From the NCBI RefSeq assembly GCF_024642105.1, contig NZ_JAHEBT010000054.1, positions 62,001-126,000 on the forward strand: DNA of 64,000 nucleotides, given 5' to 3'. This document shows positions 1 to 64,000 of the stretch, piece after piece (within the stretch, counting starts at the first letter, position 1; each line of letters opens with the position of its first letter). The DNA comes from Flavobacterium sp. GTDB lineage: Bacteria; Bacteroidota; Bacteroidia; Flavobacteriales; Flavobacteriaceae. Made by a program: the position numbers and the translations under genes. The notes under the pieces are model-generated. The model was not told the origin of the DNA. It searched no databases and worked only from the letters and a program-made list of their open reading frames with translations.

Positions 1-572
1 TCCATGAAATTCGTTTTCTTTTCTTCTGCAGGTTTGTCTGTTTCTTTTTTAGTTTCTTCTTCTCTTTTTGGACGGAAATTTCTAAAATCAGTTTTACTTG
101 CTGCTTTTACCGCTGTAGCTTTGTAGCAGGTATACCCCCCAATTACTCTAGTTTCGGCTTCCATCTTCCAATTTAAATTAGCCAAAGAATCTTTAACTAA
201 AAATTCTTTCCCCATGAATTCCTTATCCACTACATAGGCTTTGTCTTTTACATTTTTATAAAAAGTACCACCGCCTCCAGTCATCGAACTCATCATTCTC
301 ATTCCGCCTCCACCTTGCGGCGTAGCATCTAACTTTTCTTCTTCCTTATAGATAGAAGCTGATTTGTCAAAATTTAAAATAAATGTTTTCTCAAACATTT
401 TTTTCATTCGTTCCTCCACAATTTTTTGCGCATCAGGATTTCCTTCCATACGAATTTTTAAATCTGGAGTTTTTGTTTTTGACTCATACACAGCCATTCC
501 TTGAAAATCTTTTTGAGCGTGAGAATTCGTATAAATTAATCCGAAAAATAATAGTACAATTGTTTTTTTCAT
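1..572 (-). CDS. GLPGLI family protein (partial, C-terminus beyond window edge)
   Basis: Minus-strand frame from ATG at 572 (MKKTIVLLFFGLIYTNSHAQKDFQGMAVYESKTKTPDLKI...) with signal peptide; GLPGLI-like; open to window edge, so absent from the ORF track. Confidence 0.75.
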   Translation of the reverse strand, partial: MKKTIVLLFFGLIYTNSHAQKDFQGMAVYESKTKTPDLKIRMEGNPDAQKIVEERMKKMFEKTFILNFDKSASIYKEEEKLDATPQGGGGMRMMSSMTGGGGTFYKNVKDKAYVVDKEFMGKEFLVKDSLANLNWKMEAETRVIGGYTCYKATAVKAASKTDFRNFRPKREEETKKETDKPAEEKKTNFM

Positions 573-829
573 TCTGTGTCAATTTTAGGTTTAGATAGCA
601 AATATGTCGAAAGGTATTTAATTTATTACCAAAAAAATGTTAAATACGATTTTTAGACAGCTTGAAAATCAAATGGTTTAATATCAAATGGGAAGAAAAC
701 AAAAATAGAAACATAAATACATTGCTTTTCGATTGTGAATAAATCATTCCGAAAAATGTATGTGAAACATTAATTTTTATCTATTTTTACCCTTTTAGAA
801 TTTATCAATTATAAAATCATACTACCGTA

Positions 830-1444
830 ATGCATATAGCAGTAGCAGGAAACATAGGCTCAGGAAAAACAACATTAACCAATTTATTGGCCAAACATTT
901 CAAATGGGAACCGCATTTTGAAGATGTGGTTGACAATCCGTATTTGGATGATTTCTATCACCAAATGGAGCGTTGGTCATTTAACTTGCAAATTTATTTC
1001 TTAAACAGTCGTTTTCGTCAAGTGATGCAAATTCGCGAAAGCGGTAAAAAAATTATTCAAGACCGAACGATTTACGAGGATGCACACATCTTTGCGCCCA
1101 ACTTACACGCTATGGGTTTGATGACCAATCGCGATTTTCAAAATTATTCTTCTCTTTTTGAATTGATGGAATCTTTGGTGAAAGCGCCTGACTTATTGAT
1201 TTACTTACGTAGTTCTATTCCTAATTTAGTAGGGCAAATTCACAAACGTGGTCGCGACTACGAAAACTCGATTTCCATAGACTACCTTAGCCGTTTGAAC
1301 GAACGTTATGAAGCTTGGATTCATACGTATGACAGAGGAAAATTATTAATTATTGACGTAGACAATATTAATTTTGTCGATAGTCAAGAAGATTTAGGAG
1401 ATATTATTCGTCGTATAGATGCCGAAATCAACGGTTTATTTTAG
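830..1444 (+). CDS. Deoxynucleoside kinase
   Basis: N-terminal P-loop GNIGSGKTTL, dNK-type QDRTIYEDAHIFA motif. Confidence 0.88.
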   Translation: MHIAVAGNIGSGKTTLTNLLAKHFKWEPHFEDVVDNPYLDDFYHQMERWSFNLQIYFLNSRFRQVMQIRESGKKIIQDRTIYEDAHIFAPNLHAMGLMTNRDFQNYSSLFELMESLVKAPDLLIYLRSSIPNLVGQIHKRGRDYENSISIDYLSRLNERYEAWIHTYDRGKLLIIDVDNINFVDSQEDLGDIIRRIDAEINGLF

Positions 1445-1470
1445 TTCCAAAACAAAATTATATTCATAAA

Positions 1471-1499
1471 AAAATGCCTCAATTTCTTGAGGCATTTTT
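1471..1499. terminator. Bidirectional intrinsic terminator between convergent genes
   Basis: AAAATGCCTCAA-tttc-TTGAGGCATTTTT. Confidence 0.85.
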
Positions 1500-1519
1500 G
1501 TTTGTATTAAAAATGAGCA

Positions 1520-4093
1520 CTACTTAATTGCAGCTACTTTAGCTTTCACTTCAGCCTCAGTTCCTTCAAAAACCTGAACTGTTTCTTTCCCGTTTTCAGA
1601 AATAGTTACCGTTGCTTTAGCTTTACCATTTTCATTGCTCATCTGAACATTGACTTGTTTTTTAGCTTCTCCTTTTTTAGCGCAACAGGCTTTTTCTTCT
1701 TTGGCTTCTTTAGCCATGAATTTTCCGTTGGCATCATAATGAGACAAACACATTTCTTTTTGCTCTGGAGTACATTTCAGACTGTCGCACATAGCGGCAC
1801 ATTCGTCTTTAGTCATAGTAGCGCATTTGCTCATATCACAATTCCCCATCATTTCACTTGACTCACACGATTTCATTTCGACAGTACAAGTCATTTCTTT
1901 AGGCGTATTTCCTGTACTTCCTTCTCCTAAAATTGGCGCAATTACCAATCCAATCAAACAAGTCAATTTAATTAAAATGTTCATTGATGGGCCAGAAGTA
2001 TCTTTAAACGGATCTCCAACTGTATCTCCGGTTACAGCCGCTTTGTGTGCATCTGAACCTTTATACGTCATTTCACCGTTGATTTCTACACCTGCTTCAA
2101 ATGATTTTTTAGCGTTATCCCAAGCTCCACCAGCATTGTTTTGGAACACAGCCCAAAGCACACCCGAAACCGTAACACCAGCCATATAACCCCCTAACAT
2201 TTCAGCGATCAATTGGTTGTTATCCGCATAGACTAATTTACCTAAAAGCACAATCGCAATTGGGAAACCAATCGTTAAGATTCCTGGCAATATCATTTCG
2301 CGTAATGCGGCTTTGGTAGAAATCTCAACACATTTGCCGTATTCTGGTTTGCCCGTTCCTTCCATAATTCCTGGGATTTCTTTGAACTGACGACGTACTT
2401 CATACACCATATCCATAGCAGCTTTTCCAACAGAATTCATTGCTAATGCAGAGAATACTACTGGAATCATACCACCAACGAATAACATTGCTAAAACTGG
2501 TGCTTTAAAAATATTAATACCGTCAATTCCTGTAAACGTAACATATGCAGCAAACAAAGCTAACGAAGTCAATGCTGCCGATGCAATCGCAAATCCTTTT
2601 CCAGTTGCTGCAGTGGTGTTACCAACAGAATCCAAAATATCGGTACGCGTACGTACTTCTTTTGGCAATTCACTCATTTCTGCAATACCTCCTGCGTTGT
2701 CCGAAATAGGTCCGAAAGCATCAATTGCCAACTGCATAGCTGTAGTCGCCATCATAGCCGAAGCTGCTAAAGCTACCCCATAGAATCCTGCAAAAGCATA
2801 CGAAGACCAGATTGCCGCTGCAAATAAAATCACCGTTGGGAAAGTCGAAATCATTCCCGTTGCTAAACCTGCAATTACGTTAGTTCCAGCACCTGTTGAT
2901 GATTTTTGAACAATCGCCAAAACGGGTTTTGTTCCTAATCCTGTATAATATTCGGTTACTGACGAAATCGCACCTCCCACAATCAAACCTACAATGGTAG
3001 CATAGAAAACACGCATCGATGAAATGGGTTTTAATCCTTCTCCGTAGAATTCCATTTTCATTGTTGTTGGCAACATATATTCAACTAAAAAGTAACACGC
3101 TACTAAAGTCAACCCAATAGAAACCCAGTTTCCAATGTTCAAAGCTTTTTGTACTTGTGCTTCTTTGGCATCATCACTTGAAATTTTCACTAACATGGTT
3201 CCGATGATTGAGAATAAAATTCCAAAACCAGCAATCGCCATTGGTAATAAAATTGGTCCGATTCCGCCAAAAGCATCTTCGATTTTACCACCCATGTCCT
3301 TAATCACATAGTTTCCAAGAACCATAGCAGCCAAAACAGTTGCCACATATGAACCAAACAAATCGGCACCCATCCCTGCAACATCACCTACGTTATCACC
3401 TACGTTATCCGCAATAGTCGCTGGATTACGCGGATCATCTTCTGGAATACCTGCTTCTACCTTACCTACTAAATCGGCACCAACATCCGCAGCTTTGGTA
3501 TAAATACCACCACCTACACGAGCAAATAAGGCAATCGATTCAGCCCCAAGAGAAAAACCTGCAAGAGTTTCCAAAACTACTGTCATATCTTCTGTTGAAG
3601 TCCATGCTCCTTTCATGAAATAGTTGAAAAAGAAAATAAAGAATCCTGTTAAACCTAAAACAGCTAAACCAGCAACTCCTAACCCCATAACCGTTCCGCC
3701 TCCAAAAGAAACTTTTAGAGCTTGAGGCAAACTGGTACGAGCTGCCTGAGTCGTTCTAACATTAGTTTTGGTTGCTATTTTCATTCCCATATTTCCTGCC
3801 AAAGCAGAAAAGATAGCGCCAAAAATAAATGCAATTACAATTAATAAATCGGTTTTTACGCCTGGAATAAAAGTGATTCCAGCTAGTACAACACTTGCCA
3901 ATAGAACAAATATTGTCAATAACTTATATTCGGCCTTAAGAAAAGCCAATGCGCCTTCGTAAATATAATCTGAAATCTCTTTCATCTTACCATCTCCAGC
4001 GTCTTGTTTTAGTACCCAGGCTCTTTTCATTGCCATGAACAAAAGTCCAATAACTGCCATAATTATTGGCAAATAAATCATAAATGCATTCAT
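1520..4093 (-). CDS. hppA: Membrane-bound ion-translocating pyrophosphatase (K+-dependent type) with Cys-rich C-terminal extension
   Basis: DNVGDNVGDVAGMGADLFGSY, GNTTAATGKGFAI, DTVGDPFKDTSGPSMNILIKL; start set at MNAFMIYLPI (4093), not at the 5'-extended ORF start. Confidence 0.95.
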   Translation of the reverse strand: MNAFMIYLPIIMAVIGLLFMAMKRAWVLKQDAGDGKMKEISDYIYEGALAFLKAEYKLLTIFVLLASVVLAGITFIPGVKTDLLIVIAFIFGAIFSALAGNMGMKIATKTNVRTTQAARTSLPQALKVSFGGGTVMGLGVAGLAVLGLTGFFIFFFNYFMKGAWTSTEDMTVVLETLAGFSLGAESIALFARVGGGIYTKAADVGADLVGKVEAGIPEDDPRNPATIADNVGDNVGDVAGMGADLFGSYVATVLAAMVLGNYVIKDMGGKIEDAFGGIGPILLPMAIAGFGILFSIIGTMLVKISSDDAKEAQVQKALNIGNWVSIGLTLVACYFLVEYMLPTTMKMEFYGEGLKPISSMRVFYATIVGLIVGGAISSVTEYYTGLGTKPVLAIVQKSSTGAGTNVIAGLATGMISTFPTVILFAAAIWSSYAFAGFYGVALAASAMMATTAMQLAIDAFGPISDNAGGIAEMSELPKEVRTRTDILDSVGNTTAATGKGFAIASAALTSLALFAAYVTFTGIDGINIFKAPVLAMLFVGGMIPVVFSALAMNSVGKAAMDMVYEVRRQFKEIPGIMEGTGKPEYGKCVEISTKAALREMILPGILTIGFPIAIVLLGKLVYADNNQLIAEMLGGYMAGVTVSGVLWAVFQNNAGGAWDNAKKSFEAGVEINGEMTYKGSDAHKAAVTGDTVGDPFKDTSGPSMNILIKLTCLIGLVIAPILGEGSTGNTPKEMTCTVEMKSCESSEMMGNCDMSKCATMTKDECAAMCDSLKCTPEQKEMCLSHYDANGKFMAKEAKEEKACCAKKGEAKKQVNVQMSNENGKAKATVTISENGKETVQVFEGTEAEVKAKVAAIK

Positions 4094-4147
4094 AAAAATA
4101 ATTTTGGTATTAGTTAATATTATATTGATATTGAACGAATTTAAACA

Positions 4148-4183
4148 AAAAAGCAATACTCTTTACAGAATATTGCTTTTTTT
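4148..4183 (-). terminator. Hairpin terminator downstream of ppa
   Basis: AGCAATA...TATTGCT flanked by A and T runs. Confidence 0.6.
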
Positions 4184-4203
4184 ATATTAATTAACTTAAA
4201 AAA

Positions 4204-4734
4204 TTATTTGATACTAAATAAGTTTTTAGGTTTGTTTTCAATTGCTTCAAAACGCTCCGTACATTCTTTAATGATAGCAAATGCTTCGTTCACGTCTCCC
4301 CAACCTTCTACATCAACTTGTTTGTTTTCTAAATCTTTGTACACTTGGAAGAAATGCTCAATTTCTTTGATTAAGTGCGGATTTACATCACTTAAGTCAT
4401 TTAATGAATTCCAAATTGGATCTGAAACAGGAACGCAAATAACTTTTTCGTCTGGTCCTTTATCATCTGCCATGTGGAAAACACCAATTGGTTTTACTTC
4501 CATTACACAACCAGGGAAAGTAGGCTCATTAATCAATACCAAAACATCTAATGGGTCACCATCTAAAGCCAACGTTTCAGGAATGAAACCGTAATCAGCT
4601 GGGTACATCATAGAAGAGAATAACATTCTGTCAAAACGCATTCTTCTAATTTTAAAATCGTATTCGTATTTGTTTCTACTTCCTCTTGGTATTTCGATTA
4701 AGACGTCGAAAGTTTTTAATTTGTCTGCAGTCAT
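4204..4734 (-). CDS. ppa: Soluble inorganic pyrophosphatase (family I)
   Basis: IEIPRGSRNKYEYD, YPADYGFIPETLALDGDPLDVLVL; start at MTADKLKTF. Confidence 0.95.
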   Translation of the reverse strand: MTADKLKTFDVLIEIPRGSRNKYEYDFKIRRMRFDRMLFSSMMYPADYGFIPETLALDGDPLDVLVLINEPTFPGCVMEVKPIGVFHMADDKGPDEKVICVPVSDPIWNSLNDLSDVNPHLIKEIEHFFQVYKDLENKQVDVEGWGDVNEAFAIIKECTERFEAIENKPKNLFSIK

Positions 4735-4867
4735 TGTATTTGTTGTATTTTTCTTTTGAATTTTGGTGCAAAAGTAAGGAAACAATACGTTTTTACAAGA
4801 AAAAACCGAAGATATCTCTTGATTAAATTAAAATTGTTGCATTCTACTCAACATCCCTTAAAATTGT

Positions 4868-4900
4868 AAAGCTTCCAGCCTTTTGAAAACTGGAAGCTTT
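4868..4900. terminator. Hairpin of the AAAGCTTCCAGCC family, copy 1
   Basis: AAAGCTTCCAGcc-ttttgaaaa-CTGGAAGCTTT just after the stop of the Kelch gene; same stem at 10106 and 38417. Confidence 0.75.
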
Positions 4901-4906
4901 GTTAAA

Positions 4907-6283
4907 TTATTTGACTTTAATAAAACTATCTTTTAATTTGATTTCTTTCATTCGCTTGTCGTTTAGACTTCTTTTATAGACCAAAATATTTTTTTCTGTA
5001 TTCTTGGTTATAAAAAGGAGTTTAGCCATAAGACTAGCTAAAGCAACTTCTCTTCGTTTTACCACGGTGGTGAAGTTATCTAATTGGATTTCATTCTCAT
5101 ACAAATGATTCAATTCATTGAGCGGAATAAAACGCTGCCTGTTTTGAACCAAATAGTCTAGGATGCGTAACTCGGCTTCCTCGAATGTATCCAATAGTTT
5201 TCCCTTGTAATAATAATTGGCTTCGTCTGTTTTAAATGTGATGCCATTGAAAGGTTTGATATTAGGTTTTCTTTTACTGAAATAGAAGCCTAAACTTAAC
5301 ACACCTAAAATGCCTAATATAGTTATTAAAAGAGTAGATGCCTCCATATTTTGATACCAAGGCAATAGAAACACTTGTTGGTGGATAGGTCTACCAAGAA
5401 ATTCCTGTAATGGAGTGCGCAATACACTTTTTAATCCATCAGCATTTTGGTTAATGTATACTACTTCTTTTGTTTTGGTGTCAAAGTAAGATTGCTTTAC
5501 ATTTTTAGTAATACCTCTGAAAGTAGTCAATGTATTGTTCTTAAAATCGATTTCATAAACAAGGGTGTGTTCCATCAAAGGAATTATGTATAACTTTTCA
5601 TTGGCTGTAAATCGGTTTAAAAAACCTTCTTTAGAATTTAGATTGCTTGACAAGTCATATTTTCCAACTAAAGACCATTGCATAGTAGGAAGATGGAGTT
5701 TCCAAATAGCAGGTTCGCAAGCTTTGATTTGAAGAAAATGCTCTTCATCTTTTTCGTAACCACTAAAAATATATAAATTGGTATTAATAATTATTCCGTG
5801 TGCTAGCCTTCTTGGGCTTGGTGGAGTACCAAAAGTTTCGACTTCATCCCACTCTTTGGTTTTGAAATTGAATTGTGTTAAAATGTTTTTATGTGTAAAA
5901 AGTCCATAACCACCCCAAAAAAATACTTTTTTATTGTAAACAAATGATACTGCTCCGTATTGGTTTTTGTGGAAAAATGATTTATCAATTCGAACAATAG
6001 AATCGTTACGCCATTCGAGTACGGGACCACATCCATGATAAATTAAATAGTTTTTATTGTTTATAGCAAAAGGAATGTATGATTTTAAATTATCCAAATC
6101 GGATCTGAATAATAGTCGTTTTTGGTGTAACGGGTTTCCTTTGTATAAAACAGAATCATTTAAAATCAAAACTGTTTGAGAGGACTTCGCTTCTTTGAAT
6201 AGTAAGTGTTCTTCACTTGTATAAATGGATTGTGCTTGGCAGGCTGTCAAAGCAAATAAGAAAATAAATACGAATCGATTCAT
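4907..6283 (-). CDS. Kelch/galactose-oxidase-like lipoprotein with TM segment and C-terminal winged-helix-like domain
   Basis: Lipobox-like FALTACQAQ; Kelch-like blades (KVFFWGGYGLF, NLYIFSGYEKDEEH); TM TLLITILGILGVLSLGFYF; C-terminal AELRILDYLVQNRQRFIPLNELN...VVKRREVALASLMAKL. Confidence 0.65.
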   Translation of the reverse strand: MNRFVFIFLFALTACQAQSIYTSEEHLLFKEAKSSQTVLILNDSVLYKGNPLHQKRLLFRSDLDNLKSYIPFAINNKNYLIYHGCGPVLEWRNDSIVRIDKSFFHKNQYGAVSFVYNKKVFFWGGYGLFTHKNILTQFNFKTKEWDEVETFGTPPSPRRLAHGIIINTNLYIFSGYEKDEEHFLQIKACEPAIWKLHLPTMQWSLVGKYDLSSNLNSKEGFLNRFTANEKLYIIPLMEHTLVYEIDFKNNTLTTFRGITKNVKQSYFDTKTKEVVYINQNADGLKSVLRTPLQEFLGRPIHQQVFLLPWYQNMEASTLLITILGILGVLSLGFYFSKRKPNIKPFNGITFKTDEANYYYKGKLLDTFEEAELRILDYLVQNRQRFIPLNELNHLYENEIQLDNFTTVVKRREVALASLMAKLLFITKNTEKNILVYKRSLNDKRMKEIKLKDSFIKVK

Positions 6284-6353
6284 GCTTGAATTAGTATTGT
6301 TTTTTTTCTAATATAAGAATTGTTTTAAAAAATAACTCTTTTTTGAAATTGTT

Positions 6354-7004
6354 TTAGATTTTATCTTCAAATACGATTTTCAATTCTTTGGAAATCACTT
6401 TTTCTCCCTCTCCTAGGGAAGCCCTAATGAAGATAGTAACTTTTTCTCCGATAAAATCAGGAAAAAAAACCATTTGTTGTTTTGGACTGTAAGTATATTT
6501 AGAATAGGTAGCAAAATACGATGAATATGCGGGATGATTAACATCTACATTTGGATTTTTAGTTACTTCATATCCTGCTAAATTCATGATGCTGTATTGT
6601 TTTATTAATTGTGGGAAAGTATATGTTTGATAGCCCACAGGGATAGGAGTTGTCATTAATCTATCTGCAAAATCCCCTCTATAGGAATACACAGCATAAC
6701 GCCAAGTCACAATGCCGGGTATGTAAAAGTAATCTGAATCAAACGCTACTTCAATTAAGGGAACTCTATTAATTACATATTGAGGGTTTAATGTGGGAAT
6801 AGAGCCTTTGATCGTAAAATAGTGTAATCCACTATACTCAACATGCCAAACACCCTGAGCATCCATATAACTACCAGGAGAAACATCCGTATCAATCCAA
6901 AACGCAACATCTTCATTTTTATTTAATAAAACATCGGGTTTAGATGGTTCTGATTCACACCCAAATAATGCAAACAGGCAAATGATTAAAACTATTTTGT
7001 ACAT
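6354..7004 (-). CDS. Hypothetical lipoprotein
   Basis: MYKIVLIICLFALFGCES lipobox; no recognised domain. Confidence 0.7.
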   Translation of the reverse strand: MYKIVLIICLFALFGCESEPSKPDVLLNKNEDVAFWIDTDVSPGSYMDAQGVWHVEYSGLHYFTIKGSIPTLNPQYVINRVPLIEVAFDSDYFYIPGIVTWRYAVYSYRGDFADRLMTTPIPVGYQTYTFPQLIKQYSIMNLAGYEVTKNPNVDVNHPAYSSYFATYSKYTYSPKQQMVFFPDFIGEKVTIFIRASLGEGEKVISKELKIVFEDKI

Positions 7005-7216
7005 ACGATGTATTGTTGCTTTGTTTTATATAATTATTTTTGTTATACAAATACGACCCAAGATTCTGGACCGTATCGATAACAAAAGTTGCCTCGTAAT
7101 TCCCATCACAACAATGCGATTTTTCTTTTTTCAGAAGGTTTTTATTGCTTTATAGAAAGGAATAAAAGAGTTAATGAAATAAGTATATTATTTTTCAAAT
7201 TAGTTTGGTTAAATAG

Positions 7217-7612
7217 TTATCCGTTTAATGGCGGTACTTCTCCAAAATGATCTATATAATTTTTTAACTGTTTTCTTTCCTCTTCTTTTGCGTCATTTAA
7301 TACGGGAATAACTTCATACTTGAAAATTAATTTGGTAGTAATCTCGATTAGTTTTGTGTTTTTCGCTATTTTAAAACCTCCTGAATGATTATTTTGCTTT
7401 GTTAAATGATTTTTGGAACCTAAAAAACACTTTAATCGATAAGCTAAATCTCTTTTTTCTGTCGCCCCTATATATACTAAACCTGTTTGATCTTTATCCA
7501 AAAATCTTGAAATTGATATTGGTTTTCCGTCTTCATAGAGGAATAGCTTATATACTCCTTTAACTTGTAGATTAGGGTCTTCATTTAAATTGTTTATATT
7601 TAATTCTTTCAT
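7217..7612 (-). CDS. GIY-YIG-like domain protein
   Basis: GVYKLFLY...GLVYIGATEKRDLAYRLKCFLG and terminal FGEVPPLNG. Confidence 0.6.
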   Translation of the reverse strand: MKELNINNLNEDPNLQVKGVYKLFLYEDGKPISISRFLDKDQTGLVYIGATEKRDLAYRLKCFLGSKNHLTKQNNHSGGFKIAKNTKLIEITTKLIFKYEVIPVLNDAKEEERKQLKNYIDHFGEVPPLNG

Positions 7613-7812
7613 TATTTGTAAATCACTTCTGTTTCAGTTTCAATTCTATTAAATCCATTTTTAACTAATACAGTTCCAATTTGATTAGAAGTTGGAACTC
7701 CTTTAGAGCTGTCAAAATATTTTCCATTATTCCTCATCCAGTCTTTAACAGTGATATAATTATCGTTTATTTTAACTTTGTGTTTTCGGTAGGGTCTACG
7801 AGTTGATTTCAT
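7612..7812 (-). CDS. Small basic hypothetical protein coupled to the GIY-YIG-like gene
   Basis: 66 aa, Lys/Arg-rich N-terminus; stop overlaps downstream start (TAATG). Confidence 0.55.
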   Translation of the reverse strand: MKSTRRPYRKHKVKINDNYITVKDWMRNNGKYFDSSKGVPTSNQIGTVLVKNGFNRIETETEVIYK

Positions 7813-7838
7813 ACTTTGATTATTGTATCTGAAGTTAT

Positions 7839-8222
7839 TTATGTTTTCGGGAATTGATAATTTGAAATGATAAATTGTATGATAACTATTAGTGTAAAAT
7901 AAAAATCTATTCTGAGTATTTTTTTATAAAATTTAAAGTACTTACTGACTTGAAATAGAATTAAATAAATTGGTAAGAAAAATGATAATATATTCTGTAT
8001 TAAAGCTAATTTATATTCTCCATTTAATATAAAAATAAATGCTTTAGTTAATCCACAAAATGGACATTTTATATTTATTAACTTCTCAAATAAACAGAAA
8101 TGCGGTACTAATGAAGCTACTTCAATTTTAACATATAAATAAATTGAAATTAGTAACACTGAGGGTAAAAATAATCTAAGATAGCCTAGAACTAATTTCG
8201 TCTTCAAAGTCATTTTTTGCAT
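7839..8222 (-). CDS. DUF2752-like membrane protein
   Basis: INIKCPFCGLTKAFIFILNGEYKLAL motif plus hydrophobic segments. Confidence 0.75.
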   Translation of the reverse strand: MQKMTLKTKLVLGYLRLFLPSVLLISIYLYVKIEVASLVPHFCLFEKLINIKCPFCGLTKAFIFILNGEYKLALIQNILSFFLPIYLILFQVSKYFKFYKKILRIDFYFTLIVIIQFIISNYQFPKT

Positions 8223-8505
8223 TACTAGTGATGATAAAAATTAAAAAGCCAAAAGGAAATAAACATATTCCTGTTATCCATGAAAATATATTTGGCGAAA
8301 AATTATATTCAATAATTATTTTTTGTAGTCCATCGGGTGTATCGCATTTTGATATTTTAATTTTTTTATTGTACAGAGATTCTTTACCATAATATTCCAA
8401 ACAACCATTCCGAGTTTTTGCACTATCAATACTCGGAATAGAGTTAGCTATTTCTTCAAATTTGATTGAAGAATCAAACTTTTTAGAAAATAGTCCTGTA
8501 AACAT
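8176..8505 (-). CDS. Hypothetical membrane protein
   Basis: TM segment WITGICLFPFGFLIFIIT; overlaps the DUF2752 gene. Confidence 0.6.
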   Translation of the reverse strand: MFTGLFSKKFDSSIKFEEIANSIPSIDSAKTRNGCLEYYGKESLYNKKIKISKCDTPDGLQKIIIEYNFSPNIFSWITGICLFPFGFLIFIITSNAKNDFEDEISSRLS

Positions 8506-8673
8506 TTAGGTTTGCCATGTATTGCCACAACTATTGCAGATAGTTGGTTTTTTATCTGCTAAAAGAGCTAGTAGCCCCAAAGGGAAAAAACAAATTGCTA
8601 CTATTATTTGCCATGTTTGGTAACCTCCTTTTTGAGTGTTTTTTTTACATTCTGGACATGTTATAATTGCCAT
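8506..8673 (-). CDS. 55-aa zinc-ribbon-like membrane microprotein (not in supplied ORF track)
   Basis: Manual translation: MAIITCPECKKNTQKGGYQTWQIIVAICFFPLGLLALLADKKPTICNSCGNTWQT*; CPEC and CNSC pairs flank a TM; stop abuts next ORF start at 8505. Confidence 0.65.
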   Translation of the reverse strand: MAIITCPECKKNTQKGGYQTWQIIVAICFFPLGLLALLADKKPTICNSCGNTWQT

Positions 8674-8704
8674 AATTTTAATTTTATTTTAGTTAAACAT
8701 TTAT

Positions 8705-9154
8705 TTAATAATGACTCATACTATTTTTATAAATTGTATAAATGTAAATTATTGATATTAAAGTTATTAATATCGAAATTGCAAATCCCCAAAGCGCGCA
8801 TTTCCCTGCTGAATTAGCCTTGCCTGGATTTTTTTCTTTCTCTACTATATATAGAATCAATCCAACGATTGGAATTAAAAAACATAGAATTTTTAATCCT
8901 ACATTTAAACTATCTGACATAATTAATTCCTCGTTTTCTGCTGGATTATTACTCTTATTTAATACCGAAAATCCTAATATAATAAGTGAAATCGGCCCTA
9001 AAATCATTAAAAGCGGTAAGATGCTTTGAATGGATTTATCTTCCCAATATTCTTTACCCTCTCCAAAAGTTCTTTCGTAAAACCAATAAATTTGCATTAT
9101 TATACTATAAATACAAGTAAATATTACAAAACCTGCTGCATTCTTAATTTTCAT
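8705..9154 (-). CDS. Hypothetical multi-pass membrane protein
   Basis: Several hydrophobic segments. Confidence 0.6.
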   Translation of the reverse strand: MKIKNAAGFVIFTCIYSIIMQIYWFYERTFGEGKEYWEDKSIQSILPLLMILGPISLIILGFSVLNKSNNPAENEELIMSDSLNVGLKILCFLIPIVGLILYIVEKEKNPGKANSAGKCALWGFAISILITLISIIYIYTIYKNSMSHY

Positions 9155-9178
9155 TCTAATATATTTTAAGTTTATAAT

Positions 9179-9433
9179 TTAATTTCTATATCCTTCATTG
9201 AAACCTTTACACCAGCATTCTTTATTATTAGCCCAGCCTTCATATGGGTAATAAGTATCGCAATCGGTTAAAATACCTTTTTGACTTCTGCCTTCCGATA
9301 CTCCTTGATTATAGCTATCCATATCTTCACATGGAGTGGATGATTGAACATTTTGATTTGTTGTTGAATTATCACTTTTCTTACAAGAAATAGACAATGT
9401 CAAGAGTAACGATAACATAATAATTTTTTTCAT
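9179..9433 (-). CDS. Small hypothetical lipoprotein
   Basis: MKKIIMLSLLLTLSISCKK lipobox, Cys-containing mature part. Confidence 0.6.
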   Translation of the reverse strand: MKKIIMLSLLLTLSISCKKSDNSTTNQNVQSSTPCEDMDSYNQGVSEGRSQKGILTDCDTYYPYEGWANNKECWCKGFNEGYRN

Positions 9434-9462
9434 GATTTTTTTTTTGGTTTATTTACTCTATA

Positions 9463-9837
9463 TTACTTTTTATTAGGCCAAATCCGGATATCATCTTTTA
9501 TGTATCCTCTGCCACTTGGTATACATTGTGGGTCATCGCAAATCATGTATGTTCCATTAAGTTGTGACATGAAATTACAATTAGGGTTATTTAAACCTGT
9601 AATTGTAATATTTCCTTTTTCGTCAGTACTCCAATATCCTTCTGTTCTGCAATTTTCTGTTTCAAGTTTACCTTGACTCACTCTCATACTACCATTTTCT
9701 TCGAAGACATAATAGTAAACTGATGGCGCTAAATCGGTACCGCCATAGTACACACCTATTGGTTTAGATCGACCTCCACAACTTATCATAATTATTGTTG
9801 ACAAGAAAAAGATGCATGTGTTGATTGTTTGTTTCAT
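9463..9837 (-). CDS. Hypothetical lipoprotein
   Basis: Signal/lipobox FFLSTIIMISCGG. Confidence 0.6.
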   Translation of the reverse strand: MKQTINTCIFFLSTIIMISCGGRSKPIGVYYGGTDLAPSVYYYVFEENGSMRVSQGKLETENCRTEGYWSTDEKGNITITGLNNPNCNFMSQLNGTYMICDDPQCIPSGRGYIKDDIRIWPNKK

Positions 9838-10105
9838 AATTTAACCAAGTTTTTAATTTTTCTTTCGGACATTTATAATTGAATTTCAATTTTTATAAAA
9901 TTCCTTAAAATCTCTTTAGGGTATAAAACAAATACACGAAACCATACTTTCGTGTTTTTCCAATCGAATTAATCAAATGAAATACAACACATTATACAAT
10001 TTAGAAGTAAAAAGGAAACTAAAGCGTTTTTAATCAATTTTCGTGTAATTAGAGACTGTAATTGTAGCTATTTATGAGTTTATAACAACTATTTCCTAAA
10101 AAAAA

Positions 10106-10140
10106 CAAAGCTTCCAGCCTTTGTAAGGCTGGAAGCTTTG
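10106..10140. terminator. Hairpin of the AAAGCTTCCAGCC family, copy 2
   Basis: CAAAGCTTCCAGCCT-ttgta-AGGCTGGAAGCTTTG (15-bp perfect stem), downstream of the DUF5686 gene. Confidence 0.8.
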
Positions 10141-10162
10141 TTAAATAATCTCTTATTATTTC

Positions 10163-12652
10163 CTAAAAATGAAATCCAAAAGCGCCCTTAATGCCAAACT
10201 TGGTAGCGTCTGGCGCATTCAAGTAATTCCCTCTCCATGAAAAATCCAAACGAAATACTTTAAATATATTACCAATACCCGCACTGTATTCCCAATACAT
10301 ATTTTCGGGAGCATTATAAGCCAATCCAGAAGCATTAATGGCTCTATTAGCATTAGAGATAGTTCCATACACTCCCCTTACCCCTATGATTTCGCGCCAG
10401 TTTAATTTTCGCATAAAAGGAATACGCGCAAAAATTCGACCGTTGAAATTATGATCCCATTTCAAAGTGGCATATTGGTCGCTTATAAATTCATAGAAAT
10501 TCAAATTACTAAAGGTATTCTCGATAGTGAAATACGTTTGGTTACCCGGAATCACACTCATTAATCCTAACGGAATAGTGCCAAAGGTTTTTCCTAATTC
10601 CATTGTGATGTTAGTGCGACCCAAAGGACCAATAATAATAGGCTGTTTGTAATACAACTGTAATTTTTCGTATTTAAAATCGCTGTTCAACACTCCTTTA
10701 AATCCATGGCTGTAATTGATAAAAAAGCGACTGTACGGATTATCAACCACATCTCTTTCTACTCCATAACCAATTGTTTTTCGATTGGGCATGAACTCAA
10801 TTTGAATATTCGCTTCCGATTGTTTTACTTCACTTTGAGTAGAAGTTCTAGATGCATCTGTGTAATAGTCCAAACTAAAGGTAGGCGATGCTGATGCTAA
10901 AGTACGATGTGAGATTCCCAATTGAAAAATTAAGTTTTTTACAGGTTCAATTTCGACAGATAGATTCGACAAATTAATATTGGTCAATTTACCATTACTC
11001 CCTGTAGTGAATAAAGCTGAAGAAGCAAAACTTCGTCCCATCACGTCATTAGTTGTAGTCAAGCTCGCACCAATTTGCTCAATATCGCGTCTATTGCCTC
11101 CCGAGATAATGATTCGGTTTTTTTTATCCACCATCCATTTTCCTGAAAGTCCGTATTTGAATTGTTGATCGTTGAATCCATAAGCAGTAAAAGCTTGAAT
11201 TCGCCAAGGATCATTAGGCCCAAAATAGGTTCTTCCACCAACACGTAAACGAACCCCTTCTACTTCGTTGAAACCAAAGGAAGAAAATATCGGTCCGTAA
11301 TCAAAATTCTTAAACTCAACATATCCGCTTCCTAAAATAGAAACCAGATTGTACATCTGTTTGAATTTTTTGACGGTTTGAAGCGTATCTAGCATTTTAT
11401 AAACACCAGCCTCATCTTTGTTTAATTTTTCAAAACGGTTTTCTTGCCAATACTCGTCCGACTTTTGATAAACTTCATTGTCAATAAAATTGACTTCTTC
11501 TTTATAAAAAGCTAATGGTTTTACTTGATTAAATTGATGATTTCGATACAGCGTTGTGCGTTTACCATAAATTCCTTTAGAATCTTCTTTTTTATTTAAG
11601 GCAAAGTCAGACATCATATAATCTCGAGTCAACAAGAAAACAGAATCGTTCATCACTTCAAATTCTTGCTCAATATAGATGTCTTTAATCCAATTAATGT
11701 TAGCGCTTTTAGTTACCGCCATATTGATTTTCTTAATCGCAAATGTGGTGTCATTTACCCAAAAATCACCTTTAAATGTCAGCTCGTTTTTTCGTCTTGG
11801 ATAAAACAAAATGTTGTAGCATTTTTTGTTATCAATATAAGCGCTGTCTCTTAATACGTAATTATACACATCAATTCCTGTTCTAGACAAAGGACTCGTA
11901 AAACTCTTGTCAAAAAAGGTTAGATGATTATTATAAATAGAATAATCACTGTACAAATCCTTTAAAAACGATAAAATTTGTTGGTTGCCTTCAAAACCAG
12001 ACGTTTTATTGGCTTTTAGTTTTTCTTTCACCTTTTTTTGACTATTGTCACCGTACACATCAGATAAAGATTCGTTAATAAATATAGGTAAATAGGTTTT
12101 TCCAGTCACTTTAGACGTGTCCACATGGTTGAAAACAAATTCCATTCCTTTAAACACTTTATTCTTCATAAAAGCGCTATCAATGGTATTCATATCAAAT
12201 TCTACCTTTTCATATTTTTCCATTTGGTATTGGTCAAACTGATACAAGCCGTTTTTACGTTTGCGTTCCCATATTTTTCTAAGGATGTCTAACGCTGGAT
12301 TATTCTTTTTTGAAGTTTTTCCGGTAAAAACCACTACCTCATTTAACGATTCGATTTCATTCAGCTTTACCTTGAAATTATACACAACGGCATCTTCTAG
12401 GTAGATTTCTCTTTCGGAAAATCCTGTAGCAGCAACTATTAAAATAGTCTGTTTTTGAGGAGATTCAATATAGAAACGGCCGTCTTCATTAGAAACTACT
12501 CCTGTGGTAGAGCCTTTAAAAACAACATTAGCAAATGGAATGGGTTGATTGGATTTATCCAAAACGATACCACTTACTTTGGTTTGTGCCCAAAAAAGCT
12601 GAGATACAATCAGAAAAACAAATACACTAAATTTGGGAAATTTTGATTTCAT
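10163..12652 (-). CDS. DUF5686 / carboxypeptidase-like regulatory domain outer-membrane protein
   Basis: Signal peptide, KVSGIVLDKSNQPIPFANVVFKGSTTGVVSNEDGRF, long beta-rich C-terminus ending in F. Confidence 0.85.
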   Translation of the reverse strand: MKSKFPKFSVFVFLIVSQLFWAQTKVSGIVLDKSNQPIPFANVVFKGSTTGVVSNEDGRFYIESPQKQTILIVAATGFSEREIYLEDAVVYNFKVKLNEIESLNEVVVFTGKTSKKNNPALDILRKIWERKRKNGLYQFDQYQMEKYEKVEFDMNTIDSAFMKNKVFKGMEFVFNHVDTSKVTGKTYLPIFINESLSDVYGDNSQKKVKEKLKANKTSGFEGNQQILSFLKDLYSDYSIYNNHLTFFDKSFTSPLSRTGIDVYNYVLRDSAYIDNKKCYNILFYPRRKNELTFKGDFWVNDTTFAIKKINMAVTKSANINWIKDIYIEQEFEVMNDSVFLLTRDYMMSDFALNKKEDSKGIYGKRTTLYRNHQFNQVKPLAFYKEEVNFIDNEVYQKSDEYWQENRFEKLNKDEAGVYKMLDTLQTVKKFKQMYNLVSILGSGYVEFKNFDYGPIFSSFGFNEVEGVRLRVGGRTYFGPNDPWRIQAFTAYGFNDQQFKYGLSGKWMVDKKNRIIISGGNRRDIEQIGASLTTTNDVMGRSFASSALFTTGSNGKLTNINLSNLSVEIEPVKNLIFQLGISHRTLASASPTFSLDYYTDASRTSTQSEVKQSEANIQIEFMPNRKTIGYGVERDVVDNPYSRFFINYSHGFKGVLNSDFKYEKLQLYYKQPIIIGPLGRTNITMELGKTFGTIPLGLMSVIPGNQTYFTIENTFSNLNFYEFISDQYATLKWDHNFNGRIFARIPFMRKLNWREIIGVRGVYGTISNANRAINASGLAYNAPENMYWEYSAGIGNIFKVFRLDFSWRGNYLNAPDATKFGIKGAFGFHF

Positions 12653-12745
12653 AAGCTAAAAAAAATCTTCATCAAATGACAACATCTGATGAAGACTCAA
12701 AGGTAAACATTATATCAATTGTCTATTGACAATTAACATTTTGAA

Positions 12746-13723
12746 TTATTTATTCAATACTTTTTTAACGGCTTTAATTACGTCTTCTGAATTAGGCAAC
12801 CATTCTTTCAATAGTACTGGAGAATATGGCGCTGGGGTATCAGCAGTTGTAATACGTTGGACAGGTGCGTCCAAATAATCGAAAGCACGTTCTTGAACAA
12901 TATAAGCAATCTCTGAAGACACACTTGAAAATGGCCAAGCCTCTTCTAAAACTACTAATCGGTTGGTTTTTTTAACCGAAGTTAAAATCGCATCGTGATC
13001 CATTGGTCGAACTGTTCTCAAATCGATAATTTCACAAGAAATACCTTCTTTAGCTAATTCATCAGCAGCAATAAAAGCCTCTTTGATAATTTTCCCAAAA
13101 GAAACAATCGTTACATCAGTTCCTTCACGTTTGATATCAGCTACACCAATTGGAATAGTATATTCTCCATCTGGCACTTCTCCTTTGTCACCATACATTT
13201 GCTCTGACTCCATAAAAATAACTGGATCGTCATCACGAATCGCTGATTTTAATAATCCTTTAGCGTCATAAGGAGTAGATGGAACTACTACTTTAAGACC
13301 TGGAGTATTCGCAAACCAGTTTTCTAAAGCTTGTGAGTGTGTAGCTCCCAATTGTCCTGCAGAAGCAGTTGGCCCTCTAAAAACAATTGGCACATTGAAT
13401 TGTCCTCCTGTCATTTGACGCATTTTGGCAGCGTTATTTATAATTTGATCAATTCCCACTAAACAGAAATTGAAAGTCATGTATTCTACAATTGGACGAT
13501 TTCCATTCATTGCTGAACCTACTGCAATACCAGTAAACCCAAGCTCTGCAATTGGCGTGTCAATTACTCTTTTCTCACCAAACTCGGCAAGCATTCCTTT
13601 AGAAGCTTTATAAGCACCATTATATTCAGCAACCTCTTCACCCATTAAGTAAATGGATTCATCGCGACGCATTTCTTCACTCATCGCTTCGCAAATGGCC
13701 TCTCTAAATTGTATCGTTCTCAT
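12746..13723 (-). CDS. pdhB: Pyruvate dehydrogenase E1 component, beta subunit
   Basis: FREAICEAMSEEMRRDESIYLMGEEVAEYNGAYKASKGM; GATHSQALENWFANTPGLKVV. Confidence 0.93.
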   Translation of the reverse strand: MRTIQFREAICEAMSEEMRRDESIYLMGEEVAEYNGAYKASKGMLAEFGEKRVIDTPIAELGFTGIAVGSAMNGNRPIVEYMTFNFCLVGIDQIINNAAKMRQMTGGQFNVPIVFRGPTASAGQLGATHSQALENWFANTPGLKVVVPSTPYDAKGLLKSAIRDDDPVIFMESEQMYGDKGEVPDGEYTIPIGVADIKREGTDVTIVSFGKIIKEAFIAADELAKEGISCEIIDLRTVRPMDHDAILTSVKKTNRLVVLEEAWPFSSVSSEIAYIVQERAFDYLDAPVQRITTADTPAPYSPVLLKEWLPNSEDVIKAVKKVLNK

Positions 13724-13807
13724 AGTTGTATGTTGTATGTGTATTTTTCGAAACGCAAAAATAAATATTTTATATTACTTAAAAGCATAAAATCTGCTAA
13801 AATAATT

Positions 13808-13885
13808 AGGAGCTTTCTCCGGCTATTCGCTATATCTTCCTCTGGCTGAAGACGCCACAGGAAGGATGCCGCTACTATCCGGGCT
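13808..13885 (-). ncRNA. Structured intergenic element (flavobacterial repeat / candidate ncRNA)
   Basis: Minus strand AGCCCGGATAGTAGCGGCATCCTTCCTGTGGC-gtcttca-GCCAGAGGAAGATATAGCGAATAGCCGGAGAAAGCTCCT; 10/11-bp stem. Confidence 0.55.
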
Positions 13886-13990
13886 AAAAAATCACAAATT
13901 CATTAAAAAATATTATGCACGCATAGTAAATATTCCGATTTATTATTTTAAATTTGTGGAGCATTTAAGAAATCAGTAAATAATACCCCT

Positions 13991-14737
13991 ATGAAAATAT
14001 TAGTTTGCATCAGCCATGTGCCTGATACTACTTCAAAAATCAACTTCGTTAATGGCGATTCTGAATTTGACACTAACGGAGTGCAATATGTAATCAATCC
14101 TAATGACGAGTTTGGTTTAACACGTGCCATTTGGTTTCAAGAACAACAAGGAGCTACCGTAACTGTTATTAATGTTGGCGGTCCAGAAACGGAACCAACA
14201 CTTCGAAAAGCATTAGCTATTGGAGCTAACGAAGCCATCCGTATCAATGCTAATCCAACTGATGGATTTTTTGTAGCACAACAATTGGCCGAAGTAATTA
14301 AAACCGGAGGATATGATGTCGTTATTGCAGGAAAAGAATCTTTGGATTACAACGGCGGAATGGTACCAGGAATGATGGCGGGTATTTTAGGATACAATTT
14401 TGTAAATTCTTGTGTAGGCTTAACTATTGATGGTACTAATGCAACTGCTAGTCGTGAAATTGATGGTGGAAAAGAGATTGTAAGCACTACTCTTCCAGTA
14501 ATCATTGGCAGTCAAAAAGGATTGGTAGAAGAAAAAGACCTTCGCATTCCTAACATGAGAGGAATCATGACGGCACGTACCAAAGTATTAACTATTCTAG
14601 AACCTGTTGCAGCTAACGTGAATACAAAATCGGTACAATTTGAAAAACCAGCACCAAAATCAGCAGTACAACTAGTTTCAGCCGACAACTTAGACGAGTT
14701 AATCAATTTATTGCACAACGAAGCAAAAGTAATTTAG
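13991..14737 (+). CDS. etfB: Electron transfer flavoprotein beta subunit
   Basis: MKILVCISHVPDTTSKI; GGYDVVIAGKESLDYNGG. Confidence 0.93.
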   Translation: MKILVCISHVPDTTSKINFVNGDSEFDTNGVQYVINPNDEFGLTRAIWFQEQQGATVTVINVGGPETEPTLRKALAIGANEAIRINANPTDGFFVAQQLAEVIKTGGYDVVIAGKESLDYNGGMVPGMMAGILGYNFVNSCVGLTIDGTNATASREIDGGKEIVSTTLPVIIGSQKGLVEEKDLRIPNMRGIMTARTKVLTILEPVAANVNTKSVQFEKPAPKSAVQLVSADNLDELINLLHNEAKVI

Positions 14738-14807
14738 TAATCAGTTAGTAGTGTTCCGGTATTTACCAAACGCTTCAACTTTTTAACCAATTTAAACCCT
14801 TAAAACC

Positions 14808-15773
14808 ATGTCTTTATTAATATACGCAGAATCAGCCGAAGGAAAATTCAAAAAAGTAGCTTTTGAATTGGCTTCTTATGCCAAAAAAGTAGCCGAAAGT
14901 TTAGGAACAACAGTAACCGCTGTCACAATTAATGCGGGGGATGTTTCTGAATTAGCAAAATACGGAGTAGATAAAGTATTAAAAGTTAAAAACGATGCCC
15001 TAACTGGATTTACAGCCAAAGCATACGCTGATGTAATCAAACAAGCAGCACAAAAAGAAGGTGCCAAAGTAGTGGTTCTTTCTTCTACAACAGATAGTAT
15101 TTATTTATCTTCTTTAGTAGCAGTAGGTTTAGATGCAGGATTTGCTTCAAACGTAGTAGGACTTCCAGTAAGCACCAATCCTTTCCAAGTGAAACGAACT
15201 GCTTTTTCCAACAAAGCCTTTACTATTACCGAAATCACAACAGATGTAAAAGTACTTGGCTTAGCCAAAAACTCGTACGGAATTATTGAAAACAACGTTT
15301 CATTAACCGAAGAAGATTTCAACCCAACTATGGATGCAGCCGATTTTAACGTAAAAGTAACTGCTGTAGAAAAAAGTTCTGGAAAAGTTTCTATTGCTGA
15401 TGCCGATATTGTAGTGTCTGGTGGGCGTGGATTAAAAGGCCCTGAAAATTGGGGAATGATTGAAGAATTAGCTAGCGTTCTTGGAGCAGCAACAGCCTGT
15501 TCAAAACCAGTTTCTGATTTGGGTTGGAGACCTCACGGAGAACACGTTGGTCAAACAGGAAAACCAGTAGCTACTAATTTATACATCGCTATCGGAATTT
15601 CAGGAGCTATTCAGCATATTGCAGGAATTAACTCCTCTAAAGTAAAAGTGGTAATTAATAACGACCCAGAAGCACCTTTTTTCAAAGTTGCCGACTATGG
15701 TGTTGTAGGTGATGCTTTCGAAATTGTACCTCAATTAATTGAAAAACTAAAAGCATTCAAAGCACAGCATTAA
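14808..15773 (+). CDS. etfA: Electron transfer flavoprotein alpha subunit
   Basis: VSGGRGLKGPENWGMIEELA; HVGQTGKPVATNLYIAIGISGAIQH. Confidence 0.95.
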   Translation: MSLLIYAESAEGKFKKVAFELASYAKKVAESLGTTVTAVTINAGDVSELAKYGVDKVLKVKNDALTGFTAKAYADVIKQAAQKEGAKVVVLSSTTDSIYLSSLVAVGLDAGFASNVVGLPVSTNPFQVKRTAFSNKAFTITEITTDVKVLGLAKNSYGIIENNVSLTEEDFNPTMDAADFNVKVTAVEKSSGKVSIADADIVVSGGRGLKGPENWGMIEELASVLGAATACSKPVSDLGWRPHGEHVGQTGKPVATNLYIAIGISGAIQHIAGINSSKVKVVINNDPEAPFFKVADYGVVGDAFEIVPQLIEKLKAFKAQH

Positions 15774-15799
15774 TTGGAATATAAATTTCAAAAAAAGGG

Positions 15800-15848
15800 C
15801 TCCCTAAAAACAATGATATTTGTATCTTTGCTTTTAGGGAGTTTTTTT
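15800..15848 (+). terminator. Terminator-like inverted repeat whose loop contains a promoter -7-like box
   Basis: CTCCCTAAAA (15800-15809) / TTTTAGGGAG (15832-15841) then T7; TATCTTTG at 15823-15830. Confidence 0.65.
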
Positions 15849-15878
15849 AAGTTATCCCAAAATTTTCATTTGTAACAC

Positions 15879-16508
15879 ATGAGTTTAGTAAAATTATCTA
15901 TAAAAGGAATTTCGTATAGCCAAACACAAAATGGGGCTTATGCTTTGATTTTGAACGAAGTAGACGGCGATAAAAAATTACCTATTGTAATTGGCGCCTT
16001 TGAAGCACAATCTATTGCTATTGCCTTAGAGAAAGAAATCAAACCGCCACGCCCTTTGACTCATGACTTATTCAAGAATTTTGCCGACCGCTTTGATATT
16101 GTTGTCAAACAAGTCATTATTCATAAATTAGTCGATGGCGTATTTTACTCTAGCATCATTTGCGAAAGAGATAAAATCGAAGAAATTATAGATGCGCGTA
16201 CTTCAGATGCTATTGCTTTAGCACTTCGTTTCAACTCACCTATCTTTACTTATAAAAATATTTTAGACAAAGCGGGTATTTATTTAAACACCAATCCTAC
16301 GGATGCCAATAAAGATTCCGAAGATATTGACGACATTCTTTCTAATCCAGAAACCTTTGGTCACGAGGTAGAGAGCAATCAATCTGGAACAACCTATGCT
16401 ACCAATAGTATTCAAGAATTAAATGATTTATTAGCAGAGGCTGTAGAAAATGAAGATTACGAAAAAGCTGCCAAAATTAGAGACGAAATTTCGAAAAGAG
16501 AATGTTAA
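15879..16508 (+). CDS. Bifunctional nuclease (DUF151) family protein with C-terminal UVR motif
   Basis: LPIVIGAFEAQSIAIALEKEIKPPRPLTHDL; C-terminal LNDLLAEAVENEDYEKAAKIRDEIS. Confidence 0.88.
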   Translation: MSLVKLSIKGISYSQTQNGAYALILNEVDGDKKLPIVIGAFEAQSIAIALEKEIKPPRPLTHDLFKNFADRFDIVVKQVIIHKLVDGVFYSSIICERDKIEEIIDARTSDAIALALRFNSPIFTYKNILDKAGIYLNTNPTDANKDSEDIDDILSNPETFGHEVESNQSGTTYATNSIQELNDLLAEAVENEDYEKAAKIRDEISKREC

Positions 16509-16548
16509 TTTGCCACGATAAAATTCAATTAACCGAATAACTCCCCAC

Positions 16549-17373
16549 ATGAAACAATATTTAGATTTAGTGCAACACGTTATGGAAAGTGGCTGCCAAA
16601 AAGGAGACCGAACTGGAACTGGAACAAAAAGTGTTTTTGGTTACCAAATGCGTTTTGATTTGAACGAAGGTTTTCCAATGGTGACCACCAAAAAACTGCA
16701 TCTAAAATCGATTATCTATGAATTGCTTTGGTTCCTAAAAGGAGACACCAACATTAAATACCTACAAGAGAATGGTGTTAAAATTTGGGATGAATGGGCT
16801 GATGCCAATGGCAATTTAGGCCCAGTTTATGGACACCAATGGCGCAATTGGAATAGCGAAGAAATTGATCAAATTTCAGACTTAATCAAAGAATTAAAAT
16901 CGAATCCTAACAGCCGAAGAATGCTAGTTTCTGCTTGGAATCCTTCGGTTCTTCCAGACACCACAAAATCATTTGAAGAAAATGTGGCTAACAACAAAGC
17001 AGCATTACCCCCTTGTCATGCTTTCTTTCAGTTTTATGTTGCTGACGGTAAATTATCGTGCCAATTGTACCAACGTTCCGCTGATATTTTCTTGGGAGTA
17101 CCATTCAATATCGCATCTTACGCCTTATTGACTATGATGATCGCTCAAGTCTGTAATTTAGGCGTTGGCGAGTTCATTCACACTTTTGGAGACGCACACA
17201 TTTACAACAACCATTTTGAACAATTGGAGTTGCAATTATCTCGCGAAACCAAACCATTACCTAAGATGATTTTAAATCCCGCAATCAAAGATATTTTTGA
17301 TTTCGACTTTGATGATTTTACCTTAGAAGGATATGACCCTCACCCTCTTATCAGAGGAAGTGTTGCAGTATAA
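16549..17373 (+). CDS. thyA: Thymidylate synthase
   Basis: [62 protein letters not shown]. Confidence 0.97.
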
Positions 17374-17379
17374 AAACAA

Positions 17380-17405
17380 AAAATCCGCTTTAAAGCGGAT
17401 TTTTA
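17380..17405. terminator. Bidirectional terminator
   Basis: AAAAATCCGCTTTAAAGCGGATTTTT. Confidence 0.85.
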
Positions 17406-17406
17406 A

Positions 17407-17703
17407 TTATATAGATAAAACACTATTTTCTGCTCCTGCATAATCATTCCAACGGAAAGAATCGGCTTCTGGTTCATTTACAAATTGACCATCAACTACA
17501 TACTTAAATTCGTAAGATGCCTCTTTATTTAAATCAAAAACACCTTTAAAAGTTCCGTTTTTTAATTTATTCAAAGTACCTACTTCTTGATCCCAATTGT
17601 TAAAATCTCCAACAACTGAAGCTGTTTTTGCTTCTTTTGCTTCTATTGAAAAAGTAACCTTACAAACTGGTTTTGTTTTTACAAATTGTTTTTTGATTGA
17701 CAT
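17407..17703 (-). CDS. Isoamylase early-set / glycogen-binding-like domain protein
   Basis: VCKVTFSIEAKEAKTASVVGDFNNWDQEVGTLNKLKNGTFKGVFDLNKEASYEFKYVVDG; start at MSIKKQF. Confidence 0.8.
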   Translation of the reverse strand: MSIKKQFVKTKPVCKVTFSIEAKEAKTASVVGDFNNWDQEVGTLNKLKNGTFKGVFDLNKEASYEFKYVVDGQFVNEPEADSFRWNDYAGAENSVLSI

Positions 17704-17997
17704 AACTATTTCATTTTTAGAATTATGAGGCAAAGTAACTACAATTCTACGACGCAAAAAAACGGAAGTGAATTTTTAGGATTATGACAAAAACAGACGG
17801 AATTTTCAATCGGATTCTTATTTTAGAGGTTTTATTTCATTATTTCTAAAATAAGAAAACCTTTTCGTACTAAATAATTAATAATCAGCAAAATGAGTTT
17901 TCAAAAATAAATTTTACCTTTATCAACTGAAAAACGTCGTTAAAACTAGATTTCTTAATCGTTAATACGTTCTCTATCCAAAACTAATACCATAATT

Positions 17998-18480
17998 ATG
18001 ATTGTAATGATTGCGGCTGTTGCCGAAAATAACGCTTTAGGAAAAGACAACGAATTAGTTTGGCACCTGCCTAACGATTTCAAAAGGTTTAAAGAATTAA
18101 CCTCAGGCCACTACATTATTATGGGAAGAAAAACGTTTGAAAGTTTTCCAAAACCGTTGCCTAATAGAACCCATGTAGTTATTACAAGACAGCAAAATTA
18201 TCAGCCCGACGGTTGTATTGTAGTCAATAGCATTGAAAACGCTATTAAAGCCTGTCCTGAAAATGAAACCATTTATATTATTGGCGGAGGAGAAATTTAC
18301 AATCAGGCACTTGCCTTTTCAGATACAATTGAGATTACTAAAGTACATGGGGAATTTGAAGCCGATGCATTTTTTCCAGAAATAAAAGCGGAAGAATGGG
18401 AATTAGTGCAATCGGATTTTAATACTAAAGACGAAAGACATCTTTATGATTACACCTATCAGACTTTTGTAAAGAAGTAA
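17998..18480 (+). CDS. folA: Dihydrofolate reductase
   Basis: MIVMIAAVAENNALGKDNELVWHLPNDFKRFKELT; IIMGRKTFES. Confidence 0.95.
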   Translation: MIVMIAAVAENNALGKDNELVWHLPNDFKRFKELTSGHYIIMGRKTFESFPKPLPNRTHVVITRQQNYQPDGCIVVNSIENAIKACPENETIYIIGGGEIYNQALAFSDTIEITKVHGEFEADAFFPEIKAEEWELVQSDFNTKDERHLYDYTYQTFVKK

Positions 18481-18896
18481 ACCTATTTTTTCAATGTCAT
18501 TGGGAGAATGAAATGTCTTTTTGCCCTTTGTGTTTTTTCACTACCAAATACCACGATGGTAGCAAAAACGAATAAATTTAAAGTTTCCAAAAACAAATTA
18601 ATTCTTAAGAACGTGTTTTGCGCTAGACTAGTATCATCACTTAAAGAGATACTAAAAAGGCATTAAGATCAATTTAAATCAGCCACACAAACGCCAATTA
18701 TTTGATTTTCAATCATTAACTCCCAATACAACATTGAAAAAAAATATTTTTCTCTAATCGTAAAATTGAGCATTAAATTACGGCACTACAATACCCACTT
18801 TTAGTGATTTTTTTATTTTTTATACCATAAAAGAGATTAACTGAAACACAATTATTTAGTTGATAGAGTTTCGTTATATTTGCACAAACAAAAAAA

Positions 18897-19628
18897 ATGG
18901 CTGAAAAAATTACTCCTTACAAAGATTCTTCTTTGAGCAAAAAAGAACAAGTTGCTCAAATGTTCGATACTATTTCAGGAAATTACGACAATCTAAACCG
19001 AGTAATCTCATTTGGTATTGACGTAAAATGGCGAAAAAAAGTACTTAAAATGGTGGCGCAATCCAATCCAAGAACAATTTTAGACATTGCAACAGGAACC
19101 GGAGATTTGGCTATTTTAATGTCTCAAACCAAAGCGGATAAAATTATTGGTTTGGATATATCTGCTGGAATGTTGGAAGTTGGGGTACAAAAAATTGCAA
19201 CGAGAAACTTATCCAATACCATCGAAATGGTTTTAGGAGACTCTGAAAACATTCCTTTTGAAGACAACTATTTTGATGCTATTACAGTGGCTTTTGGAGT
19301 TCGTAATTTTGAAAATTTAGAAAAAGGATTGGCTGAAATTTTACGTGTTTTAAAACCTAACGGAACTTTTATCATCTTAGAAACTTCTGTTCCCGAAAAA
19401 ACGCCTTACAAACAAGGCTATCAATTTTACAGCAATAACATTTTACCATTAATAGGAAAACTGTTTTCAAAAGACGATGTAGCTTATGGTTATTTATCTG
19501 AATCTGCAGCTGCTTTTCCGTATGGAGAAAAGTTAAACAATATTTTAAGAAAAATTGGGTTTATAGATGTTGTGGCTTTACCTCAAACATTTGGAGTGGC
19601 TACAATCTATTCAGCCTCTAAAAAATAA
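18897..19628 (+). CDS. ubiE: Demethylmenaquinone methyltransferase
   Basis: [64 protein letters not shown]. Confidence 0.95.
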
Positions 19629-19629
19629 T

Positions 19630-20352
19630 ATGAAAAAACTCATTTTGTTACTATTGATTGTTTTTACAACAAGTATTCATGCTCAATTTACTCAAAGTAT
19701 TTTTAGCAAGAATCCTATAATCCATTTAGAAACATGGCAGGAACAAAAATTATATTTTGGATTTTTCTTAGGATTAAATTCTTATGATTTCAAGTTCAAC
19801 TACAAAGCAACTATAACCGAGGATATACAAGTTCAAAAAACAACCGGTTTCAATGTAGGACTAGTTGCAGACGCCCGACTTCAAAAATATTTCAATTTAC
19901 GATTTGAACCTGGATTGTATTACACAAAACGCATTTTAAATTACCCTGAAAATTATTTTACCTCCACACCAAAAAGTTCCGATAAAATAAGAGAGATAAA
20001 TAGCACCTACATACACCTGCCTTTATTATTAAAATTTTCAGCATTACGGACAGGAAACATTCGTCCATATCTTCTTGGTGGTGCTTCAACTACTTTAAAT
20101 TTATCTAGTAATTCAAAATCAAAAGACGACAACCTGGAACAACGTTTTCGAGTAAAAGCTTGGAGTCCAAACTATGAATTAGGATTAGGCATAGATATTT
20201 TTTCGGAGTATTTCATTTTTTCTCCTTCAATTAGAGGAGTCTTTGGATTAAAAGATGAACTCATTCAAGATAACGACCCAACTAGTCCTTGGACAAGCAA
20301 TATTGAATCTATGCGAACCAGAGGCTTGTTCATTAACTTTACTTTTCACTAA
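19630..20352 (+). CDS. porT: PorT-family outer-membrane beta-barrel protein (type IX secretion associated)
   Basis: Start at MKKLILLLLIVFTTSIHAQ; GFFLGLNSYDFKFNY, PYLLGGASTTLN; directly follows ubiE. Confidence 0.75.
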   Translation: MKKLILLLLIVFTTSIHAQFTQSIFSKNPIIHLETWQEQKLYFGFFLGLNSYDFKFNYKATITEDIQVQKTTGFNVGLVADARLQKYFNLRFEPGLYYTKRILNYPENYFTSTPKSSDKIREINSTYIHLPLLLKFSALRTGNIRPYLLGGASTTLNLSSNSKSKDDNLEQRFRVKAWSPNYELGLGIDIFSEYFIFSPSIRGVFGLKDELIQDNDPTSPWTSNIESMRTRGLFINFTFH

Positions 20353-20354
20353 AC

Positions 20355-21086
20355 TTAAAGTGAGGCGCGACGAAATTCGCTCAATACAATTGCAGTAGCC
20401 GTAGCCACATTCAAACTTTCTGTTTTTTGAATGGCTCCAAAACGAGGAATTGTCAATCGATTTTTGATTATTTTCTCCAATTCAGATGAAATTCCATTGG
20501 CCTCATTTCCCATCACGATAACACCTTCTTGTGGTAAAGACGCTTTATAAATGTTATCTCCGTTCATGAAAGTCCCAAAAACGGGTAATGAAGTGGTTCT
20601 TACAAAATCATTCAAATCTACGTAACTCACATTGACACGTGCAATAGACCCCATTGTAGCTTGCACTACTTTTGGGTTGTAAATATCTACCGTTTCTTTA
20701 GAACAAATTAGTTGGTGAATTCCAAACCAATCACACAAACGCATAATAGTACCTAAATTTCCGGGATCTCTAACAGCGTCTAGCGCTACTATTAACCCTG
20801 AGGTTATAATTTGTTTTTCTTTTGGCATTTTAAACACTGCCAAACAGGTATTAGGCGTGGCTAAAGCACTTATTTTTTTCAAATCCGCTTCAGATACAAG
20901 TGTTTTTAAACTATTAGAAACCGTTTCAAAATCATGTTGAGTAGTATACAAATGGTCTAATTCAAAATGGGCATCAAGTAATTCTTGAACTCCTTTGATC
21001 CCTTCAGCAATAAACAACTGATGTGCTATTCGCTGTTTTTTTTGGTGTAAACTCGATATAAGCTTTATTTGGTTTTTACTAACCAT
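20355..21086 (-). CDS. TrmH/SpoU-family RNA methyltransferase
   Basis: LDAVRDPGNLGTIMRLCDWFGI; VMGNEANGIS; IPRFGAIQKTESLNVATATAIVLSEF. Confidence 0.92.
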   Translation of the reverse strand: MVSKNQIKLISSLHQKKQRIAHQLFIAEGIKGVQELLDAHFELDHLYTTQHDFETVSNSLKTLVSEADLKKISALATPNTCLAVFKMPKEKQIITSGLIVALDAVRDPGNLGTIMRLCDWFGIHQLICSKETVDIYNPKVVQATMGSIARVNVSYVDLNDFVRTTSLPVFGTFMNGDNIYKASLPQEGVIVMGNEANGISSELEKIIKNRLTIPRFGAIQKTESLNVATATAIVLSEFRRASL

Positions 21087-21122
21087 AAAAAAATGTACTT
21101 TTGAATTAAATTTTTAGAACAG

Positions 21123-23684
21123 TTGAAAAAGATTTCTACAAAAATAGCAGCATTTATTCTAATTGCAATATTTATTTCCGCATGTAACTCGGTAAAGCGC
21201 GTTCCAAAAGGCAAATTTTTGTTGACTAAAAACGAAATCTTTGAAAACAATAAAGTGCTTTCAGACGAAATTACTTTCGATCAATTGTACCAAAAACCGA
21301 ATAGTAAAATTTTAGGCATCCCTTTTTTCTTAATGATTCACAATTGGGCTAATCCAAATCCGGACTCAACTTATCAAGCTAAATTTAAAAACGATCCTGA
21401 AAAATATGTCAGAATGTCTAAATGGCTTTCTGCTAAACAAGTAGACCAATTAGGAAAATCTTTTTGGTACCACGGCATCCATGATTTATTAAAAAAGACG
21501 GGGGAAGCTCCTGTAATTTTTGACAAAATAAAAACTGAAAAATCCATTTCACGATTAAAATACCATTATTTCAACAAAGGCTATTTTGACGTGAAAGCTA
21601 ATTATACATTGGATACTATTGGCCCTAAAAAAGCAAAAGTAAAATATGCAATTACTCTAGGAAAACCATATCTTATTGATTCAGTAAATACAACTATTGC
21701 TACACCAGTTTTGGATTCTTTGTACCAAACTGCTAAAACTAATTCTTTCATCAAAATAGGGACCCAATACAAAACTGAGGATTTTGAAAATGAGAAAAAT
21801 AGAATTACAACACATTTCAGAAATAGTGGAGCTTACCATTTTCAACCCAACAATATCACATTTGACATTGACACCATTAATAAAAAAAATAAAGCTACTA
21901 TTGATTTAAAAATAAGTAATCACAGTTACCAAGAACAAGATGCTACTAAGATAGAACCATTTAAATTACTCCGAATTAGTGAAGTAAAAATATTTACTGA
22001 TTATTCTGCCGCTGACGCCAATGCCAAAATTACAGACAGCGTATCCTTCAATAATTTCAGTTTATATAGCAGAACTAAATTAAGATACAAACCCTATGCT
22101 ATTACAAATGCAGTGTTTATCACAAAAGGAGGGCTTTTCGCTGACACTAAAACCAATTTGACGAGTCGTTATTTAAGTAATCTCAAAATTTTCAATTATC
22201 CGTCTATTATCTACGAAATAGACAAAAGAGATTCGACTGCACAATCCTTGATTGCGAAAATTTATTTAACCCCTAAGAAAAAATACAACTTTGGACAATC
22301 CATTGACATTACTCATTCCAACATACAAAATATAGGTCTAGGATTTAGTCCGTCTATTTCTATTCGGAACGTATTCAATGGAGCAGAGACTTTGGAATTT
22401 TCCGGTCGTGCCAATGTTGGTTCCTCTAAAGATTTTGCCAATCCAAACGATGTTTTTTTCAATGCATCAGAACTAGGAATTGATTTGAAATTAAATTTTC
22501 CAAGAATAGTAATCCCTTTCAATACTGAAAAAATCATCCCTAAGAGTATGATTCCATCTACATTAATCACCTCTGGATACTCCACTCAGAAAAATATTGG
22601 ATTGGATAAAGAAAATTTTACAGGAGCAATTAGTTATAACTGGACTCCTAAAAAATACAACACCGCTCGATTTGATTTATTCAATGTGCAATTCGTTAGA
22701 AATTTGAATCCTAAAAATTATTTTAATGTATATACCTCATCTTATAATGCACTAAATGAGTTCGCTAAAAATCCAAATTACAATGTAAATCAAACTTATT
22801 TTGACAGCGAAAACAATTTAATTATTGAGAACGGAACCAATGGCTTTATTCAAGATGTTTTAGGATCATCGCCAACGATAACAACTTCTACATCGGATTA
22901 TTCAGCTATAAAAAGCATTGAAGAAAGACGCATACGATTAACTGAAAATGATTTTATTTTAGCTACCAATTTTAGTTTTTCTAGAACAACCAAAAAAGAT
23001 ATTTCAGACAATAATTTTTATCTTTTTAAAACAAAAATCGAATCAGCAGGTTCAATCCTATCCTTATTTGCAAATGCAACCAAATTAAACAAAACAACAA
23101 ATGATAGGTACAAAATCTTCAATTTAGAATATTCTGAATACATTAAAACTGAATTTGATTTTATAAAGCTTTGGGATTTATCAAGAGAAAAAGTAATTGC
23201 ATTCAGAAGCTTTTTCGGTATTGCAATTCCGTTTGGAAATTCAAAAAATATTCCTTTTTCGAGAAGTTACTACTCTGGAGGTTCCAATGATAATAGAGGT
23301 TGGCAACCCTATAGTTTAGGACCAGGAAGTACTGGAGGAGTAAACGATTTTAACGAAGCTAATATGAAAATAGCTTTGAGTACCGAGTTTCGATTTAAAA
23401 TACTAGGAGATCTCAAAGGAGCCTTATTTGCTGATGCCGGTAATGTTTGGAACGTATTAGATAATACCGAAGATTCCAAAGCTAAATTTAACGGAATTAA
23501 TGATTTAAAGTCAATAGCACTGGGTTCTGGATTTGGTTTACGCTACGATTTAAGTTTCTTTGTAATTCGTTTTGATCTAGGTTTTAAAACGTATAACCCC
23601 GCTTATGAAAGTGGAAGCCGATGGTTAAAAGATTATAATTTTGGACGCTCAGTATTAAATTTTGGGATAAATTATCCTTTCTAA
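21123..23684 (+). CDS. BamA/TamA-like outer-membrane assembly protein (lipoprotein N-terminus)
   Basis: Lipobox IFISACNS, POTRA-like repeats, C-terminal barrel (YYSGGSNDNRGWQPYSLGPGS ... FGINYPF). Confidence 0.85.
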   Translation: MKKISTKIAAFILIAIFISACNSVKRVPKGKFLLTKNEIFENNKVLSDEITFDQLYQKPNSKILGIPFFLMIHNWANPNPDSTYQAKFKNDPEKYVRMSKWLSAKQVDQLGKSFWYHGIHDLLKKTGEAPVIFDKIKTEKSISRLKYHYFNKGYFDVKANYTLDTIGPKKAKVKYAITLGKPYLIDSVNTTIATPVLDSLYQTAKTNSFIKIGTQYKTEDFENEKNRITTHFRNSGAYHFQPNNITFDIDTINKKNKATIDLKISNHSYQEQDATKIEPFKLLRISEVKIFTDYSAADANAKITDSVSFNNFSLYSRTKLRYKPYAITNAVFITKGGLFADTKTNLTSRYLSNLKIFNYPSIIYEIDKRDSTAQSLIAKIYLTPKKKYNFGQSIDITHSNIQNIGLGFSPSISIRNVFNGAETLEFSGRANVGSSKDFANPNDVFFNASELGIDLKLNFPRIVIPFNTEKIIPKSMIPSTLITSGYSTQKNIGLDKENFTGAISYNWTPKKYNTARFDLFNVQFVRNLNPKNYFNVYTSSYNALNEFAKNPNYNVNQTYFDSENNLIIENGTNGFIQDVLGSSPTITTSTSDYSAIKSIEERRIRLTENDFILATNFSFSRTTKKDISDNNFYLFKTKIESAGSILSLFANATKLNKTTNDRYKIFNLEYSEYIKTEFDFIKLWDLSREKVIAFRSFFGIAIPFGNSKNIPFSRSYYSGGSNDNRGWQPYSLGPGSTGGVNDFNEANMKIALSTEFRFKILGDLKGALFADAGNVWNVLDNTEDSKAKFNGINDLKSIALGSGFGLRYDLSFFVIRFDLGFKTYNPAYESGSRWLKDYNFGRSVLNFGINYPF

Positions 23685-23742
23685 TGCTAATTAATTCTTA
23701 TTTTTGCGGTCTAAAAACTAAAAACAACTTAAAACAATTACA

Positions 23743-24810
23743 ATGGCACACAACATCAAACCAGGCGTAGCAACGGGAGATCAAGTACAAGAGATCTTCA
23801 ATTATGCGAAAGAGAAAGGTTTTGCACTTCCTGCAGTAAACGTTACTGGATCAAGTACAATTAATGGAGTTCTTGAAACAGCAGCAAAATTAAACGCACC
23901 CGTTATCATTCAATTCTCTAACGGCGGAGCACAATTTAACGCAGGTAAAGGATTATCTAATGCAGGTGAAAAAGCAGCTATCGCTGGTGGAATTGCTGGA
24001 GCACTTCATATTCATACTTTAGCAGAAGCTTACGGGGCAACTGTAATTTTACATACTGACCACTGTGCAAAAAAATTATTGCCTTGGATTGACGGTTTGT
24101 TAGACGCTTCAGAAAAACATTTTGCTGCAACAGGAAAACCATTATTTTCTTCTCACATGATTGACTTATCAGAAGAACCAATCGAAGAAAATATCGAAAT
24201 CTGTAAAGAATATTTAGCTCGTATGAGCAAAATGGGAATGACATTAGAAATTGAATTAGGAATTACTGGTGGTGAAGAAGACGGTGTAGACAACTCTGAT
24301 GTAGACAGTTCAAAATTATACACTCAACCAGAAGAAGTAGCTTTCGCTTACGAAGAATTATCAAAAGTAAGTCCTAAATTTACTATTGCTGCTGCTTTTG
24401 GAAATGTTCACGGGGTATACAAGCCAGGTAACGTAAAATTAACTCCAAAAATCTTGAAAAACTCTCAAGACTTCGTTCAAAACAAATACAACACAGGAGC
24501 TAATCCAGTTGATTTCGTTTTCCACGGTGGATCAGGTTCTACTTTAGAAGAAATCAGAGAAGCTATTGGATACGGTGTAGTTAAAATGAACATCGATACT
24601 GATTTGCAATTTGCTTACACAGAAGGAATTCGTGATTATATGGTTAAAAACATTGACTACTTAAAATCACAAATTGGTAACCCAGAAGGTGCTGATGTTC
24701 CAAACAAAAAATATTATGACCCAAGAAGATGGGTACGTGAAAGTGAAATCACATTCAATACAAGATTAGAGCAAGCGTTTGCTGACTTGAACAATGTAAA
24801 CACACTATAA
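23743..24810 (+). CDS. fbaA: Class II fructose-bisphosphate aldolase
   Basis: VILHTDHCAKKLLPWIDGLLDA; FVFHGGSGSTLEEIREAIGYGVVKMNIDTD. Confidence 0.96.
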   Translation: MAHNIKPGVATGDQVQEIFNYAKEKGFALPAVNVTGSSTINGVLETAAKLNAPVIIQFSNGGAQFNAGKGLSNAGEKAAIAGGIAGALHIHTLAEAYGATVILHTDHCAKKLLPWIDGLLDASEKHFAATGKPLFSSHMIDLSEEPIEENIEICKEYLARMSKMGMTLEIELGITGGEEDGVDNSDVDSSKLYTQPEEVAFAYEELSKVSPKFTIAAAFGNVHGVYKPGNVKLTPKILKNSQDFVQNKYNTGANPVDFVFHGGSGSTLEEIREAIGYGVVKMNIDTDLQFAYTEGIRDYMVKNIDYLKSQIGNPEGADVPNKKYYDPRRWVRESEITFNTRLEQAFADLNNVNTL

Positions 24811-24868
24811 TTAACAATTGATAATTGACAATTAAATATTTATAATTGTCAATTATCCATTATTCATT
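24811..24868. repeat. AT-rich inverted repeat (AATTGATAATTGACAATTA type)
   Basis: GATAATTGACAATTA (24820-24834) / TAATTGTCAATTATC (24843-24857), 15-bp perfect IR, 8-nt loop. Confidence 0.7.
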
Positions 24869-24874
24869 TAATAT

Positions 24875-25729
24875 ATGGCTTGGTTTAAACGACAAGAGAA
24901 AGGAATCACTACTCCTACCGAGGAAAAAATGGATGTCCCAAAAGGTCTTTGGTACAAATCCCCAACAGGAAAAATTATTGATGCAGAGGAATTAGCGCGT
25001 AACTTATACGTAAGCCCTGAAGATGATTTTCATGTTCGAATTGGAAGTGAAACTTATTTTGAAATTTTATTCGACAACAATGAATTTGTCGAGTTGGATA
25101 AAAATATGACTTCAAAAGACTCTTTACATTTCGTAGATACCAAAAAATATTCAGATCGTCTAAAAGATGTCACTTCAAAAACCAAACTGAACGACGCTGT
25201 TCGTACAGGTGTTGGAAAATCCAAAGGAAAAGATATCGTAGTTTGTTGTATGGATTTTGCCTTTATCGGAGGATCAATTGGAGGTGTTGTAGGTGAAAAA
25301 ATCGTAAGAGGAATTGACCACGCTATCGAACACAAAATGCCTTTCGTAATGATTTCAAAATCAGGTGGAGCGCGTATGATGGAAGCGGCATTTTCTTTGA
25401 TGCAATTAGCCAAAACATCGGTAAAATTAGTTCAATTAGCCGAAGCTAAACTACCTTACATCTCACTTTGTACCGACCCAACAACTGGAGGAACCACAGC
25501 TTCTTATGCTATGCTTGGAGACATTAATATCTCTGAACCTGGTGCTTTAATTGGGTTTGCAGGTCCTCGTGTTGTTAGAGACACAACTGGAAAAGATTTA
25601 CCAGAAGGTTTTCAAACTGCAGAATTTCTTTTAGAACATGGTTTCTTAGATTTTATCACGCCAAGAAAAGAATTAAAAGACAAGGTTAACTTGTACATCG
25701 ATTTGATTCAAAACAACGATATTAGATAA
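24875..25729 (+). CDS. accD: Acetyl-CoA carboxylase carboxyltransferase subunit beta
   Basis: [59 protein letters not shown]. Confidence 0.96.
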
Positions 25730-25731
25730 AT

Positions 25732-25761
25732 AAAAAATCCCGAATTAGTTCGGGATTTTTT
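25732..25761. terminator. Bidirectional terminator
   Basis: AAAAAATCCCGAATTAGTTCGGGATTTTTT. Confidence 0.85.
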
Positions 25762-25788
25762 TATGCTTATAATTTAAATAGTTTTATT

Positions 25789-27039
25789 TTACATTCCTGT
25801 TCGAATGGCTTCTACAGGATCTAATTTTGACGCCGTGATGGCAGGTAAAATTCCAGAGATTAATCCAATCAATGCCGCCAAACCTGTTCCTAATATTACA
25901 TTGCTCATACTTAAAACAAACTCAAAGTCCAACGCTTTAGTCAGTACTACTGAAATCATCCAAACCAAAAATAATCCGACCGCTCCCCCAATTACAGAAA
26001 GGATAACTGCTTCAAATAAAAATTGAAATAAGATAAATCGGTTTTTAGCACCGAGCGATTTTTGAATTCCTATTAGATTAGTTCGTTCTTTTACCGAAAC
26101 AAACATAATATTAGCAATACCAAATCCACCCACCAGTAATGAAAACCCACTAATAATCCAACCTACTACATTCATCTGCCCTACAATCCCATCAATTAAA
26201 TCGGTAAATCCAGACAACACATTGATAAAAAAATTATCTATTTCATCCGTTTTCATTCCGCGATAATTTCGTAATTTTTGTGCTAATTCTGCTTTAAAAG
26301 CATCCATATCCACCCCTTTTTCAGGCTTAACCAAAATTACCGGAGTCATGGCATCATTGTTATCTCCATACATTCGTCTTAAAAAATTAACCGGAATAAA
26401 AACAGACGTATCATTGCTATCTCCAAACATTCCTGCACCTTGTTTTTTCAATACCCCAATTACTGTGAAGCGCTGTCCATAAAGACGAATGTTTTTGCTA
26501 ATTGGATTAGCTCCGTCAAAAAGATTTTGAGCAATTTCATTCCCTAAGACAATTACAGCCGATCCTGAATTCGATTCCGATTCATTATAAAATCGTCCTT
26601 CATCAAATTCCAAACCTTCAATTTCTATAAATTCATTTGATACAGGAACTACATTCACATCACTTACCGAAGCCGATTGGTATTTTATTGATTCCCTTTT
26701 AACAAAAAGTTGAAACCCCATTTGATCCAAATCGTTCATAGAACTTTTTAAATATTCGTATTCGTCGTATTTCACATCAGGAAATTGTTCTCGTTTCCAT
26801 TGTGGAATTTCAGAGGGTCCGAAAGAAAAACGCATTAAATAAATAGTATTTTTATCTAAACTACTCAAGTCTTTTTTGATTTTTTTGTCTAACGAATCTA
26901 CTGCAGCAAGTACCGCTATAATAGAAAAAATACCAATGGTAACTCCCAATAAAGAAAGTAAAGTTCGGAGTTTATTATTTCGCAAAGCATTCATTGCAAA
27001 ACCAAAACTCTCTTTTAATAATCGAAGATATACCAGCAT
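25789..27039 (-). CDS. ABC transporter permease (MacB/FtsX family)
   Basis: NALRNNKLRTLLSLLGVTIGIFSIIAVLAAVDSL; NIMFVSVKERTNLIGIQKSLGAKNRFILFQFLFEAVILS. Confidence 0.92.
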   Translation of the reverse strand: MLVYLRLLKESFGFAMNALRNNKLRTLLSLLGVTIGIFSIIAVLAAVDSLDKKIKKDLSSLDKNTIYLMRFSFGPSEIPQWKREQFPDVKYDEYEYLKSSMNDLDQMGFQLFVKRESIKYQSASVSDVNVVPVSNEFIEIEGLEFDEGRFYNESESNSGSAVIVLGNEIAQNLFDGANPISKNIRLYGQRFTVIGVLKKQGAGMFGDSNDTSVFIPVNFLRRMYGDNNDAMTPVILVKPEKGVDMDAFKAELAQKLRNYRGMKTDEIDNFFINVLSGFTDLIDGIVGQMNVVGWIISGFSLLVGGFGIANIMFVSVKERTNLIGIQKSLGAKNRFILFQFLFEAVILSVIGGAVGLFLVWMISVVLTKALDFEFVLSMSNVILGTGLAALIGLISGILPAITASKLDPVEAIRTGM

Positions 27040-27205
27040 ACTATTTTTCTTTTGTATCAATGTAAAATTGAGCAAATTTTATTCAAAATCCTAATAAAAA
27101 AAGTCTCTGTAGTAAGTATTCATTTTTAGTAGAATGTTACAGCTTTAGAATGAAATTTATAATCAAAAAAAAACTATTTTTGCACTTTATAATTTTAACT
27201 ACACA

Positions 27206-28732
27206 ATGAGCACAACTAAATCTATTCAATCTGCATTAATTTCAGTATTTTCAAAAGACGGTCTTGAACCAATTGTAAGAAAATTGCATTCTCAAAATGT
27301 AACACTTTACTCTACAGGAGGAACAGAAGACTTTATCAAAAACTTAGGCATTCCTGTAATTCCTGTTGAAGAGGTAACTTCTTACCCATCAATCCTTGGT
27401 GGAAGAGTAAAAACATTACACCCAAAAGTTTTTGGAGGAATCCTAAACCGTCAAGATAATGAAAGTGACGTGCAACAAATGAAAGAATTTGACATTCCTC
27501 AAATTGATTTAGTAATTGTTGATTTATACCCTTTTGAAAAAACAGTTGCTTCAGGAGCTAGTGAAGCTGATATTATTGAAAAGATTGATATTGGCGGAAT
27601 TTCATTGATCCGTGCCGCTGCAAAAAATTTCAAAGACACTGTGATTGTGGCTTCAGTTGACGATTATAGTTTGTTTTTGGATATGATTACCAATCAAAAT
27701 GGCGCAACTACCTTAGAAGATAGAAAACTTTTGGCCACAAAAGCATTTCACGTTTCTTCACACTACGATGGTGCTATTTTTAATTACTTCAACACAGACG
27801 AAACGATTTACAAAGAAAGCATTGCTAATGGTCAAGTGTTGCGTTACGGAGAAAACCCACACCAAAAAGGATTTTTCTTTGGCGAATTTGATAAAATGTT
27901 CAACAAAGTTCACGGAAAAGAGTTGTCTTACAACAACCTTCTTGATGTAGATGCTGCGGTAAATCTAATCAATGAATTCAAAAATGACGGCCCTACATTT
28001 GCCATTCTTAAACACAACAACGCTTGCGGATTAGCCTCAAGAAAAACGATTAGCGAAGCGTATTTAGCCGCTTTGGCTTGCGATCCAACTTCAGCTTTTG
28101 GAGGGGTATTAATTGCCAATACCAAAATTGATGTGGCTACAGGAACCGAAATCAACAAGTTATTCTGCGAAGTAGTTATCGCTCCCGCTTTTGACTCTGA
28201 AGCTATCGCTATTTTAGAAGAAAAGAAAAACAGAATTATATTAGTCCAAAACGAAGTTACTTTACCACAAAGACAAGTTCGTACTTGTTTGAACGGAATT
28301 TTAGTTCAAGACAGAAATAACATTACAGATACTAAAGAAGATTTAAAAACAGTTACAATAACAGCTCCAACTGCTCAAGAAGTAGAAGATTTAATTTTCG
28401 CTTCGAAAGTGTGTAAAAATACTAAATCTAACACTATTGTTTTTGCTAAAAACGGAACTCTTATTTCTTCTGGAACTGGACAAACTTCAAGAGTAGACGC
28501 TTTAATGCAAGCCATTGACAAAGCCAATGCTTTTGGTTTTGATTTACACGGAGCTTCTATGGCAAGTGACGCTTTCTTCCCATTTCCTGATTGTGTGGAG
28601 TTAGCTAAAAAAGCTGGAATCACTGCCGTAATCCAACCAGGAGGGTCAATTAAAGACCAATTGAGTATTGATTATTGCAATGAAAATAAATTAGCAATGG
28701 TATTTACAGGAACACGTCATTTTAAACATTAA
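27206..28732 (+). CDS. purH: Bifunctional AICAR formyltransferase / IMP cyclohydrolase
   Basis: ILGGRVKTLHPKVFGGIL; LRYGENPHQKGFFF; KHNNACGLA. Confidence 0.97.
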   Translation: MSTTKSIQSALISVFSKDGLEPIVRKLHSQNVTLYSTGGTEDFIKNLGIPVIPVEEVTSYPSILGGRVKTLHPKVFGGILNRQDNESDVQQMKEFDIPQIDLVIVDLYPFEKTVASGASEADIIEKIDIGGISLIRAAAKNFKDTVIVASVDDYSLFLDMITNQNGATTLEDRKLLATKAFHVSSHYDGAIFNYFNTDETIYKESIANGQVLRYGENPHQKGFFFGEFDKMFNKVHGKELSYNNLLDVDAAVNLINEFKNDGPTFAILKHNNACGLASRKTISEAYLAALACDPTSAFGGVLIANTKIDVATGTEINKLFCEVVIAPAFDSEAIAILEEKKNRIILVQNEVTLPQRQVRTCLNGILVQDRNNITDTKEDLKTVTITAPTAQEVEDLIFASKVCKNTKSNTIVFAKNGTLISSGTGQTSRVDALMQAIDKANAFGFDLHGASMASDAFFPFPDCVELAKKAGITAVIQPGGSIKDQLSIDYCNENKLAMVFTGTRHFKH

Positions 28733-28787
28733 TTTGTTTAACTTTGCTTGTTAGATAATATTTAAAATTTAAACCCCGCCTAAACTT

Positions 28788-29816
28788 ATGGGATTTTTTG
28801 ATTTCATGACTGAGGATATCGCAATCGACCTTGGTACCGCAAACACATTAATTATTCACAACGATAAAGTTGTTATAGATAGCCCTTCTATTGTTGCCCG
28901 AGACAGAATCTCAGGTAAAATTATTGCTGTTGGTAAAGAAGCCAACATGATGCAAGGGAAAACCCACGAAAACATCAAAACAATTAGACCATTGAAAGAC
29001 GGGGTAATTGCAGATTTTGATGCGTCAGAGAAAATGATTAATATGTTTATTAAAAGTATTCCTGCGCTAAAGAAAAAGATGTTTACTCCTGCGCTACGTA
29101 TGGTAGTTTGTATTCCTTCAGGAATTACCGAAGTAGAGATGAGAGCGGTAAAAGAATCGTGTGAAAGAGTAAATGGTAAAGAAGTATATTTGATTCACGA
29201 ACCTATGGCTGCGGCAATCGGTATTGGAATTGATATTATGCAACCTAAAGGAAATATGATTGTTGACATTGGTGGTGGAACAACTGAAATTGCAGTAATC
29301 GCTCTTGGAGGTATTGTTTGCGACAAATCAGTAAAAATTGCCGGGGATGTATTCACGAATGATATTATTTATTACATGCGTACGCAACACAACCTATTTG
29401 TTGGAGAAAGTACTGCTGAAAAAATTAAGATTCAAATCGGAGCTGCGGTAGAAGATTTAGAAACTCCTCCAGAGGACATGTCTGTTCAAGGACGTGATTT
29501 ATTAACTGGCAAACCAAAACAAGTAGAAGTTTCTCACCGTGAGATTGCTAAAGCTTTGGATAAATCGATCCAACGTATCGAGGATGCTATCATGGAAACT
29601 TTATCACAAACACCTCCAGAATTAGCCGCTGATATCTACAATACTGGAATCTATCTTGCGGGTGGTGGTTCTATGTTAAGAGGACTTGACAAACGAATTT
29701 CACTAAAAACAGACTTACCTGTTTATATTGCAGAAGATCCTTTAAGAGCAGTAGTTAGAGGTACTGGAATGGCACTTAAAAACATCAATAGATTTAAAAG
29801 CATCTTGATTAAATAG
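28788..29816 (+). CDS. mreB: Rod shape-determining protein MreB
   Basis: IDLGTANTLI; MIVDIGGGTTEIAVIALGGIV; LAGGGSMLRGLDKRI. Confidence 0.98.
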   Translation: MGFFDFMTEDIAIDLGTANTLIIHNDKVVIDSPSIVARDRISGKIIAVGKEANMMQGKTHENIKTIRPLKDGVIADFDASEKMINMFIKSIPALKKKMFTPALRMVVCIPSGITEVEMRAVKESCERVNGKEVYLIHEPMAAAIGIGIDIMQPKGNMIVDIGGGTTEIAVIALGGIVCDKSVKIAGDVFTNDIIYYMRTQHNLFVGESTAEKIKIQIGAAVEDLETPPEDMSVQGRDLLTGKPKQVEVSHREIAKALDKSIQRIEDAIMETLSQTPPELAADIYNTGIYLAGGGSMLRGLDKRISLKTDLPVYIAEDPLRAVVRGTGMALKNINRFKSILIK

Positions 29817-29857
29817 TCTTTTTTCTAAAAAGAAGTCACAAATAATACATTTAAGAA

Positions 29858-30682
29858 ATGCAGCAAATATTTAATTTTATTTTTAAAAACAGTAATCGCT
29901 TACTGTTTTTGCTGCTTTTGGGTATTTCGTTAACGCTGACCATTCAGTCCCATTCTTTTCACAGAAGTAAAGTGATTAGTTCGGCTAATTTCTTAAGCGG
30001 AGGCGTTTACGAGCAACTTAGCGAATTTGACGAATACCTGAATTTAAAATCACAAAATGAGGCATTGGCACAAGAAAATGCAATTCTAAAAAGTATTTTA
30101 TTCAATAAAAAAGACACAACTGTCGCTAGAAAATTAGACAGTATAAAAGGAGTTAAATCAAGTGATATTATTGTTTCAAGAGTAATTCATAACTCTTATA
30201 GCGTTCATGAAAATTATTTAACCTTAAATTCTGGAGAGCTACAAGGTGTAAAACCAGACATGGGAGTCATAAATAGCCTAGGAATCGTTGGGATTGTAGA
30301 CAACACCTCGCCTCATTATGCAACAGTCATTAGTATCTTAAATAAAAAATCTCAAATTAATGCTAAAATCAAAAAATCAAATCATTTTGGTTCTTTGATT
30401 TGGAATGGGAAAAGCACAGGGTTTGTCCAATTAATTGACGTTCCTAGATTAGCATCCGTTAGAAAAGGAGACACCATTGTTACAGGAGGTCAATCTGTTA
30501 TTTTCCCAGAGAATATCAATATTGGAACTATTGACAAAGTACAAATTGACGATGAGACTCATTACTATACAATTGAGGTTAAATTATTTAATGACATGAC
30601 CAATCTTGGACATGTTTATATTATAAAAGGAAAAGACCGTCAAGAAATTATGAATCTAGAAAAACGGGAAGAAGATGAATAG
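29858..30682 (+). CDS. mreC: Rod shape-determining protein MreC
   Basis: Follows mreB; TM + coiled coil; GVVGI-like GIVGIVDNTSPHYATVISILNKKSQINAKIKKS. Confidence 0.93.
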   Translation: MQQIFNFIFKNSNRLLFLLLLGISLTLTIQSHSFHRSKVISSANFLSGGVYEQLSEFDEYLNLKSQNEALAQENAILKSILFNKKDTTVARKLDSIKGVKSSDIIVSRVIHNSYSVHENYLTLNSGELQGVKPDMGVINSLGIVGIVDNTSPHYATVISILNKKSQINAKIKKSNHFGSLIWNGKSTGFVQLIDVPRLASVRKGDTIVTGGQSVIFPENINIGTIDKVQIDDETHYYTIEVKLFNDMTNLGHVYIIKGKDRQEIMNLEKREEDE

Positions 30683-31181
30683 CAGTTTATTTTTCAACAT
30701 TTTTAGATTCTTCATTTTATTAACTATACAAATTATTGTTTTCAATAACATTAATTTATTTGGTTTCATAAGTCCGTTTCCTTATGTTTTATTTATCATA
30801 TTATATCCAGTAAACGGTAATAAATCAGGCTTATTAATCGCCAGTTTCTTTTTAGGTCTTATTTTAGATATGTTTAGCAATTCTGGAGGAATTCACACTA
30901 CTGCTTGCTTAACATTAGCTTATTTCAGACCTGCAGTTTTTAAATTTGCCTTCGGAGTAAGTTACGAGTACCAAACCATAAAACTAAATGATGCACTAAC
31001 CCCTGAGCGATTCTCGTTTATATTGGTATCAGTGCTTATACATCATTTAACCTTATTTATTCTAGAAGCATTTCAATTCAGTCTCTTTTGGGATATTTTA
31101 ATACGAACACTACTCAGTAGTATACTCACAATCGCTATTTGTATCATCATCATATATCTAATTAAGCCAAACAAAAGATGA
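30675..31181 (+). CDS. mreD: Rod shape-determining protein MreD
   Basis: Multi-pass membrane protein between mreC and mrdA, overlapping both. Confidence 0.85.
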   Translation: MNSSLFFNIFRFFILLTIQIIVFNNINLFGFISPFPYVLFIILYPVNGNKSGLLIASFFLGLILDMFSNSGGIHTTACLTLAYFRPAVFKFAFGVSYEYQTIKLNDALTPERFSFILVSVLIHHLTLFILEAFQFSLFWDILIRTLLSSILTIAICIIIIYLIKPNKR

Positions 31182-33127
31182 GAAAAGTTTTGCTGCCTAC
31201 CTTAATTATTGTTGCAGCATCATTGCTGGTAATACGAATTTTCTACCTACAAATTATTGATGATTCATTCAAATTGAAATCAGACAATAACGCTATCAAG
31301 ATAAAATACGACTACCCCGAAAGAGGTTATATTTATGATAGAAACGGAAAACTACTTGTTTCAAATCAAGCGTCTTACGACATTATGGTTATCCCAAGGG
31401 AAATCAAAAATTTAGACACTATTGAATTTTGCGAACTACTTAATATCACTAAAGAAGACTTTATTAAGAAAATCGAAAAAGCAAAAGTATATAGCCCTAG
31501 ATTGCCTTCTGTTTTCTTAACTCAATTGAATAAAATTGAATTTGCAGCCTTCCAAGAAAAAATCAGAAAATTTGAAGGTTTCTATTTTCAAAAACGTTCG
31601 CTACGTGATTATGAAGTAAATTTTGGTGCCAATATCTTTGGATTTATCACCCAAGTAAACGAAAACTTAATTGCAAAAAACCCGTATTACAATAGTGGTG
31701 ATTTGATTGGAAAACAAGGAGTCGAGGAAAGTTATGAGGAAATTTTACGCGGAATCAAAGGAGTAAAATACATTCAAAAAGACAAATACAATAGAGAAAT
31801 AGGTTCATTCAAAGACGGAAAATACGATACCATTGCTGTACAAGGCGAAGATATTAACTTGAGTATTGATGCCGAAATTCAAAAATATGGTGAGGAGTTA
31901 ATGATTAATAAGCGTGGTGGAATTGTTGCAATTGAACCAAAGACAGGAGAAATACTGGCTCTGGTAACAGCCCCTTCGTACGATCCTGCCATATTAGTAG
32001 GAAGACAACGTTCAAAGAATTACACCCAACTCTATAAAGATTCTATTGCAAAACCTTTGTATGACCGAGGACTACTAGCTGAATATCCTCCCGGATCTCC
32101 TTTCAAAATTATGACTGGACTAGTAGCCTTACAAGAAGGCGTAATTAATGAACAAACCAGTGTGGCTTGCCATCACGGATTTAGTTATGCTAGAGGTCGA
32201 TTCATGCGATGTCACTGCCATGGAGGGATGCTACAATTACACCGAGGGATTTACGAATCATGCAACGCCTTTTTTGGTACTGCCTATATGAAAACGATAA
32301 ACAAATATGTCAAACCAGCTTCGGCGGTAGATGTTTGGAGTAAACATGTAAAAAGTTTTGGCTTAGGCCAATTTATGGGATATGATCTCCCAACAGGAAG
32401 AAAAGGAAATATTCCAGATTCTAAAACATACAAGCGAATTTATCCAAATGGAGGATGGAGAAGCACAGCAATTGTATCCAATGCTATTGGACAAGGCGAA
32501 GTTTTAATGACCCCGATACAATTAGCCAATATGATGGCCACTATTGCAAATAGAGGCTATTATTACACCCCTCATATCATCAAAAAAATAGAAGGAAAAC
32601 CTATTGATAAAAAATTTACTACCAAACACGTCACCACAATTGACAGAAAGTATTTTAGCCCGATAATAGACGGTCTATTTGACGTCTATAATTTAGGAAC
32701 TGCTTACCACCTAAAAGTTGAAGGAATAGACATTTGTGGAAAAACGGGAACCGCAGAAAATTTTGCTAAAATTGGAGGCAAAAGAACTCAGTTAGAAGAC
32801 CATTCAATCTTTGTAGCTTTTGCGCCGAAAAACAATCCCAAAATTGCAATTGCAGTAATGGTAGAAAACGGAGGGTTTGGAGCAACCATTGCTGGTCCTA
32901 TTGCCAGTTTAATGATTGAAAAATACCTCAGAAAGAAGATTACACGTACGGACTTAGAGACTCGAATATTAAACAAAAGTTTACAAGGTCAATATGCCAA
33001 ATTAGGAGGGTTATCTGAATCTGTAAAATCTGAAATGAGAAAACAAGATTCTATTTTGCAAAGCAAAATAACGCCTCCAAAAATAAAAAAAGACACAATT
33101 AAGTCCAATAATAAAGTGACTCATTAA
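31178..33127 (+). CDS. mrdA: Penicillin-binding protein 2
   Basis: RGYIYDRNGKLLVSN; EYPPGSPFKIMTGLVALQEG; GKTGTAEN. Confidence 0.95.
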   Translation: MRKVLLPTLIIVAASLLVIRIFYLQIIDDSFKLKSDNNAIKIKYDYPERGYIYDRNGKLLVSNQASYDIMVIPREIKNLDTIEFCELLNITKEDFIKKIEKAKVYSPRLPSVFLTQLNKIEFAAFQEKIRKFEGFYFQKRSLRDYEVNFGANIFGFITQVNENLIAKNPYYNSGDLIGKQGVEESYEEILRGIKGVKYIQKDKYNREIGSFKDGKYDTIAVQGEDINLSIDAEIQKYGEELMINKRGGIVAIEPKTGEILALVTAPSYDPAILVGRQRSKNYTQLYKDSIAKPLYDRGLLAEYPPGSPFKIMTGLVALQEGVINEQTSVACHHGFSYARGRFMRCHCHGGMLQLHRGIYESCNAFFGTAYMKTINKYVKPASAVDVWSKHVKSFGLGQFMGYDLPTGRKGNIPDSKTYKRIYPNGGWRSTAIVSNAIGQGEVLMTPIQLANMMATIANRGYYYTPHIIKKIEGKPIDKKFTTKHVTTIDRKYFSPIIDGLFDVYNLGTAYHLKVEGIDICGKTGTAENFAKIGGKRTQLEDHSIFVAFAPKNNPKIAIAVMVENGGFGATIAGPIASLMIEKYLRKKITRTDLETRILNKSLQGQYAKLGGLSESVKSEMRKQDSILQSKITPPKIKKDTIKSNNKVTH

Positions 33128-33224
33128 TAATGAAATCGCCATTTACACTAAGTTTGCGCAAGCAAACACCAATAATAAAAAAGGTGATACCATATGTTAC
33201 CGCTAAAAAATAGAATTTAAACAT

Positions 33225-34460
33225 ATGAAAAATCAAAGTATAACAAACAATATTGACTGGAGTTGCGTTATTATTTATAGCGTATTAGTACTATTGGGTT
33301 GGCTAAATATTTATTCGTCTTCTTTGTCCTCTATGGAAGGAACTTCAGAGAAGCAATTTATTTTTATTGCCTTGACTATCCCTCTAATCTTTGTAGTGCT
33401 TTTTGTAGATGGAAAATTCTATGAAAAATATGCTTCTATTATTTTTGGTATTTCACTGCTCTCTCTAATTGGACTATTTGCTTTCGGTAAAACTATTGCA
33501 GGTCAGCGTTGTTGGTATGGTTTTGGAAGTTTTACTTTACAGCCATCCGAATTTGCAAAAGCAGCTACAGCATTGGCCTTAGCCAAATACCTAAGTGATA
33601 CCCAAATTAATCTCAAATACACCAACAGACAAATCCAAGCATTAGCCATCGTATTTTTACCCGTATTGCTCATCTTACCTCAACCCGACCCTGGAAGTGC
33701 TTTAATATACAGTGCGTTTTTCTTGGTTTTATATCGTGAAGGACTTCCTTCTTGGTACATTTGGACTGGATTCTCCGCTATCCTTTTATTCGTTTTAACT
33801 TTAATTTTACAGCCGCAATATGTTATTTTATTGGCTCTTTTAGTTATTGTATTTGTATACTACAAGTCCCGATTAGCTGATAGAAATATTGTACTCAGCG
33901 GAATTCTTTTTACTCTAATTACAGGTTTTGTTTTATCCGTAAACTATGTTTTCACACATGTCTTTAAACAACACCATCGAGACCGTTTCAATATTTTATT
34001 AGGAAAAACAGTCGATATGAAAGGTATTGGATACAATACTAATCAATCTGAAATTGCGATTGGATCAGGAGGTTTTTTTGGAAAAGGCTTTTTAGAAGGC
34101 ACTCAGACTAAAGGAGGTTTTGTACCAGAGCAACATACCGATTATATTTTTACTACAGTAGGTGAAGAATGGGGATTTTTAGGGTCTTTGATTGTAATCA
34201 CCCTTTTTGTAGTCTTATTACTTCGAATAATCTACTTGGCCGAAAGGCAAAAAACCAAATTTAGTCGGGTATATGGTTATTGCGTAGCGGGAATATTGTT
34301 CATTCATTTCTTTGTAAACATCGCAATGGTAGTGGGTATTTTTCCAACCATTGGGGTTCCTCTTCCTTTCTTTTCTTATGGAGGATCGGGATTATGGGGA
34401 TTCACTATTCTGCTTTTTATCTTCTTAAAAATGGATGCCAATAAAGTAAACGAATGGTAA
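33225..34460 (+). CDS. rodA: Rod shape-determining protein RodA (SEDS)
   Basis: GFVPEQHTDYIFTTVGEEWGFLGSLIVI; GVPLPFFSYGGSGL. Confidence 0.95.
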   Translation: MKNQSITNNIDWSCVIIYSVLVLLGWLNIYSSSLSSMEGTSEKQFIFIALTIPLIFVVLFVDGKFYEKYASIIFGISLLSLIGLFAFGKTIAGQRCWYGFGSFTLQPSEFAKAATALALAKYLSDTQINLKYTNRQIQALAIVFLPVLLILPQPDPGSALIYSAFFLVLYREGLPSWYIWTGFSAILLFVLTLILQPQYVILLALLVIVFVYYKSRLADRNIVLSGILFTLITGFVLSVNYVFTHVFKQHHRDRFNILLGKTVDMKGIGYNTNQSEIAIGSGGFFGKGFLEGTQTKGGFVPEQHTDYIFTTVGEEWGFLGSLIVITLFVVLLLRIIYLAERQKTKFSRVYGYCVAGILFIHFFVNIAMVVGIFPTIGVPLPFFSYGGSGLWGFTILLFIFLKMDANKVNEW

Positions 34461-34483
34461 TTTATTAAATTATTAATACTCTA

Positions 34484-34517
34484 AATAAGAAAGCCCTCAA
34501 ATTGAGGGCTTTCTTAT
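34484..34517. terminator. Bidirectional terminator
   Basis: AATAAGAAAGCCCTCAAATTGAGGGCTTTCTTA. Confidence 0.85.
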
Positions 34518-34535
34518 GATATACATTTTACTAGA

Positions 34536-36803
34536 TTACGACTTTACTAGTTTATGACTTTTCAATTTGGCATCCATTGGTTTTTTTACCACCGTTTTTG
34601 ATTGCAAGTCATCCAATACATTTAAAGCTTCTTCTACGTAAATATCTTTGGACAACGATTCGTGCCAACGATCTCTTTTCTCTTTCAAAGTAACATCTTT
34701 AGACATCACTTCTGCCTCATAAGGCAATGAACTAAACTTCAAATTGTTTTTGTAATTCTGAAGCGGTTTGTATTTTTTGGCTTTCTCTTCAATTTGTTTT
34801 TGAGCCAATTTAAATTGATCAATATTCAAACTGTACACATAATCTTCACTACGGCTGTCAATCCATTTGGCATTGTCTTCTACCAACTGGAATTGTGCAT
34901 TTTGAGCAATTCTATTTTTACTATTCGCAATCGCTTGGTTGAATTTTTTGTTATTTGTCCAAACACCGTATTGCGCTGGATCAATTTTATCCCAAGGCAT
35001 TGCATTATGCACATCGCGTTCTCCCATTTTTAAATAGGCGTAACGGTCTGGCATCACCACATCACTACTTACACCTTCTAATTGTGTTGAACCACCATTA
35101 ATTCTGTAGAATTTTTGAGTTGTAGTTTTCAATGCCCCTAAATCCCCTACCGAACTACTACGCACAAATTGATTCAAATCAATAACATTTTGTACAGTAC
35201 CTTTACCGTAGGTTTGTTTACTACCAATGATAATTCCTCGTTTGTAATCTTGAATGGCTGCAGCCAAAATCTCAGAAGCTGAAGCAGAAAAACTATTGAC
35301 CATAATTACCAATGGTCCATCCCACTCGATTTTTTTATCTCTATCATACAGCACTTCTTTTCTTTTTCCTGCTGATTTGATTTGAACAATAGGTCCTTCT
35401 TCAATAAACAATCCCGCAATATCCACAACTGTTGATAAAGACCCTCCTCCGTCATCACGAACGTCTAAAACGATACCGCTAACGCCTTCTTTTTTCAAAC
35501 GTGACACTTCTAAAGCTATATCTTTCCCCGCGTCTCTACCGTCTTTATTTTCAAAGTTAATATAGAATTTAGGCAAATAGATTACCCCATATTTTAACCC
35601 GTCTTTCTCAACAACACTTGATTTAGCATAGGTTTCCTCAATCTCAACAACATCTCTAATGATTGAAATGACCTTTATTGTTCCATCTACCTTTTTCACC
35701 GTTAGACGTACTTCAGTTCCTTTTGGACCTTTGATTTTTTTCACTACATCGTCCAAACGCATTCCCACCACATCAACTGGTTGTTGATTACCTTGACCTA
35801 CTTTAATTACTAGATCACCTGCTTCTAATTGTTTTCCTCTCCAAGCAGGACCTCCCGAAATCAACTCGGAAATTTCAGTATAATCGTTTTTCTTTTGCAA
35901 ACGCGCTCCGATGCCTTCCAATATACCGCTAATACTTACATCAAAACGCTCTTTTTCTTCGGGCGCTAAGTAATTCGTATGTGGGTCAAAACGGCCTGTA
36001 ATCGTATTCAAATACACTGAAAAATAATCGTTTCTATCCAAATCCTTAATGAACCCAAAATATTCGTCCAATGATTTCAATGAACTCTCTCTCGTATCTT
36101 TTTCTAACTCTGTAAAAGTTTTCACTTTTCCAGCATCAGCAGGAACTTGTTTATTGTTCTCAACAGTATTTTCTTGAAAAATACCTTCTGGATTGATTGG
36201 AGCGGCGGCTTCTTTTAAATCTTTATCTACTTTACCATTGTTTTCTTGAATCTCCAAACGATCTACTAAAGACGACAAGGTAGATAGTTTAATTTGCTTG
36301 CGCCATCTTTCATTTAATTCTGATGCATTTTTTGCATACGGCATTTTCTCATAATTCGTATTGAATGATTCGTCTACTTTATAATCAAACGGTTTGCTCA
36401 ATACTGATTTATAAATGGCTTTACTCTCCTCCATACGTTGCATTAAACGAGTATAAGTCAAATCAAAAAACGTCAAGTCCTTGTTCAAAATTTGATTATC
36501 CAATTCCAATTCGTATTTAGAAAACTCATCGATATCTGATTGCAAGAAAAAACGTTTTGATGGATCTAAGGCCTCGATATAATCTTTGTAAACTCCTTTA
36601 GAAAATTCATCGTCCATTGTTGCGGGACTATAATGCCCTTTTTCAAGTACAAACGTCAATAATTCAATCAACAATTTGTCTTTTTCTGGATCAGTTGAAG
36701 TAGCATAATTGGACTTAAATGCCAACAATGATAATGACAGAAAGGTGACAACTAAGAGTATTTTATAGTTTCTTTTCATAAAGGTAATTATAGTATTCAT
36801 CAA
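34536..36803 (-). CDS. Carboxy-terminal (tail-specific) processing protease
   Basis: PDZ, VNSFSASASEILAAAIQDYKRGIIIGSKQTYGKGTVQ; C-terminal DUF3340-like region. Confidence 0.93.
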   Translation of the reverse strand: MMNTIITFMKRNYKILLVVTFLSLSLLAFKSNYATSTDPEKDKLLIELLTFVLEKGHYSPATMDDEFSKGVYKDYIEALDPSKRFFLQSDIDEFSKYELELDNQILNKDLTFFDLTYTRLMQRMEESKAIYKSVLSKPFDYKVDESFNTNYEKMPYAKNASELNERWRKQIKLSTLSSLVDRLEIQENNGKVDKDLKEAAAPINPEGIFQENTVENNKQVPADAGKVKTFTELEKDTRESSLKSLDEYFGFIKDLDRNDYFSVYLNTITGRFDPHTNYLAPEEKERFDVSISGILEGIGARLQKKNDYTEISELISGGPAWRGKQLEAGDLVIKVGQGNQQPVDVVGMRLDDVVKKIKGPKGTEVRLTVKKVDGTIKVISIIRDVVEIEETYAKSSVVEKDGLKYGVIYLPKFYINFENKDGRDAGKDIALEVSRLKKEGVSGIVLDVRDDGGGSLSTVVDIAGLFIEEGPIVQIKSAGKRKEVLYDRDKKIEWDGPLVIMVNSFSASASEILAAAIQDYKRGIIIGSKQTYGKGTVQNVIDLNQFVRSSSVGDLGALKTTTQKFYRINGGSTQLEGVSSDVVMPDRYAYLKMGERDVHNAMPWDKIDPAQYGVWTNNKKFNQAIANSKNRIAQNAQFQLVEDNAKWIDSRSEDYVYSLNIDQFKLAQKQIEEKAKKYKPLQNYKNNLKFSSLPYEAEVMSKDVTLKEKRDRWHESLSKDIYVEEALNVLDDLQSKTVVKKPMDAKLKSHKLVKS

Positions 36804-36984
36804 GTTTTTTGTCTAAATTACAGTAAAAATAATACCAACAATTATAAGGATGACATAATTTTTTGTTAAAGATATAAAATTGTTCTTTTTGGCAAAGATT
36901 AAATAGTTGAAGTTGGTATTTTTTGTTTTTCTTTGTTTATTATTTTTACCAAAGTCTAATTAATCACGCTTATTCGACACTCTC

Positions 36985-37260
36985 TTGAAAAACAAAACCG
37001 ACATACTCTTTGGATTCGTTATTGGATTAATTACTTCTCTTTTAGGTTGTTTTTTATTCATTCGTTTATTCACTGATTACACCTTTGTTACTGGAATCGA
37101 ATTAGTACAGGCTGATGGTAAATTAGGCAAGATTATCACTTTAGGAACTGTGTTGGATTTAATCGTTTTTTGGGCTTTACTAAAATCAGATAAAGAGTTC
37201 ATGGCACGCGGTGTAATTTTAGCAGTGATAGTTCTCACCATTATTACTTTGTTTGTATAA
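36985..37260 (+). CDS. Small hypothetical membrane protein (TTG start in track)
   Basis: Three hydrophobic segments; precedes lpxB. Confidence 0.65.
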   Translation: MKNKTDILFGFVIGLITSLLGCFLFIRLFTDYTFVTGIELVQADGKLGKIITLGTVLDLIVFWALLKSDKEFMARGVILAVIVLTIITLFV

Positions 37261-37287
37261 CTTTCAGAAAAATACGCAATAAAAAAG

Positions 37288-38400
37288 ATGAAATACTACA
37301 TTATAGCTGGAGAAGCTTCGGGCGATTTACACGGAGCCAATTTAATGAAAGCCTTATACCACGAAGACCCGAAAGCCAAGATTCGTTTTTGGGGAGGCGA
37401 TTTGATGCAAGCTGTTGGCGGAACTTTGGTAAAACATTACAAAGAACTCGCTTTCATGGGATTTATTGAAGTCCTATTCAATTTAAAAACCATTTTAAAC
37501 AACATTAAAATTGCCAAAAAAGACATTTTGGAGTTCCAACCTGATGTAATCGTTTTTATTGATTATCCCGGATTTAACTTGCGTATTGCTAAATGGGCAA
37601 AAACCATGAATATCAAAACCCACTATTACATTTCGCCTCAAATTTGGGCTTGGAAAGAAAATAGAATCACCGACATCAAGCGCGATGTGGATCAGATGTA
37701 TGTGATTTTGCCTTTTGAAAAAGAGTTTTACGAAAACAAACACCACTACCCTGTCCACTTTGTGGGACATCCTTTGATTGATGCCATCCACAACCAACCA
37801 CCAATTGATACTGCTATTTTTAGAAAAGAAAACCAGTTAAACAATCAACCCATTATTGCGATTTTACCAGGTAGCCGAAAACAAGAAATTACCAAAATGC
37901 TCTCCGTGATGTTAAGTGTAGCCAATGATTTTACAGACTACCAATTTGTGATTGCGGGTGCGCCAAGCCAAGAATTTTCTTTTTACAAAAAGTTCATTAC
38001 CAACTCCAACATCAAATTCATTTCGAATAAAACCTACTCGTTACTGCAAATCGCCACAGCTGCTTTGGTAACTTCTGGAACGGCTACATTAGAAACGGCT
38101 CTTTTTAAAGTTCCCGAAGTGGTATGCTACAAAGGAAGTTGGGCTTCGTACCAAATTGCCAAGCGCATCATTACCTTGAAATACATTTCGTTAGTGAACC
38201 TCATTATGGATAAAGAAGTCGTAACGGAATTAATTCAAGACGACTGCACCACGGAACGTATCAAAGAGGAATTAGCTAAAATTTTAAAAGGAGAGCACCG
38301 CACTCAACTTTTAACTCAATACGACCATTTAGAAAAAAAACTAGGCGGTATTGGCGCGAGTCAAAAAACAGCACAGTTGATAGTGGCGAATTTGAAATAG
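37288..38400 (+). CDS. lpxB: Lipid-A-disaccharide synthase
   Basis: YYIIAGEASGDLHGANLMKAL; FIDYPGFNLRIAK; LPGSRKQEI. Confidence 0.96.
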   Translation: MKYYIIAGEASGDLHGANLMKALYHEDPKAKIRFWGGDLMQAVGGTLVKHYKELAFMGFIEVLFNLKTILNNIKIAKKDILEFQPDVIVFIDYPGFNLRIAKWAKTMNIKTHYYISPQIWAWKENRITDIKRDVDQMYVILPFEKEFYENKHHYPVHFVGHPLIDAIHNQPPIDTAIFRKENQLNNQPIIAILPGSRKQEITKMLSVMLSVANDFTDYQFVIAGAPSQEFSFYKKFITNSNIKFISNKTYSLLQIATAALVTSGTATLETALFKVPEVVCYKGSWASYQIAKRIITLKYISLVNLIMDKEVVTELIQDDCTTERIKEELAKILKGEHRTQLLTQYDHLEKKLGGIGASQKTAQLIVANLK

Positions 38401-38416
38401 TTTAAGAAGTATTATT

Positions 38417-38453
38417 AAAAAGCTTCCAGCCTTTTAAAGTTGGAAGCTTTTTT
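38417..38453. terminator. Hairpin of the AAAGCTTCCAGCC family, copy 3
   Basis: AAAAAGCTTCCAgcCTTTTAAAGttTGGAAGCTTTTTT downstream of lpxB. Confidence 0.8.
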
Positions 38454-38481
38454 AATTTTTATATAGTTCGCTTTTAATTTT

Positions 38482-40533
38482 TTGTATTTTAGTAACATGA
38501 AAGTTTTGCAATTCCCCCTAGCAAGAGTTACATTGGTTTTTATTGTAGGTATTGTATTTGCCTATTATGCACAACCTAGTCCCAATCTTGTGTTCGCCTC
38601 TCTATTTTTGGCTACCCTATTATTGGGTGGTGTTTATTTCTGGTGTACCAAAAAACCACATCGTCTTCGTTATTTTGGCCTGACTGTTTACGGACTAGCT
38701 TTTGTCATTGGTGTAAGTACCCAAACCATTCATACTGATTCCTATCAAAAAAATCATTACACCCAAATTCAAAACGTTTTTGAGCAACAACACACTTTTA
38801 CGTTAGTACTCAACGAAAAATTAAAAAGTAGTAATTCTAATCAGCGGTATGTGGCTTTGGTAAGCCAAATAGACAAAACCCAATGTTCTGGAAAATTGCT
38901 ACTCAACATCAGAAAAGACAGTTTGCATCATGTTTTTGTTATTGGCAATCGACTCCAAATCCAAGGCAGTTTGTATCCCAACAGTAGTCCGAAAAACCCC
39001 AACCAATTTGATTATGGGAAATACCTAACGAACAAACAAATTTATGGACAGTTGTATGCTGATGCCACTGACATCAAAGTAAGTTCTCTGATTGAAAAAG
39101 ATAGTTGGTATTATGCTGCCCAAATTCGGAATACTATCATAAATAATTTAAAAAAAGATGGTTTTCACTCCACAGAACTGAATGTAGCTGTTGCTTTACT
39201 GCTAGGTCAGCAACAAGACATTGACCCTGAAATTATCCAAGACTATCAATATGCGGGAGCAGTCCATATTTTATCCGTTTCAGGCTTGCACATTGGTTTC
39301 ATTTTATTGTTTGTCACCTTCGTTCTTAAGCCTGTCCCTAACAACCGAAAAGGTTCATTGCTGAAATTGATTGTCATTTTGTATTCGCTTTGGCTGTTTG
39401 GAATATTGGCAGGATTAGCGCCTTCAGTGGTGCGTTCTGTAACCATGTTTTCGTTTGTAGCCATTGGACAACACCTTCGCCGAAGCGTGAATATTTACCA
39501 CACTTTATTGGTCTCTATTTTACTGATTTTATTGGTACAACCCGCTTTTCTATTTGATGTAGGATTTCAACTCAGTTATTTGGCGTTGTTTTTTATCTTG
39601 TGGTTTCACCCTCTATTATCAAGCCTTTGGGAGCCCAAAAACAAAATTTCAAAATACATTTGGGACATTCTTAGCGTTTCTTTTGCCGCACAAATGGGAA
39701 CACTCCCTTTGAGTTTGTATTATTTTCATCAGTTTCCAGGATTATTTTTTATAACTAATTTGGTCATCATTCCTTTAACAGGATTCATAATGGGATTGGG
39801 CGTGTTAGTGATGGTATTAGCCTTTTTTGACCAATGTCCTTTTTTCTTATCTAAAGCATTGGAATGGAGTTTGTTTGTAGTGGACAAAATCATCCATACC
39901 ATCGCGAATGCGGAACAATTCATTATTAAAGACATTCCGTTTACGCTAGCCTTCCTTTTGAGTAGTTATGCGGTAGTTTTCAGTGGCATTCTTTGGTTTA
40001 AGAAACCGCAATTTCAACGTTTGGTTGCTGTATTAGTATCGGTTATTGTAGTACAAATTGCTTTTTTATGGAACGAATGGACGATAGAAAACCAACAAGA
40101 ATGGGTAGTTTTTAATTCCAATAAAAACACTTTGATGGCCGAACGCAACGGAAAATCCGTTACGCTTTACGCAAATGATAGCCTCCAAAAAGTCGGTGCA
40201 AAAAACAACACACTGAATGCCTATCTTGTAGGCAATTTTAGTCATTTGGCTGCAGCCAAAGAATTAAAAAACAACATTTTCTTCAATGGAAAGCGTATTT
40301 TAATTTTAGATAGCACAGGCGTGTATCCAAAACAGCAGCATCCCGATATCATCGTACTCACTCAATCACCTAAAATTAATTTAGAACGACTCATTCAAAT
40401 AAGTCAACCTAAAGAAATTGTCGCCGATGCGTCCAATTACAAAACCTTGCAGAAACTTTGGAAAGCCAGTTGTGAAAAAGAAAAAATCCCTTTTCACTCG
40501 ACTAGTGAAAAGGGATTCTATATCCTGCGTTAA
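38482..40533 (+). CDS. ComEC/Rec2-family DNA internalisation protein (start possibly 38497)
   Basis: GAVHILSVSGLHIGFILLFV; GLAPSVVRSVTMFSFVAIGQHLRR. Confidence 0.9.
   Translation: MYFSNMKVLQFPLARVTLVFIVGIVFAYYAQPSPNLVFASLFLATLLLGGVYFWCTKKPHRLRYFGLTVYGLAFVIGVSTQTIHTDSYQKNHYTQIQNVFEQQHTFTLVLNEKLKSSNSNQRYVALVSQIDKTQCSGKLLLNIRKDSLHHVFVIGNRLQIQGSLYPNSSPKNPNQFDYGKYLTNKQIYGQLYADATDIKVSSLIEKDSWYYAAQIRNTIINNLKKDGFHSTELNVAVALLLGQQQDIDPEIIQDYQYAGAVHILSVSGLHIGFILLFVTFVLKPVPNNRKGSLLKLIVILYSLWLFGILAGLAPSVVRSVTMFSFVAIGQHLRRSVNIYHTLLVSILLILLVQPAFLFDVGFQLSYLALFFILWFHPLLSSLWEPKNKISKYIWDILSVSFAAQMGTLPLSLYYFHQFPGLFFITNLVIIPLTGFIMGLGVLVMVLAFFDQCPFFLSKALEWSLFVVDKIIHTIANAEQFIIKDIPFTLAFLLSSYAVVFSGILWFKKPQFQRLVAVLVSVIVVQIAFLWNEWTIENQQEWVVFNSNKNTLMAERNGKSVTLYANDSLQKVGAKNNTLNAYLVGNFSHLAAAKELKNNIFFNGKRILILDSTGVYPKQQHPDIIVLTQSPKINLERLIQISQPKEIVADASNYKTLQKLWKASCEKEKIPFHSTSEKGFYILR
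40486..40516 (-). terminator. Intrinsic terminator for the convergent thioredoxin-like gene, inside the comEC 3' coding end
   Basis: ATCCCTTTTCACT-cgact-AGTGAAAAGGGAT, 13-bp perfect stem; on minus strand followed by TTTTTT. Confidence 0.7.
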
Positions 40534-40538
40534 AACAG

Positions 40539-41000
40539 TTATTTTTTCTTCAAAATTCCATCAGCAACTGCCAACCAAGCTTTAGGTCCACCAGCCACAT
40601 ACCCTGTATTACCCAACGCTTGGAAATTAATTTTCCCAGCTGATTCTTGTACATTGCTAAAAAATACTGTTGGATATCCTTGAATACCAAAAATTTGTTG
40701 CAACTGACCGTTTTGTTGTTTGATTTCGTTCGTTTGTGGTTTACTTCTTGGGTAATCCAATTCGACCAAAACCACATTATCTTTTGCCCAAGTAGCAAAT
40801 TCTGGTGTTCTCAAAACTTCTTTTTGCAAACGAATACACCAACCACACCAGTCACTTCCAGTAAAAAACAACAACAATGGCTTTTTAGTTTTCTTAGAAA
40901 CTTCAATCGCTTTATTTACATTGGTTTCCCAATACAATTCTTGTGCTTGTAGAGAAATTGAACCTAAAACAAATACTAAGGTGATAATTATTTTTTTCAT
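40539..41000 (-). CDS. Thioredoxin-family protein
   Basis: Signal peptide, LLFFTGSDWCGWCIRLQKEV. Confidence 0.9.
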   Translation of the reverse strand: MKKIIITLVFVLGSISLQAQELYWETNVNKAIEVSKKTKKPLLLFFTGSDWCGWCIRLQKEVLRTPEFATWAKDNVVLVELDYPRSKPQTNEIKQQNGQLQQIFGIQGYPTVFFSNVQESAGKINFQALGNTGYVAGGPKAWLAVADGILKKK

Positions 41001-41035
41001 TTTGTTGTATTTTTTATGAAATCAAAATTAGTGAT

Positions 41036-42523
41036 TTATTTCACTTCCTGCATTAATTTTTTTATCAAAGGTGTAATCACAATTAAAAATACACCTGCAA
41101 TAATCGAATAAATGGCCAATTGATAATAGCCTTCGGTGTACGATTGTAATTTAGACACTAATGTATTTCCTGTGTCTGAATTGGACATAGCAGCACCTAA
41201 TTTCCCAGCGGCTAATTGACCAAATGCGCTAGCCAAAAACCACAACCCCATCATCATTCCGAAGAGGCGTTTTGGCGAAAGCTTAGTAATAATTGACATC
41301 CCAATAGGTCCTAAACACAATTCGCCAACAGTAGTTACCAAATAAGCAAAGGTAAACACGTTCAAAGAGGCAATTCCTTTCACATTAGCAAAAAATCGGG
41401 TGAGGTAAAAGATATAAAACGAAGCACCAAGGAATAAAAATCCGATGCCAAATTTCACAATTGTATTGGGTTCTATTTTTCTCTTCCCTAACCACAACCA
41501 TAGCAACCCAATTAGTGGACTCAATACAATCACAAAAAAAGTATTGGAACTGTTGTTGACTACATTAGGGTCGATATGAAAGAATAGCAAACTATCATTC
41601 AGATTGTCTTTTGCAAAAAGGGACAATGAACCACCGCTTTGCTCATAAATCGCATTGAATAAAAAGTAAAAAAAGATGAATAAGAACGCCGCAATTAATT
41701 TTTTTTGCAAAGCGATATTCTTCACATTTACTGTTTCTATTACAAAATATAAAATTGCCAGTACCCCTATTGTGTACATAAAGTAATCCGTATAATCCGT
41801 GTTTTTTACCATTAAAAATATCAATGGAATACTCAACAACGAACCTACATACACTGCAATTTCTCTGACTTTTCTTTTATTGGACGCTAAATTCAATAAC
41901 GGGGAATCTCCAATAGGGCCCAACTGTTTTTTGGTCAACAAAAATGTAATCAAACCTAAAAACATCACAATAGCCGCCGATAAAAAACACCATTGCCAAG
42001 AATAATATTTCCCTAAATAAATACACAGCGCCCCTCCTAAAAGTCCGCCCACGTTAATTCCAGCGTAGAACATTCCGTAACCGGCATCGCGTCTGTTGTC
42101 ATTTTCATGATACAATTCACCCACCATAGATGAAATATTGGGCTTAAAAAACCCAGTCCCAATTATAGAAAATGCGATTCCATAATAAAACAAAGTTGCT
42201 GGTGAAAGAGCGATTAATAGATTGCCTAAAATCATAACTATGCCACCAAACAACAGGGATTTTTTGAACCCTAAAATTTTATCAGCAAAAATCCCTCCGA
42301 TAAAGGTGAACGCATAGACAAAAGCTTGAATAGCTCCGTATTGTAAATTTGCCGCTTCGTCTTTTAACAACAATTGGTCGACCATAAAATAAGTCAAAAC
42401 CCCACGCATTCCATAAAAACAGAAACGTTCCCACATTTCTACTAAAAACAAATACCACAATTGCTTGGGGTATTTGCCTTCAAAGTTTTGAATTTTTTCT
42501 AAGGTTAAATTATCGGATACCAT
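41036..42523 (-). CDS. POT-family peptide MFS transporter
   Basis: LWYLFLVEMWERFCFYGMRGVLTYFMV; GTGFFKPNISSMVGELY. Confidence 0.93.
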   Translation of the reverse strand: MVSDNLTLEKIQNFEGKYPKQLWYLFLVEMWERFCFYGMRGVLTYFMVDQLLLKDEAANLQYGAIQAFVYAFTFIGGIFADKILGFKKSLLFGGIVMILGNLLIALSPATLFYYGIAFSIIGTGFFKPNISSMVGELYHENDNRRDAGYGMFYAGINVGGLLGGALCIYLGKYYSWQWCFLSAAIVMFLGLITFLLTKKQLGPIGDSPLLNLASNKRKVREIAVYVGSLLSIPLIFLMVKNTDYTDYFMYTIGVLAILYFVIETVNVKNIALQKKLIAAFLFIFFYFLFNAIYEQSGGSLSLFAKDNLNDSLLFFHIDPNVVNNSSNTFFVIVLSPLIGLLWLWLGKRKIEPNTIVKFGIGFLFLGASFYIFYLTRFFANVKGIASLNVFTFAYLVTTVGELCLGPIGMSIITKLSPKRLFGMMMGLWFLASAFGQLAAGKLGAAMSNSDTGNTLVSKLQSYTEGYYQLAIYSIIAGVFLIVITPLIKKLMQEVK

Positions 42524-44204
42524 GCATCATTTTTTTCAAGAAAGGCGTCAAGGCAAATAATATCAATGAAGCAATTCCTGTCAACACTACGAACACCATA
42601 AAGAATTCAAATAGATTGTGAATTTCAAAACCTGCAAAAACAGGGTTATGATCGCTAATTTGATTATCGGCTAATAACTTCAATTGTTCAGCTGTTGGCG
42701 TGATTTTTTTATCTAAAACAGACTGCAAATCAATCCCTAATGTTTTTGCTTTATCAAATTTATCACCTGTTGCTGGCAAGATAGATCCTAAAGTTCCTCC
42801 TAATGCATATCCTGAAGCATTCGACAAAAAGAAAACACCATATAATAAAGAGGCAAAACGTTTTGGCGATAATTTACCTACTAATGACAGACCAATTGGC
42901 GACAAGCACAACTCAGCACAAGTATTTAAAAAATACAATAAAATCAACCATTTAACCGCTAATAAGCCAGAAGTCCCTAAACCTTTAACTTGATTAGCAA
43001 TCATAAAGAAACTCACTGTAATTAAGAATAAGCCTAACGCCAATTTAAATGGAGAAATAGGCTCTTTATCTTTGGCTCTTAATCTGTCCCATAACATACT
43101 GAACGGTACTGCCAAAAGAACAACGAAAAGTCCGTTAAAGATTTGCACCATCGAAGCCGGCATTTGCCAACCAAACATAAAAGTTCTGTCGGTTTGGTTA
43201 TCAGCAATAAACGTTAACGAAGAACCTGCTTGTTCAAAGGCGGCCCAAAAGAAAATAATAAAAAACGACACAATATAAATTACTAGAATTCGGTCTCTTT
43301 CTATTTTGGTCAATGAACTATCTGATAAAATTAATCCTGCTAAAGTAATACCGCTGGCGTAGATGATTGGATAAATAATGGTTTTTACCACATTATCCCC
43401 ATCAACAGAGAAATGAAATAACAAAAACAATCCCACAAAACAAGCTACTGCTACCGCTAAAGCTGTTGGAGTAAAAACGGCTTTTTGCGCTTCTCCTTCT
43501 TCATAATCTGAGGATTCATTTTTAGAAGGCAATCCGCCTAATGGTTTTCCTTCTGGAGAAACAACATATTTGTTTTTCAAAAAGTAGAACAAAATAGTCC
43601 CTAATACCATCGCTATCGAAGCGGCAAGAAATCCCCATTTGAAAGCATGAATATCTCTAATACCACCCGCATCTTTCACATCTCCTAACAAGGGACAAAT
43701 GGATTGACCTAAGAAAGCCCCAATGTTAATTCCCATGTAGAAAATAGTAAAGGCTGTATCCAATTTATTTTTTTCTTGTTTTGGATACAAACTTCCCACC
43801 ATAGAAGAAATATTAGGTTTGAAGAATCCATTACCAAAAATAATAGCTCCCAAACCACTGTACATAATCGTAGTGGCTAAAGGTAAATTTTCACCAAAAA
43901 CACTCGCACTAGTAAATAACAATAACTGTCCAATCGCCATTATCAATCCACCCAACATAATACAATTTCTATTGCCTAAAAAACGATCGGCAATAAATCC
44001 TCCTAACATTGGAGTTAAATAACAAAGCCCTAAGAAACCTCCATAAATTAAGGACGCATCTTCTTCTTTCATTACTAATGAATTCACAAGAAACAGTACT
44101 AATAAAGTTCGCATTCCGTAGAAATTGAATCGTTCCCACATTTCTGTTCCAAACAATACCCAAAGTCCTTTTGGATGCGCTGTTTTCGATTGAGTTGCTG
44201 TCAT
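42510..44204 (-). CDS. POT-family peptide MFS transporter (second paralog)
   Basis: LWVLFGTEMWERFNFYGMRTLLVLFLV; GNGFFKPNISSMVGSLY. Confidence 0.93.
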   Translation of the reverse strand: MTATQSKTAHPKGLWVLFGTEMWERFNFYGMRTLLVLFLVNSLVMKEEDASLIYGGFLGLCYLTPMLGGFIADRFLGNRNCIMLGGLIMAIGQLLLFTSASVFGENLPLATTIMYSGLGAIIFGNGFFKPNISSMVGSLYPKQEKNKLDTAFTIFYMGINIGAFLGQSICPLLGDVKDAGGIRDIHAFKWGFLAASIAMVLGTILFYFLKNKYVVSPEGKPLGGLPSKNESSDYEEGEAQKAVFTPTALAVAVACFVGLFLLFHFSVDGDNVVKTIIYPIIYASGITLAGLILSDSSLTKIERDRILVIYIVSFFIIFFWAAFEQAGSSLTFIADNQTDRTFMFGWQMPASMVQIFNGLFVVLLAVPFSMLWDRLRAKDKEPISPFKLALGLFLITVSFFMIANQVKGLGTSGLLAVKWLILLYFLNTCAELCLSPIGLSLVGKLSPKRFASLLYGVFFLSNASGYALGGTLGSILPATGDKFDKAKTLGIDLQSVLDKKITPTAEQLKLLADNQISDHNPVFAGFEIHNLFEFFMVFVVLTGIASLILFALTPFLKKMMHGIR

Positions 44205-44239
44205 AAATCTATTTTTTGGTTGTAATTATTGGTTAGTTA

Positions 44240-46411
44240 TTATAAATTTTCTTTGATAAAATTAGTCATTTTAGTAAACAACTGAATTCTGGTTTTGCCA
44301 CCATAAATACCATGGTTTTTATCCGGGTAAATTTGAGAATCAAATTGTTTGTTGGCTTGAATCAAGGCTTCCATCATTTGCATTGAATTTTGAACGTGTA
44401 CGTTGTCATCACCTGAACCGTGAATCAACAAGAACTTTCCTTTCAATTTAGTTACATGGTTGATTGGCGAATTTTCGTCATAACCACTTGCATTTTCTTG
44501 AGGCGTTTGCATATAACGTTCGGTGTAAATACTATCGTAAAAACGCCAGTTAGTTACTGGAGCCACCGCAATAGCCATTTTGAACACATCATTGCCTTTC
44601 ATAATACAATTCGACGCCATGAATCCTCCAAAACTCCAACCCCAAATCCCAATTCTATTTTTATCTACATACGGATAATTTCCAATTACTTTGGCTGCAT
44701 CGATTTGATCTTCCACTTCGTATTTACCCAATTCTTTTTGCGTTACTTTTTTGAAGGCAGCACCTTTAAATCCTGTTCCACGTCCGTCAACACAAGCCAC
44801 AATATAGCCTTGTTGTGCTAACATTTGGAACCAATAATCATCATTTGAATTCCAATCGTTATTCACTTGTTGTGAACCAGGCCCTGAATATTGGTACATA
44901 AAAACCGGATATTTTTTGGTTGGGTCAAAATCTTTTGGTTTTAAAATCCACGCATTCAATTCATTTCCTTTAGCTGTTTTTAACACAAAGAATTCTTTAG
45001 CCGATAAATTATATCCTTTTAATTTCGTTGCCAAAGCTTCGTTCTTCTCAATCACTTGGACTTGCGCTCCTGTTTTGGCTTCATTCAAAGTGTAAGTTGT
45101 AGGCTGTGTAGCACTAGAGAAAGTATTGATAAAATACTGGAAATTCGGACTGAAAGTCGCCGCGTTAGTTCCTGTAGTTTTAGACAAACGCATTTTGTTT
45201 TTACCGTTCAAGTTGATGCTGTAGACGTCTCTATTAATCGACCCATTCTCTACAGATTGGTAAAAAACAGTATTGGTTTTTTCGTCAAAACCATAATAAT
45301 TAGTTACTTCCCAATTGCCTTTAGTCACTTGGTTTTTTAATTTTCCCGTTTTATCATACAAGTAAATATGATTGAAACCGTCTTTTTCGCTGGTCCAGAT
45401 AAAGCTATTGTCTTTCAGGAACGTTAAGTTGTCCGTTACATCTACATAGGCTTTGTCTTTTTCATTCAAAACCACTTTGGCAGCTCCTGAATTTCCATCG
45501 ATGAACAACAAATCCAAATTATCTTGATGACGGTTCAACACCTGAGCCGAAAGCACATTCGCTTCATTCGTCCATTGCATTCTAGCAATGTAGAAATCAG
45601 CATATTGAGATAAATTTACTTTTTGAGTTCCTTTTGAAGCCACATCATAAATATGCAAAGACACTTCTGAATTTTTCTCCCCTGCTTTTGGATATTTAAA
45701 GGTTTCTACCGTTGGGTACAAATCCTTTTTGAAAATAGACATCGAGAATTCAGGAACCTGACTTTCGTCAAAACGAATATACGCTACTTTTTTACTGTCT
45801 TTGCTCCAATCAAACGCACGAACAAAAGCAAACTCTTCTTCATACACCCAGTCGGTAATTCCATTAATTACGCTATTCTTTTTCCCATCGGTAGTGATGG
45901 CAGTAGTTTGTTTACTTGCAATATCGTACACATATAAATTGTTTTCTCTAGCAAAGGCTATCTTTTTGCCATCTGGCGAAAAAGTAGGTTCTTGTAATTG
46001 GAAATCAAATAATTTAGATACGTTTTTAGTAGCGGTATCGTACAAATAATAATCGGCAGTAAATGAATGTCGGTAGATTTGATTTGAATTATTGGCAATC
46101 AAAACTAACTTTTCATCTGGAGAAAAAGTATAACTATCAATTCCTTCAGCCAAAACAGAATGACTTTTTGTATCAATCAGTGTATTGACTTTTTTCAAGG
46201 TAGCAAAGTCAAACAAATCAATTTGCATGCTTCGTGAAGCAGCATCATAATTCAATACTGTATATTGGTTGGTATTTTTCATAGACTGCAATTCGTCCAT
46301 TCCTTTGGCTCTAAAAGCACCCGAATAAATTTCTTCAACAGTAATTTTTTGTTGTCCAAAAACTGCAATTGTGAATACAAAATACAGAACAAAAGATAGG
46401 TTTAATTTCAT
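44240..46411 (-). CDS. S9 family dipeptidyl peptidase IV-like protease
   Basis: YVACVDGRGTGFKG; IGIWGWSFGGFMA; LIHGSGDDNVHVQNSMQM. Confidence 0.94.
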   Translation of the reverse strand: MKLNLSFVLYFVFTIAVFGQQKITVEEIYSGAFRAKGMDELQSMKNTNQYTVLNYDAASRSMQIDLFDFATLKKVNTLIDTKSHSVLAEGIDSYTFSPDEKLVLIANNSNQIYRHSFTADYYLYDTATKNVSKLFDFQLQEPTFSPDGKKIAFARENNLYVYDIASKQTTAITTDGKKNSVINGITDWVYEEEFAFVRAFDWSKDSKKVAYIRFDESQVPEFSMSIFKKDLYPTVETFKYPKAGEKNSEVSLHIYDVASKGTQKVNLSQYADFYIARMQWTNEANVLSAQVLNRHQDNLDLLFIDGNSGAAKVVLNEKDKAYVDVTDNLTFLKDNSFIWTSEKDGFNHIYLYDKTGKLKNQVTKGNWEVTNYYGFDEKTNTVFYQSVENGSINRDVYSINLNGKNKMRLSKTTGTNAATFSPNFQYFINTFSSATQPTTYTLNEAKTGAQVQVIEKNEALATKLKGYNLSAKEFFVLKTAKGNELNAWILKPKDFDPTKKYPVFMYQYSGPGSQQVNNDWNSNDDYWFQMLAQQGYIVACVDGRGTGFKGAAFKKVTQKELGKYEVEDQIDAAKVIGNYPYVDKNRIGIWGWSFGGFMASNCIMKGNDVFKMAIAVAPVTNWRFYDSIYTERYMQTPQENASGYDENSPINHVTKLKGKFLLIHGSGDDNVHVQNSMQMMEALIQANKQFDSQIYPDKNHGIYGGKTRIQLFTKMTNFIKENL

Positions 46412-46550
46412 AGTTTAAATTTGGTTATAACAGACCCCAATTTTAGTGAAAAATTTGCAATTATTTCACATTTGAGTTGTTAAATGTTAAACCCAAAAAC
46501 AAACCTATCATTTATTGAGCAGAATGAGTTACTAAAGAAAAGCTCGAAAA

Positions 46551-46559
46551 GTGTATCTT
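46551..46559 (+). promoter_or_regulatory. Candidate Bacteroidetes -7 box upstream of the HMG-CoA reductase start
   Basis: TATCTTTG within gtgtatctttgcggg, ~30 nt before ATG at 46589; no clear -33 TTG. Confidence 0.4.
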
Positions 46560-46588
46560 TGCGGGGAAATTACTATAATCAATTGAGA

Positions 46589-47905
46589 ATGAACCAAGCC
46601 GTAAGCGGATTTTCTAAATTATCCAAAGAAGAAAAAATAGCCTGGATTGCCCAAACCTATTTTTCAACTCCAGAACATGCAATTCAATTATTGAAAAACT
46701 ATTGGAATTCAGATGAAAAAATCCAAAAACTACACGACGAATTCATCGAAAATACGATTTCTAATTTCTACATTCCTTTGGGAGTAGCACCTAATTTTCT
46801 CATCAACGGAAAATACAAAACCATTCCGATGGCTATCGAAGAAAGTTCGGTAGTGGCTGCGGCGTCCAAAGCCGCTAAATTCTGGTCTACTCGTGGCGGA
46901 TTTACCACCCGAGTAATTGACACTGAGAAAATTGGTCAGGTACATTTCGTTTTCCAAGGGGAAGCAGAAAAATTACATACTTTTTTTGCTGAAATCAAAG
47001 CCGATTTATTTACAGAAACCGCGAGCATTACCAAAAATATGCAAGCCCGTGGCGGTGGAATCCTAGATATTGTTTTAAAAGACAAAACCGATTTAATTCC
47101 AAACTATTTTCAACTTCATGTGAGTTTTGAGACCAAGGATAGTATGGGTGCCAATTTCATTAATTCGTGTTTGGAGCAATTTGCCAAAACATTGAAAGAA
47201 AAAGCAAGCCAATACGAATTGTTTTCGGAAACCGAAAAAGACATTCAAATTGTGATGAGCATTTTGTCTAATTACGTTCCCAATTGCATAGTTCGTGCCG
47301 AAGTTTCCTGCCCGATTGCCGACTTAGAAGAGAAACACATCCCGAATCCGCAAGAGTTTGCTGAGAAATTTGTGCAAGCCGTTCGCATTGCCGAGGTAGA
47401 ACCTTTCCGTGCCGTAACGCACAACAAAGGCATTATGAATGGAGTTGATGCAGTAGTATTGGCAACCGGAAATGACTTTAGAGCCATCGAAGCGGGTGTT
47501 CATGCGTATGCGTCTCGCAACGGACAGTATTCTAGTTTATCGCATGCCAAAATAGAAAATGGCGTTTTTAGCTTTTGGATGGAAATTCCATTGGCTTTAG
47601 GTACCGTAGGCGGATTGACCTCTTTGCATCCATTGGTAAAATTATCTTTGGAAATGCTCGAAAAACCTTCTGCTCAAGAGTTAATGCAAATTGTAGCGGT
47701 AGCGGGCTTAGCCCAAAATTTTGCTGCCCTGCGTTCGTTAACTACAACAGGAATACAAGACGGACACATGAAAATGCACTTGAATAATATTTTGAATCAA
47801 TTTGACGCAACAGAAGACGAGCGTATCGCAGTACGAAAACACTTCAAACACCAAACCGTTTCCCATAGCGCGGTAGTCGATTTGATGACCCAATTGAGAA
47901 ACTAA
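46589..47905 (+). CDS. Hydroxymethylglutaryl-CoA reductase (class II type); start preferred at MNQAVSGF
   Basis: GVAPNFLINGKYKTIPMAIEESSVVAAASKAAKFW; NKGIMNGVDAVVLATGNDFRAIEAGVHAYA. Confidence 0.9.
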   Translation: MNQAVSGFSKLSKEEKIAWIAQTYFSTPEHAIQLLKNYWNSDEKIQKLHDEFIENTISNFYIPLGVAPNFLINGKYKTIPMAIEESSVVAAASKAAKFWSTRGGFTTRVIDTEKIGQVHFVFQGEAEKLHTFFAEIKADLFTETASITKNMQARGGGILDIVLKDKTDLIPNYFQLHVSFETKDSMGANFINSCLEQFAKTLKEKASQYELFSETEKDIQIVMSILSNYVPNCIVRAEVSCPIADLEEKHIPNPQEFAEKFVQAVRIAEVEPFRAVTHNKGIMNGVDAVVLATGNDFRAIEAGVHAYASRNGQYSSLSHAKIENGVFSFWMEIPLALGTVGGLTSLHPLVKLSLEMLEKPSAQELMQIVAVAGLAQNFAALRSLTTTGIQDGHMKMHLNNILNQFDATEDERIAVRKHFKHQTVSHSAVVDLMTQLRN

Positions 47906-47910
47906 TTGAA

Positions 47911-48822
47911 ATGCAACAGACTTTCTACAGTAACGGTAAATTATTAATCACAGGAGAATACCTCGTTTTGGATGGCGCCAAAGGATTGGCTTTACCCACT
48001 AAAATGGGGCAAAATCTCATTGTGAAAGATGCAAATACAGGTGCTATTCATTGGAAAAGTTATGATGCTGATGGAAGCGTTTGGTTTGAAGATACTCTCT
48101 CGTTTGAAGAAATTCAAAACAACAACATTACTCCCGAATCAGTAAAAGCCACACTCATCAAAATTTTGCAAGTGGCTAACGCAATGAATCCCGATGTATT
48201 TTCTAATTCAGGAGGTCTTAGCATAACTACACAATTGAGTTTTCCTAGAAATTGGGGATTAGGAACTTCGTCCACCTTGATTAATAATATAGCACAATGG
48301 TTTCAAATAGACGCCTTTGAATTGCTACATAAAAGTTTTGGTGGCAGCGGCTATGATATCGCTTGTGCGCAAAACAACAACCCTATTACCTATTCTATTG
48401 CAAATGGGAAACCCAAGGTGGAGCAAGTAGTTTTCGAGCCTGAATTTAGTCAAAACCTCTATTTTGTGTATTTGAACCAAAAGCGCAATAGTAAATCGGC
48501 CATAGCAGAATATCATTCCAACAAAACTTCCCAATTATCAAGCTACATTGCTACGATTAATGAGCTAACACAAGACACTATTGCAGCTGCTACTCTAGAA
48601 GAGTTTGCTCAATTACTACACCAACACGAAACCATGTTAAGTGCGCTTTTAAAAACAGAAACGGTAAAAGACACTTTATTCCCAGACTTTGACGGCACTT
48701 TAAAAAGTTTAGGCGCTTGGGGAGGCGATTTTGTTTTGGCAGTTTCAAAAGAAAATCCAAAACCGTATTTTGTTGCCAAAGGATATGAAACGGTGATTCC
48801 GTATTCAGAAATGATATTGTGA
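47911..48822 (+). CDS. GYDIA-type GHMP kinase
   Basis: GKLLITGEYLVLDGAKGLALPTKMGQ; GLGTSSTLINNIA; GGSGYDIACA. Confidence 0.9.
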   Translation: MQQTFYSNGKLLITGEYLVLDGAKGLALPTKMGQNLIVKDANTGAIHWKSYDADGSVWFEDTLSFEEIQNNNITPESVKATLIKILQVANAMNPDVFSNSGGLSITTQLSFPRNWGLGTSSTLINNIAQWFQIDAFELLHKSFGGSGYDIACAQNNNPITYSIANGKPKVEQVVFEPEFSQNLYFVYLNQKRNSKSAIAEYHSNKTSQLSSYIATINELTQDTIAAATLEEFAQLLHQHETMLSALLKTETVKDTLFPDFDGTLKSLGAWGGDFVLAVSKENPKPYFVAKGYETVIPYSEMIL

Positions 48823-48832
48823 TTTTTAAAAA

Positions 48833-49531
48833 CTACGATTTCTTAATCACTTTCAAATCTTTAAAATAACCGATAGTACCTATTTCTACCCAAAGAGCAA
48901 CGCTTCCGTTTTTAGAAGTTCCAAGCATTTTTTGCACTAAAAAAGAAGGCGTTTTTTGATTATTAATATACAACACCGCTTTTTCGCCTTCAATTTCAAC
49001 ACGCATAGTAATCCATTCGTTCAAGCCAATGTCGGCATAGGTTTCATATACGCCGTTAGCTTCTTTTCGGAGTCGGCTAAAAGTATATCCTGGATAGGAA
49101 AAATATTGCACGCTATGATTGCGTCGTAACTGATCATCAGCTCTACCGTTACTCGGACGAAGATATATTCCTTCAAAGTTTTTATTATCTGAAGCAATTC
49201 GATAGCCAAGCCCAATAAATCCGCGTGCAGCTGGAAATGGCGAATTCTTCATGATTTGGCTAAGGACTTTAACTTCAATTATCCCATTTTCCATTTCCAA
49301 ATTAGCAATTTTAACATACGTTGGACCATCTACCGAAGCTTCCACATTAGTACTATCAAACGGAGAAGCAAGTAAATCGCGTTCTACTTGTAAAACAGGA
49401 ACTCCGCCCATTTGTACAATTTTCGCTTTGGAATTGACTGATTCCATTTCCATCTGATTCCAAGTAATTTTTTGAGCCAATGCTCCTGAAAAAACCATTA
49501 TCAAGCCGAATAAAAATATTTTTTGTATCAT
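48833..49531 (-). CDS. Secreted hypothetical protein, LamG/DUF1080-like fold suspected
   Basis: Signal peptide; EWITMRVEIEGEKAVLYINNQ...GSVALWVEIGTIGYFKDLKV. Confidence 0.55.
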   Translation of the reverse strand: MIQKIFLFGLIMVFSGALAQKITWNQMEMESVNSKAKIVQMGGVPVLQVERDLLASPFDSTNVEASVDGPTYVKIANLEMENGIIEVKVLSQIMKNSPFPAARGFIGLGYRIASDNKNFEGIYLRPSNGRADDQLRRNHSVQYFSYPGYTFSRLRKEANGVYETYADIGLNEWITMRVEIEGEKAVLYINNQKTPSFLVQKMLGTSKNGSVALWVEIGTIGYFKDLKVIKKS

Positions 49532-49537
49532 ATAAAT

Positions 49538-50356
49538 TTATTTTTGATTTAAAAAGGGAGCTATACTTGCCCAAACTGCTGGAAAGTTCTCCATAAAAAC
49601 CACATGACCCGTATTGGGGATAATCGCTAACTGACTATTAGGAATCATATTGTAAGCATTAATAATCGTTGGTAAAGGAGCATTCCTATCCAGCTCCCCA
49701 GCGACTACTAAAACAGGACATTGAATTGTAGAGAACAGTTCTTTACTCGCTATCATTGTATTGTAAAAACGAGCCATTTTTTGCCAAAATGCCTCTAATT
49801 TTTGAGGCTCTGGCATCAAAGCTATTCTCTTTTGCCAAAAATCATTCTTCAAATCAAATGCTTCCCCTGAAAAAACCACTTGTCGTAAACCGGGAATTTG
49901 TTCCCCAGCACCAATCGCGACCATTTTTTTGACCTTTTTAGGATAACTGCTCGCCAGCTTATAAGCGGTATAAGCTCCGTCACTGAATCCTAAAATAGTA
50001 ACGGGTTCTTTGGTCACTACGTTAATTACAGCCATTACATCAGCCGCTTTTAAGTCATACGTAATGGGTGCTGTACCTATTTCTGATTTTCCATGTCCTC
50101 GAGTAGCCATAGCAATGACTTGATAAGACGATTTCAAATTATCAATAAAATCAGTCATTTCGTCAATGGATCCCATTATTCCACCATGCAATAATACAAT
50201 AGGCTGTCCACTACCATATATCTCATAATATAATTTGGCATCATTGGCTTGCACATAATGCCCTGCTTGTGAATTGTTACCATATGGAAGTTTTTGAGAC
50301 CAAAGTGCTCCACAAAAAATGATATAAACAAATACGACCACAACTATTTTCTTCAT
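49538..50356 (-). CDS. Alpha/beta-fold hydrolase
   Basis: VLLHGGIMGS; MATRGHGKSEI; ILGFSDGAYTAYKLA; GELDRNAP; NTGHVVFME. Confidence 0.9.
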   Translation of the reverse strand: MKKIVVVVFVYIIFCGALWSQKLPYGNNSQAGHYVQANDAKLYYEIYGSGQPIVLLHGGIMGSIDEMTDFIDNLKSSYQVIAMATRGHGKSEIGTAPITYDLKAADVMAVINVVTKEPVTILGFSDGAYTAYKLASSYPKKVKKMVAIGAGEQIPGLRQVVFSGEAFDLKNDFWQKRIALMPEPQKLEAFWQKMARFYNTMIASKELFSTIQCPVLVVAGELDRNAPLPTIINAYNMIPNSQLAIIPNTGHVVFMENFPAVWASIAPFLNQK

Positions 50357-50460
50357 CTTTTTCTTTTTACAAAATTTATTTTCTACAAACTTACACCCTC
50401 TTAGTGTATATTTGTAACCAACAACTCAAATACCAGTAACCTAGAGGTTACCACAATTTT

Positions 50461-50805
50461 ATGAGATACATTGAAAACCCTTTTGATTGCCCAGTTACTC
50501 GAGCCATGTCTATTTTTGGAGGAAAATGGAAACCAATTATTTTGAATTGCATTGGCGAAAGCTCTTTACGATTTGGCAAATTAAACCAATTAATGCCTGC
50601 TATTTCGAATAAGGTATTATCTAATGAATTAAAAGAACTCGAAGCACTTGGTTTGATTGAACGAAAAGAATCCAAAGAAGATGCTGCTAAAATAGAATAC
50701 TCTTTATCTGATTCTGGAAAAAGTTTGATGCCAGTACTACACGAAATTGCCAGTTGGGGAAATTCAACTGAGGCTAAAAAGATTGTGTCAGAAATAATTA
50801 AATAA
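50461..50805 (+). CDS. HxlR-family winged-helix transcriptional regulator
   Basis: NPFDCPVTRAMSIFGGKWKPIILNCIGESSLRFGKLNQLMPAISNKVLSNELKELE. Confidence 0.93.
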   Translation: MRYIENPFDCPVTRAMSIFGGKWKPIILNCIGESSLRFGKLNQLMPAISNKVLSNELKELEALGLIERKESKEDAAKIEYSLSDSGKSLMPVLHEIASWGNSTEAKKIVSEIIK

Positions 50806-50860
50806 CACATCAAAATTTAAGAGGCACCAAAGTTAAAGGACTTACACTTCAGTTTAAACC

Positions 50861-50896
50861 AAAAAAAAACCAAGACAATGTCTTGGTTTTTTTTTA
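50861..50896. terminator. Bidirectional terminator
   Basis: AAAAAAAAACCAAGACAatgTCTTGGTTTTTTTTT. Confidence 0.85.
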
Positions 50897-50914
50897 TAAA
50901 TATATTGCTACTGC

Positions 50915-53011
50915 TTAGTAATTGAACTTGCTTCTATTGTCTTCAATAGTAGCGTTGGCTTTCAAAGCAGGAAGAATCCTACCTGCATCGCCTGCAGTTT
51001 GTTGTTTTAATTTAGCCACATAAGCTGCGTGGTTTTTCAAAGCTGGTGCTTTTACAGTACTGTTGTTTTTTACTACATATACTCCAGTTACTCCTTCGAT
51101 AGGCGCAGACACTTTATTAGCAGCCAAAGCAAAAGCTGTTCCTACTACTTTTGGTTCAGCACCTACTAATCCTAATACTGGATTTTCCATAGTAAGGTTA
51201 GTTGCTTGCTCTACTTTAGATCCCGCTGATTTTGCAATTGCCTCAAGAGAAGATCCTGTCATTTTAGCTTTAATCAACTCTGCTTTTTTCTTGTTTTTAA
51301 GAATTGGCTCCACATAGGCTCTTGCTTGAGAAACAGGAACTAAACCTGAATTATCGATTGATTTTACTCTCGCAATTACGTGACCAATATTAGCCAACTC
51401 AAATCGTTTGATTGAACCTACTTTAGCATCCTCTTCAAAAGCCCATCTTACAATAGCTCTTTGATTTCCCAAAGAAGCAAAGTTTTCTTCCATTCCTGTT
51501 ACTGTAACTGGCGCAGCAACTGTCAATTTCATGTCTTTTGCCAATTTAGCAAAATCTTTATTTGCAGCATCCATTTCAAACTGAGTCGCTTGAGTAAATA
51601 CTTTATCTGAAGTAGCTTCTGATGGTTCGATTTTTTGAGCCACAGTAGCTAAACGAATACCATCTTGTTTGTCAGTAACTCTGATGATGTGGAATCCAAA
51701 AGGAGTTTCTACTAGACCCACTTTTCCAATCGCATTTCCAAAAACGAAATCATTGAATGGTTTTACCATTGCGTTTGGACCAAAATAACCTAAATCACCA
51801 CCTTGTTGTGCAGAAGAATCATCTGAGTTAGAAAACGCTAACATCATGAAACTATCTGGATTGGCATTTACTTGTGCTAAGATAGCTTGTGCTTTTGCCA
51901 AAGCTTGTTCTTTAGTTCTTTTCTCTCTTTTGTTTGGTACTTGAGTTCCTTCATAACTAATTAAGATATGACTTGCTTTGGCATTTACTCCAGCTCTTTT
52001 ACCAAAAGATTTAGAAATACAGTAGTAATTTCCAAATTTATATGGACCGTAAACGGCTCCTGGAGCTAAGTTGAATAATTGGTCTGCATCAACTGCTGGC
52101 AAATCTTTTTTAGCTACATAAGATGAATCGTAAGGTACATCCGAATTTGAATTTACAAAGTCAATCGCGTTAGCAGCTGTTCTAAAACCAGGTACAGTAT
52201 CATTCTTAGCTGTTTTTGCATTATACACTACACTACCTGATAATAAAGCTGTAATTTTTGCTTTCACATCCGCTTCATCTTCTTTAGACGCTTTGTCTTC
52301 AATTAGAACGTACTCGATTTCTCTTGATTCGTCTGCTTTGTATTTTTTCTCGTTTTTCTTCATGAAATCTACAATCTCAGCATCCGTCACTTTTACTTGA
52401 CTGTCTTTGATAGTAGAATATAATCCAGCAACATAAGCAAAGTTCACTTTGTTGGCTTCCATTTCATATTTCAATTTTCCTTCCGCTTCAGTAGTATACA
52501 ATCCTGATTTTACCAAAGTGTTGTAGATTTGAAATTTAGCATTCAACTCCGCTGATTTTTCTCTTTCTTGTAAAAACTGTGCTTGCTCAGGATTAGCTTT
52601 AAAATATTCTTTGAATTTGGCCAAATCGAATAATCCAGCAGCATTTAAAAACAATGGATTGCTTCCAATATTTTGATCTGCTTTCAAAACTTCAACTAAG
52701 TGTTTTTCTCCTACTCTCAACCCTAATTTTTCAAACTCAGAGGTTAATAAAGCGATTAAAACTTCTTGGTCCCAAACTTGGTTTGCTGCTTGAGTAGCCG
52801 TAATTCCTTGACCACTTTTTTCAACATTACTTACTTTAACTCTAAAGTCTTCAAAAGAAATATCTTTATCATTAATAGTTCCCACATCTTTTGTGTCTTG
52901 ACCCAATCCACCTTTACCGATAAGATCTTGTATGATAAACGCAAATAAAGCTAGTGCAATCGCACCTATTAATAATGCAGAACGGTTTCTAATTTTTGCT
53001 AAAACTGCCAT
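50915..53011 (-). CDS. SurA_N/PpiC peptidylprolyl isomerase (PpiD-like)
   Basis: Start MAVLAKIRNRSALL; N-terminal TM; AKASHILISYEG...PFGFHIIRVTDKQ parvulin motif. Confidence 0.92.
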   Translation of the reverse strand: MAVLAKIRNRSALLIGAIALALFAFIIQDLIGKGGLGQDTKDVGTINDKDISFEDFRVKVSNVEKSGQGITATQAANQVWDQEVLIALLTSEFEKLGLRVGEKHLVEVLKADQNIGSNPLFLNAAGLFDLAKFKEYFKANPEQAQFLQEREKSAELNAKFQIYNTLVKSGLYTTEAEGKLKYEMEANKVNFAYVAGLYSTIKDSQVKVTDAEIVDFMKKNEKKYKADESREIEYVLIEDKASKEDEADVKAKITALLSGSVVYNAKTAKNDTVPGFRTAANAIDFVNSNSDVPYDSSYVAKKDLPAVDADQLFNLAPGAVYGPYKFGNYYCISKSFGKRAGVNAKASHILISYEGTQVPNKREKRTKEQALAKAQAILAQVNANPDSFMMLAFSNSDDSSAQQGGDLGYFGPNAMVKPFNDFVFGNAIGKVGLVETPFGFHIIRVTDKQDGIRLATVAQKIEPSEATSDKVFTQATQFEMDAANKDFAKLAKDMKLTVAAPVTVTGMEENFASLGNQRAIVRWAFEEDAKVGSIKRFELANIGHVIARVKSIDNSGLVPVSQARAYVEPILKNKKKAELIKAKMTGSSLEAIAKSAGSKVEQATNLTMENPVLGLVGAEPKVVGTAFALAANKVSAPIEGVTGVYVVKNNSTVKAPALKNHAAYVAKLKQQTAGDAGRILPALKANATIEDNRSKFNY

Positions 53012-53164
53012 TTTTATTGTAATTAATTTTATATTCAGTTTGCGAAAATACAATTATCTAATTAATAATTATACTAGTAGCGGTTTATTTTGAAAGTTTT
53101 TTTGAATTTCTAAAAAAAATCAATCTCTTAGCGCTATTTTCACTATTTCTATTCTGTTTCCTAC

Positions 53165-53362
53165 TTATTTTTTATTGTTTTTACGGGCTTCAAATCGTTT
53201 GGCATATCGTCTTCTAAATGCAAACAAAAAAAAGGCTAATCCAGCAAAAACTAAAGTTAGTCCCGAATTTTCAGCTAGATCATTCCATTGTAAAATAGAA
53301 TCTACAACAAGATAAATTCCTAAAACAAGGTATAAATAAGGAGTGTATTTAAGATAGTTCAT
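53165..53362 (-). CDS. Small hypothetical membrane protein
   Basis: Two hydrophobic segments, basic C-terminus; conserved-looking position between lptC and ppiD. Confidence 0.6.
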   Translation of the reverse strand: MNYLKYTPYLYLVLGIYLVVDSILQWNDLAENSGLTLVFAGLAFFLFAFRRRYAKRFEARKNNKK

Positions 53363-53372
53363 ATTTTTTTAT

Positions 53373-53933
53373 TTAATCGGCAGAATCTACTTCGCCCGTT
53401 AATCGTTGTGAATTTATTACTTTAAAATCTTTACTAAAATCAATTCCTTGACCATTTGAAACGCCTTTCGGAGAAGTGAATTTAAATTTTCTCTCGGTAA
53501 AAAACCAAGCGTTGTTTTGATCGTAATACAGTTGCTGTGTTTCTAATATCTGACCGTCTTCAGAAACGATTTTTACTTTGCCCTGCAAATCAATAATTCC
53601 TGTTTGTTTGTAAGTGACTGCGTAATTAGACGTAACCACGGTTTTTTTTGCGTTTTTGTCATATAACGTAACATGAATCCCTTTTGGAAATTCGGTAAAC
53701 GGAAAATCTACCACAGCGTAGTCCAACATTTTTTTACTTATCAAGATCCCTGTAATTCGCCCCGAATCGGTATATTTTAAATTTACTTCGTCCGCATCGC
53801 TGCTAGGGATAAAATCAGAAAAATTATCTTTTTGAATTTCTTTAAAATTACTTTCGCAACCAACAGCTACCATTGCAAATACAATCGCAACTAAATAAAT
53901 TACGCTATTTTTTTTAAAAAAAATCATACTCAA
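53373..53933 (-). CDS. lptC: LPS export periplasmic protein LptC-like
   Basis: DYAVVDFPFTEFPKGIHVTLYDKNAKKTVVTSNYAVTYKQTGIIDLQGKVKIVSEDGQILETQQLYYDQNNAWFFTERKFKF. Confidence 0.82.
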   Translation of the reverse strand: MSMIFFKKNSVIYLVAIVFAMVAVGCESNFKEIQKDNFSDFIPSSDADEVNLKYTDSGRITGILISKKMLDYAVVDFPFTEFPKGIHVTLYDKNAKKTVVTSNYAVTYKQTGIIDLQGKVKIVSEDGQILETQQLYYDQNNAWFFTERKFKFTSPKGVSNGQGIDFSKDFKVINSQRLTGEVDSAD

Positions 53934-53968
53934 ATTTAATAGAAATACAAGACTAAGCGCTTTCAGTA

Positions 53969-55219
53969 TTAGTTGAATTTTCTCTTTTCAAACCATCTGT
54001 CGTTTAAAGACAAACTCAGGCTGAAATTAGCATAATTCTCTTGTACCAAATTAGAAGTAGTTGTTCCTTTTTTACCTAATTCGAATCCAATATTCACATT
54101 AGAAAAAGACCCTGTAACGGGAAATCCGACACCAAGAGTTAGCCCAACATCTTTAATAGATTCTGTATTAACTACCAAACCTGTTTTTTCGTATTTAAGA
54201 CCAGCTCTGTACACTAATCTTTTGGCATAGCTAGTAAAGGAATTGTAATTAGGTATAAAGTAGCCCCCTAAACTATACTTTTGGTATTTTTCGTAAGATA
54301 CATTATTAAAAGAATTATAAGTGTTTGCTAAAATTGCAGCATCTCGTATACTAAACTGAGCACCTACCAACCATTTTTTTGATTGTCCAACACCTGCTCC
54401 AAATGTGATTTTACTCGGTAATTTTAAATTAGCATTTGACACAACATCAGCTGCGGCATCTACAACCGAGGTATTGAATTGCGCATCAATTAAAACTGTA
54501 GAAATGTTACTAGTGTTAGTAGATTTCAAAGTACTTTCAAGCGTATAATTCAAACTACTATATACATTAGTTTTTGCACCAATTTTAGTTTGAAACATCA
54601 ATCCTGTATTAAAGTTAAATCCAGATAGTACAACATCGTTGATTTCTCTAGTTCCAACAGGAATACCTGTCATAAATTCCAAACTAGTAGTAGCAATTTT
54701 TCCAAAATTATAATGAACATCAGCACCTAAACTTAAAGACGGAGATATTTTATACCCTAAACCGAAAAACACTTTATTAACCCCTCCTGAACCATTAAAT
54801 CGTCTACTATTTTGAGTAACATCTGCCGCAATTGATTCTACTTTATATCCTACCGATGAAAAAGGAATCAAACCAAAACCAACTCCAAGCTTACCCATTG
54901 GCAAACCAACAGCTAAATAATCCAATGCAACTCTTTGCACTCCCGCTGAAGCTGAAGTTGTTTTGAGTTGAGTTGTATTAAGACTTCCTCCCAATGCAAA
55001 AGTCGTCAACTTTAGATTAGCAAAACTTGCGGGATTGTCCAGATTTAAATGAATACTATCTTGTTCAATTCCTATACCTGCCATTGACCGCATTTCTGTC
55101 GTTCCTTTGTATCGAACATCGCCAATTCCAAAAAACGAATATGGAGAAGCAGTTCCTTCTTGTGCAAAAGAGACGAATGAAAAAAGCAAACACGTGCTTA
55201 CTATAATTTTTTTAATCAT
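53969..55219 (-). CDS. Outer-membrane beta-barrel protein (hypothetical)
   Basis: Signal peptide; Gly/aromatic beta pattern; overlaps coaX. Confidence 0.7.
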   Translation of the reverse strand: MIKKIIVSTCLLFSFVSFAQEGTASPYSFFGIGDVRYKGTTEMRSMAGIGIEQDSIHLNLDNPASFANLKLTTFALGGSLNTTQLKTTSASAGVQRVALDYLAVGLPMGKLGVGFGLIPFSSVGYKVESIAADVTQNSRRFNGSGGVNKVFFGLGYKISPSLSLGADVHYNFGKIATTSLEFMTGIPVGTREINDVVLSGFNFNTGLMFQTKIGAKTNVYSSLNYTLESTLKSTNTSNISTVLIDAQFNTSVVDAAADVVSNANLKLPSKITFGAGVGQSKKWLVGAQFSIRDAAILANTYNSFNNVSYEKYQKYSLGGYFIPNYNSFTSYAKRLVYRAGLKYEKTGLVVNTESIKDVGLTLGVGFPVTGSFSNVNIGFELGKKGTTTSNLVQENYANFSLSLSLNDRWFEKRKFN

Positions 55220-55946
55220 TGTTGATTTTATATTGAAAGGTTTGGTTCAAACTCTCTAAAAGAAAATTTGAATTGGCAAATATGGTATTTTTTAATCGTT
55301 TAGCCAAAAATTCTGCATCGCCTCCCGTTAAAATTATGATAAAATTTGAATAGCGCGTGCGATATTCTTCAATAAAACCATCTATTTCATGAGCCAAACC
55401 ATTAACCACCCCTGAATGGATTGAATTTGCTGTGGAATTTCCAATGAAATAATCAGGACATTCCGATTCTAGCAAAGGGAGTTTTGCCGTATAATTGTGT
55501 AACGATTCATAGCGCAAACGCAATCCTGGAGAGATGGCTCCTCCTAAATACACATCGTCTTGGCTCACAAAATCATAGGTTACACAAGTTCCCGCATCAA
55601 TTACCAATCGGTTTTGATTAGGATAACGCAATGTGGCTCCTGTAGCCAAAACCATCCTATCAATTCCTAAGGTTTGCGGAGTCGCATAGGCATTCAAGAA
55701 AGGAAAGTTATCTGCATGCGATACAAAATGAACAACAACCTTAGTTGAAAAGCTCAAAAAAGCTTCTTTTCCAAGTTTTCCAACACTTGCCACAACCAAA
55801 TGAGAGGTGTTTGGATATTGTATTAAAATATTTTCAATTGCATTTTGCAACGCATTCGGTTCAAAAAGGAATTGTTCCAAAAAGGTATCGTTCTCAAAAA
55901 CAGCACCTTTAATTCGGGTATTGCCTACATCTATTGTTAGAATCAT
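55212..55946 (-). CDS. coaX: Type III pantothenate kinase
   Basis: MILTIDVGNTRIKGAVFE; GIDRMVLATGATLRYPNQNRLVIDAGTCVTYDFV; GGAISPGLRLRYESLHNYTAKLP. Confidence 0.95.
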   Translation of the reverse strand: MILTIDVGNTRIKGAVFENDTFLEQFLFEPNALQNAIENILIQYPNTSHLVVASVGKLGKEAFLSFSTKVVVHFVSHADNFPFLNAYATPQTLGIDRMVLATGATLRYPNQNRLVIDAGTCVTYDFVSQDDVYLGGAISPGLRLRYESLHNYTAKLPLLESECPDYFIGNSTANSIHSGVVNGLAHEIDGFIEEYRTRYSNFIIILTGGDAEFLAKRLKNTIFANSNFLLESLNQTFQYKINND

Positions 55947-55999
55947 ATTTCATAGTTTGACCACGCGAAGATACGAATTGATTTTTTTTACTATTTGTT

Positions 56000-56029
56000 T
56001 TGGATAAATTAAAAATGGTTCTATATTTG
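56000..56029 (+). promoter_or_regulatory. Flavobacterium-type promoter of tRNA-Phe
   Basis: TTG (56000-56002) - 19 nt - TATATTTG (56022-56029). Confidence 0.65.
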
Positions 56030-56044
56030 CACCCGCATAAGCAA

Positions 56045-56117
56045 GGTACCTTAGCTCAGATGGTAGAGCAATGGACTGAAAATCCATGTGTCCCTGGTTC
56101 GATCCCTGGAGGTACCA
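56045..56117 (+). tRNA. tRNA-Phe (anticodon GAA)
   Basis: GGTACCT...AGGTACC acceptor stem, ATGGA-CTGAAAA-TCCAT anticodon arm, TTCGATC T-loop; CCA not encoded. Confidence 0.95.
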
Positions 56118-56149
56118 CAAAACCCACTCAAACGAGTGGGTTTTTTGTT
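56118..56149 (+). terminator. Terminator after tRNA-Phe
   Basis: AAAACCCACTCaaacGAGTGGGTTTTTTG. Confidence 0.85.
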
Positions 56150-56177
56150 TTTATACCTTCATCTAAAATCTAGTTTC

Positions 56178-56313
56178 CTCCGCTAGCGCAAGCATCTTAA
56201 TCGTGCCATGAGCAACTTACATTATACTATCGTCCCTACGGGACTTGTCTCAGACATACAAGGCTTTTATTACCAAGATGCGACTCCTAACGGAGCCTGA
56301 TTCTATAAATAAA
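56178..56313 (+). repeat. Element A, copy 1
   Basis: ~115 bp core nearly identical to 57785-57920; AGCATCTT...AAGATGC outer IR, GTCCCTACGGGAC, CTCCtaacGGAG. Confidence 0.85.
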
Positions 56314-56315
56314 AC

Positions 56316-56370
56316 CCCGATAGCGCGGATTTGCACACGAACGAAGTGAACTGACGAAGTAATCCGTGCC
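56316..56370 (+). repeat. Element B (REP-like palindrome), copy 1
   Basis: CCCGATAGCGCGGATTTGCACACGAACGAAGTGAACTGACGAAGTAATCCGTGCC; identical 55 bp at 57719. Confidence 0.88.
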
Positions 56371-56443
56371 TACCAAAAACTAACATTAACTACAAACCTA
56401 AAAAGTTGTAGTTTTTTTATTAAATTTGATTTAAAGCTATTTT

Positions 56444-56998
56444 ATGTCTACAAAATACAAAGCTACCACTACCGATGAAGCTTATTTTATCACTATAACT
56501 ACTATAGGTTGGATAGATATTTTTACTCGATTAAATCAAAAGTATACTATAGTAAATGCATTGAATTATTGTCAGCAAAATAAAGGATTAGAAATTTATG
56601 CATATGTTTTGATGAGTAGTCATATTCACCTATTGTGTAAAGCCACTAATGGTTTTATACTATCCGATGTAATCAGAGATTTTAAAAAATTTACTTCAAA
56701 AAAAATTCTTGAAACTATAAAAGAAGAGCCAGAAAGTAGAAGAGAATGGATGTTAGATTACTTTCAAAAATCCTGTCAACATTTAAAAAGAGAGCAAAAT
56801 TATAAAGTGTGGCAAGATGGCTATCATGCGGAGCTAGTTGAAACTAATTGGTTCATCAAACAAAAAGTAAATTACATTCATACTAATCCTGTTAAAGACA
56901 AAATAGTCGCTTTACCTGAGGATTATTATTTTAGTTCTGCTAGAAATTATGCTGGCCTAGATAATGATTTAGAAATTATTATGTTAGATTTGTTTTGA
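56444..56998 (+). mobile_element. REP-associated tyrosine transposase (RAYT, Y1_Tnp family)
   Basis: 184 aa; MSSHIHLLCKA (HUH-type), VWQDGYHAELVETNWFIKQKVNYIHTNPVKDKIVALPEDYYFSSARNYAG (catalytic-Tyr region). Confidence 0.88.
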
Positions 56999-57004
56999 AA
57001 ATTA

Positions 57005-57289
57005 GTGTTGGCACGGATTGCAAATCCGCGCTATCGGGATTATGGAGGTGTGGATTACCAAATCCATAACGACAATGACCCAATATCTCCTTTTTATGAA
57101 TTAAAAGGAGCTGAATATATTTACAAAGGAAATAAATCATCTAAAATTGGAGCTCACGGTGGAACGGTTTCTAAAAAAGCTATTAACAACTTAAAAGCAG
57201 CTATTGAAGCTTTTGTAAACTCTTCTGATACAAAGAAAAAAGAAACCGAAGAAGGCACTATTTACTATAAAGATCCAGCAGAGCAATGA
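57005..57289 (+). pseudogene. ORF94: hypothetical; 5' end formed by element B, probably a truncated gene remnant
   Basis: MLARIANPRYRDYGG is the translation of inverted element B; the rest (VDYQIHNDNDPISPFYELKGAEYIYKG...) lacks an internal Met. Confidence 0.5.
57010..57038 (-). repeat. Element B copy 3, inverted and internally deleted (29 bp)
   Basis: GGCACGGATTGCAAATCCGCGCTATCGGG = reverse complement of the outer arms of B, central ~26 nt missing. Confidence 0.85.
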
Positions 57290-57639
57290 TACAATTTAAA
57301 AACATATTAAAAATAGTTGTTTATGCATCGATAAACATCTTACTCGGTTTTATTATATATTTTATCTCTTTAAGACCCTTAAGTCCAGGAGAAGAACAAT
57401 TGATAATAAATTTTAAAGACAAAACACTTTTAATATTTACTATAGAATGCTTTCTTTTTGTATTGTTAATTACATCTCTTTTTTCTGCCTTGTCATATTT
57501 AACATTTAGATTTTTTTATAAAGAAAGAAGCAGAAAAAGAAAATCATTTTTAACAATACTTATTATTTATTTTCTTTTCACTTGTTTATGTAGCATAGAA
57601 TATTTTAATTATATAAATCAATTGATTTATCATAGGTAA
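57286..57639 (+). CDS. Hypothetical membrane protein coupled to ORF94 (ATGA overlap)
   Basis: 117 aa, three hydrophobic segments. Confidence 0.55.
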   Translation: MIQFKNILKIVVYASINILLGFIIYFISLRPLSPGEEQLIINFKDKTLLIFTIECFLFVLLITSLFSALSYLTFRFFYKERSRKRKSFLTILIIYFLFTCLCSIEYFNYINQLIYHR

Positions 57640-57718
57640 TGTTTACTCTGTAAAAAACAAATTGGTTGTGTATCAAAATTAGTGATGGCTATAAATACAT
57701 AAGTTACTATATTGATAT

Positions 57719-57773
57719 CCCGATAGCGCGGATTTGCACACGAACGAAGTGAACTGACGAAGTAATCCGTGCC
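57719..57773 (+). repeat. Element B, copy 2
   Basis: 55/55 identical to 56316-56370. Confidence 0.9.
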
Positions 57774-57784
57774 TAACAAAAAGC

Positions 57785-57920
57785 CCCTGCTGGCGCGAGC
57801 ATCTTAATCGTGCCATGAGCAACTTACATTATACTATCGTCCCTACGGGACTTGTCTCAGCCATACAAGGCGTTTATTACCAAGATGCGACTCCTAACGG
57901 AGCCTGATTCTATAGATAAA
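57785..57920 (+). repeat. Element A, copy 2
   Basis: Near-identical to 56178-56313; follows B instead of preceding it. Confidence 0.87.
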
Positions 57921-58047
57921 TCACCCAAGCACCTACTCTTATCCATTTTTCATTTCAATAGATTTTACCATCAATCATTCATTCTTTTTTCAATAAAACT
58001 AAAGGGTTTGCATTATTTTTAAAATTTTATTGTCAATATCGAATTAC

Positions 58048-58055
58048 TATATTTG
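58048..58055 (+). promoter_or_regulatory. Candidate -7 box for the zinc-ribbon/HTH gene
   Basis: TATATTTG; TTG at 58030-58032 (15-nt spacing, short). Confidence 0.45.
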
Positions 58056-58088
58056 CTAATTTATTATATTTATGCAAAATTTATATAT

Positions 58089-58508
58089 ATGGAAATTGTA
58101 TCCTGCCCAAAATGCCAAAATAATCACATCATCAAAAGCGGCATCATCAATAACAAACAAAGGTATTTATGTAAAAATTGCAAGTATTTTTTCACAGTAA
58201 ATAAAATAGGCAAAAAGATAGATGATTACTATGTTACCAAGGCATTACAACTCTACCTTGAAGGTTTAAGTTATCGCGAAATAGAGCGCATTATTGGGGT
58301 GTCGCATGTCACTATTAGCAACTGGGTAAAAAGCTTCAATGTAAAAAAACCTTCTCATACTGATTACCATCCTACTTACAAGATATTTAGTCATTTAGAA
58401 CTCGTAGAGTATTTAAAAAATAAAGAATTATTGTCTGGTGCAGGCATGATTATAACCGAACTTGGCGACAAATTTATGTTGATAAAATGGGAGCGCTTTA
58501 AAGATTAA
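58089..58508 (+). CDS. IS1-InsA-like zinc-ribbon + HTH protein, likely domesticated regulator
   Basis: MEIVSCPKCQNNHIIKSGIINNKQRYLCKNCKYFFTV; LYLEGLSYREIERIIGVSHVTISNWVK; no DDE domain follows; start preferred downstream of the -7 box. Confidence 0.75.
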   Translation: MEIVSCPKCQNNHIIKSGIINNKQRYLCKNCKYFFTVNKIGKKIDDYYVTKALQLYLEGLSYREIERIIGVSHVTISNWVKSFNVKKPSHTDYHPTYKIFSHLELVEYLKNKELLSGAGMIITELGDKFMLIKWERFKD

Positions 58509-58615
58509 CTATACTAATTTACACTTATATATATAATAATTTTTTTAAACCTAAAAATAATAGAATTTGGCTCTACTAAAACTAACCATTTTACTAACCA
58601 AACCAAAAAATTATT

Positions 58616-59881
58616 ATGAAAAAACGTTATCTAATCCTTTTAGCAGCCGTTGCTTCTTTTAAAGGATTTTCACAAACACCCGCCGCACCAGCTCCTGTAG
58701 CTAATGACTACAGTATCTCTTGGTACGGATTTATTAGAACTGATTATATGTGGGATACGAGAAAATCAGCTCAAGTGAGAGAAGATCATTTAAACTTATA
58801 TCCTTTGGATAAATCTATAAATGCAGGTGATGGTAAAGATGCTAATGCAGTTGGACAATCTAACTTTTTATCTGTTGTATCTCGATTAGGTGTTAAAGTA
58901 AAAGGACCTGATGTTTGGGGAGCTAAAGTTAGCGGAACCTTAGAAGGTGATTTCTTTGGAAATTTTGAAGGTTCATCAATAGGAATGTTACGTTTACGTC
59001 ACGCTTATGCACAATTAGACTGGAAAAAAACCTCATTAACAATGGGACAAACTTGGTACCCTACTTTTATCCCTGAAGTTTTTCCTGGAGTAGCTAATTT
59101 TAGTACTGGAATTATGTTTAATCCTTTTGGATGGGCATCTCAGGTCAAATTAAAACAAAACTTAAGCAAAGATTTATCTATTAGTTTTACAGCTTACAAA
59201 GAACGTGAGTTCACTACTTCTGGACCTGGAACACAAAATTCAGCTTCTATCAACTCAGCTATTCCTTCTATTAATACTCAACTACAATACAAAAACAAAA
59301 ATTTATTTTTAGGAGCTGGTGTAGAAATTAAATCGTTACAACCTAGAACAGATAATGGACTTACAGGCACTGCTAAATTAAACACCACAGAAAAAGCAAA
59401 TAGCAGCAGTGTTTTTGGGTATGGAAAATATGCCAATGACAACATTACAATTAAGGCATACGGAATTTCAGGAGGTAACTTATTCAATATGGTGATGCTA
59501 GGTGGATACATTGGATCTACTGCTAACGGAATTGAATCGTATGAGGCTACAAAAACATCTGCATTTTGGGTGGATATTGCTAGTAATGGAAAAGCAATCG
59601 CACCAGGCATTTTCTTTGGAAGAACGCAAAACAATGGAGCTGACAAAGCTGGCACTGTGGCTTACGGAAGAGGAATTGGAGTAAGTGGAGCCAGAATGGT
59701 AGATAATGTTTGGAGACTTTCTGGACGTATTGACTTTAAGAAAAACAAATTTAGAATCTCTCCAGAGTTAGAATTAACTTCTGCTGACTGGGGAGCTGCA
59801 GATGCTTATGGAAAAGCAACAGGTACTTTAACTAACGTAAGCAATTTTAGAACCATGATTTCATGTGTTTACACCTTTTAA
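58616..59881 (+). CDS. Outer-membrane porin (DcaP-like)
   Basis: Signal peptide; SRLGVKVKGPDVWGAKVSGTLEGDFFG; LRLRHAYAQLDWKKTSLTMGQTWYPTF; ends YTF. Confidence 0.8.
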   Translation: MKKRYLILLAAVASFKGFSQTPAAPAPVANDYSISWYGFIRTDYMWDTRKSAQVREDHLNLYPLDKSINAGDGKDANAVGQSNFLSVVSRLGVKVKGPDVWGAKVSGTLEGDFFGNFEGSSIGMLRLRHAYAQLDWKKTSLTMGQTWYPTFIPEVFPGVANFSTGIMFNPFGWASQVKLKQNLSKDLSISFTAYKEREFTTSGPGTQNSASINSAIPSINTQLQYKNKNLFLGAGVEIKSLQPRTDNGLTGTAKLNTTEKANSSSVFGYGKYANDNITIKAYGISGGNLFNMVMLGGYIGSTANGIESYEATKTSAFWVDIASNGKAIAPGIFFGRTQNNGADKAGTVAYGRGIGVSGARMVDNVWRLSGRIDFKKNKFRISPELELTSADWGAADAYGKATGTLTNVSNFRTMISCVYTF

Positions 59882-59919
59882 TGAATATTAATTAACCAAA
59901 CCTATAAAACAATTAAATT

Positions 59920-61488
59920 ATGAATCAACACAAAAAAAGCTCCTTATGGACCGTAATTGGAGCATCTTCAGTAGGTACCATGATCGAATGGTATGACTTT
60001 TACATCTTTGGTAGTTTAGCTACTATTATTTCAACTAAATTTTTCCCTTCAGACAATCCAACGGCTGCCTTCCTTTCTACCTTGGCAACATTTGCTGCAG
60101 GTTTTGTAGTGCGTCCTTTTGGGGCATTATTCTTTGGTCGTCTTGGCGATTTGATTGGACGTAAGTACACGTTCATGGTTACTTTAGTATTGATGGGCGG
60201 AGCTACTTTCTTAATTGGATGTATTCCAAGTTATGAAACAATTGGTTTCTTAGCACCAACATTAGTATTAATTTTACGTTTACTTCAAGGTCTTGCTCTT
60301 GGTGGTGAATACGGTGGGGCTGCTACTTATGTGGCCGAACATGCTGGTCCTGGACAAAGAGGTTATTGGACTTCTTGGATTCAAACTACTGCAACAATCG
60401 GCTTATTTGTTTCTCTTATGGTTATCATGGCAACAAAAAGCGCCATGACTAAAGAAGCTTTTGAGGACTGGGGATGGAGAGTTCCGTTTTGGGTTTCTAT
60501 CTTAATGATCTTGGTTTCTTACTTAATTCGTAAAAACATGAGCGAGTCTCCTGAATTTGCAAAAGTAAAAGCAGAAGGTAAAACATCTAAAAATCCATTA
60601 AAAGAAAGTTTTGGTCACAAATTAAATTTCAAATTTGTATTATTGGCTTTATTCGGAATCGTAATGGGTCAAGGTGTAGTTTGGTACACAGGACAATTCT
60701 ACGCCATGAGTTTCATTGAAAAAGTAATGGGCCTTTCTGATCAAGTGGGAGACATTATGATGTATGCTATTTTAATGGCGACTCCTTTCTTCGTATTCTT
60801 CGGATGGTTGTCTGATAAAATTGGCAGAAAATGGCTAATGTTAACAGGTATTTTGATTGCTGTGATTGCTTACAGACCTATTTACAGCAAAATGTACGAG
60901 ACTACAAATATCAAAAACAAAACCGAAATTGAAGCTAAAACTGTAGTCGTAGCAGAAACGAAAGAAAACAAAGCAAAAGCTCTAGACTCTGTTTACACAA
61001 CAACTAAAGAATTTACAGATGGCGCTACTTGGAAAGAAGTAAAAACTGTAACTTTAGAAAATGGTGTAGCTAAAATTGGAGATGATGGTAAACCAAAAGT
61101 AGAAATTAAGAAAACGATGGTCGTAAATGAATCTGACAAATGGACTTTAGTTTGGTTAGTTTTCATCCAAATCTTTTTAGTAACTGTAGTTTATGGACCA
61201 ACAGCGGCTTTCTTAGTAGAGTTATTCCCTGCAAAAATTCGTTATACTTCTATGTCTTTACCGTACCACATTGGTAACGGAATCTTTGGAGGATTGCTTC
61301 CTGCAGTGGCAACATCATTAGTAGCAGCAGCAACAAAAGCAAATGATGCTGCAGCCGAAGCCGGTCAAGCAGTCGCAGTAGCCGAACCCTATTTACAAGG
61401 ACTTTGGTATCCAATCATTATTGGAGGTATCTGTTTTGTAATAGGAGCTATATATGTAGATGGTAAAAGTACCTCTCACAAAGAATAA
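59920..61488 (+). CDS. MFS transporter, metabolite:H+ symporter (MHS) type
   Basis: GASSVGTMIEWYDFYIFGSLA; GRLGDLIGRKYTF; GLALGGEYGGAATYVAEHA. Confidence 0.92.
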   Translation: MNQHKKSSLWTVIGASSVGTMIEWYDFYIFGSLATIISTKFFPSDNPTAAFLSTLATFAAGFVVRPFGALFFGRLGDLIGRKYTFMVTLVLMGGATFLIGCIPSYETIGFLAPTLVLILRLLQGLALGGEYGGAATYVAEHAGPGQRGYWTSWIQTTATIGLFVSLMVIMATKSAMTKEAFEDWGWRVPFWVSILMILVSYLIRKNMSESPEFAKVKAEGKTSKNPLKESFGHKLNFKFVLLALFGIVMGQGVVWYTGQFYAMSFIEKVMGLSDQVGDIMMYAILMATPFFVFFGWLSDKIGRKWLMLTGILIAVIAYRPIYSKMYETTNIKNKTEIEAKTVVVAETKENKAKALDSVYTTTKEFTDGATWKEVKTVTLENGVAKIGDDGKPKVEIKKTMVVNESDKWTLVWLVFIQIFLVTVVYGPTAAFLVELFPAKIRYTSMSLPYHIGNGIFGGLLPAVATSLVAAATKANDAAAEAGQAVAVAEPYLQGLWYPIIIGGICFVIGAIYVDGKSTSHKE

Positions 61489-61517
61489 GTATAAAATATA
61501 ACTTTAAAAATATCATT

Positions 61518-61739
61518 ATGAACGCAATAAAAAAATTATTAGGCATCGTTTGGATCGGTTTAGGTCTTGCAGCTGGATATTATCTTTTGATTAACCAAGC
61601 TATTCCAAAATTTGAATCAGGAAAACCAGAGGATATGATTCCTGCTATTATTTATACCTTTATTCTTTCACCAATTATTGTGGGTGGTTTAGGTATCTTC
61701 GGATACTATTCACTTACAGGAGAATATAGCGACAAATAA
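61518..61739 (+). CDS. Small membrane protein accompanying the MHS transporter (DUF6814-like)
   Basis: 73 aa, two TM segments. Confidence 0.65.
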   Translation: MNAIKKLLGIVWIGLGLAAGYYLLINQAIPKFESGKPEDMIPAIIYTFILSPIIVGGLGIFGYYSLTGEYSDK

Positions 61740-61805
61740 TAAAAATTTCACTATTTTATATACAATCGCTGTCACTATTGGCAGCGTTTGTATATTTTTA
61801 TAACT

Positions 61806-62000
61806 ATGAAGAAGAGACACGAACAAAAACTGGTTATTCTTTCAATGCTAATGTTATTAGCGTTGAACCTGCCATTATTGCTTTTGTTTGACAGTTCAAA
61901 ACCTTTTCTTGGTTTCCCTGTGATTTACATCTACGTGTTTTCTGCTTGGTTATTTTCTATTGGCACCACTTACTTAATCATCAAAAGATATTATGAGTAG
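61806..62000 (+). CDS. Small two-TM membrane protein coupled to the sensor kinase
   Basis: MKKRHEQKLVILSMLMLLALNLPLLLLFD...; overlaps start of next ORF. Confidence 0.7.
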   Translation: MKKRHEQKLVILSMLMLLALNLPLLLLFDSSKPFLGFPVIYIYVFSAWLFSIGTTYLIIKRYYE

Positions 62001-64000
62001 TGTAGGCCTTTTAATCATTTTAGCATTGTATATGCTTATACTCTTTTATATTGCCTATTGGGCAGAAAAAAGAGACCACTCCAGATGGACTAATAATCCG
62101 TATATCTATTCTCTTTCATTAGCCGTATATTGTACTGCTTGGACGTATTACGGAAGTATTGGCGTTGCCGCTAATTCTGGATTAAGTTACCTTCCTATCT
62201 ATTTAGGACCAATCATTATTATACCAACTTGGATGATTATTCTAAAAAAAATCATTCGAATTTCAAGGGTTAATAAAATTTCTAGTATTGCTGATTTCAT
62301 TTCGTTGAGATATGGCAATGATAGATTCTTAGGCGCATTGGTTACCATTGTTTGTATTGCTGGTATTGTGCCTTACATTGCTTTGCAACTGAAGTCCATC
62401 TCGGACACTTTCCATATTGTTACTAAAACCGAATCCAGTACTAATATTTTTTACGACACCACTACTTATGCGTGTATTGCCTTGGCTTTATTTGCTTCCT
62501 ATTATGGAACCCGCTATGTCGATGCCTCTGAAAAAAGACGTGGTATTGTAACTGCAGTAGCGATGGAATCGGTTTTAAAACTCGTTTTCTTTTTAATCAT
62601 CGGAATTTATGTTACTTACTTTGTCTTTGATGGTTTTGATGCTATTTATGCTAAAGCTTCGGTTTTAGAAAATTTTGATAAGAAAAATTCAGTTGGAGGA
62701 TTAACAGGTGGAATCAATTGGTTCTTCCTTTGTATTCTGTCCATGTTTGCCATTTTTCTTTTACCCAGACAATTCCATACTTCAATTGTAGAAAATAATA
62801 AAGAAACACACATTAGAACGGCTATGTGGTTGTTCCCATTGTACTTACTTTTGTTCAATATTTTTGTATTTCCAATAGCTTGGGGAGGCAACATTTTATT
62901 TCAAGGGAAAGGACTGAATTCAGACACCTATTCGTTATTAATTCCGCAATTTTTCAATAATAACATACTTACTGTTTTAGTTTTTCTGGGCGGATTCTCG
63001 GCAGCTATTTCAATGATTATTGTTTCGTCTATTGCATTAGCCACCATGCTAAGTAACAACTTGTTAATTCCGTATGGATTTGTGGGTTCGTTGCAAAATA
63101 AATCACAAGAAAAGAACAACAAACGCATCATTCGCAGTAGAAAAATCGGAATTTTTCTATTGATTATTTTGGCGTATGCCATTTACCGAATCTTTATTTT
63201 AGATTACTCCTTGGTTTCTATTGGACTCGTTTCATTTGTGGTGATTGCACAATTAGCACCCGCATTTTTCGGCGCACTTTTTTGGAGACGAGGATCTAAC
63301 AAGGGAGCTATTACAGGTATCCTTATTGGATTTGCAATTTGTTGTTATACCCTTTTAGCACCTTATGCATTGGGCATTACCGATTCTACCAGTTTGTTTA
63401 TTCAAGAAGGGCCATGGGGAATTGAATTACTTAAACCCTTTCAGCTTTTTGGGTTGGATTATTTACAGCCTATTCCTCACGCATTATTTTGGAGTTTGTT
63501 TTTTAATGTAATGTGTTTTGCAGCTGTTTCTGTAAGTTTTAGAGGCAACTATAGAGAACGCAATTATGCCGAAATGTTTGTCGATATTGACAAATACATT
63601 ACCAATCACGAAGATGCCTTTGTTTGGAAAGGAACGGCATATGTATCCGATATTGAACGCGTTTTACAACGTTTTTTAGGAGAGGAAAGAACCAAACGTG
63701 CATTATCCATTTTCAACTTAAAATACAACATCGACAAGAATGTAGCTACCGCCGATGCGCGTTTTATAAAATTTGCCGAGAATTTATTGACGGGTCATAT
63801 TGGTACGGCTTCCGCCAAAATATTAATTGCAAGTGTGGTGAAAGAAGACGAAATTAGTTTGCCTGAGGTATTGCGAATTTTGGAAGAATCCAAAGAAAAC
63901 ATTATCATCAATAAAAAACTAACGGACACTTCGAATGAATTACAAAAAATATCCGAGCAATTAAAAGTAGCCAATGAGGAACTTGTAAAAAAAGACATTC
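61993..64000 (+). CDS. SLC5-type transporter-fused sensor histidine kinase (CbrA-like), partial
   Basis: Open frame from ATG 61993: MSSVGLLIILALYMLILFYIAYWAEKRDHSRWTNNPYIYSLSLAVYCTAWTYYGSIG...; later STAC-like region and coiled coil; runs off the window so absent from ORF track. Confidence 0.88.
   Translation, partial: MSSVGLLIILALYMLILFYIAYWAEKRDHSRWTNNPYIYSLSLAVYCTAWTYYGSIGVAANSGLSYLPIYLGPIIIIPTWMIILKKIIRISRVNKISSIADFISLRYGNDRFLGALVTIVCIAGIVPYIALQLKSISDTFHIVTKTESSTNIFYDTTTYACIALALFASYYGTRYVDASEKRRGIVTAVAMESVLKLVFFLIIGIYVTYFVFDGFDAIYAKASVLENFDKKNSVGGLTGGINWFFLCILSMFAIFLLPRQFHTSIVENNKETHIRTAMWLFPLYLLLFNIFVFPIAWGGNILFQGKGLNSDTYSLLIPQFFNNNILTVLVFLGGFSAAISMIIVSSIALATMLSNNLLIPYGFVGSLQNKSQEKNNKRIIRSRKIGIFLLIILAYAIYRIFILDYSLVSIGLVSFVVIAQLAPAFFGALFWRRGSNKGAITGILIGFAICCYTLLAPYALGITDSTSLFIQEGPWGIELLKPFQLFGLDYLQPIPHALFWSLFFNVMCFAAVSVSFRGNYRERNYAEMFVDIDKYITNHEDAFVWKGTAYVSDIERVLQRFLGEERTKRALSIFNLKYNIDKNVATADARFIKFAENLLTGHIGTASAKILIASVVKEDEISLPEVLRILEESKENIIINKKLTDTSNELQKISEQLKVANEELVKKDI

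Follow-up and report, generated by a model that had tools for sequence, protein, structure and literature searches.

The window, a stretch of 64,000 nucleotides from a Flavobacterium genome of 3.03 Mb in 58 contigs (C50:62001-126000), contains a RAYT gene surrounded by two kinds of repeat block, A and B. The RAYT, two B elements, an inverted B' and two A blocks lie where a sequence-only reading of the window had placed them, with A before B on the left and after it on the right (Table 1). The two B copies are identical over all 55 bp and the two A copies at 133 of 142 positions (94%). Both A and B are direct, not inverted, when the two sides of the RAYT are compared.

Table 1 Features of the RAYT locus, in window coordinates.
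Feature	Position	Strand	Description
tRNA-Phe (gaa) followed by terminator hairpin	56045..56118	+	Conserved left boundary
A, left copy	56177-56318		Same orientation as right copy
A-left, left copy, GCTAGCGCAAGCATCTTAATCGTGCC	56182..56207	+	Degenerate copy; REP type of a third RAYT clade
A-right, left copy	56226..56297	+	Two hairpins (GTCCCTACGGGAC, 56232-56244; CTCCTAACGGAG, 56284-56295) joined by TACC (at 56271); predicted solo end unit of subclass 1.2 TnpA
B, left copy	56316..56370	+	Predicted cognate REP of the window RAYT
T-tailed hairpin CTACAAACCTAAAAAGTTGTAGTTTTTTT	56390..56418	+	Between B and RAYT start
RAYT (TnpA-REP)	56444..56998	+	184 aa; HuH = SHIH, WQ, YIHTNP; subclass 2.6 / group 5-like
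B'	57010..57038	-	29 nt; compact B hairpin, inverted, 12 nt past the RAYT stop codon
B, right copy	57719..57773	+	Same sequence as left copy (55/55)
A, right copy	57784-57925		Same orientation as left copy
A-left, right copy, GCTGGCGCGAGCATCTTAATCGTGCC	57789..57814	+	
A-right, right copy	57833..57904	+	Hairpins 57839-57851 and 57891-57902; TACC at 57878

Several further features accompany these elements. A truncated-looking ORF of 94 aa (57005-57289) starts right at B' and is followed by a 117-aa membrane-type ORF that extends to 57639 and matches no family above its cut-off; the ORFs of this interval have the look of a gene remnant, with the break at B'. To the right of the second A block, a 139-aa protein (58089-58508) with a zinc ribbon and an HTH resembles the N-terminus of IS1-type transposases, with a score below the IS1 cut-off, and is possibly a domesticated or truncated IS protein. 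T-tailed hairpins like CTACAAACCTAAAAAGTTGTAGTTTTTTT precede 18 of 27 RAYT orthologues as compared with 28 of 101 distant windows, an enrichment that is modest in DNA that is AT-rich.

The assignment of the transposase gene as a Y1-type RAYT was borne out by profile searches. Its product scored 103.9 bits against NF047646 (REP-associated tyrosine transposase; cut-off 80) and 37.5 against the Pfam family Y1_Tnp (PF01797; cut-off 23). It has the Y1_Tnp fold with HuH and a single Tyr, and the gene is flanked by a hairpin repeat family that is dispersed in the genome. A PDB sequence search with the protein returned no match. Close orthologues, as a rule at least 68% identical, are present in 63 of 300 same-genus genomes. 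The protein resembles subclass 2.6 (Corneloup 2018), which is RAYT group 5 (Bertels 2017), a Bacteroidetes group with "atypical" REPs. The two have in common the Bacteroidota host, the length (184 aa against a median of 179 aa), the WQ and YIHxNP motifs, and non-GTAG hairpins that flank the gene and have further copies elsewhere in the genome. Set against the subclass definition (NH[LIV]H, WQ, YIH[QN]NP, about 179 aa, Bacteroidetes), WQ, length and taxon fit, whereas SHIH and YIHTNP of the window protein deviate. The orthologues mostly carry YIHNNP (22 of 27), yet they have SHIH or SHLH, so the HuH motif of the window RAYT and its orthologues is mostly SH[IL]H instead of NH[LIV]H. REPs of the subclass lack a GT[AG]G foot, as do the B hairpins with their GATA, GATC or GTTA feet; the loop-insert variant of B in the window sets it apart from the subclass. 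The RAYT/B pair is probably a further member of this known type. The REP sequence GATAGCGCGGATTTGCAATCCGTGCC had no match in the literature searched, and among the papers listed for the hairpin sequence strings none was relevant.

B consists of a CCCGATA foot and a 9-bp stem, GCGCGGATT/AATCCGTGC, with a G-T wobble and a 26-nt insert in the loop. B' had been described as a shortened inverted B; its position and inversion were correct, but since B equals the compact B' hairpin plus 26 nt in the loop, B' counts as the standard form and B as a variant of it. The remaining B copies examined in the genome have the compact form, and the long-loop form, with compensatory changes in the stem, was also found in another species (L072). 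The insert in L072 is of the same type as that in the window, and in L071 the B hairpin carries a different loop or stem insert, TCCCGAAGTTTCGGGA; these inserts suggest nested insertion of palindromes into REP loops. A motif, CTAGCCCCGATAG, in other repeats (L004, L006, L010 and L023) has the foot CCCGATAG in common with B and may represent another REP family or a shared target or foot.

The distribution and conservation of B point to it as the REP of the window RAYT. Its 5' arm has three exact matches in the window, where 0.10 are expected at up to three mismatches. Across the genome it has 10 copies at up to one mismatch and 18 at up to three, against 0 and 3 for the reversed pattern, a control that stayed near zero throughout; B is not a single-locus sequence. 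Among 27 intact orthologues in other same-genus genomes, B lies upstream on the plus strand in 23, downstream on the minus strand in 22 and at both ends in 20, compared with 5 of 101 distant windows. The REP/RAYT organisation proposed earlier is upheld by this flanking of orthologues together with the dispersal of B in the genome. In 36 distinct hairpins found near orthologues, 98.1% of stem cells were paired and 20 double changes were counted versus 4.3 in shuffles, and pairing fell to 25-58% when the partner strand was slid, as is characteristic of a conserved hairpin with compensatory changes. Genomes with the RAYT contain 4.17 B cores on average and those without it 1.28 (p=5.6e-10, uncorrected for genome size and relatedness). 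At least one B copy was also found in 115 of 237 RAYT-less genomes, so some of the B copies are relics, are shared with a second RAYT or match by chance.

Block A had been regarded as a second element paired with B. It is instead a composite of two unrelated REP-type blocks, A-left and A-right, which have other cognate transposases, and it is not the partner of B. A-left takes the form of a GCTAGCGCGAGC-GTCTC-GCTCGTGCC hairpin and was found in 132 of 300 genomes, with 10 matches in the genome of the window and none for the control. In relatives (L333, L344, L358, L367 and L368) inverted pairs of A-left bracket the genes of a third RAYT clade, about 43% identical to the window RAYT, which marks A-left as the REP of that clade. 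No RAYT of this clade was found in the genome of the window, in which the family search gave only four Y1 genes. Because A-left has its outer stem and 3' tail in common with B, the resident RAYT may recognise A-left as well. Ownership of A-left by the GGTGCTCG-type RAYT (clade Y) was considered and rejected: the clade Y hairpin differs, and A-left flanks a clade of its own.

A tree built from 81 RAYTs served to examine the correspondence between RAYT clade and REP family. The four REP types (B; A-left; GGTGCTCG..CGAGTACC; and GCGCAAAGTC..GACTTTGCGC) fall on four RAYT clades with 4 label changes, which is the minimum, compared with a mean of 38.5 after shuffling. As near-copies inflate such clustering, the weight rests on the support for the four clades, which is 97-100%. 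Several of the GCGCAAAGTC-type labels were set with the aid of the protein motif YIHLNP because the strict hairpin pattern missed these loci, the flanks of which show the same hairpin type. RAYT clade and REP family thus match one-to-one, four of each.

Other Y1 genes and REP combinations were noted in the genome of the window. About 50 bp or less beyond the B copy at C13:94577 (L034) lies a GCACAAAGTCTCCTGACTTTGAG hairpin, of the REP type that goes with still another RAYT clade, so mosaics of REP families exist elsewhere in the genome too. A Y1 gene at C52:550310 (L048, 1327-1896, minus strand) with NHFH and YVHLNP is similar to subclass 2.1, which has been published as REP-less, and is framed by CCTGCAAGGTTTTGAAAACCTTGTAGG palindromes with several copies nearby. 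A Y1-like gene at C51:14355 (L046, 1375-1962, minus strand) with NHFH and YIHNNP has GCTTCCAGCCTT..AAAGGCTGGAAGC palindromes on both sides; a similar palindrome lies near an A-like copy at C18 (L004).

A-right led to a different transposase class. In this unit two palindromes enclose a spacer followed by a TACC motif, and the same layout is found on both sides of another Y1 gene in the genome of the window (C12:35044-35502). The product of this gene has 153 aa, with DHLH, WQ and YIQNQEKRH. It fits TnpA-Y1 subclass 1.2 (DH[IV]H, WQ, Y---Q--HH, about 148 aa, Bacteroidetes/Cyanobacteria; Corneloup 2018) in its motifs, its Bacteroidota host and its low copy number; DHLH and RH are each one residue off, and the alignment consensus fits. 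A-right is best read as a stand-alone end unit that belongs to a subclass 1.2 TnpA. The letters CGTC open A-right ahead of a palindrome, and the unit is dispersed, as are the CGTC REPs, which have an unpaired CGTC tag, a stem starting with A-T pairs and a CCA tail (Di Nocera 2013, PMC3733652). That identity was ruled out: GTC is paired with GAC within the stem of GTCCCTACGGGAC, the stem differs in that its first pairs are not A-T, and a transposase goes with A-right, whereas none was reported for the CGTC REPs (PMC3733652).

Subclass 1.2 TnpA is listed as having no REP (Corneloup 2018, PMC6006769), whereas here palindromes flank most of the members examined. In almost every locus viewed within the genus, palindromes of the A-right kind occur at one end or at both. 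Counted strictly, as perfect stems of 5 or more lying no farther than 130 bp away, they were present upstream of 89% and downstream of 75% of TnpA1.2 loci in the genus as compared with 12% of distant windows. For 21 loci outside the genus the figures were 81%, 81% and 17%, and for 78 named TnpA1.2 loci palindromes were found upstream of 66 and downstream of 48, against 8.8% of distant windows. In the TACC-anchored stem, the inner four positions were fully paired at 55.6% of sites versus 23.6% when 3' parts were dealt from other sites, and more than 10 different arm pairs were seen. Covarying double palindromes therefore flank subclass 1.2 TnpA genes across Bacteroidota. The absence of an associated REP, given as a feature of the subclass, does not hold here; it is a published negative, and membership does not rest on it. 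TnpA1.2 copies per genome are few, mostly 1-4, and palindromes of the A-right type are also dispersed without a TnpA gene. A MAG labelled Candidatus Nitrotoga (L226) carries a typical Bacteroidota TnpA1.2 gene, on a contig that is probably mis-binned.

The INDEPENDENCE test compared RAYT and TnpA1.2 with B and A-right over the same 300 genomes, uncorrected for genome size and relatedness. RAYT is associated with B (OR 5.1, p=2e-7) and not with A-right (OR 1.2, p=0.59). For the close subgroup of TnpA1.2 the association is with A-right (OR 48, p=1e-24), and B shows none (OR 0.96, p=1); the two enzymes themselves are unassociated (OR 0.87). Genome size and relatedness would act on the off-diagonal cells as well, and the flatness of those cells (OR about 1) is the only internal control for them. 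These are two systems, each bound to its own repeat, RAYT to B and TnpA1.2 to A-right. F. gillisiae, F. omnivorum, F. paronense and F. frigoris are species in which the two are present together. The expectation that repeat copy number would track the RAYT hence proved right for B and wrong for A-right; independence of RAYT presence, which the sequence-only reading had named as grounds for its refutation, was found for A and not for B. The pairing of A and B at this locus is incidental.

The swapped block order, once thought to be a feature of the system, has a simpler background. At C52:52594 and C52:54296, A-left again comes after B, across a linker that starts CTAACAAA and is still recognisable as similar, and in one relative (L079) B and A-left form a tandem with a period of about 298 bp. 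As the combination recurs at two other sites, the swapped order needs no special mechanism: on the right (B-A) the order is that of two blocks repeatedly found side by side, and on the left (A-B) it reflects either the opposite phase of such an array or a duplication on the spot. Long-loop copies of B that are identical at the two ends speak for a recent duplication; the A/B blocks may also have arisen by independent insertion. Among 24 relatives examined at coaX, 23 have coaX and tRNA-Phe followed by DNA that lacks the A/B/RAYT arrangement in the part viewed, and in the remaining one (L311) coaX has no tRNA-Phe next to it. The interval is therefore variable and the block a later arrival; with the closest relative only about 74% identical at coaX, no exact empty site can be read.

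We consider it highly probable that the locus is the REPtron of a subclass 2.6-like RAYT, bracketed by its own inverted REP and lying among repeats of two independent Y1 systems. B upstream and B' downstream would face outwards with their GATAG feet. By analogy with the TnpA-REP enzymes of E. coli and Stenotrophomonas, from which recognition of single-stranded hairpins, cleavage by the HuH tyrosine and gene-independent dispersal of REPs are taken (PMC8266576), the RAYT may bind B as a single-stranded hairpin, for instance on the lagging-strand template, cut beside the foot via its HuH/tyrosine site and then join the ends. B hairpins would thereby be copied or moved while the RAYT gene itself stays put. 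Each half of A would have been brought in by an enzyme of its own, that of A-right being encoded at C12:35044-35502 and that of A-left not found in the genome, and the A-B and B-A blocks would be REP clusters, locally duplicated or parts of a cut-up tandem array in different phase to the left and right of the gene. The GTAG REPs, REPINs and BIMEs of Enterobacteria and Pseudomonas are similar to B in the short imperfect hairpin with an unpaired 5' foot, the REPtron layout and the mosaics of several REP types. They differ in the foot, GTAG as opposed to (CCC)GATA, and in abundance: GTAG REPs reach hundreds of copies per genome, and B about 10.

A two-part system in which the window RAYT moves A and B jointly, with block swapping as part of the mechanism, is very unlikely. 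A does adjoin B on both sides of the RAYT in nearly identical copies, but A-right and B are each indifferent to the other's enzyme, A-left and A-right flank other transposases, and orthologous RAYT loci are flanked by B and not by A. Moreover, the full A has only one other copy in the genome, at C18:90476 (68% identical), with no B in the part examined. It is also improbable, if slightly less so, that the 1.74-kb A-B-RAYT-B'-...-B-A stretch is one composite mobile element inserted downstream of tRNA-Phe. The relatives with coaX and tRNA-Phe but without A, B and RAYT behind them would suit such an insertion. Against it, A and B are direct between the two sides, a genome search with the 203 bp of A-B turned up no further copy of the entire arrangement, the stretch contains the truncated-looking ORF, and the interval is variable in all relatives, including the closest.

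We give as little credence as to the two-part system to the hairpins being mere transcription terminators or RNA structures beside genes, for which their position and the T-tailed hairpins near the RAYT would speak. REP identity tracks the transposase clade and not the neighbouring gene, feet and orientation are conserved outside the stem, and no T run follows B; an Rfam search of the locus gave the tRNA as its only convincing match and no family matching A or B. A more serious alternative, though still an unlikely one, concerns A-right: subclass 1.2 TnpA could be an ordinary IS200-type IS with the palindromes as its ends and A-right a PATE/MITE-like derivative instead of a REP. A PDB sequence search with TnpA1.2 indeed returned the TnpA of IS608 and ISDra2, and IS200 elements too have hairpins at both gene ends. 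This reading sits poorly with the low copy number and the gene-free palindromes noted above, and with the published 1.7 copies per genome, mean identity of 36% and unaccepted IS status (Corneloup 2018, PMC6006769). Instead, subclass 1.2 TnpA is probably a further REP-handling enzyme, with two palindromes per gene end that are joined by GGTA/TACC and covary freely, and with a unit that is dispersed without the gene.

The path from A-right to a TnpA class thought to be REP-less is the less expected result and the part worth following. If true, a transposase class described as lacking REPs would gain them across the whole phylum. Flavobacterium bears on how REPs are made and on the ownership of repeats by enzymes. 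This one genus has no fewer than four RAYT clades, each paired with a REP, together with a double-hairpin TnpA class, and so offers a natural specificity matrix for in vitro cleavage, in which block swapping is replaced by testable block ownership.
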